Source of the DNA: an uncultured bacterium
Lineage (GTDB): Bacteria > Myxococcota_A > Polyangia > Polyangiales > Houyiibacteriaceae
Direction: 5' to 3'
Length of the DNA: 34,883 nucleotides
Assembly (NCBI GenBank): GCA_937998345.1
Contig: CALLDH010000075.1
Location: forward strand, 1 to 34,883
The notes below the pieces were generated by a model. It saw nothing but the letters and a program-made list of their open reading frames with translations. It did no database searches and was not told where the DNA came from. The position numbers and the translations under genes were made by a program. Shown piece by piece: positions 1 to 34,883 of this stretch (position 1 is its first letter; every line of letters begins with the position of its first letter).

Positions 1-1410
1 TTGGAAGACGTGGCGCGCCAAGAGCTGGACGGGGATCTGAGCGAAGAGGAATCCGTGCGAGGCAAGGGTAAGAAGGCACTGGCCTGGGATGAGGTCGAGG
101 TGGAGCCCGTCGCGGGGTACGCCAACGAGCGGGCCGACTACACCTTCCGGCTCAGCGAGCTGCTGACCCCACGCATGCACGAAGGGGAGTTCGAGCGGCT
201 CTTCTATGAGGTCGAGCTTCCGCTGGCCGGAGTGCTCGCGACGATGGAGCTCACCGGGATCAGGGTCGTCACCGGACCCCTGGAAGAGCTTTCGGAGGAG
301 GCCAGCGCGGAGCTCGAACGGCTCCATGCCCAGTGCACCGAGCTCGCCGGCCACGAGTTCAATGTGTCGTCCCCAAGGCAGCTCGAGACCATCTTGTTCG
401 ATGAGCTCGAGCTCCCGGTCATCAAGAAGACCAAGACCGCCCGCTCGACCGACCATGGCGTCCTCGAGGAGCTAGCCTTGCTGCATCCCTTACCCCAGGC
501 GATCCTCGAGTATCGTTCGGTTTCCAAGCTCAAGAGCACGTATTTAGACGCTTTACCGCGAGAGGTGAACCCGGACACCGGCCGGATCCACACCCGCTAC
601 AACCAGCTGGTCGCCGCCACCGGGCGGCTTTCGTCGAGCGATCCGAACCTCCAGAACATCCCGATCCGCACCGAGATGGGCCGACGCGTTCGAGACGCCT
701 TCGTGCCGGAGGAGGGCTGGTCGATGCTGGCAGCCGACTACTCCCAGATCGAGCTCCGGGTGCTCGCCCACCTCAGCCGCGACCCGGCGCTGGTCGACGC
801 CTTCTCCCGCGGCGACGATGTCCATGTCCAGACCGCCTGCGCGCTCTTCGGCGTCCAACCCGAGGAGGTCACCAAGACCATGCGTGGCCAGGCCAAGACG
901 GTAAACTTCGCCGTGATCTATGGCCAGACCCAGTTCGCGCTCGCGCGCAATCTCAAGATCGAGCGCAGCGAGGCCAAGCGCTACATCGATGCCTTCTTCG
1001 ACCAGTACGCCGGCGTCAAATCGTTTCTCGACGAGGTGGTCGAGCAGGCCAGCGCAAACGGCCTGGTGACCACGCTGCTGGGCCGCCGCCGGTCGCTCCC
1101 CGACATCCGAAGCACCAACCACAATCTCCGCGCCGCCGCCGAACGCATCGCCCGCAACACCCCGATTCAGGGCACCGCCGCAGACATCATGAAAGTCGCC
1201 ATGGTCCGCATCCAGCACGACATCGAGAAGCAGAAACTGCAGAGCCGAATGGTGCTGACCGTGCACGATGAGCTGGTGTTCGAATCGCCGCCCGAAGAGC
1301 GGGAACGGCTCGAAACGCTGGTCGCGGATCACATGCAGAACGCCGTGCCCTTGTCGGTCCCGTTGCCGGTCGAGATGGGGTGGGGCCCCAACTGGGGCGC
1401 CGCGCACTGA
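1..1410 (+). CDS. polA: DNA polymerase I, C-terminal part (5' end outside window)
   Basis: This is the polymerase part of family A DNA polymerase I, which fills gaps during repair and Okazaki-fragment processing. The visible 469 residues start near the end of the 3'-5' exonuclease-like region, and the gene is cut by the window edge, so the flap nuclease and most of the exonuclease domain cannot be judged. Motif A is DYSQIELR near residue 245. Motif B is RGQAKTVNFAVIYG near residue 295, with Ala where most family members have Gly in NFG. Motif C is VHDELVFE near residue 421, containing the catalytic Asp. The fingers/palm order is normal and the C-terminus ends at the usual distance after motif C. 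The TGA stop lies at the edge of a short hexamer repeat, and the convergent phosphatase gene follows after 20 bp. Confidence 0.96.
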   Translation: MEDVARQELDGDLSEEESVRGKGKKALAWDEVEVEPVAGYANERADYTFRLSELLTPRMHEGEFERLFYEVELPLAGVLATMELTGIRVVTGPLEELSEEASAELERLHAQCTELAGHEFNVSSPRQLETILFDELELPVIKKTKTARSTDHGVLEELALLHPLPQAILEYRSVSKLKSTYLDALPREVNPDTGRIHTRYNQLVAATGRLSSSDPNLQNIPIRTEMGRRVRDAFVPEEGWSMLAADYSQIELRVLAHLSRDPALVDAFSRGDDVHVQTACALFGVQPEEVTKTMRGQAKTVNFAVIYGQTQFALARNLKIERSEAKRYIDAFFDQYAGVKSFLDEVVEQASANGLVTTLLGRRRSLPDIRSTNHNLRAAAERIARNTPIQGTAADIMKVAMVRIQHDIEKQKLQSRMVLTVHDELVFESPPEERERLETLVADHMQNAVPLSVPLPVEMGWGPNWGAAH

Positions 1411-1426
1411 CACTGGCGCTGACACC
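1409..1426 (+). repeat. Short GNCRCY hexamer array (locus A)
   Basis: Three hexamers (GACACT, GGCGCT, GACACC) fill most of the 20-bp gap between the convergent stops of polA and the HAD phosphatase gene. The polA TGA (1408-1410) overlaps the first unit. On its own this would be unremarkable. It is listed because four longer arrays of the same unit occur elsewhere in the window. Confidence 0.55.
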
Positions 1427-1430
1427 CATG

Positions 1431-2234
1431 CTACGGCAACAGCCCGAAGTGCCGTAGCCCCTCGAGCACCCCCCGCGCATACGGCTGCTCAGCGAAATAG
1501 ATCCGTTCCGCGATCCCCCGGGCAACCGACTCGATGCCCAGGTCCTTCTTCAGTGCTTCATCCGCATTCCCAACCACGATCACCCGATACCCAGTCAGCA
1601 TCGCCGCGCGGTCGTTGCCGGAGTCGCCGGCGTACACCAGGTGCTCTTCGTCGACGCCCGAGGCGTCGTGGAGGTATCGGACGGCGTAGTCCTTTGCGAT
1701 GCCCTCGGGGAGCACGTCGAGGAGGCCACGGCCGGAAACCGGATCGTGGCTCGCTACGAGATTTGCCCTCGCGTGGGCGGCGGCGAGGCGGGATTGGACG
1801 GATTCTAGGAAGGCCTCCGGGCGGCCCCTGGTGTAGTAGCTGACCTTGAACTCTGCCTGCTTTTCCTCTTCTTGAAGCTCCAGTCCTTCCACCGTGCCGA
1901 TCGCGGCGCGGACATCGTCGCCCGCCAGGCCGCCGAGCGCGGCCGTCATCGCCTGGCGATACCCGGGGTCGGGCTCGTAGACTCCGTTCGTCCGTCGATA
2001 GACGCTCGTGCCTACGTCGCAGACGAACCAATCCGGGGAGGGTAGGCCGATCTCCTCGATCCCTGCTTGCGCTAGGGACAAATGGCGGCCCGTCACGTAG
2101 GCGAGGGCCAACCCCTCGCTTGCTTTCATGGCTTCGACCAGCTCAGCGACCTCGCGCAGCCTTTGCGCGTCTCGCTCGAGCGGAATCAGCGTGCCATCCA
2201 GATCTGACGCGAGGAGGTATCGTGTTATGCTCAT
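1431..2234 (-). CDS. HAD-IIB phosphatase, sucrose-phosphate-phosphatase-like (stand-alone)
   Basis: A 267-residue HAD hydrolase of the Cof/sucrose-phosphatase type, predicted cytosolic. Motif I is SDLDGTL near residue 10 with both Asp present, motif II is VTGR, and motif IV is GDSGND near residue 213. The C-terminal phrase YARGVLEGLRHFG closely matches [13 protein letters not shown] at the end of the fused phosphatase domain encoded next door, so the two are probably related and act on sucrose-6-phosphate or a similar sugar phosphate. I chose the ATG giving MSITRYLLASDLDG. The frame stays open far upstream, but that part lies antisense to the fusion gene. No strong ribosome-binding site is visible. 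It is divergent from the fusion gene across a 63-bp gap that must hold both promoters. The exact substrate is uncertain. Confidence 0.85.
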   Translation of the reverse strand: MSITRYLLASDLDGTLIPLERDAQRLREVAELVEAMKASEGLALAYVTGRHLSLAQAGIEEIGLPSPDWFVCDVGTSVYRRTNGVYEPDPGYRQAMTAALGGLAGDDVRAAIGTVEGLELQEEEKQAEFKVSYYTRGRPEAFLESVQSRLAAAHARANLVASHDPVSGRGLLDVLPEGIAKDYAVRYLHDASGVDEEHLVYAGDSGNDRAAMLTGYRVIVVGNADEALKKDLGIESVARGIAERIYFAEQPYARGVLEGLRHFGLLP

Positions 2235-2297
2235 GCCGACGTGAGCGTAGCGAGGACCGAACGCTCCTGCACCCACGAAGACGTCAGGTAGGACGCC

Positions 2298-5200
2298 GTG
2301 CATCGTTTCCACAATCGACCTGTCATATTCGGCGAGGTTCTCTTCGATCATTTTGTCGACGGCAGCCGTGTCCTGGGGGGGGCGCCGTTCAACGTGGCCT
2401 GGCATTTGCGGGGGTTTGGCGCGAATCCGCTGGTGATCAGCGCGGTTGGCGAGGACGCGGCGGGCCGCGAGGTCCTCGAGCGCATGACCAGCTGGGACCT
2501 GTCGACCGAGGGAGTGCAGACGGACCCCACGCATCCGACGGGCAAGGTGGCGGCAACCATCGTCGACGGCGAGAACCGCTTCGAGATCGCCCCGGGCCAG
2601 GCCTGGGATTTTGTCCACGCCGCTCCTGCAGTGCAGGTCGCATCCGAGGAAGCCCAGGGGCTGCTCTATCACGGGACGCTCGCTCTTCGCGCCGGTGAGA
2701 GCTGGAAGACCCTGCGGGCCCTCTGGGACAAGACCGAGGCCCCATCCTTTGTGGACCTGAACCTCCGCGACCCATGGTGGACGAAAGAGAAGGTCGACTG
2801 GTGCTTGTCTACGGCGGATTGGATCAAGCTGAACGATACCGAGCTCGCCGAGCTCACCGGAAACCCAACGGGGTCGTTCGAACAATGCCGGGACGCGGCA
2901 CTTGTGCTGGCCCGCGATCACTCGATTCGAGGCGTGATCGTGACCCGAGGTTCGAAAGGGGCACTTTCGGTCGTCGATGGGAAGGGCGTCTTCGAAGCGA
3001 CGGTGGCGCCGGCCACCCACATCGTAGATACCGTGGGCGCCGGCGACGCCTTCAGCGCGGTGGTCTGCCTTGGGCTGCTCCACGGTTGGGATCACCAGAC
3101 GACACTCGACCGCGCCGCGGCGTTTGCAGCGGACTTGTGCGCGATCCGAGGCGCGACGACGCCCGACTTTGGACTGTACGAGCGGCATCTCGGCCGATGG
3201 GCCGAAGACACGAGCGCCGGCTCGATCAGCGCGCCCGGGCCGCAGGCACAGGGTTTGTATGTCCTTTCGCTCACCATCCACGGCCTGGTCCGCGCAACGG
3301 ACATCGAGCTCGGGCGCGACGCCGATACCGGCGGGCAGGTCTCCTACGTCGTCGACCAGGCGAGGGCGCTCGCTCATCACCCGGACGTCGAGCGCGTCGA
3401 CGTCGTCACGCGGTTGATTCAGGACCGAAGGGTCGACGAGAGCTATTCACGGCCGTTCGAGCCGATCTGCGAAGGCGCGCAGATCGTCCGCATTCCGTTC
3501 GGGCCCCGCCGATATCTTCGCAAGGAGACGCTTTGGCCCCATCTCGATAGTCTCCTCGACCAGCTCACCCGCTACGTCCGCATGCAAGAGCGCAAGCCGG
3601 ACATCATCCACGGACACTATGCAGACGCCGGATACTTAGGTGCGCAGCTCGCGAAGCTGCTCGGTGTGCCGTTTGTGTTCACGGGACACTCGCTTGGACG
3701 CGTCAAGAAGATGCGGCTCGAGTCGAAAGGCGAGGCCAGCGAGCAGACGTATCGTTTCACGCATCGGATCGAAGCCGAAGAACGAGCGGTCGAGACCGCC
3801 GCGCTGGTGATCGCCAGCACACGTCAAGAGGTGCGAGAGCAGTACGAGCTCTACGACCACTACCAACCCGACCGCATGCAGGTCATCCCACCCGGCGTCG
3901 ACCTCTCGCGCTTCTCTCCGCCAGAGGACTCGTGGGCGCGCCCGCTGATCGCCGGCGAGCTCGACCGCTTCTTGACGGATCCTCGAAAGCCCATGGTCCT
4001 CGCTCTTGCCCGAGCCGACGAGCGCAAGAACTTCGAAGGGCTGTTGCGCGCCTTTGGCGAAACCGAGGGGCTCCGGGAGATGGCCAACTTGGTCATCGTC
4101 GCCGGAAACCGCGACAACATCGCCGAGATGAGCCCTGGGCAGCGCCGCGTCTTGACGCAGATTCTCGCGCTCATCGATCGCTACGACCTCTACGGATCGG
4201 CGGCCTACCCAAAGCACCACGACTCCACCGACGTGCCCGAGCTCTACAAGCTGGCCGCGCAGACCAGAGGTCTGTTCGTCAACCCAGCGTTGACCGAGCC
4301 ATTCGGACTGACGCTGCTCGAAGCCGCCGCGACTGGGCTCCCGCTCGTGGCCACGAACGACGGCGGGCCACAGGACATCATCGGCACGTGCAACAACGGA
4401 CTCCTGGTGGATGCGCTGGACTCCAAGGCCATCGGCGAGGCGATCCGCGATGCGCTGAGCGACCCGGAACGCTGGACGCGTTGGTCCGAGGACGGTCTCG
4501 CCGCCGCCCACGACAACTATTCCTGGGACAGTCACGCGGCCCGGTACGTACAGGAGGTCACCAAGGTGGTGAAGGGAGCTCGTCCCGTTCCCGTGCACCG
4601 GCCAGGAACCAGGCTGGCGGGCATCGACCGGGTGCTCGTCACCGACGTGGACGACACGCTCACCGGCGACGCCGAGGCCCTGGCCGTGCTCTTGGAGCGT
4701 CTAGAAACCACGGACGCCAAGGCCGCCTTCGGCATCGCCACCGGGCGAACCCTGGAGGAAGCGCTCGCGCTCATGGAGGAGCTCGAGGTGGTGCCCGATG
4801 TTCTGATCACCGCCGCCGGCACGGAGCTTCACTACGGGAAGCGGCTATTGCCAGACCGCTCCTGGGAACGGCAGATCCGTTATCGGTGGGACCGTGACGA
4901 GGTCGACCGCGTCGTGGGCACGATTCCTGGTCTCAGTCGCGTCCCCGAATCGGAAACCAAGTACCGACTTCGCTACCAGCTCGAGCCGGGCCGCGCTCCC
5001 ACCCTCCGAGAGATCCGTCGCCGCGCGCGCCAGGAGGGCCTCCGCGTCACGACCATCCTCGACCACGAGGTCTACCTCGACGTGATTCCAGTTCGCGCGT
5101 CGTCAGGCCTCGCGATTCGTTTCTTCTGCTTCAAGTGGAACCTGGAACCGCAGCGTTTGCTGGTCGCTGGGGATTCAGGGAACGACTGGGACATGCTTTC

Positions 5201-5372
5201 GGGAGATACCTTGGGCGTCGTCGTGAGCAATCATACGCCGGAGCTCGAACGACTTCGCGGGCGGCCGCGTGTGTATTTTGCTAAACATCCACATGCCCGT
5301 GGGATCCTCGAGGGCATCGATTACTATGATTTCTTAGGGGACATCCGGGTCCCGCCCGAGGAACAGGAATGA
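2298..5372 (+). CDS. Trifunctional fusion: PfkB fructokinase - sucrose-phosphate synthase - sucrose-phosphate phosphatase
   Basis: A 1024-residue protein with three enzyme modules. Residues 1-300 are a PfkB/ribokinase-family sugar kinase with an N-terminal [11 protein letters not shown] motif (typical of fructokinases) and the catalytic DTVGAGDAF signature near residue 243. Residues about 317-765 are a GT4 glycosyltransferase resembling sucrose-phosphate synthase. It has the donor-end motif [16 protein letters not shown] and the [10 protein letters not shown]-x7-E motif near residue 666. Residues about 773-1010 are a HAD phosphatase with DVDDTL, IATGR and [10 protein letters not shown], all complete. 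The likely reactions are fructose to fructose-6-P, condensation with NDP-glucose to sucrose-6-P, then dephosphorylation to sucrose. SPS-SPP fusions are known in bacteria and plants; an N-terminal fructokinase on the same chain is unusual. The stop overlaps the sucrose synthase start (ATGA), so translation is probably coupled. All modules look intact, and the reading frame is continuous with no internal break. Confidence 0.93.
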
Positions 5373-7768
5373 TTCAGAAGCTCGAAGAGTTGCTCCAAAC
5401 CCACCGCGAGCCGATCTATCTTCTCTTCAGGCGACTGAAAGCGATGGACCGCCGGTTCCTGCTGTGGTCCGACCTGGTGCATGACTACGGGCAGTTCTGC
5501 CAAACCGAGGGCGGCGCCGCGCTTCTCGACACGCACATGTCGTCGATCATGCGGCACACGCAGGAAGCCGTAGTCGACGAGCCATTCGTCAGCCTCGCGG
5601 TGCGTGCGCGCGTCGGGCGTTGGCAGTACCTTCAGGTGCACACCGAGGAGATGCGCTGCCGGGAGCTGACCGTCTCGGAGTACTTGGACATCAAGGAACG
5701 CCTCGCAGCTGGAATACCTCAGGGCGACCGCTACGTGCTCGAGGTCGATCTGAGCCCATTTGAACGAGGCTTTCCCAAGCTCAAGGATCCCCGCAGCATC
5801 GGCCGCGGCGTCGAGTTCCTCAACCGTCATTTGTCGGGCCGCCTTTTCATGGACGGCGGACGCGGCCAGAAGCTCCTCTTCGACTTCCTGCAGGTGCACC
5901 AGGTCCAGGGACAGCAGCTGATGCTGAACGGGACGCTGCGAGACATCGAGGAGCTCAGCGAGGCTTTGCGCAAGGCAACCACTCTGCTCGAGGCCCATGC
6001 CGAGGAGAGCGTTGAACTGAACCGCGAGCTTCGGCGCCTAGGCTTCGAGGCAGGCTGGGGGCGAACGCCAGAGCGCATCAGTGAGACGATGGAGCTCTTG
6101 CTAGACATTCTCGAAGCCCCATCTCCAGGGAACCTCGAGAAGTTCCTCGCACGCATGCCGATGATCTTCTCGATCGCGATCGTCTCGCCGCATGGCTATT
6201 TCGGGCAGTCCAACGTGCTCGGCAAACCGGATACCGGCGGACAAATTGTTTACATCCTCGACCAGGTCCGCGCACTCGAGCGCGAGATGAGGCAATCGAT
6301 CCACGAGCAGGGCCTCGACATCGAGCCGCAGATCGTCGTCCTCAGCCGATTGATCCCGGAAGCGGACGGGACGACGTGCGACCAGCACATCGAGCCGATC
6401 CTCGGGACAGAGAACGCGCGCATTCTACGCGTCCCTTTCCGCACCTACGAAAAGGGGGAGCTCGTTCCGCAGTGGATCTCTCGCTTCGAGGTTTGGCCGT
6501 ACCTCGAGCGCTATGCGGTCGATGCGGAGCGCGAGCTGCTCGCCGAGCTCGGTGGTGTGCGTCCGGATTTCGTCATTGGCAACTACTCGGATGGCAACCT
6601 CGTCGCGAGCATTTTGGCGCATCGTCTCGGGGTCACGCAGTGCAACATCGCCCATGCGCTCGAAAAGACGAAGTACCTCTTGTCGGACCTGCACTGGCAA
6701 GAGCATGAGGCCGACCATCACTTCGCTGCGCAATACACCGCCGACTTGATGGCCATGAACACTGCGGACTTCATCATCACCAGCACCTATCAGGAGATCG
6801 CCGGCACAGAGGACAGCATCGGCCAGTACGAAAGCTACAGCTCGTTCACGCTGCCACGTCTTTACCGGGTGGTCTCCGGAATCGACTGCTTCGACCCGAA
6901 GTTCAACATCGTCTCCCCTGGAGCGGACCCACGCATCTTCTTTCCATATTTCGACGAGGACCGCCGCCCCGAAGAGATCCGCGAGGAGATCGAAACGATG
7001 GTCTACGGCTCACCCGGGTGCGCGTTCCGGGGCTTGTTGAACGATCGGACGAAGCCATTGATCTTCGCCATGTCGCGCCTCGACCGCATCAAGAACATGG
7101 CCGGCCTGGTCGAGTGGTACGCGCAGAACGAAGAGCTCCGCAAGGTGGCCAACCTGCTCATCGTCGGCGGCCGGCTCCGGGTCGAAGAGTCCAACGACCG
7201 CGACGAGCGCGAGCAAATCGAGCGCACGCACTGGCTCTTCGACGAATGCGGGCTCGAGGGCAGCGTCCGCTGGGTGGAAATGCAGACCGACAAGACTAAG
7301 GTCGGGGAGTTCTATCGATTCGTCGCCGACCAGCGAGGCGCCTTCGTGCAGCCGGCATTGTTCGAGGCGTTTGGCCTCACGGTCGTCGAGGCCATGAGCT
7401 CCGGCTTGCCGACATTCGCGACGCGCTTCGGCGGCCCGCTCGAGATCATTCAAGACGGTCGCAGTGGTTTTCATATCGACCCAACCCAGGGCGCCGAGGC
7501 GACGCAGAAGATGCTCGACTTCTTTCGGGCGTGCCACGAGGACCCAGCCACGTGGGACACGATCTCGAAGGCGGGGATCAAGCGGGTCGACGAGCGCTAC
7601 AACTGGGAGCTCTACGCCTCGACCCTTCTCAAATTGTCACGCATCTACGGCTTCTGGCGATACATTTCCTCGCTAGAACGCGACGAGACGCGACGGTACT
7701 TGGAAATGTTCTACGGCTTGCTGCTCCGGCCGCTGTCGAAGCGGGTTCTCGAGCAACACCAGCATTAG
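5369..7768 (+). CDS. susA: Sucrose synthase
   Basis: A 799-residue GT4 enzyme that reversibly converts sucrose plus NDP into NDP-glucose plus fructose in the cytosol. Length and layout match bacterial sucrose synthases. There is an N-terminal regulatory region (about 1-265), then the GT-B core beginning with [13 protein letters not shown] and [14 protein letters not shown] near residue 285. The C-terminal nucleotide-sugar site includes [15 protein letters not shown] near residue 665. The ATG overlaps the stop of the preceding fusion gene by 4 bp, and GAGGAAC just upstream is a plausible ribosome-binding site inside the previous coding region. The product fructose is the substrate of the neighbouring fructokinase domain, and NDP-glucose is the donor for its SPS domain, so the two genes form a sucrose cycle. 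The 3' end overlaps the convergent GH31 gene by 4 bp. UDP versus ADP preference cannot be read with confidence from the sequence. Confidence 0.96.
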
Positions 7769-9879
7769 AATTGCACCAGCAGGGACTCGCCATCGATGCC
7801 GCTCGCACGCAGGACAGCGGTGGATGTCAGCAGCTGGACGTGTAGCTCGCGAACGGAACGCGGCCGGTCGCCTTCCTCCCGTGCAACGCTCACCTCGACA
7901 CGGCCGCCGCTCAGCACCGCTTGGTAGGTCGTGAGCAGGTAGTCCCCGTCGCGATAGCCGAAGCCTTCGCCGGCATCTTCGTAGAGGTCTCCGGATGCCC
8001 GACCCAGGGCGTCAAGGGAGACCAGCAAGGTCAACGGTCCCTCGAACGCATCCCTGGTCGTCTGTCCGCCATGGCCCAGCGGAATGATGGCGCCTTCGCG
8101 GAGGCGCAAAATCGGGTGATCGATCTCGGACGCGGGGTCTTCTCCGGCGAGCGCGAAGGGGCGCCAGTTGCCTGCGGGCATCGGGAGATTGTCGCGCTCC
8201 TCCTTCAAGAGCCGCGGCTGGACCAGGACGTCACCGCCCAGAAGAAAGGCGTGACCTTCGTCGCGGAGCGAGAGGTCCGCGGGGTCGGCAAAGAACAACG
8301 GGCGCGCCACCGGGAGCCCGGTCGTCGCGGCTTCGTGAAACACGGTGTAGAGGTAGGGCAGGAGCCGATAGCGCCGTTCGAGGGCGACCCTACTCACCTT
8401 CTCGGTCGCTGCCCCAAACGACCAGGGCTCCTGGTCCCCTTCGAGCGAGTTGTGGGTCCGGCAGAAAGGCAGGAACGCTCCAAGGCCTATCCAGCGCGCG
8501 AAGAGCTCTGACGAGGGCGTCCGGGCGAACCCGCCGATGTCCGGTCCGCTGAACGGCTGCCCGGACAGGCCGAGGTTCAACACCATCGGCACCGACCAAT
8601 GCAGGTGCTTCCAGCTCGAGACGTTGTCACCGGTCCAGGTTGCCGCATGGCGCTGCCCTCCGATATAGCTCGAGCGCGAAAGAACGAAGGGGCGCCGCTC
8701 CGGCCGGGATGCTCGCATGGCGTCGTCTGTAGCTTTCGCCATCAAGAAGCCGTAAACGTTGTGGTATTGGGCGTGGCTTCCAGGCGTCATCTCGTCACCG
8801 CCTCGATGCGCCAGGTCCCCTGGAAGCTCCGCGCCGAGCGGCAGAATCGGAGAGGGCTCGTTGAGGTCGACCCAGACCCCGTCCATCCCGCGCTCCAGAA
8901 ACTCTCTCGTGAGGCGCATCCACCAGGCCCGCGTCTCGGGGCGGGTGTAATCGGGGAAGGCCGCCTCGCCGGGCCAGGTGCTTTCGTGATGTTCGTAGCC
9001 CTCGGCATCACGAAGGAAGTGCCCCTCCGAAACGCCCTCGTCATACACCCGATACCCTGCCTCTGCCTTGACCGCCGGGTCCAGAATCCAAACCGACTTG
9101 AAGCCCAGCTCGTGGAGGTAGTCATTGGTGCCGGTGGGGTCGGGGAACCGTTCCGGGTCGAAGGTGAACACCTTGTATTCGTCCATGTAGTGGATGTCGA
9201 TCCAGATCGCGTCGCAGGGAATGGCGCGCTTCCGAAACTCACGCGCAAGCTCACGAACGCGGGCGTCGGGATGGTATGAGAAGCGGCATTGGTGGTAGCC
9301 GAGCGACCAGTGAGGCGGCAGCTCGATCCGGCCGGTGAGGACGGCCAGGCGCTGAATCAGCTCGGCGGGAGAAGCGCCCTCGATCACGATGACGGGGAAG
9401 GGCTCCGAGCAGCTCAGCCGAATCCCCTCGCGCAAGTCGATGCCAAGCCGGTAGGTCGTGTCCGCTAGCACCCCAAATGCAGTTCCGTCACGCCGCACCG
9501 CGAACACCCAGGGATGCGCCTGGTAGAGGCTCTTCGAGCGCTCGTCGTAGTGAGGAGTCACCGTCCCGTCGTCTTCGATCCGAAACGGCTGCTTCGCCCA
9601 AACCTCGGTGACGAATCCGTTGCGAAGGAGCGGGCCAGCGACTTCCCCGGTACCGTAGAGACTGGTGTCGGCCTCGATCGAGACGTTTGCGACGAAGTGT
9701 TCGGAGCTGCGCCGGAACTGTGGAACGGTGGCCCAATCTTCGGGCACGGGACCGCGCGCGGGCATTGGCTCGGTCAGCGCGAAAGAACGCGGAAGCGTTG
9801 ATGGGTCGACGCCAGGAGGAACGAAGCGAGCAACGCCCTCCGCAAGCACCCCCGGATCCTGATGCGAACCCATCACCAT
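7765..9879 (-). CDS. Glycoside hydrolase family 31 alpha-glucosidase
   Basis: A 704-residue GH31 enzyme that hydrolyses or transfers terminal alpha-glucosyl residues. The catalytic (beta/alpha)8 barrel is marked by [16 protein letters not shown] and [11 protein letters not shown], where Asp begins the substrate-pocket strand. The nucleophile Asp sits in WVDLNEPS near residue 336 and the acid/base Asp in WTGDNVSSW near residue 418. The N-terminal beta-sandwich holds YGTGE, typical of the family, and the C-terminus has the usual beta domains. There is no signal peptide, so it is probably cytosolic. Two starts are possible (9879 and 9873); the first is used here. It is convergent with susA, with a 4-bp overlap, so it is not in the same operon, but it may act on alpha-glucosides that feed the same sugar pool. 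The exact linkage specificity is unknown. Confidence 0.93.
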
Positions 9880-9911
9880 GAGACATACGGTAGCTCACCA
9901 ACACCCGCGCC

Positions 9912-9953
9912 GACACTGCCACTCGCACCGGCACTGTCGCTGACACTGTCGCT
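9912..9953 (+). repeat. GNCRCY hexamer array (locus B, GACACT-type)
   Basis: Seven adjoining hexamers fit the unit G-N-C-R-C-Y with one exception (CGCACC): GACACT, GCCACT, CGCACC, GGCACT, GTCGCT, GACACT, GTCGCT. It lies in the 133-bp gap between the GH31 start and the stop of the MaoC-like gene. A few degenerate units may extend it upstream to about 9902. Confidence 0.75.
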
Positions 9954-9955
9954 TT

Positions 9956-10007
9956 GCCGGCCTCGGTCTCGGTCTCCTGGCCCCGGCAACCCGGCCCCGG
10001 CCGCGGT
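9956..10007 (+). repeat. GC-rich degenerate hexamers (GGYCNC type) adjoining locus B
   Basis: Directly after the GNCRCY array comes a run of GGCCTC, GGTCTC, GGTCTC, then CCGG-rich units with small phase slips up to the MaoC-like gene's stop. The same pairing of the two array types occurs at 11353-11490, so they appear to be one composite element. Confidence 0.5.
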
Positions 10008-10012
10008 ACGCC

Positions 10013-10453
10013 TCACCCACCCAGCGGCATCGTGTAACAGAGCGCCTCCCCCGACAGCACCACCGTCCCGTCGTCCCGAACCACCTCGGTCCTCAGCTTC
10101 GTAATCGGCTTGTCGGTCCTCACCTCGAGAACCTCGACTCGTCCGGTAATCTCATCCCCGGGCCGCACCGGCGCTTTGAAGCTCCAATCTACGTGAAGGA
10201 ACACGGTCCCCGGACCCGGCAGATCCTCGGCCACGACGGCGTTGAGGATCGCACTGGTGATCCCGCCTTGAACGACGATCCCACCGAAACGCGTCTCCTT
10301 GGCCAAGACTTCGTCGTAGTGAAGCGGATTGCGGTCGCCGGAGATTTCGGTGAAGAGCTCGATGTCGCGTTTCAACACCGCGCGGGTCCGCTCCGCACGT
10401 TGACCCACGCTCGGCACGCCCCTCGGCCAGACTTCCTCGTTTCCTGTGGTCAT
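10013..10453 (-). CDS. MaoC-like hot-dog fold hydratase / thioesterase-family protein
   Basis: A 146-residue single hot-dog domain protein of the MaoC / (R)-specific enoyl-CoA hydratase family. These usually hydrate trans-2-enoyl-CoA or bind acyl-CoA thioesters in the cytosol. The core motif is FTEISGDRNPLHYDE followed by RFGGIVVQGG, with the catalytic Asp/His pair of the hydratase motif present. I chose the internal ATG giving MTTGNEEVW because GAGG stands just upstream; a longer frame would overlap the transporter gene. It follows the transporter on the same strand with a gap of only 23 bp, so the two are likely co-transcribed. The ribosome-binding site is buried in a hairpin (see 10456-10472). 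Substrate unknown. Confidence 0.87.
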   Translation of the reverse strand: MTTGNEEVWPRGVPSVGQRAERTRAVLKRDIELFTEISGDRNPLHYDEVLAKETRFGGIVVQGGITSAILNAVVAEDLPGPGTVFLHVDWSFKAPVRPGDEITGRVEVLEVRTDKPITKLRTEVVRDDGTVVLSGEALCYTMPLGG

Positions 10454-10455
10454 GT

Positions 10456-10472
10456 CGCCTCGTTCCGAGGCG
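10456..10472 (-). promoter_or_regulatory. Hairpin covering the ribosome-binding site of the MaoC-like gene
   Basis: On the transcript, CGCCUCG and CGAGGCG form a perfect 7-bp stem with a GAA loop. The GAGG ribosome-binding sequence is in the 3' arm, and the AUG follows after two bases. The transporter stop codon ends 5 bases before the stem. A ribosome finishing the transporter would therefore open the hairpin, which suggests translational coupling. Confidence 0.5.
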
Positions 10473-10476
10473 ATAT

Positions 10477-11346
10477 TCACCGTTTCAGCGAATCGTCGCA
10501 AGGGTCGACCACGCGCCCGCGCGCCGCAACCGCACCACCGACGCCGCCGAGGATCAGCATGCTCGCGATGGCAAGGCGCGCCGTCGGCTCCTCGGCAAGG
10601 ACCAGAATCCCACCTGCCGCCGCGATGACGGGCACGGCAAGTTGCACGATCGCGGCTCGTGTCGCGGTCAGGCCGCGCAACGCGAGGTACCAGATCACGT
10701 AGCCAAGCCCGGAGGTGACGGCACCGGATACGACGGCCAAAACCGCCCCGCGTGGCGTTGCGTGGAGCGACCCCCAGGCGATGACGAGGCCGATGGTGGC
10801 CAGGGGAAGTGTGCGCGCGAAGTTGCCGGCCGTGGCCGCCACCGGCGCCGCGCTAGCCTTGCCTCGCAATGAATAGACTCCCCAACCGACTCCTGACGCA
10901 AGCATCAGAAGCGCGCCGATCGGGTCTGGCGCGGCGATGCCAGGCAATACCAAGTAGACGAGTCCAGCGATTGCGGTGATCAGACCCACCCATTCCCGAA
11001 GTCGAGGTCGTTCCCCACGCCAAAGCCCAACCCCGATCATCGTCGCCTGCACGGAGCCAAAGAGAATCAGCGCGCCCATCCCGGTCTCCAGCGAAACGTA
11101 AGCAAGCGAGAAGGCCATCGCGTAGAGGAACAGCGCGAAGCTCGATTTCCACGACCCCGCAGACCGACCGCGAGGACGAGGCTCGGAGATCAAGGAGGAG
11201 AGGGGCACTAGAACCGCAACGCCGCTCCCAAGCCGAATGGCGGTGAACGCCACCGGGTCGATCAAATCAGGCGCCAAAGCCATCCGGCAGAGCAGGGAGT
11301 TGGCCGCAAACGCAACAAGGGTGACGATGGTAAGGACAGCGTTCAT
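10477..11346 (-). CDS. DMT-superfamily (EamA) membrane transporter
   Basis: A 289-residue polytopic inner-membrane protein with about ten hydrophobic segments arranged as two EamA repeats, typical of the drug/metabolite transporter superfamily. The first segment starts at the N-terminus (NAVLTIVTLVAFAANSLLC), and the last ends near residue 275 followed by a short charged tail. Family members export or import small metabolites such as amino acids; the substrate cannot be told from sequence. The second repeat carries the common phrase GLGYVIWYLALRGL. Its start codon lies directly against a 144-bp repeat array (11347-11490), so no ordinary promoter is visible close to the gene. The MaoC-like gene follows 23 bp downstream and is probably in the same operon. 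Confidence 0.9.
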   Translation of the reverse strand: MNAVLTIVTLVAFAANSLLCRMALAPDLIDPVAFTAIRLGSGVAVLVPLSSLISEPRPRGRSAGSWKSSFALFLYAMAFSLAYVSLETGMGALILFGSVQATMIGVGLWRGERPRLREWVGLITAIAGLVYLVLPGIAAPDPIGALLMLASGVGWGVYSLRGKASAAPVAATAGNFARTLPLATIGLVIAWGSLHATPRGAVLAVVSGAVTSGLGYVIWYLALRGLTATRAAIVQLAVPVIAAAGGILVLAEEPTARLAIASMLILGGVGGAVAARGRVVDPCDDSLKR

Positions 11347-11490
11347 CTCACCGTCGCTGACACCGTCGCTGACACCGACACTGACACTGTCGCTGACACC
11401 GACGCTGGCACTGCCCCGGCCGCGGACTCGGTCACGGCCCCCCGGCCCCCGGCCTCGGCACCGGTCTCGGCCACGGCCGTGGACCCGGCC
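11347..11490 (+). repeat. Composite hexamer array (locus C, GNCRCY then GGYCNC type)
   Basis: This array fills the entire gap between the lipoprotein stop and the transporter start. From 11353 to 11412 there are ten clean GNCRCY units, starting GTCGCT, GACACC, GTCGCT, GACACC. The next units (GCCCCG, GCCGCG, GACTCG, GTCACG, GCCCCC) keep the 6-base phase. The tail to 11490 switches to a GGCC-rich hexamer form. No promoter-like sequence is visible. Confidence 0.75.
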
Positions 11491-11949
11491 CTAAGGGCAT
11501 CCATCGACGCACACCCGAAACTCGCTCTCGCAAGCCGCCACACAAGCTTTGTCTTTCATGTCGCAATACGTATTGCATCCGGCCCATTGGTCATTGCAAA
11601 GAGGGACGCAGGCCGATGCCTGGTACTCGCCGGGCGGGGCGCGCGGGTACTCATGCTCGCGCGCCGGGATCGGCTCTGGCTCCTGGCGCGGCAGCGGCCG
11701 CGTCGACCCGTCTACGGCAAGCTGCTGCAGGCGCATCTCGGCGTAACGGATGAGCTCCGGCGGCTGATTTTCAGACTGCTCAGCAAGCCAGTGGCTCCAG
11801 CAGCCTCGACGCTGATCGGGGGTCACCGATGGATCGAAGTCGGCTCCGTAGCACTGCTCGTAGTAGTCGGTGCTTCTTTGGGCTTGTTTAAGGCTGGGTC
11901 CGCATGCAATTGAAACCAACAGGCAACATGAGAACAGCGAACGAGCCAT
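11491..11949 (-). CDS. Predicted lipoprotein with four CX3C repeats
   Basis: A 152-residue protein of unknown function. The start used gives MARSLFSCCLLVSIAC, a lipoprotein-like signal with Cys16 as the probable lipidated residue (SIAC is near but not perfect lipobox consensus). A proline- and charge-rich middle follows. The last 40 residues hold eight cysteines at 114, 118, 125, 129, 136, 140, 147 and 151. These form four CX3C pairs, each separated by exactly six residues, a perfect 11-residue period. This could form a disulfide-braced helical structure or a metal site in the cell envelope. No known family is recognised. The start codon overlaps that of the divergent alkyltransferase gene by two bases. 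Confidence 0.75.
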   Translation of the reverse strand: MARSLFSCCLLVSIACGPSLKQAQRSTDYYEQCYGADFDPSVTPDQRRGCWSHWLAEQSENQPPELIRYAEMRLQQLAVDGSTRPLPRQEPEPIPAREHEYPRAPPGEYQASACVPLCNDQWAGCNTYCDMKDKACVAACESEFRVCVDGCP

Positions 11950-12496
11950 GACGGCGGAAGGTATCACCGCCGACGAGCCCAACCAAGCTCCGGTCGCGGG
12001 CTGGGGGACGTTCGAGGCCAAAGGTCTTGGGACGCTCTGGCTCGAATGGAGCGATGCTGGCTTGCTGCGACTTTCCTTCGAGCCCCTGAGCGACACCCTG
12101 GCTGACCAGAGCGCTGTTCCGGCCGTCTATGCCGAGCCGCTCAGCCGCTATTTCAATGGGGAGCCCGAGGGCTTCGTCGAGGTTCCACTCGATCTGCGCG
12201 GGACCGAGTTTCAGCTTCGTGTCTGGAACGCTCTTCGGAAAATTCCCTGGGGCCAGGTTCGCACCTACGGTGGCGTGGCGCAGGAGATTCACTCGCCACG
12301 GGCGATGCGCGCGGTGGGCCAAGCCAACCATGTCAATCCCGTCCCGGTGATCGTCCCCTGCCATCGCGTCGTGGAGGCGGGGCACCATCTCGGCGGCTAC
12401 GGTGGCGGCCTCGAACGCAAGCAGCTCCTCCTCGAGCTCGAAGGCGTGCGCTTCCACGAGGGCGTCGTGCAGCCGGGGCAGATGGAGCTGTTCTGA
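11948..12496 (+). CDS. ogt: Methylated-DNA--[protein]-cysteine S-methyltransferase (O6-alkylguanine-DNA alkyltransferase)
   Basis: A 182-residue suicide repair protein that moves alkyl groups from O6-alkylguanine to its own cysteine. The active site PCHRVV is present with Cys near residue 138, preceded by NPVPVIV and followed by LGGYGGGLERKQLLL, which are the typical C-terminal domain signatures. The helix-turn-helix minor-groove reading part is PWGQVRTYGGVAQ with RAMRAVGQANH. The N-terminal domain is short and lacks an Ada-type regulatory module. The start at ATG 11948 is shared with the divergent lipoprotein gene (both read from the tetramer CATG). A longer upstream frame exists but would run through the lipoprotein coding region. 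The stop is one base from the convergent UbiA stop. Confidence 0.93.
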   Translation: MTAEGITADEPNQAPVAGWGTFEAKGLGTLWLEWSDAGLLRLSFEPLSDTLADQSAVPAVYAEPLSRYFNGEPEGFVEVPLDLRGTEFQLRVWNALRKIPWGQVRTYGGVAQEIHSPRAMRAVGQANHVNPVPVIVPCHRVVEAGHHLGGYGGGLERKQLLLELEGVRFHEGVVQPGQMELF

Positions 12497-12497
12497 G

Positions 12498-13967
12498 CTA
12501 CGCGTAACGCGCGACCAGCAAGCAGGCGACCACGAGCGCGCCCGCGGCAAGGCTAATCTTGTCTTTCACGGCAAAGAGCACCGGGTCATCGTGCATCTGG
12601 TCACGCGCAGCCAGGAACCAGATGCGTATGATCCAGTAGACCAGGACCAGGCAGATGGCCCAGAGCGCCCGGGGTTGCGAGTAGTACATCACCATCGCCG
12701 GGCTATTGATGTAGAGCGCGAAAACGAGGACCGCGAGCAATCCTGCCGCCGGCCCGGCCGACGCAATGATCGGGATGTCCGCCGGCACGTAGTTTCGGCC
12801 TTTGAGAGATTGCCCAGGGTTGTCCTTGATCTGAATCAGCTCGGCGTATCGCTTCACGAACGCCAAGCTCGTGAAGAAGAAGATCGAGAAAGCGAGCAGC
12901 CAGGGTGAGAGCGCGACGTCGACAGCCACACCACCCGCAATGACTCGATAGGTGAACAGCGACGCCAAGGTGAGCACGTCGAGAATCATTTGCTGCTTCA
13001 GGACGAACGTGTACGCGGTCGTGAGTACGACATAGCCCAGCAACACCACGACGAACTTCGGATTCACGAACACCACGGCTAGCGTCATGGCCAAACCGAG
13101 AGACACGACGGAAAGCGTGATGCCCTCCGGAATCGAGAGAGTGCCCGCGGCAAGCGGCCGGTTGCGTTTGCTTCGGTGTTGTCGGTCGGCCGGAAGGTCG
13201 ACCAGGTCGTTGAGCACGTAGATCGACGACGCGCAGAAGCTGAACGAAAAGAACGCCATCAAGGCGGTAAAAACCAGACGAATGTCCGTGTATTGGTGCG
13301 CGAAGTACAGTGGCACGAAGAGCAGAACGTTCTTGGCCCATTGATGGGGCCGAAGCTCTTTCAGCACAGCCTTCCACTTTTTCGGCCGCTCCGAAAGAAC
13401 CGTGACCTTGGGAAGCGATTGCTGGGCCCGCCTGCGCGTGCTCGCGCTCGGCGAAACCATGATCGCCTCGTTCGCGGCAGCCCAGATCGGAAGGTCCGCC
13501 GGCGAGTCGCCGATGTATTGAAAGCCGCCGGTGCCGAAGCGCGACACTAGAAACTCCGCCTTGCGGCTTGCCTTGAGGTTGCTCTCACCGTCGCTGCCGA
13601 TCGCCTCGTCGAACAGCCCGAGGTGCCCCGCCACTAGATCTGCGGTGGCCTGATCCGATGCGGTGACGAGCAGCACACGGCGACCATCCTGCCGTGCCTG
13701 TCTTATTTCATCCAAGACCTCATCCCGATAGGGAAGTGTGCCCGGGTCGACTGGCGAGGTCCGCGCAAGGTAGCGCTTGAACTTTGGCCGGCCGGTCATC
13801 AGGGCAGCGAGGAGCGCGAAGAGCTTCCAGGGCGCGGTCTTGAGCAACCTCAGGAAGCCCTCGCCCATCGTGTCGGTTGCGACCAGCGTCCCGTCTAGGT
13901 CGACGCAGAGCGGCCCCTTTGTCGAAGCCGTGATCGAATCTGTGGGCGGTGTACTCAAGTTCCCCAT
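12498..13967 (-). CDS. HAD phosphatase fused to UbiA-family prenyltransferase (DPPR-synthase-like)
   Basis: A 489-residue, two-domain membrane protein. Residues 20-175 are a HAD-type phosphatase with CVDLDGTL, VTASD and GDSPADLP. From residue 203 onward it is a UbiA prenyltransferase with about eight to nine membrane segments. The phrase RPHQWAKNVLLFVP and the motif NDLVDLPADRQHRSKRNRP are characteristic of the subgroup related to decaprenyl-phosphate phosphoribosyltransferase, which attaches phosphoribose to a polyprenyl phosphate. The HAD domain might remove the 5-phosphate of the product; this is inference. The stop of valS and this start are separated by a single base, so it is read from the valS transcript or a promoter inside it. 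The role may be in making a lipid-linked pentose for cell-envelope glycans. Confidence 0.88.
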   Translation of the reverse strand: MGNLSTPPTDSITASTKGPLCVDLDGTLVATDTMGEGFLRLLKTAPWKLFALLAALMTGRPKFKRYLARTSPVDPGTLPYRDEVLDEIRQARQDGRRVLLVTASDQATADLVAGHLGLFDEAIGSDGESNLKASRKAEFLVSRFGTGGFQYIGDSPADLPIWAAANEAIMVSPSASTRRRAQQSLPKVTVLSERPKKWKAVLKELRPHQWAKNVLLFVPLYFAHQYTDIRLVFTALMAFFSFSFCASSIYVLNDLVDLPADRQHRSKRNRPLAAGTLSIPEGITLSVVSLGLAMTLAVVFVNPKFVVVLLGYVVLTTAYTFVLKQQMILDVLTLASLFTYRVIAGGVAVDVALSPWLLAFSIFFFTSLAFVKRYAELIQIKDNPGQSLKGRNYVPADIPIIASAGPAAGLLAVLVFALYINSPAMVMYYSQPRALWAICLVLVYWIIRIWFLAARDQMHDDPVLFAVKDKISLAAGALVVACLLVARYA

Positions 13968-13968
13968 T

Positions 13969-16752
<2,784 letters not shown>

Positions 16753-16793
16753 CCGACCGACCGTGTGCGGCGAAATCGCGGAGCAGTCAAGCC

Positions 16794-17627
16794 TCAGTCA
16801 CCGACGAGACGGTGCAATTCCTCGCGGATCATCGCCTCGGCCAGCTCGGGAACGACCTCCCAAACCACACGCTCGACGACCTCGGCGGAAAGCTTGAGCA
16901 CGCCTTCGACTTGGTCGGGTGTCAGACCGAGCGTCTCCAGCCGTTCCACCACCGAGTGCGACAGCGCTTCATCGACCGCTGCGGTCGCCTGCGTCTGCAT
17001 CGGCGTGGATGCGACCACCGCAGCAACGGGCTGGGAAGGATACGTCGACGCCACGGCCACGTGCGCACCGGTTAGCGGTGTGCCGGTCGACATCGGTGTG
17101 GGCGCCATCGGCCGCGAGGAGGGACCGTTGAGAGGGAGTGGCGGCGGCGTCGGCCGATAGGAAGGCTGGGCGACGGGCGACGGCGGGGTGGTCGCCGGAC
17201 GCGCCGTTGGCGGCGCCGTCGCTGACCGTGCAACGGGAATCGATGGGGCGTCGTAGAAGGCTTCGTCCTGGCCCGTGAGCTCGGTGGCCTTGTTGATGGC
17301 GTCCTGCGTGTCGAAGGGCTTCAGAATGTGGCCGTCGGCGCCGACTTCGGAAGCGCGGGCCTCGTCGAGCGGACGATGCTGGCTGGCCATCAGAATCACC
17401 GATGTGCCCGCGAGCTGCGGGTCGGATTTCATCGCCCGGGTCACTTCGTACCCGTCGATCCCGGGCAACGACGCATCGATGAATGCGACGTCCGGACCGA
17501 AGTCGCGCCCGTGCTGAAGTGCAAGCTCTCCGCTTTCGACGGCAAGCAGCTCCGCGTCTTCCCCTGCGAAAGTCATCTCCATGACCCTGCGCATGGTCAC
17601 GCTATCTTCGACGATCAGAATCCTCAT
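16794..17627 (-). CDS. Response regulator with proline-rich linker and helical C-terminal tail
   Basis: A 277-residue protein. Residues 1-120 are a CheY-like receiver with all key residues: Asp8, phospho-acceptor Asp51 (FIDASLPG), Ser82 and Lys103 (LKPF). Residues about 125-205 are a disordered Pro/Ala/Thr linker. Residues 225-277 form predicted amphipathic helices ending EVVERVVWEVVPELAEAMIR and EELHRLVGD. There is no DNA-binding or enzymatic output domain. The tail resembles the oligomerising C-terminal helices of PopZ/DUF2497-type polar proteins and tails seen on some deltaproteobacterial regulators. The overall layout (receiver, Pro-rich linker, acidic tail) recalls polarity regulators such as RomR. 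Both comparisons are from memory and inference. It starts 118 bp from the divergent trmB gene. The gap contains GTATG and CATAC arms (17653-17670), a possible operator. Confidence 0.85.
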   Translation of the reverse strand: MRILIVEDSVTMRRVMEMTFAGEDAELLAVESGELALQHGRDFGPDVAFIDASLPGIDGYEVTRAMKSDPQLAGTSVILMASQHRPLDEARASEVGADGHILKPFDTQDAINKATELTGQDEAFYDAPSIPVARSATAPPTARPATTPPSPVAQPSYRPTPPPLPLNGPSSRPMAPTPMSTGTPLTGAHVAVASTYPSQPVAAVVASTPMQTQATAAVDEALSHSVVERLETLGLTPDQVEGVLKLSAEVVERVVWEVVPELAEAMIREELHRLVGD

Positions 17628-17745
17628 CGACTCAAGCCCCGTTCACCTAGATGTATGCTCGCTGACATACGCGATCGGCACCTTCCCGGTCAAGAAGCGG
17701 CATGCCCGGTTTGACCCTGCAGGCGGCCACCGGTAGGGAGCGCTC

Positions 17746-18372
17746 GTGTCGGATTCGGACCTACGCTGGCTCTATCGCGACGAGGCCCCGAGGGCCCCGG
17801 AAGGCCGCTTTCTGCTCGAAGACCTGATCGAGGGATCAGGTCCAATCGAGCTGGATATCGGTTTTGGCCGCGGTTTGTCGCTTTTTGAGCGCGCGGCCGC
17901 CGCGCCCGAGAGTCGCCTCATTGGCATCGAGGTCAAGACCAAGCTCGCCTACAAGGTCAACGAGCGCCTCCAAAAGCACCAACTCCTGAATGTGGCGATC
18001 CTGTGCGGGGATGCGCGCGAAATCTTGAAAAGAGCTGAACCAGGCAGATCGGTTCAGAGGGTGGCGCTGCACTTTCCCGACCCCTGGTGGAAGAAGCGGC
18101 ACGACAAGCGACGGGTGATCGGGGAGGCCCTCCTGGCTGAGCTCCACCGGCTGATGAGGCCCGGCGGCGAGCTGTTCATCCAGACGGACGTCGAGCATCG
18201 CGCCGAGCAATACCTCGCGCAGCTTCGGGAGACGGCTGGCTTCACGCTCGCGTCCCACAGTGGATACGTCGAAGCGAACCCATTCGACGCGCGCTCCAAT
18301 CGAGAGAAGCGGGCCATCGAAGACGGCTTGCCGGTCTGGCGCATCCTCGCGACGCGAGACCGATCAGCGTAG
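17746..18372 (+). CDS. trmB: tRNA (guanine-N7-)-methyltransferase
   Basis: A 208-residue SAM-dependent methyltransferase that makes m7G46 in tRNA variable loops. The SAM-binding strand and loop is ELDIGFGRG near residue 35, followed by IGIEVKTKLA. The family signature HFPDPWWKKRHDKRR is near residue 107, and the later TDVEHRAEQY is also typical. GTG at 17746 is chosen as the start because AGGGAG stands 5 bases upstream (17735-17740), a strong ribosome-binding site. The length is normal. The gene is divergent from the response regulator. Its 3' end overlaps the polysaccharide deacetylase gene by 9 bp in convergent orientation. Confidence 0.95.
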   Translation: MSDSDLRWLYRDEAPRAPEGRFLLEDLIEGSGPIELDIGFGRGLSLFERAAAAPESRLIGIEVKTKLAYKVNERLQKHQLLNVAILCGDAREILKRAEPGRSVQRVALHFPDPWWKKRHDKRRVIGEALLAELHRLMRPGGELFIQTDVEHRAEQYLAQLRETAGFTLASHSGYVEANPFDARSNREKRAIEDGLPVWRILATRDRSA

Positions 18373-19344
18373 TGCGACGGTGTTGCACGCACGCTCTGCG
18401 CGCTCCCGCAGCGCTTCTTGGCGTTCCTCGAGCGTTTCATCTGGCTCGTGGCCCGGGATGAAGTACCCGAGGTCGTCGACGATGTCGTAGAGTTCTTCGC
18501 CGTTTGCCAGCAGCTTGCAATTGCGCTTCTGAAGGGCCCTCACCAAACGTGGCACTGCATCGAGGCTGTGCTGTTTGGTGTCGTGCATCAGGACGATCCC
18601 GCCCCGGTCTCCGGTGTCCTGCTCCCGGCGCTCGAGGACCCGAAAAAAGGTGCGAACCACCTCCTCGGGCGTACGCACCTCGAGGTCGCCACCGTACAGC
18701 GCCCACATCACACTGGTGTATCCGTTTTCGCCGAGGAGCTGCTCGACACGATGCGACAGCGCGCCGCCGGGCGGCCGGATCAATCGCGTCCTGCTGCCGA
18801 GGACTCTCTCGATCTTCCGCTCGCTTAGCGCGAGCTCGGCTTCGATCTCCGCGTTGCGAAGCAGGGGAAGCTGACGATGGGTCTCGGTATGGTTGCCGAC
18901 GGTGTGACCTCTGCGCACGATCTCCCGGAGGATCTCCGCATGCTCGCGTTCCCAGGGGTTCGCGTTGCCAAAGCTCTCGCTCTTCACGAAGAAGACCGCC
19001 CTGATGCCGAGCTCGTCGAGCATGTCCAGGAGGCGCGGCGTGGTCCGACGCGAAGGGCCGTCATCGAATGTGAAGAGAATGGCGCGATGCTTGGTGCCAC
19101 CAGGAATCGTCAGGCCGCTCGGGAAGCGCAAGCCCGTCACGTCCGGGTTGGGAATCGGGACGACGTGGGCTGGCCCTGGCTCCGAGTGCACGGGTTCGAC
19201 GACAGGGGCGGGCGCGGGACGGATTGCCGACGGCGCGATCGCCATCGGCGCGGTGCTGACCTCGGAAGCCCCCGCGAGAGAACCGCCGCCTACCATGGCG
19301 AGGGCGCAGCAACTCAGTCGAACCTTCCATGGGATCCGGGCCAT
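18364..19344 (-). CDS. Exported polysaccharide deacetylase (NodB / CE4 family)
   Basis: A 326-residue protein with an N-terminal signal peptide (MARIPWKVRLSCCALAMVGG, probable cleavage after AGA), then a short Pro/Ala-rich linker and a CE4 deacetylase domain. Motif 1 TFDDGPS supplies the catalytic base and a metal Asp. Motif 2 NHTETHRQL supplies two metal His residues. Motif 3 RPPGGAL and the late motif LMHD are also present, so the metal triad and catalytic residues look complete. It probably removes acetyl groups from peptidoglycan or an extracellular glycan in the periplasm. I chose the second ATG because it gives a clean signal peptide; an upstream Met adds 18 residues without obvious role. 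It is convergent with trmB and divergent from the ABC operon across 119 bp. Confidence 0.9.
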   Translation of the reverse strand: MARIPWKVRLSCCALAMVGGGSLAGASEVSTAPMAIAPSAIRPAPAPVVEPVHSEPGPAHVVPIPNPDVTGLRFPSGLTIPGGTKHRAILFTFDDGPSRRTTPRLLDMLDELGIRAVFFVKSESFGNANPWEREHAEILREIVRRGHTVGNHTETHRQLPLLRNAEIEAELALSERKIERVLGSRTRLIRPPGGALSHRVEQLLGENGYTSVMWALYGGDLEVRTPEEVVRTFFRVLERREQDTGDRGGIVLMHDTKQHSLDAVPRLVRALQKRNCKLLANGEELYDIVDDLGYFIPGHEPDETLEERQEALRERAERACNTVALR

Positions 19345-19463
19345 CTCGACGACGATCGTACGGAAGCGGGGGCAGCCGATGCGAGAAACCCGCAACACCT
19401 GGACAGGTCAGCAGTTGCCACGGGGAATCGCATCGAGTACGCCGTGCGCCTTGCGGGCAACAC

Positions 19464-20177
19464 GTGATTGAAGTCGAGGCTCTCAGCAGGCAGTACGGAA
19501 GCCGACTCGCGGTAAACGAGGTGTCCTTCCGCGTGGAACCAGGGGAGATCGTTGGATTCCTCGGCCCGAACGGCGCCGGAAAGACGACGACGCTTCGTAT
19601 GCTGACCGGCTATCTCGCTCCGACGTCTGGCGACATTCGGATCGACGGCATCGACGCGGTAACCGATTCGATTCGAGCCCGCGAGCGACTCGGATACATG
19701 CCCGAGGGTGTGCCGCTCTATCGTGAGATGCGCGTGTTCGAATACCTGCGCCATCGCGGCGCATTGAAGCGTGTCCCCAACCTGACCGAGGCGGTGGACC
19801 GCGCTCTCGAGCTCGCCGGCGTCGAGGATGTGCGGACAAGGATCGTGGGACAGCTCTCCAAGGGCTACCGGCAGCGCGTCGGGCTCGCCGAGGCGCTCAT
19901 CGCGGATCCGCCCATCCTCATCCTCGACGAGCCGACCTCGGGCCTGGATCCCAACCAGGTCCGGCAGTTCCGTGAGCTCGTGCGAAGCTTCGGAGGAGAG
20001 AAGACGGTGCTGCTCTCGACGCACATTCTCTCCGAGGTCGAGGCGGTATGTGATCGGGTGATCATCATTCGCGAGGGCGAAAAGGTCGCAGACCTCCGGC
20101 CGGGCGACGGCGAGATCAGCCTCGAGGAAGTATTCGCCGAGCTCACGACGTCCGGTGTGACGGAGGACGCCTCATGA
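19464..20177 (+). CDS. ABC transporter ATP-binding protein (GldA/NatA-like)
   Basis: A 237-residue ABC ATPase, first gene of a four-gene operon. Walker A is GPNGAGKTT near residue 35. The ABC signature is LSKGYRQRVGLAEAL, with Tyr/Arg in place of the usual Gly/Gln but typical of this subfamily. Walker B is ILILDEPTSGLD, and the H-loop is in LLSTHIL. I chose the GTG at 19464 giving VIEVEALSRQYG, because family members start at this point; the longer open frame upstream has no homologous look. The sequence fits the exporter-type ATPases (CcmA/GldA group) that pair with ABC-2 permeases. It ends in an ATGA overlap with the permease gene. The exported or energised substrate is not known. Confidence 0.93.
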   Translation: MIEVEALSRQYGSRLAVNEVSFRVEPGEIVGFLGPNGAGKTTTLRMLTGYLAPTSGDIRIDGIDAVTDSIRARERLGYMPEGVPLYREMRVFEYLRHRGALKRVPNLTEAVDRALELAGVEDVRTRIVGQLSKGYRQRVGLAEALIADPPILILDEPTSGLDPNQVRQFRELVRSFGGEKTVLLSTHILSEVEAVCDRVIIIREGEKVADLRPGDGEISLEEVFAELTTSGVTEDAS

Positions 20178-20917
20178 AGGGCGCATGGGTCGTCTCGAAG
20201 CGGGAGCTCGGCTCGTTCTTCGTGTCTCCGCTGGCATACGTGGTGCTCACCTCCTGGCTGGTGTGGAACGGCGTCGTGTTCTGGGTCCTCACCCAGTTCT
20301 ACGCTCGTAACGCAGTCTCCTCGGGCGCAGCGACCCCCCTGTCGGGTTTTTTCGGCGGAAGCGCGCTCTTTTTCATCCCCCTTCTAGTTTTCGTCCCAGT
20401 CCTCACCATGCGTCTCATCGCCGGCGAGAAGCAATCAGGGACGATCGAGGCCCTGCTGACCGCCCCGGTCTCTGAGGCGTCGGTCATCTTCGGGAAGTAC
20501 GGGGCATCGCTGGTGATCTGGTGCGTGCTCTGGCTTCCCACGCTGATCTACGCCTGGATCATGAGCCAGCACGGGAGCGTCGACTGGGGCGCCACGGCGT
20601 CGAGTTACCTCGGGATATTCTGCCTCGGCGCCTACTTCATGGCGGTCGGCCTTCTGATGAGCGTGCTCGCGCCCACCCAGATCATCGCCGCGGTGCTTGC
20701 GTTCGTTGTGCTCGGAGTTCTGTTCGCCGTGGGCATCGGCGAGTTCGTCCTCGACGGCACCGCGCGGGAAGTCTGTGCGTATCTGAGCATGTGGGGCCAT
20801 ATGCAGAGCTTCGCAAAAGGTGTGGTCGACACCCGATACCTCGTGTTCGATTTCTCGGTCGCGGCCCTGGCGGTCGGCTTGAGCATCGGCGCGTTGAAGG
20901 CGCGGAGGCACGGGTGA
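20174..20917 (+). CDS. ABC-2 type permease (GldF-like)
   Basis: A 247-residue inner-membrane permease with about six hydrophobic segments. It opens with KGAWVVSKRELGSFFVSPLAYVV, the usual start of GldF/ABC-2 permeases, and contains RLIAGEKQSGTIEALLTAPV, the cytoplasmic coupling-helix signature of this group. GGAGGA lies about 10 bases before the ATG, inside the preceding gene, and the start overlaps the ATPase stop by 4 bp (ATGA). The stop overlaps the next gene by GTGA. It would form the transmembrane pore with the ATPase encoded upstream. In Bacteroidetes the homologous GldAFG proteins are linked to gliding; in other phyla the role is unclear. Confidence 0.92.
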   Translation: MKGAWVVSKRELGSFFVSPLAYVVLTSWLVWNGVVFWVLTQFYARNAVSSGAATPLSGFFGGSALFFIPLLVFVPVLTMRLIAGEKQSGTIEALLTAPVSEASVIFGKYGASLVIWCVLWLPTLIYAWIMSQHGSVDWGATASSYLGIFCLGAYFMAVGLLMSVLAPTQIIAAVLAFVVLGVLFAVGIGEFVLDGTAREVCAYLSMWGHMQSFAKGVVDTRYLVFDFSVAALAVGLSIGALKARRHG

Positions 20918-22410
20918 GCGCACAACCTCGTACCCGCCTGAACCTCATGCTGACCGCCGTGCTCGGCCTGCTGGTCGTCGTACTGGTGAACTACCTCTCG
21001 GCGCGTCACTACAAGCGCTGGGATTGGACCGCGCACGGGCTGTTCACCCTGTCTGACCGTAGCCAGCAGTCCCTGCGCGAGCTCGATCAGGACGTTCAGG
21101 TCTACGTCTTTCTGGGTCGCGGCGAGCAGGACTTCGCCGACGTCGAGACATTGCTCGAAGAATACAAAGCGGTGACCGACCGCATTACCGTCGAGTGGGT
21201 GGACCCCGATCGCGACCGCGCGCGCTATCAAGCCCTCGCGGACAAGTTCGGAATCGAGAGCTGGCTGGCGGGAGAGGTGACGCTTTCCCAGGTGCCCGTG
21301 GTCGTCACCAGCGGCGACCGAAAATGGAAAGTGGAGCGCCATCAGTTGATCGTAGAAGACTTCGACACCTTCGAAGATGCCGATGGCCACAAGCTCGACC
21401 TGCAATCTGAACGAGCGCTAACGGGCGCCATCCTCGAAGTCACGACCGGCGAACCGACCAAGGTCTGCGTGGCGGCGGGCCACGGCGAGTGGGAGGTCGG
21501 GGCCTACGGCGAGCGCAGCCTCGATGGGGTCGCCCGTGAGCTCGAGTGGGAGAAGATCAAAGTCGAGCCGTTCGAAGTTCGCACCGAGGACGTCCCCGAA
21601 ACCTGCGACGCGCTGTTCGTCATCAGCCCGCAACGGGTGTTCTCCGAGGAGGAGGTTGCAGTCGTGGACCGCTACCTCACCTCCGGCGGCAATGTGCTTC
21701 TCGCGTTCGACCCGGTGCTGAAGAAGGAAGCGCTGACGCCGACGGGGTTTGAAGCGTCACTCGCGAAGCGCGGGATCCTCGTCGGGCGCGACTTGGTCAT
21801 CGAAAACGACACGGCGCAGCAGCTCCCCGGCAACCCCGGAGATCTGTTCCTCGTCACCAACCTCGGCACGCATCGCCTCGTCGACACGATCGGGAAACGC
21901 GGCGGCGGCGTCCTCTTGGCGGTGACCCGCTCGATAGATGCAGCCGAAGGAAGCGACACCGAGGTGCTGTTCCGAACCAGCCCCAATGCCGTGGCTGAAA
22001 CCGACATCTCGCGCGCGATCGACCCGGACCCAAAGGGAGAGCCGACGCCTCCGAGCGCGGTGCCCCTTGCCGTCGCCTGGGAGTACGTCCCGCCCCTTGG
22101 CGAGGACTTGAAGCCCGTGAAGACCGAAGGACCCGGGCCGGGTCGGCTACTGGTTCTCGGAGACAGTGATTGGATGAGCCCAGAGCTCCTCGACAACCCA
22201 CAGTTGTCGAACATCGACTTCCTATCCTCGACGGCGGGCTGGCTCACCCAGCGCGAGGCGCTGATCAACATCGCGCCACGCAAGACCAACGCGCGCGCGG
22301 TGATCATGAGCGACGCGGATCTGCAGAACCTACTGTTCCGAGTCGTGGTTCTGCTCCCGCTGGCGGCATTCATCGCCGGTTTCGGCGTCTGGTGGTCGAG
22401 GCGTTCATGA
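20914..22410 (+). CDS. GldG-family ABC auxiliary protein
   Basis: A 498-residue membrane-anchored protein. An N-terminal membrane segment (residues about 11-29) is followed by YKRWDWTAHGLFTLSDRS, the well-conserved opening of the GldG family (ABC-type uncharacterised transport auxiliary). A large extracytoplasmic part follows, with VAAGHGEWE and DALFVISPQRVFSEEEV plus LLAFDP, matching the glutamine-amidotransferase-like fold of the family. A second membrane helix ends the protein (VVVLLPLAAFIAGFGVWW). The start is GTG in a GTGA overlap with the permease, with GGAGG about 7 bases upstream. The stop overlaps the next start as ATGA. It is probably exposed in the periplasm and works with the ATPase and permease. 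No substrate is known. Confidence 0.9.
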   Translation: MSAQPRTRLNLMLTAVLGLLVVVLVNYLSARHYKRWDWTAHGLFTLSDRSQQSLRELDQDVQVYVFLGRGEQDFADVETLLEEYKAVTDRITVEWVDPDRDRARYQALADKFGIESWLAGEVTLSQVPVVVTSGDRKWKVERHQLIVEDFDTFEDADGHKLDLQSERALTGAILEVTTGEPTKVCVAAGHGEWEVGAYGERSLDGVARELEWEKIKVEPFEVRTEDVPETCDALFVISPQRVFSEEEVAVVDRYLTSGGNVLLAFDPVLKKEALTPTGFEASLAKRGILVGRDLVIENDTAQQLPGNPGDLFLVTNLGTHRLVDTIGKRGGGVLLAVTRSIDAAEGSDTEVLFRTSPNAVAETDISRAIDPDPKGEPTPPSAVPLAVAWEYVPPLGEDLKPVKTEGPGPGRLLVLGDSDWMSPELLDNPQLSNIDFLSSTAGWLTQREALINIAPRKTNARAVIMSDADLQNLLFRVVVLLPLAAFIAGFGVWWSRRS

Positions 22411-23015
22411 GCGCGCGAACCCCGATTATTCTGCTGATCGTAGCTGCCATTCTGTTGGCCTACGTACTGCTATTCGAGACTGGCCGCCCCGGACGCAAGG
22501 AGATCGACTCGCGGTCCGGGTTCCTGCTGGAATCCGTGGTACGCGAACGCATCACTCGCGTCCGAATCGCGTCTGGGGCAGAGCGCGTGGCGCTGCTCCG
22601 CGAGGGGGAGGGCTTCGACGAGACCTGGACCCTCGAAGAGCCGAAGCAGGCCGCCGCCGATCCGGAGGTCATCGAAGACTACCTCCGCAACTGGGAATTT
22701 GCGATTCCGGTTCGCACATTGCAGAGCCCAAGCCCGGAGGACCTCCAGAACTTTGGCATCGAGACAGCGAAGGCCGAGGTCACATTCGAGATGGGGCGAG
22801 CGAAGGTGCGCGTGTCCCTGGGCTCGGGATCTCCGGTGGACGGCGGCGGCTACGTGCGCATCGACGACGGCCCGCAAGTGATCGTCGTCAGCGACGACGT
22901 GGTCGCGCTCTTTGATCGCAAGGCCGATGCCTTCGAAATCAAAGGCGACGCGGGCGCACCGAACCTATCGGACCTCGTCGGTACAGAAGAAGACGCGGCA
23001 GTCGCTGCGCCTTGA
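22407..23015 (+). CDS. DUF4340-type membrane-anchored protein
   Basis: A 202-residue protein with one N-terminal membrane helix (residues 5-22, IILLIVAAILLAYVLLFE), then a soluble extracytoplasmic domain rich in beta strands. Its position directly after a GldG gene, the phrase ESVVRERITRVRI, and the layout of short beta motifs fit DUF4340, which is usually the fourth gene of this type of operon. It is shorter than many DUF4340 proteins, which often carry repeated domains. The ATG overlaps the GldG stop by 4 bp with GAGG upstream. The stop directly abuts the stop of the convergent lipoprotein gene with no space, so no terminator fits between them. Function unknown. Confidence 0.8.
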   Translation: MSARTPIILLIVAAILLAYVLLFETGRPGRKEIDSRSGFLLESVVRERITRVRIASGAERVALLREGEGFDETWTLEEPKQAAADPEVIEDYLRNWEFAIPVRTLQSPSPEDLQNFGIETAKAEVTFEMGRAKVRVSLGSGSPVDGGGYVRIDDGPQVIVVSDDVVALFDRKADAFEIKGDAGAPNLSDLVGTEEDAAVAAP

Positions 23016-23624
23016 TTACTTCGCTTCGGCCTTGGCGAGCGTCTCGTGGGATGCGTATTCGAGCAAACCATTGCTCGTGTTGAAACCGCCCGACGAGATC
23101 AGCGTAAAGTGACCCTTCACGCGAACCTTATTGCCGACCTTCAAGTCCTTGGGCACCACGACCGCACCCGCGATGGTGGTCGTCTTGCGTCCGCGGCGAG
23201 CGCGCGCGAGTTGCTCCTGGTTGTCGGCGTAGCCCACCACGAGCAACTGCTCCGCCCGATCGGTCTGGTCCGCGGTGTCCGCAATGAACATGTGCGGCGC
23301 GGCGACCTTCGGGCACTCTTCCTTCTTTCGCTTCGTGCAGGCTGGCGGCTCGTAGATGTCCATGATGTAGCCGCTCACCGAAAGGTCGGTGTCGAGCACC
23401 TTGACTGGTCGCAGACGAAGACCGTAGACGCTGTAGGACTCATCCTCGTAGGTCGTCGGAAACGGCGGCGGCGGTAGTGTCGGCACCTCCGGAAGGTTCG
23501 GAACTATTTTGGGAAGCTGTTCGGCCTCAGCCTCAGCCTCAGGCTCCGAAGCGGACGTAATCTGTTCACAACCGGCACTCAACAACACCCCAGCCAACAT
23601 CAGGCCAATTAGACGAGCTCCCAT
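23016..23624 (-). CDS. Predicted lipoprotein of unknown function
   Basis: A 202-residue lipoprotein. The signal MGARLIGLMLAGVLLSAGC ends in Cys19, followed by an acidic AEAEAE stretch and a Pro-rich tether (VPTLPPPPFP), as expected for an envelope-anchored protein. The rest is a compact beta-rich domain. It ends VRVKGHFTLISSGGFNTSNG, which looks like an OB-fold-type strand pattern (compare KVGNKVRVKGHF), so a nucleotide- or ligand-binding OB-like fold is possible but not shown. A CTKRKKEEC loop may form a disulfide. The start is supported by GGGGGA 5 bases upstream; a longer frame adds only seven residues. It follows the HEAT-repeat gene on the same strand with a 50-bp gap, so it may be co-transcribed. 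Confidence 0.78.
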   Translation of the reverse strand: MGARLIGLMLAGVLLSAGCEQITSASEPEAEAEAEQLPKIVPNLPEVPTLPPPPFPTTYEDESYSVYGLRLRPVKVLDTDLSVSGYIMDIYEPPACTKRKKEECPKVAAPHMFIADTADQTDRAEQLLVVGYADNQEQLARARRGRKTTTIAGAVVVPKDLKVGNKVRVKGHFTLISSGGFNTSNGLLEYASHETLAKAEAK

Positions 23625-23674
23625 GTTTCCCCCTGTCCCACACAAAGTAACACGGCGGATTCGCGAGCGACAAT

Positions 23675-25123
23675 CTAGCGGCCCGCGGAGGCACAGCCGC
23701 TGTCCCCGGGTAGGGGCTGTTCGAGCGCCATTTTCAGCGTGGGCGGAACGCCTTCGGTGCGCCGGAGCTGCTCGACAGTCGCCTTGGCTTCGGGTGATCC
23801 GAGGGCGCGCAGGGCCTCAATGGCCCGGGCGGCGTTGTTGAGGTCCTCGGTGAGCGCATGACTGGGCGCGGCGCGCATGACGACCCGGAACAGTGCCTCG
23901 ACTCCGTCGGTCCGGCAGTGGGCAACCACATAGTCGATTGCCGCCGCGGTCACCGGAGGCCATTCGTTGCGGGCTCGCAGCCTCTGGTGGACGCGGTCCC
24001 AGCCCTGATCGTGGGACGAGTCTGCGAGGACACGGATGGCCGCCGCGCGTACCAGCGACATGGAGTCGTCGACCGATGCCACGATCACCGGAATCGCGTC
24101 GGCTTCGGTCCGGAGGCTCGCGACCGCTTCGGCGCGAACCATGGGCCAGGTGTCCCGGCGCGCGAGCGTGGCACGCTCCACCAGACTATCCGGATCACCG
24201 GACAACGCAGTTGCCGCGCTCGCTCGAACTCGCGGGTAGGGGTCGCTCAACGAACCGCGCGCATCCTCCCGATGTCCACGTGCGGTGGCCGCGTCAACGG
24301 CGGCTTGGCGAAGCATCCATTGCTCAGGGCCGTCGAGTTGACTTCGCACCCACCGGTCGACTTCGTCGCTCGCACCTGCGGCTCCGGCGCTCTGAAGCAG
24401 TCGCCATTTGTCCGCGAAATCGGTCGAGCGCGCGACCGCGTACTCGACGAAGGAAGCGACGACCTCGCTGTGCTCGTCGAGCGGGGAGAGACCCATCGCC
24501 ACACTTGCAACTGCCGCCGCTGGGGGCCCATCTACGAGCCACGCGCGGAGCCGCCGTTTCGCGGAGCGGCCAGAGCGCTGGACTGCAGTCCCAAGGGCAC
24601 TCCGGAGCCCAGGCCGGTCCGCGCCACCAGGCTCGGCGATGGCCCTCAGCAGCGGTTGGATCGCGAAGTCGGGCTCGGTACGCGCCAGCAGGGATGCCGC
24701 GCGGTCACCGACGGCCGGATCGGCAAGGAGCGCGACCAACCCGTCGCGCCCACTCGGTGTGGTCCGCCGCAGGATCGCGAGCGCACGCTCTTGGATCTCC
24801 TCATTGCCAGAGCGAGAGGCGTCGACCAGGGTATCGATCGCCGCGTCATGATCCTTGGCCAGCCCGGAGAGCGCGCCGAGGGCCCGTGTCTGTCCCAGCA
24901 AGGAAAGAGTCGGCCAGGCATCGCGAATTTGCTCGGCCGCCCGCTTTCCGCCGGCCCGGAGAACGTGCACCGCTGCAAGCGCCTGGTCGTGGTCGGCGTC
25001 GAGATTTCCGACGGCGTCCACGATCCGCACGGGATCCGGGCCTGCCGACGCTCCCCCGGCCCAGGCCGTCAGCGACAGGAAGGTCGCTAGTGCGATCGCG
25101 CATCTGTGGTCTGTCGTTCCCAC
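23675..25123 (-). CDS. Exported HEAT-repeat protein
   Basis: A 482-residue protein built mostly of repeated helical pairs. The GTG start used gives a signal peptide (CAIALATFLSLTAWAGGASA), then HEAT/PBS-lyase-like repeats through the whole length. Examples are DPYPRVRASAATALSG and DTWPMVRAEAVASLR, then DDSMSLVRAAAIRVLAD, spaced about 30 residues apart. Such proteins act as scaffolds that bind other proteins; here it would do so outside the cytoplasm. No catalytic motif is seen. The start is uncertain: the frame stays open 25 codons further upstream to 25198, and no strong ribosome-binding site decides it. Its first 37 bases overlap the 3' end of the interrupted frame upstream. Confidence 0.8.
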   Translation of the reverse strand: MGTTDHRCAIALATFLSLTAWAGGASAGPDPVRIVDAVGNLDADHDQALAAVHVLRAGGKRAAEQIRDAWPTLSLLGQTRALGALSGLAKDHDAAIDTLVDASRSGNEEIQERALAILRRTTPSGRDGLVALLADPAVGDRAASLLARTEPDFAIQPLLRAIAEPGGADRPGLRSALGTAVQRSGRSAKRRLRAWLVDGPPAAAVASVAMGLSPLDEHSEVVASFVEYAVARSTDFADKWRLLQSAGAAGASDEVDRWVRSQLDGPEQWMLRQAAVDAATARGHREDARGSLSDPYPRVRASAATALSGDPDSLVERATLARRDTWPMVRAEAVASLRTEADAIPVIVASVDDSMSLVRAAAIRVLADSSHDQGWDRVHQRLRARNEWPPVTAAAIDYVVAHCRTDGVEALFRVVMRAAPSHALTEDLNNAARAIEALRALGSPEAKATVEQLRRTEGVPPTLKMALEQPLPGDSGCASAGR

Positions 25124-25273
25124 TCGATCACCGTTCCGTCGCGCAGCTCTAACACGGGGTCCGCTTGGCGAAGGAAATCCTGGCCGGAAGGGGGGCAAAC
25201 ACGAGGGCGGCGACCGCCAGGGGCCGCAGCCGGACCCCCAGGCTGGCTAGCGTAGTATCCACCCTCAGCCCAA

Positions 25274-25329
25274 CAGTGGCCACTGCAGTAGCCATCAGTA
25301 TGGCTTGAATGCCCTGGGTGACTACCCAG
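25274..25329. other. Cluster of three adjacent short hairpins
   Basis: Three perfect inverted repeats follow each other closely. CAGTGG/CCACTG (25274-25285) has no loop. AGCCAT/ATGGCT (25290-25305) and CTGGGT/ACCCAG (25314-25329) each have 4-base loops. The cluster lies inside the downstream part of the interrupted frame. It may mark a structured RNA on either strand, or be chance in GC-rich sequence. Confidence 0.35.
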
Positions 25330-25724
25330 AGGTAGGGTACGCAGCCAATGAATCTCGACCTGGATGCGGAACGCTAGGTCGCCGCGAGGCAGGCCGAGGA
25401 AGGAGGACTGCTCGAGGCACAGCAAGCGCCCAAGCAGTTTGCCCCTGAATTCACGCACCACACTGACTTCGAGCCAGGCGCTGAGCTTTGCGTGAATCGC
25501 CTCGGAGTCCGCGCGCACGAGGCCGAGCAGGACCAGGCGCCAGGCGATCTGGGCGGCGGACCGCCGGCGGAGACAGCGAGTCTGATGAGGCGCGGGGCCC
25601 CCAGTTCACCCGTAAAACTTCGCCCAAACAGGGCCGACCCGCGATGCGCGCCTGGCGGTGGCCAGAGCCGAAACCAGAATGACCGACAGGGCGGCTACGA
25701 CAGGAGCGAGGGGCTGCTGCTCCG

Positions 25725-25763
25725 ATTCCAGTAACTTGCGACAAGTAGGCCTGCTACTGGAAT
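25725..25763. repeat. Nested inverted repeat
   Basis: ATTCCAGTA (25725-25733) and TACTGGAAT (25755-25763) are perfect 9-bp arms. Inside them ACTTG-CGA-CAAGT (25734-25746) forms a second perfect hairpin, followed by the palindrome AGGCCT. It lies near the 5' end of the interrupted frame. It could be an RNA structure in the leader of that gene, or a remnant of a mobile element end. Confidence 0.45.
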
Positions 25764-25817
25764 TTCCCCGCAGAAACACGTCGAATACCCCTTCCCAACA
25801 TCGGCTCAGGACCCATA

Positions 25818-25838
25818 TATTGCGAGTTACTCCCAATA
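25818..25838. promoter_or_regulatory. 21-bp palindrome, candidate operator between divergent genes
   Basis: TATTG-C-GAGT-T-ACTC-C-CAATA is a near-perfect palindrome with one mismatch pair. It lies about 180 bases before the sigma factor gene and 39 bases before the divergent interrupted gene. Its left arm overlaps TATATT (25816-25821), the most -10-like sequence in this AT-richer part, although no good -35 is visible. The symmetry and position fit a repressor or activator site. The rest of 25839-26018 holds no gene that I can support. Confidence 0.4.
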
Positions 25839-26018
25839 CAAATCCACCCGTCCGAGAAACGATTTCAAGCGCCCTCTGCATTCCGGCATGGTGCGTGCAT
25901 CCACATCCGACTCGAACGAATGGTTCACGCTCGGTGGAAGAGCCGGGCGGTTTCGAGTGTTCAGCCAGTAATCGGGGCGCCACACATCGCGGGGCGCCAC
26001 CGGAAGGCGAGAGGCAAA

Positions 26019-27422
26019 ATGTCAAGACAGGCAGCGACAAGACAGTCCACAAGGAAGAGCCAGGTGCGGGCCAAGGTATCCAAGCAGTCGGAACCGAAGG
26101 CTGAGGCCGAGGTTCGGAAGCAGGCTGAAGCCCCGCTGAAGCCCGGGCAGGCGGCCCAGCCCGCTGCAGCCGCAGAGCCCAGCAAGGAACAGCTCGAGAA
26201 GGCTCGCGTCGAGAGCGAGAAGGCTCTCAAGGAGTTCGAGCGCCAGGGCGCTGGGGATTCGACCCTCACCCGTTACTTCCGGGAGATGATCGGCCATCGA
26301 GTGCTCACCCCTCAAGAGGAGATTGAGGCCGCGAAGCAAGTCGAGCGGCTCGAAATCGCCTACTGGGAAGCTCTGCTCAGCCATCCGTCGTGCTTCGAGA
26401 GCGTGGCGGCCGTCATCGAGGGGCGCGTGCAGGACCAGCCGCTCCCCGAAATCGCGTCGCTCCGCAAGCTCTGCAAGAGCGCGAAGGCCGAGAAGCTCGG
26501 CAAGCGACAGGAGACCCGCTGGAACGACCTCTGCCTCCAGCTCTCGACCAAAATGCGCGAGCTCGACAGCGACCGTCTGTTCGTTCAGGAGTCGGACCGC
26601 GCGGTACACCGCCTTGCCGGTGACTTCGCAGACGAGCGTGACATCGTTGGCGATCACGTCCGGATGACCCCGGCGTTCAAGCGGTACCTGCAACACGTGC
26701 GTGGCGCGCAAAAAGCGCAGCAGCGAGCGAAGAACCGCTTCGTTGCCGCCAACCTGCGTCTCGTCGTTTCGATCGCGCGCCGTTACAATCGCGGCCGGCT
26801 GCCCCTAATCGACCTCATCCAAGAGGGCAACATCGGCCTGATGAAGGCCGTCGAGCGCTTCGACCACAACCGTGGCTACCGCTTCAGCACCTACGCTTCG
26901 TGGTGGATTCGCCACGCGATCAGCCGCGCACTCGCCGACAAGGGCCGTGCGGTTCGTATCCCGGTGCACATGCTCGACACGTACAACCGTGTGGCGCGCG
27001 CGACCCAGGCAATCGCGACCCGGACCGGCATGGAACCGACGCCCGAAGAGCTCGAGAAGGAAACCGGCATCGCTGCCGAGAAGCTCGAGAAGATCAAGGG
27101 CTACTGGGCCGAGACTCCTTTCTCGCTCGATCGTCCAGTCAATGACGAAGACGGACGCAAGTTCATCGACTTCCTCGAAGAGGAAAACGTGCCGACGCCG
27201 TACGAGCAACTCGTCTCCCGTAAGTGGAGCGACGAGGTGCGCAGGCTCCTCGACACGCTGACCCCCATGGAGGCCCGCATCCTCCGCTGGCGCTTCGGCC
27301 TCGACGACGAAGACGAGCTCACACTCAAGGAAATCGGCGACAAGTACAACCTGTCCCGCGAACGAATCCGGCAGCTGCAAGAGCAGGCGCTGGGGAAGAT
27401 CCGGCGACAGATCAAAGAGTAA
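26019..27422 (+). CDS. RNA polymerase sigma-70 family sigma factor (RpoD/RpoS-like, no region 1.1)
   Basis: A 467-residue sigma factor. Residues 1-70 are a Lys/Ala/Gln-rich, probably disordered N-terminus. Region 1.2 is [20 protein letters not shown], followed by a roughly 100-residue non-conserved insert. Region 2 is [20 protein letters not shown] through [29 protein letters not shown], complete for core binding and -10 recognition. Region 3 is [17 protein letters not shown]. Region 4 ends with the -35-reading helix-turn-helix [20 protein letters not shown]. It lacks the classical acidic region 1.1, so it may be a group 2 stress or stationary-phase factor, or a shortened primary factor; I cannot decide which. 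The ATG at 26019 is preceded by GAGAGG. An upstream in-frame ATG at 25920 exists but lacks a good ribosome-binding site. A strong terminator follows. Confidence 0.94.
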
Positions 27423-27443
27423 GCGGCAACGCTTACACAAACG

Positions 27444-27480
27444 AAACGCCGGCGAGGGAACCCCCGCCGGCGTTTCTAAT
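27444..27480 (+). terminator. Rho-independent terminator of the sigma factor gene
   Basis: AAACGCCGGCG (27444-27454) and CGCCGGCGTTT (27465-27475) form a perfect 11-bp GC-rich stem with a 10-base loop, followed by TCTAAT. It begins 22 bases after the stop. The T-tract is short but the stem is very stable. Confidence 0.85.
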
Positions 27481-27485
27481 TCACC

Positions 27486-27587
27486 GTCACGGTCACTGGC
27501 ACCGACACCGACGCTGGCACCGACACCGACGCTGGCACTGACGCTGGCACTGTCGCCGACGCTGCCGCTGACACCGACACCGGCCCC
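27486..27587 (+). repeat. GNCRCY hexamer array (locus D, 17 units)
   Basis: Seventeen uninterrupted 6-base units in one phase, nearly all fitting G-N-C-R-C-Y, among them GACACC, GACGCT, GGCACC, GGCACT and GTCGCC. It starts 6 bases after the sigma factor terminator and ends 55 bases before the oligopeptidase start. It therefore occupies the place where that gene's promoter would be expected. The following bases to 27642 are GC-rich with no clear signal. Confidence 0.85.
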
Positions 27588-27642
27588 TTCGCCCCGTGGG
27601 CGCTCCCCAGCATCGACTCCACGGGGTGCTACACCTACGCGA

Positions 27643-29754
27643 ATGCCCTTCCTCCTTGTCCTCGTCTCCGTCGTCCTGACAAGCTGCGTCAGGACTTCAA
27701 AGCCCAGCACCGAAATCCAAGCTCCCCGAATGCCTCCGCCCATCGCCCCCGCTCACGCTCACACGGTCACCCTTCACGGGGACACGCGGGTCGATGACTA
27801 CTTCTGGCTTCGCGAGAAAGGCTCGGCGGAGGTCACCGCGTACCTCGAGGCGGAGAATGCGTATGCCGAAGAGCAGATGGCGTCCACGGCCGCGCTGCAG
27901 AAGACCCTCTACGACGAGATCCTGGGGCGCATTCAGGAGAACGACCAGAGTGCGCCCTACCGCAAGGGCGAGTTTGAGTACTACCATCGGACCGAAGAGG
28001 GGAAGCAGTATCGGACCTACTGCCGGCGTGAGCCGGGCAAGGCTGAGACCGAGGATGTGCTGCTCGACATGAACGCACTCGCAGAGGGGCGGCCGTTTCT
28101 CGCCCTCGGGGTGTACGAGGTCTCGCCTAGCGGACGCTACCTCGCATTCTCCCTCGATGAGACCGGCTTCCGCGACTACACGCTTCAGATCAAGGATCTC
28201 CAATCGGGCGAGCTGCTCTCCGAGCGCATCCAGAAGGTGAAGTCAGCGGCCTGGGCGAGCGACGATGAGACACTGTTTTACACCGTAGACGACGAGACAA
28301 AACGGCCACATCAAGTCCTGCGCCATCGGCTTGGCGCGAGAGGTGCCGACGCGCTGGTCTACCAAGAGGATGATGAGCGATTTCGGGTAGCAGTGTGGCG
28401 CTCACGGAGCGGGGAGTACGTCTTTCGCGGCGCCTTCAGTCACACGACCAGCGAGATCGGGTTCATCTCCGGCTCGGATCCGACGGGCGGGTGGCGAGTG
28501 GTCGCGGAGCGCCGCCAGGACCACGAGTACGACGTTGCGCACCACGGCGGGGACTTCTTGATCCGGACCAACGACCGTGGACGCAACTTTCGGATCGTTC
28601 GCGCGCCGGTCGACAACCCCGGCCCCGGGTCCTGGCAAGAGCTCATCGCGCATCGCAATGGAGTGATGCTCGAAAGCTTAGACGTGTTCGAAGATTTCTA
28701 CGTGCTCCTCGAGCGCGAGACGGGTCTTCCATATCTTCGCGTCTCGCGGTTTTCCGACGGTGACTCCCATCGTATCGCGATCGATGAGCCGGTGTACTCG
28801 ATTCACCCGGGCACCAACGAGGAGTTCGCGACCGCTGTCTATCGCTATCGCTACGAGTCACTCACGACGCCAGACTCGGTGTTCGACTACGACGTTCGCT
28901 CCAAGTCGAGAACCCTGGTGAAGCAGATCGAGGTGCTCGGGGGCTACGATCCGTCCGACTATGAATCGGAGCGCCTTTGGGCGACCGCCCAGGACGGAAC
29001 CCAAATCCCAGTCTCGGTGGTCTACAAGACAGGCACGCCGAAGGACGGCTCCGCTCCCATGCTGCTCGTGGGCTACGGCTCTTACGGCTATCCGTACCCC
29101 ACGGGGTTCTCACACTCCCGCGTGAGCCTGCTCGATCGGGGCTTCATCTACGCGATTGCGCACATCCGCGGGGGTGGCGAGCTCGGCAAGCCGTGGCACG
29201 ACCAGGGACGGATGGAGAACAAGATGAACTCCTTCACGGACTTCATCGTGGTCGCCGAGTATCTGCTCGCCAAGCGATACACCACCAGCGGGCGTCTAGC
29301 GATTCAGGGCGGAAGCGCCGGCGGTTTGCTCATGGGCGCCGTCAGTAATTTGCGGCCTGAGCTCTTCGGCGCCGTCGTGACGCTCGTCCCATTCGTCGAC
29401 GTCCTCAACACCATGCTCGATGACACCCTTCCGTTGACGGTTGGGGAGTACGAGGAGTGGGGCAACCCCAACGACCCCGACGCATACGCGCGCATCAAAG
29501 CGTACTGCCCGTACACGAATATCGGGGCACACCCTTACCCCACCATGCTCGTCCGCACGTCCCTCAACGACAGCCAGGTCATGTACTGGGAACCCGCGAA
29601 ATACGTCGCCAAGCTCCGCGCGCTCAAGACGAACGACAAGCCTCTGCTGTTCAAGATCAACATGGACGCAGGCCACGGCGGAGCTTCGGGACGATACGAC
29701 TACTTAAAAGAAACCGCTCTCGACTACGCGTTCATCTTGACCCAGCTGCAGTAG
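27643..29754 (+). CDS. Lipoprotein prolyl oligopeptidase-family serine peptidase (S9A, oligopeptidase B-like)
   Basis: A 703-residue serine peptidase. The N-terminus MPFLLVLVSVVLTSC is a lipoprotein signal with a perfect lipobox (LTSC, Cys15), so it is probably anchored in the envelope, unlike cytosolic oligopeptidase B. Residues about 40-440 form the beta-propeller, including DDYFWLREK near the start, typical of the family. The C-terminal alpha/beta hydrolase has IRGGGELG, nucleophile Ser558 in GGSAGG, Asp643 in SLNDSQVMYWEP and His678 in AGHGG, a full catalytic triad. It cleaves short peptides after basic or proline residues; which one is not settled by sequence, although SLNDSQVMYWEP and AGHGGASGRYD match oligopeptidase B best. 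The gene stands alone, preceded by a hexamer array and followed by a 560-bp gene-free stretch. Confidence 0.94.
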   Translation: MPFLLVLVSVVLTSCVRTSKPSTEIQAPRMPPPIAPAHAHTVTLHGDTRVDDYFWLREKGSAEVTAYLEAENAYAEEQMASTAALQKTLYDEILGRIQENDQSAPYRKGEFEYYHRTEEGKQYRTYCRREPGKAETEDVLLDMNALAEGRPFLALGVYEVSPSGRYLAFSLDETGFRDYTLQIKDLQSGELLSERIQKVKSAAWASDDETLFYTVDDETKRPHQVLRHRLGARGADALVYQEDDERFRVAVWRSRSGEYVFRGAFSHTTSEIGFISGSDPTGGWRVVAERRQDHEYDVAHHGGDFLIRTNDRGRNFRIVRAPVDNPGPGSWQELIAHRNGVMLESLDVFEDFYVLLERETGLPYLRVSRFSDGDSHRIAIDEPVYSIHPGTNEEFATAVYRYRYESLTTPDSVFDYDVRSKSRTLVKQIEVLGGYDPSDYESERLWATAQDGTQIPVSVVYKTGTPKDGSAPMLLVGYGSYGYPYPTGFSHSRVSLLDRGFIYAIAHIRGGGELGKPWHDQGRMENKMNSFTDFIVVAEYLLAKRYTTSGRLAIQGGSAGGLLMGAVSNLRPELFGAVVTLVPFVDVLNTMLDDTLPLTVGEYEEWGNPNDPDAYARIKAYCPYTNIGAHPYPTMLVRTSLNDSQVMYWEPAKYVAKLRALKTNDKPLLFKINMDAGHGGASGRYDYLKETALDYAFILTQLQ

Positions 29755-29764
29755 AGCGAGCGTC

Positions 29765-29837
29765 CCGGGGCACGGCGGGACACGACACGGCAACTGCATC
29801 ACCGGAGAACGGCTAGCGACGCACGTGCTCGCGAGCG
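29765..29837 (-). repeat. Dispersed repeat, left copy (inverted orientation)
   Basis: Two blocks, 26 bp at 29765-29790 and 22 bp at 29816-29837, recur as perfect reverse complements at 30249-30274 and 30277-30298. The sequence between them (29791-29815) is also similar to the part following the right copy's second block. The unit thus looks circularly permuted relative to the right copy, as if cut from a tandem array at another phase. Confidence 0.75.
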
Positions 29838-29984
29838 GGACCCGCTCGGCCGTCTCTTCACGTCGAACTACGGCTAGCCTCCCCCCCACTCGCTGTGCCG
29901 CACATCGCGAGCCGTTCTCCTAGGTACAAGTCAATGTACGAGGGGCGTCGTGCGTGGCGTGCTTGGACTTAACCCTTTGAAAAA

Positions 29985-30006
29985 GGGGACTGTTTCCTTT
30001 TTCGTG
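29985..30006. repeat. Small palindromic element, REP-like
   Basis: CCCTTT-GAA-AAAGGG overlaps a second pairing, GAAAAAGG with CCTTTTTC around the loop GGACTGTTT. Similar short palindromes reading roughly AAAAGGGGACTG occur widely in proteobacterial intergenic regions, from memory. It could serve as a terminator or be a REP-type mobile repeat. Exact ends are approximate. Confidence 0.4.
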
Positions 30007-30114
30007 TGAGGAGTCGTCCATAGGGGATCGGACAAACGCGATATGGGGTGGAGTCGGCGTAGCGAGTGACAATCGGCACGACAGCAACCACCGCCGATTG
30101 GGCGCGAGCTCCGA

Positions 30115-30173
30115 GGGGCGCCTTGCGTGGCCTCAGGCCCCAAGTCCCTCCGGTCACCTTTGCAAGGCGCCCC
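30115..30173. repeat. 12-bp inverted repeat with inner hairpin
   Basis: GGGGCGCCTTGC (30115-30126) and GCAAGGCGCCCC (30162-30173) are perfect arms around 35 bases. The interior holds a second hairpin, GGCC-TCA-GGCC (about 30129-30139). It could be the stem of a structured RNA or the ends of a tiny mobile element. Confidence 0.5.
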
Positions 30174-30185
30174 GTCCGGCGCAAC

Positions 30186-30310
30186 CCCGTGTCGCGTTTG
30201 TCCGAGCCCCGGTGAACCTGTGAGCACGCCGACCCGTCCGCAGGGTTCCCGTGTCGTGTCCCGCCGTGCCCCGGTTCGCTCGCGAGCACGTGCGTCGCGT
30301 GCCGGTCTCC
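30186..30310 (+). repeat. Dispersed repeat, two diverged direct copies
   Basis: A copy starting at 30186 and another at 30248 share CCCGTGTCG, a GCCCCGGT core and GAGCACG at matching places, 62 bases apart. The second contains the exact reverse complements of both blocks of the left copy (29765-29837). Its end reaches the stop codon region of the CBS gene. Confidence 0.6.
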
Positions 30311-30316
30311 TGTGAT

Positions 30317-31027
30317 TCAGTTTCGGTTTCGGCGGGAGCGTGGGGCTGGGACTGTGTTGCCGGTTTTGCATGCCAGCCAATGCAAGACGTCCAACGACGA
30401 CAGGAGTCCCACGACCCTTCCGTTTGCGTCGACGACCGGAAGCCGGTGGATGCCTTCATAGGCCATCAATGCTGCGGCTTTCGAAACCGACTGATCTTCT
30501 TCCAGCGTGAACGACATCGAGGTCATGATGTCCTTCACTCGGCCGTCCGGAGTGACCCCATGCCGGAGGAGGTCGGTTTTGGAGACGACGCCCACGGGCC
30601 TTCCTTCCGCGTCGACCACGGGGACTCCGCTATACCCACCGTCGAGCAAGCAGCTCGCCAATGCAGGCAGGGTCACCTCTTCGGTCACGCACTGCACATT
30701 GAGGCTCATGATACGTGACACCGGCGTGCAATCGGCGCGCTCCCGACGCCTCCGTAGGAATCCTTCGCGTTCTCCGGTTTCGAGAAAGCGCCGGAGAGAC
30801 TGCCGCGCTGTCGGCGCGTTGCTCTCGTAACAGTGCAGCAGCCCACTTTGCTCCTCCCGGTCGAAGGACAGCCCGATATACTCCTCACACTCGACACACT
30901 CGTTCACCCGGACGGTGCGCATCTGCCGAGGGCAATAGACCGTGGAGTACGAGGAAGTCGCCCCATTCGCCGCCAGTGTCTGACGGACGCGAATCTCCAG
31001 CTCGTAGTACGGGGCCTTTGAAACCAT
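30317..31027 (-). CDS. CBS-pair protein with N-terminal Cys4 module
   Basis: A 236-residue protein, predicted cytosolic. Residues 1-95 contain four cysteines (C32, C44, C47 and C66, as YCPRQ, CVEC and LHCYE) that look like a zinc-ribbon-type site. Residues about 105-155 and 165-218 form two CBS motifs (VPVVDAEGRPVGVVSKTDLL and LPVVDANGRVVGLLSSLDVL), a Bateman module that usually binds adenine nucleotides. No enzyme or channel domain is attached, so it probably senses energy state or nucleotide signals and acts through a partner, perhaps via the Cys4 part. The C-terminal tail is basic (RSRRNRN) and runs into the adjoining repeat. The start ATG has GGGGGA upstream, inside a hairpin (31032-31058). 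It lies downstream of dacB on the same strand, across a hexamer array. Confidence 0.87.
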   Translation of the reverse strand: MVSKAPYYELEIRVRQTLAANGATSSYSTVYCPRQMRTVRVNECVECEEYIGLSFDREEQSGLLHCYESNAPTARQSLRRFLETGEREGFLRRRRERADCTPVSRIMSLNVQCVTEEVTLPALASCLLDGGYSGVPVVDAEGRPVGVVSKTDLLRHGVTPDGRVKDIMTSMSFTLEEDQSVSKAAALMAYEGIHRLPVVDANGRVVGLLSSLDVLHWLACKTGNTVPAPRSRRNRN

Positions 31028-31031
31028 CGGT

Positions 31032-31058
31032 ATCCCCCGATCGGAGGGTACGGGGGAT
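31032..31058 (-). promoter_or_regulatory. Hairpin covering the ribosome-binding site of the CBS-pair gene
   Basis: On the transcript, AUCCCCCG pairs with CGGGGGAU (8 bp, 11-base loop). The GGGGGA that would serve as ribosome-binding site is in the 3' arm, 4 bases before the AUG. The loop contains CCCUCC. The hairpin could lower translation until it is opened. Confidence 0.4.
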
Positions 31059-31117
31059 GGAGTTTCGCATCAAGTCCGAGGGAACCCCAGTTCGCGTCCC
31101 CTTCACACGTAGGGATC

Positions 31118-31231
31118 AGCGTCAGCGTCAGTGCCAGCGTCAGTGCCAGCGTCAGTGCCAGCGTCAGTGCCAGTGTCAGTGCCAGTGTCAGTGCCAGTGT
31201 CAGTGCCAGTGTCGGCGCCAGCGTCAGCGTC
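31118..31231 (-). repeat. GNCRCY hexamer array (locus E, 19 units, most regular)
   Basis: Nineteen perfect 6-base units, written on the plus strand as R-G-Y-G-N-C (the reverse complement of the other loci). Four 12-base repeats of AGCGTC+AGTGCC are followed by four of AGTGTC+AGTGCC, with a few odd units at each end. The array begins at the dacB stop codon (31230-31232), which overlaps the outermost unit, and reaches to within 90 bp of the CBS gene start. A plus-strand frame reading PASVPASV across it is a by-product. Confidence 0.9.
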
Positions 31232-32669
31232 AGGGTTCCGGGGTGGGGCGGGTGGCGTAGTCGGCCAGGGCTCTCACGACGTTGTCCGCCAGCTTCTTTG
31301 CATCCCCCTGCTTCCCCGCGATCCCATTCGCCAGAAAACTAAACGCCACGGATCGCTCGGGCTCGCCTAGCACATAGCCCGACAGCGCCACCACGTCCCT
31401 CAGCGTCCCTGTCTTCGCCCGTACCATTCTTGGGCGGGGCAGGTCCCGGAGGCGAGTCTGTAGGGTGCCGTCTGAGCCGGCTACCGCGAGGTGTGCGACG
31501 TACTCTGCTCGGATCGCAGGGTCGCGATAGACGGCGACCAGAGTTTCCGTCACGTGCCGCGGGGCGATCTGGTTGCCGTCAAAGAGGCCGGAGCCGTTGA
31601 CCAGGACGAGTCCTTCCGTATCGACGCCCATCTTCATGAGCTCCTCACGTACGACGACGGTGCCGTTCGCAGAGGTGCCGGGTCGTTCCAGTTGGGCGCC
31701 CAGGATCTTCAGCAGCATCTCGGCGGTGAAGTTGTCACTCCACTTGCCCACGGGGTAAAGCAGCGAGCTCAGTTGACTGGAGGGCATATCAACGAGTACC
31801 GGCTGCTGCTCGGTGACCGGCCCATATTCCACAGCCAAGGCACCACCGAGCCCCGCCTTCTTCAATGCACGCACCAAGAGAAGCGCTGCGTAGGTCTTCG
31901 GGTCCGGCACGCGGCGACGGTAGTACAAGGTGCGAACCTGCTTTGGGATCGCGCCATCGACGCGAACGGCGAGGTGTCCGTCCTCTGTAAGCTTGTCCTC
32001 GATCCGCGGCGTCGGCGGACCGCCGGCGATGGTCACCGTCCGGTTGTCGATCTGAACGTAACCATCCGCGAGCACGCGGACGCGCCCAGGGCCTTCGAGC
32101 TCGGCGCCGGGGCCGAGATGCACGACGTAGCTGTTGCGATTGACGGCGAAGGCGGAGATGGCCGCACGGAATGCAGCGGACTCCTTGGGTTGCTGTTCGA
32201 ACGCGGGTGGGAGGATTTGATCGTCGAAATAGGTGTCGTCGATCAGGATGCGATCGACGCTGTCCACCCCTCTTAGATGCAAGGCCTCTGCCAGCGCATC
32301 CAATCCTGCGTACCCCAAGCTTGGGTCGCCGGATGCCCGAACCACCAGCTGAGTCACGCGGCCGTTCTCGATCGTACCCTCGACCTTGGTGGCCGCTCGA
32401 AAGGCCGGCCCTAGGCGCCGAAGTGCGGCCGCGGCGGTCAGGAGCTTCTGGTTCGACGCAGGATTTCGAGGGCGTTCGGGACGATTGCGGTACAGTTCCT
32501 CCGCATCGTGCAGACGAACGACATGAATCCCGAGCCCATCGCCAAGGCCCGCCCGCCGGACGAGGGTGGCGATCGTCTGCGCAAGCGGCTCCGGCCCCTT
32601 GGCGCGAGCGCCAGGGCTCACGACCAGGAGGCCGATGATCGCGAAACAAAGAAGCGCTCGGTGCGCCAT
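31230..32669 (-). CDS. dacB: D-alanyl-D-alanine carboxypeptidase/endopeptidase (PBP4, DacB family)
   Basis: A 479-residue penicillin-binding protein of class C type 4. The signal peptide MAHRALLCFAIIGLLVVSPG with ARA before the cleavage point sends it to the periplasm. Active-site motifs are SNQK (Ser72, Lys75), SDN near residue 312 and KTG near residue 418, all intact and in the usual order with the long insert between the first two that is typical of this family. It trims or cuts peptide cross-links in peptidoglycan. Its start overlaps the divergent solute-binding lipoprotein gene by 9 bp. Its stop lies at the edge of a hexamer array, and the CBS-pair gene follows. Confidence 0.95.
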   Translation of the reverse strand: MAHRALLCFAIIGLLVVSPGARAKGPEPLAQTIATLVRRAGLGDGLGIHVVRLHDAEELYRNRPERPRNPASNQKLLTAAAALRRLGPAFRAATKVEGTIENGRVTQLVVRASGDPSLGYAGLDALAEALHLRGVDSVDRILIDDTYFDDQILPPAFEQQPKESAAFRAAISAFAVNRNSYVVHLGPGAELEGPGRVRVLADGYVQIDNRTVTIAGGPPTPRIEDKLTEDGHLAVRVDGAIPKQVRTLYYRRRVPDPKTYAALLLVRALKKAGLGGALAVEYGPVTEQQPVLVDMPSSQLSSLLYPVGKWSDNFTAEMLLKILGAQLERPGTSANGTVVVREELMKMGVDTEGLVLVNGSGLFDGNQIAPRHVTETLVAVYRDPAIRAEYVAHLAVAGSDGTLQTRLRDLPRPRMVRAKTGTLRDVVALSGYVLGEPERSVAFSFLANGIAGKQGDAKKLADNVVRALADYATRPTPEP

Positions 32670-34190
32670 CGTCTGCAGCCTAGCAGCGCCCTCGTTCTGC
32701 TCCTAGTGATCGGCCTTGGCTGCAGCCGGCCGGTGGCTCCGGACCCGAACGCCCTAGTCGTGATGCTGCCGCGGGATGCGGAGCAACTGGACCCGCGCTT
32801 CGTCGGTGATCCCTACGGGCTCCGTGTCTCACGGCTCCTGTTTGGCTCGCTGGTGACGATCGATCCGCGTACACTCGAGGTGATCCCAGACCTCGCGGAA
32901 TCGGTGACGGTATCGAGCCCGACCCAATTCGAGGTGCGGCTCCGTGATGACTTGCGCTTCAGTGACGGTAGCCCCCTAGACGCGAAAGACGTGGTGGCCA
33001 CCTTCGAGGGCATCGTCGATCCGAAGCTCCGAAGCCGCTACGCGCACACCTATCGAAGGATCGCCGAGATGCGGGTACCCGACCCGCAAACCATCGTTTT
33101 CATCCTCCGCGAACCGCACGCCACATTTCTGACGGATCTCGAGCTTCCGATCGTTCGAAGTGAAGACGCCTATCGACGCGTCGCCACGCCCGAAGATCCG
33201 TTTCCCGTAGGCGCCGGGCCATATCGCCTCATCAAGCGTGACCCGGGAGTGCTCGAGCTGCGCGCCAACCCTCACTGGCATCGCGGAACCCCCAAGCACC
33301 CTAGCTTGCGATTGGTCGTCATCCGGGACGACAACACCCGTGCATTGCGAATGCTAGCGGGGCAGGGCGATCTCGCCATCGCCTCGATTCCTCCGCTGCT
33401 CCTTCCGATGTTCCGAGACGACCCACGTTTTGAAACGCGGAGCGCCGCAGGAATATCGACGATGTATCTCGGCTTTCAGACCACGTCACCCAAGCTCGAC
33501 GACGTCCGGGTTCGCAGCGCGATTGGCTATGCCATCGATCGCGCGCTCCTGGTGCGCGCCAAGTACGACGGCCTCGCCCGAGTCACGGACAGTTGGATTC
33601 CACATGGCCATTGGGCGGACGTCGGCGTGTCGCCACCTCGCGACTTCGACCCTGAGCAGGCTCGCGTGCTCCTCGACGCGGCCGGTTTTGCCGATCCGCC
33701 AGGCACCGAGCCTCGCATGCGCCTCGTGCTTCGGACGACCTCCGAACGGTTTCGGCAGTCAGTCGCACGCGCGATCGCCGCGATGCTGGGCGACGTCGGT
33801 ATTGAGGTCGACGTACGGCCGTCCGAAGCAGCGACCTTGATCTCCGACCTCAATCGCGGCCGCTTCGAAATCACTTTGCTGCAGGTGCCGGAGGTGATCG
33901 AGCCGCACGTCCTCAGCTGGTTCTTCGATTCCTCGCGGATCCCTGGCCCAGAGAGCGAGGGCGCGAACCGTTGGCGGTACCAGAACGAGGAGCTCGACCG
34001 ACTCTTCGAGGTCGGCAGAACCGAAGTCGATCGACAGCGGCGGTTGGAGGCCTACGAGCGAGTCCAGAACATCCTGGCCCGTGACATTCCGGTTCTGCCC
34101 CTGTGGCAGCCAGATACCATCGCGGTGGTCCGCCAAGGATCGAGCTTCGACGTGCCGCGAGACGGACGCTTCGGGACGCTGGCGTTCTGA
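32661..34190 (+). CDS. ABC transporter solute-binding lipoprotein, peptide/nickel type (SBP_bac_5)
   Basis: A 509-residue extracytoplasmic solute-binding protein of family 5. I chose GTG at 32661 because it gives a short lipoprotein signal (VRHRLQPSSALVLLLVIGLG) followed by Cys21; the frame is open 51 codons upstream but that part is antisense to dacB. Family marks are QLDPRFVGDPYGLRVSRLLF at the start, LRDDLRFSDGSPLDAKDVVAT (the family signature) near residue 100, and RVRSAIGYAIDRALLV in the second lobe. Such proteins deliver oligopeptides or other solutes to an ABC permease, but no permease or ATPase gene is adjacent here, so it may be an orphan. It overlaps dacB at its head. The HD-domain gene follows 7 bp downstream and may be co-transcribed. 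Confidence 0.9.
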   Translation: MRHRLQPSSALVLLLVIGLGCSRPVAPDPNALVVMLPRDAEQLDPRFVGDPYGLRVSRLLFGSLVTIDPRTLEVIPDLAESVTVSSPTQFEVRLRDDLRFSDGSPLDAKDVVATFEGIVDPKLRSRYAHTYRRIAEMRVPDPQTIVFILREPHATFLTDLELPIVRSEDAYRRVATPEDPFPVGAGPYRLIKRDPGVLELRANPHWHRGTPKHPSLRLVVIRDDNTRALRMLAGQGDLAIASIPPLLLPMFRDDPRFETRSAAGISTMYLGFQTTSPKLDDVRVRSAIGYAIDRALLVRAKYDGLARVTDSWIPHGHWADVGVSPPRDFDPEQARVLLDAAGFADPPGTEPRMRLVLRTTSERFRQSVARAIAAMLGDVGIEVDVRPSEAATLISDLNRGRFEITLLQVPEVIEPHVLSWFFDSSRIPGPESEGANRWRYQNEELDRLFEVGRTEVDRQRRLEAYERVQNILARDIPVLPLWQPDTIAVVRQGSSFDVPRDGRFGTLAF

Positions 34191-34197
34191 ACGCTCA

Positions 34198-34883
34198 GTG
34201 GTACCGTGCAGGGTGATCCTGAGGGACCCGGTCCACGGCTTGATCGCCTTTGAAGGCACAGCGGAGCGACTGGTTCGATCCCTGCTCGACACGCGGGAAG
34301 TGCAACGCCTCCGGCGCGTTCGCCAGCTCGGACTGGCCTCGCTGGCATTCCCGGGAGCGGAGCACACACGTTTCTCGCACGCGATCGGTGCCGCACACGT
34401 CATGCAGGCCCTTCAGCACCGCATCGACGCTTGCAGCCATGAGTTGCCCGTGGAGCAGAGGCTCGACGAGGAGGCGAGGGCGGAGGGGCTCGCAGCCGCG
34501 CTCTTGCACGACCTGGGTCACGGACCGTTCTCGCACCTGTTCGAGGAAGTGCTGCCCCACGCCAAGCATCACGAGCAGTGGACGCAGGAGACCTTGCTCG
34601 ACCCATCGACCGAAGTGCACCAGGCCCTCGAATCGTTCTCGGCGGGGATGGCGGAGCGGGTTACGGGCTTGTTGAACGGCAACTATCGGCTCAGCTATCT
34701 CAGCCAGAGTGTCAGCGGAACCTTGGATGTGGATCGCGCGGACTATCTCTTGCGTGACAGTCACATGACGGGCGTGCGCTATGGCTTGTACGACCTCGAC
34801 TGGTTGCTGCAAGCGTTGACGGTCGCGTGCGTGAACGATCGATGGGTCCTCGCCATCGAAGGCCGGAAGGGATTGCCGCCGGC
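34198..34883 (+). CDS. HD-domain phosphohydrolase (dGTPase/SAMHD1-like), 3' end outside window
   Basis: A 228-residue N-terminal portion of an HD phosphohydrolase. It opens with ILRDPVHGLIAFEG, the hallmark of the group that includes dNTP triphosphohydrolases and SAMHD1-like enzymes. His61 (FSHAIGAAHV) and the HD pair His104-Asp105 (LLHDLGHGPFSHLFE) supply metal ligands. The later DVDRADYLLRDSHMTG matches the family's final Asp motif. The likely activity is hydrolysis of a nucleotide phosphate in the cytosol; the true substrate is unknown. GTG 34198 is used as start, 7 bases after the preceding stop; GTG 34213 is an alternative. It probably shares a transcript with the solute-binding gene. 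The frame is open to the window end. Confidence 0.9.
   Translation, partial: MVPCRVILRDPVHGLIAFEGTAERLVRSLLDTREVQRLRRVRQLGLASLAFPGAEHTRFSHAIGAAHVMQALQHRIDACSHELPVEQRLDEEARAEGLAAALLHDLGHGPFSHLFEEVLPHAKHHEQWTQETLLDPSTEVHQALESFSAGMAERVTGLLNGNYRLSYLSQSVSGTLDVDRADYLLRDSHMTGVRYGLYDLDWLLQALTVACVNDRWVLAIEGRKGLPP

Follow-up and report, generated by a model that had tools for sequence, protein, structure and literature searches.

In the window (the whole stretch of 34,883 nucleotides that was analysed), a gene for an S9 prolyl oligopeptidase and a gene for a CBS-domain protein converge on a stop-to-stop gap of 562 bp, which is filled by one copy of a mosaic element (Table 1). Gene calls throughout the analysis rest on codon usage, not on an annotation; no gene is called within the element, though unsupported ORFs cross it. 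The composite spans approximately 29765-30322, with a length of about 510-560 bp, and inverted ends are present. The left block, A, is an inverted type II end of the module M2, while A' is the same end in direct orientation, and a REP-like palindrome sits between the modules M1 and M2. The original prediction ended it too early on the right.

Table 1. Parts of the element copy and flanking genes in the window.
Feature	Position	Strand	Observations
Prolyl oligopeptidase (S9) gene	27643..29754	+	Pfam PF02897, PF00326; stop codon is the left border of the element
A, left end: 3'-end remnant of an inverted M2, type II end CGGGGCACGGCGGGACACGACACGG	29765..29793	-	29765-29790 is the exact reverse complement of 30249-30274; resembles left termini at other loci
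M1, structured centre module with block B (29816-29837)	29804..29922	+	Pairing in 97.4% of cells, over 26 pairs in 35 copies
REP-like palindrome TGAAAAAGGGGACTGTTTCCTTTTTCG, imperfect in the window copy	29966..30004	.	This part alone matches elsewhere in the genome; same kind in the G013 orthologous spacer
M2, complete three-helix module of 190 nt, closed by a stem of 27 pairs	30022..30211	+	Model R1, 210.7 bits; covariation
A', second M2 3'-end fragment, type II, outside the type I M2	30233..30274	+	Comparison with the G015 orthologous copy, whose M2 ends nearly so
B', inverted piece of the M1 start, running into the CBS stop codon	30277..30322	-	Exact reverse complement of 29816-29837 at 30277-30298; other copies have inverted M1 starts that match 30277-30322
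CBS-domain gene	30317..31027	-	Pfam PF00571; stop codon is the right border of the element

The analysis of the repeats confirmed that a 26-bp and a 22-bp block recur as exact reverse complements, as originally predicted. They are the longest (A with A') and second-longest (B with B') exact inverted repeats in 29500-30600, and both exceed the maximum of 18 bp reached in 300 dinucleotide-preserving shuffles of this 1.1-kb region (mean of the maxima, 10.9). With mismatches allowed, arms of 39 nt at 92% and 55 nt at 85% are obtained. The crossing order of the blocks was also correctly described: A (29765), B (29816), A' (30249) and B' (30277) follow one another along the sequence, so that both pairings together would cross. 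A pseudoknot was rejected, since the predicted fold of 29765-30275 pairs A with A' and B inside M1 and needs no crossing (z = -13.1, with 0 of 100 shuffles as stable).

A diverged direct copy had been placed beside the right-hand block. A weak likeness of this kind is present between 29809-29832 and 29870-29893 (71% over 24 nt, 61 apart), but it adjoins the left block, and both of its parts belong to the M1 fold. The pieces do occur in both orientations. However, the local tandem-repeat family proposed as their source was rejected, because the pieces are the ends and centres of an element that is dispersed through the genome.

With 29745-30330 as the query, 95 matches were returned from the draft genome to which the window belongs (3.47 Mb in 346 contigs, 79% complete), a count that takes in short partial matches and one inverted end matching another, so the pieces of the element are not confined to this site. 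Nine long copies align over a core from about 29789 and have unrelated flanks, three of them being cut by contig ends. In many copies the 3' end of M2, 'CCCCG', abuts different sequence. At the G000 loci L004, L006, L009, L017 and L020-L025, many element copies stand at contig ends, and it is probable that the element repeat breaks these metagenome assemblies. Integron attC sites would stand in a cassette array with an IntI integrase; the 5-kb stretches examined show mostly single copies amid other genes. The top identity between copies of one genome was 0.95-0.99 in five of the nine genomes compared (G000, G001, G003, G005 and G015); no copy pair above 0.93 was seen in G013, G017, G006 or G012, with 2 to 5 copies at hand in each.

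Each of the 19 genus genomes examined, and one of 18 others, gave DNA matches to the element; those in G009 and in the outsider G035 are weak, and both of these genomes are without M2 by covariance model. The covariance model R1 detected M2 in 18 of the 19 genus genomes (none in G009), with 1 to 60 matches each, numbers that are upper bounds since some represent one copy read on the other strand, as in G001. The larger genome searches used stricter filters and give lower bounds: among 144 genomes of the order, R1 matched 20, including two from outside the genus; a second model, R2, matched 28 of 317 genomes of the class, of which 18 belong to the genus and 10 do not, spread over 8 of 151 genera; and 12 of 377 genomes in a phylum sample matched under a stricter limit, all of the same order. 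The genome G170, from another order, was matched in the class search and is absent from the stricter phylum list. Furthermore, an exact 27-base piece of M2 occurs in 28 stretches of GTDB contigs, all titled as Polyangiaceae, Myxococcales or Deltaproteobacteria bins, which are read as Myxococcota. Single diverged M2 matches were seen in G016 (L136) and G018 (L137), the neighbours of L136 looking by eye like sulfatase and acyl-CoA dehydrogenase genes.

The shape of M2 is kept far better than the sequence of its stems. The consensus of alignment A1 (37 M2 sequences, five of the 42 distinct ones being omitted) contains 62 pairs, in which a long stem closes the fold and leads through a single branch point to two arms. 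In this alignment 99.1% of 2273 cells pair, 24 pairs have changed on both sides, and 184 cells with two-sided changes compare with 47 in shuffles. The class-level alignment A6 (36 M2 sequences from eight genera) gave similar figures, with 97.9% of 2044 cells paired, two-sided changes in 51 of 61 pairs, and 552 two-sided cells against 149.8 in shuffles. A6 was fitted to the model and is therefore biased towards it, but no slid version comes near, as pairing falls to 40.5-44.4% when partners are moved by 1 to 3 columns. The junction bases GUG(A/C)CAA, UUGGC(G/A)CG, CGAG, UUGC, UGCA and CCGUC are near-invariant across the eight genera. M2 copies are GC-rich (0.61-0.81).

Within a genome, closing arms match their own partner more closely than they match the arms of the remaining copies. 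The values were 0.885 and 0.467 in G020, 0.995 and 0.880 in G005, and 0.951 and 0.866 in G001, respectively. The difference was small in G013 (0.954 and 0.910), G032 (0.981 and 0.942), G015 (0.971 and 0.952) and G003 (0.881 and 0.860).

It is the + strand of this description that folds, whether as RNA or as single-stranded DNA. A double-stranded recognition site would show G·U and A·C mismatches about equally, so that an excess of G·U far above A·C indicates the folding of one strand. In the outer 30 nt of both arms, compared without any model in 82 of the 84 copies (L136 and L137 dropped), 168 G·U and 10 A·C were counted, together with 189 other mismatches. The ratio was 152 to 14 in the fitted alignment A3, for pairs whose commonest form is Watson-Crick, and 65 to 5 over all pairs of A6, part of the G·U excess stemming from two old U·G columns. 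For the inner arm P4, a crude test on 68 copies counted 2 G·U and 0 A·C besides 70 other mismatches and was uninformative.

The centre module M1 is also structured. In its alignment, built from 35 of the 36 sequences found (L144 was omitted for an insertion), 10 pairs carry two-sided changes, in 40 cells compared with 13.8 in shuffles. Other repeats were also observed. At L071 (G012:C95), a RAYT-like Y1 transposase gene has GGGGACWGTCCCC palindromes on both sides, at 1195-1215 and 1915-1948; the REP of the window copy could have come from this gene. Degenerate 6-base repeats of the GCCAGT or CACTGG type occur in spacers near the element or its orthologous site, at approximately 2193-2283 of L093 (G004) and in the right flanks of L057, L059 and L222. 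The element of G003 (L196-L202, L237, L238 and L182) differs in its centre, which holds several small GC-rich hairpins; in several copies, a 14-bp palindrome, GACGCCCGGGCGTC, lies just outside M2.

M2 also occurs as inverted doublets in G037, G049 and G001. Seven of these were read, with the two copies 84 to 246 bp apart and all 3' ends pointing outward, and two further doublets are listed (G037:C152 and a partial one in G001:C96); the partners differ in end type in three G001 doublets. Among 74 genus copies, an inverted M2 end lies within 500 bp upstream in 13 and downstream in none, a search for which the window's left block is too short, while direct M2 end fragments follow 10 copies and precede 5. 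Most genus copies, that of the window included, have a single full M2, the other surviving at most as a remnant. At L205 a wider inverted pair (1598-1786 on the - strand and 2501-2690 on the + strand) is separated by 714 bp, and this interval contains an uncalled 178-aa ORF at 1892-2425. The element varies in its outer limits, conserved sequence continuing past the M2 end in G003 and G037. The M2 of the orthologous G015 copy has a terminus close to the type II sequence, whereas the window has a type I M2 with a tail instead.

Based on these comparisons, the window copy is probably a decayed mosaic of a non-autonomous dispersed element with a foldback ancestry. In the ancestral unit, two M2 modules, the first inverted and the second direct, would have stood on either side of a centre (M1 in this genus), their 3' ends pointing outward. 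M2 as a single strand would fold into a three-helix junction, and this folded strand, either ssDNA or RNA, may be what a mobilising enzyme or cell factor recognises. Copies would then survive mainly where promoters stay undisturbed. Later deletions, the insertion of the REP and the exchange of type I and type II ends could have produced the shuffled pattern of the window, in which a type I M2 with its tail appears to have replaced the old M2, leaving the old type II end outside.

The occupancy of individual sites differs between species. The S9-CBS site holds the element in G000 and G015; the G013 spacer measures about 65 bp and contains a REP, and a different gene adjoins the CBS gene in G004. 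In the G013 spacer (L092, around 1436-1502), a REP palindrome and a TTAATTC motif were seen, without M1 or M2; this spacer thus takes up different repeats in different species. At a second site, M2 is present in G005 and G002 in opposite orientations, G003 has a short spacer, and the window's genome has a REP and M1.

The genes next to the 84 copies are convergent in 43 cases, tandem in 37 (19 '--' and 18 '++') and divergent in 2, with 2 unknown, compared with 22 convergent, 61 tandem and 39 divergent among 122 control gaps, which come from longer loci and are not matched to the element gaps in length. When overlapping called genes are excluded, the 84 copies divide into 50 convergent, 18 '--', 10 '++', 2 divergent and 4 unknown. 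An orientation rule relative to genes was rejected, because it amounts to the convergent excess and the tandem contexts are balanced. A called gene is overlapped by 12 of the 84 copies; 11 of these genes read right, often with the start called inside M2. Furthermore, for 26 of the 84 copies a distance of 2-19 nt separates the end from the right-hand gene's stop codon, a few of these copies being the same site in sister species. Copies near stop codons are expected without any targeting, since the gaps between convergent genes are short. Local GC skew gave no sign of a replication-strand bias (mean skew -0.0016 over 84 copies, p = 0.62).

The structure is also conserved in place. Six between-species pairs of copies at matching sites, picked for equal orientation, contain 81 changed base pairs, of which 77 still pair (50 by two changes and 27 by one) and 4 do not; in a null model with the same number of changes, about 119 pairs are hit and about 79 broken. 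All 16 changed pairs are kept in the two closest comparisons, L045/L210 and L061/L218. This conservation counts against dead copies, unless they have been overwritten by other copies. Separate insertion or exchange between copies may account for part of it, and some of the six pairs differ by end type.

The search for a mobiliser covered two families, Y1 transposases and reverse transcriptases. Y1 genes are present in 13 of the 19 genus genomes, but, over flanks of up to 1.5 kb on each side, M1 or M2 adjoins none of the 20 genus Y1 loci; REP palindromes stand on both sides of one locus. Outside the genus, Y1 was detected in 5 of 10 carriers and in 5 of 13 genomes without a match. It was not found in the carriers G037, G049, G032, G170 and G088, nor in the M2-rich G002 and G010, some of these bins being incomplete. 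Reverse transcriptase (PF00078) was found in 2 of the 19 genus genomes and not in that of the window. Since neither family tracks the element, strict REPIN and retroelement readings are disfavoured.

No autonomous copy with the same ends was seen among the candidates listed from 12 genomes, of which at most 150 per genome were scored. When the junctions were inspected by eye, neither a clear target-site duplication nor an empty site resolved cleanly to the base was seen. Collections of plasmids and phages contained no match to the element and the viral contigs no exact match to the 27-base M2 pattern, so that carriage by known plasmids or phages was rejected. Assignment to a known RNA family was rejected as well: no Rfam family reached its gathering threshold in the window, and the best result near the element was a microRNA model with an E value of 5.8, far below the cut-off. 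No description of the element was found in the portions available of the open-access literature searched (PMC3116915, PMC6006769 and PMC10969869 included), which is no proof that it is unpublished.

Several explanations compete with the decayed dispersed element. M2 could be a functional RNA, as its own transcript or as a 3'-UTR element (for instance in processing, as a terminator or in protein binding), that has been copied around and is kept by its function at the 3' ends of genes. The near-invariant junction bases, the asymmetry between G·U and A·C, the pairing maintained at the same sites between species and the copies ending close to right-hand stop codons all favour this explanation, which we regard as doubtful but worth serious attention. 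However, match numbers range from none to dozens within one genus, the sites differ between species, tandem contexts show no bias in orientation, short convergent gaps alone would place copies near stops, and no Rfam family matches. A bolder proposal, to which we give a slightly lower probability, is that a bacterial mobile structured RNA (or ssDNA) of a new type has M2 as its core. The three-helix module, near-invariant at its junction, would then itself be recognised, or would be the active agent of its own spread, its arm sequence being free as long as it is paired, and it would settle at gene 3' ends.

It is very unlikely that the element is a REPIN proper, moved by a RAYT (Y1/HUH) transposase. 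Its inverted intergenic doublets with compensatory changes resemble REPINs as far as the accessible text of PMC3116915 describes them, and both the REP-like palindrome inside the window copy and the palindromes beside the Y1 gene of L071 fit such an origin, but ends of 190 nt are not short palindromes, and the strict RAYT-driven form was rejected because Y1 is neither linked to M1 or M2 at the 20 genus loci nor associated with them outside the genus, several carriers and M2-rich genomes (some of them incomplete bins) having no detected Y1. Even less probable is a retroelement-like RNA, such as a retron msr-msd or an ORF-less group II intron copied through cDNA; an RNA-like structure on one strand with a long closing stem would suit it, and it was rejected on the rarity of reverse transcriptase in the 19 genus genomes, with no Rfam match either. 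Chance palindromes or an assembly artefact, suggested by the many copies at contig ends, can practically be dismissed: they are refuted by the exact repeats that exceed every shuffle and by the recurrence of the same module in named bins from several projects as well as in G013, a single-contig bin. The reading of the window copy as a decayed, dispersed element is itself weakened by the lack of a linked transposase, of an autonomous copy and, as far as the eye can tell, of a target duplication, by the genomes without near-identical copies, by the pairing maintained at matching sites between species, and by the 5 of 74 copies with a direct upstream end. The original prediction had named a mobile repeat and a structured RNA as alternatives, and both are supported by the covariation, the near-identical copies and the class-wide matches.

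Transposon ends are normally read as sequence. A repeat with a conserved structure and nearly free terminal sequence is unusual, and if the fold is what is recognised, it would offer a tractable case of mobility by shape. A covariance model is now available for this family, which has no match in Rfam 15. The element may also be the reason that contigs in these bins frequently terminate in one of its copies.

By analogy, the element may work like an oversized REPIN or foldback MITE, with inverted structured ends, many dispersed copies and decay products, to judge from the accessible parts of PMC3116915 and PMC10969869. REPINs are described in the text available from PMC3116915 as inverted doublets between genes with compensatory changes. 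The element shares with them the inverted intergenic doublets, a single-strand hairpin, the compensatory changes, the many copies, and singlets that probably arise by decay. The doublets of G037, G049 and G001 agree with REPINs in that an end motif is paired with its own inverted copy. However, the element is not a REPIN by definition, as its ends are not short REPs and no linked RAYT, the transposase to which REPINs are tied, was found. The ends are three-helix folds of at least two types, and the sequence of their outer arms is free to change if pairing is kept.

Bacterial MITEs have terminal inverted repeats, lack coding capacity and measure under about 500 bp. Much like them, the element is rather short (about 510-560 bp for the window composite) and intergenic, has inverted ends, stable stem-loops and no called gene, though unsupported ORFs cross it, and occurs in truncated or partial copies. 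In contrast to them, it is GC-rich, its inner junction bases are more conserved than its terminal arms, and neither a parent IS (within the Y1 and RT families searched) nor, by eye, a target duplication was found. BIMEs, which are mosaic REP clusters, are likewise described, in the sources as far as available, as mosaics of palindromic modules in both orientations between genes, whereas the modules of the element are far larger and of several kinds (M1, M2 and REP). With the structured RNAs of Rfam it shares covariation and near-invariant junction bases, although none of those families reaches threshold for it. Judged by sequence comparison, its large, shape-conserved ends, together with the absent Rfam match, would set the element apart from the known kinds of REPINs and MITEs.
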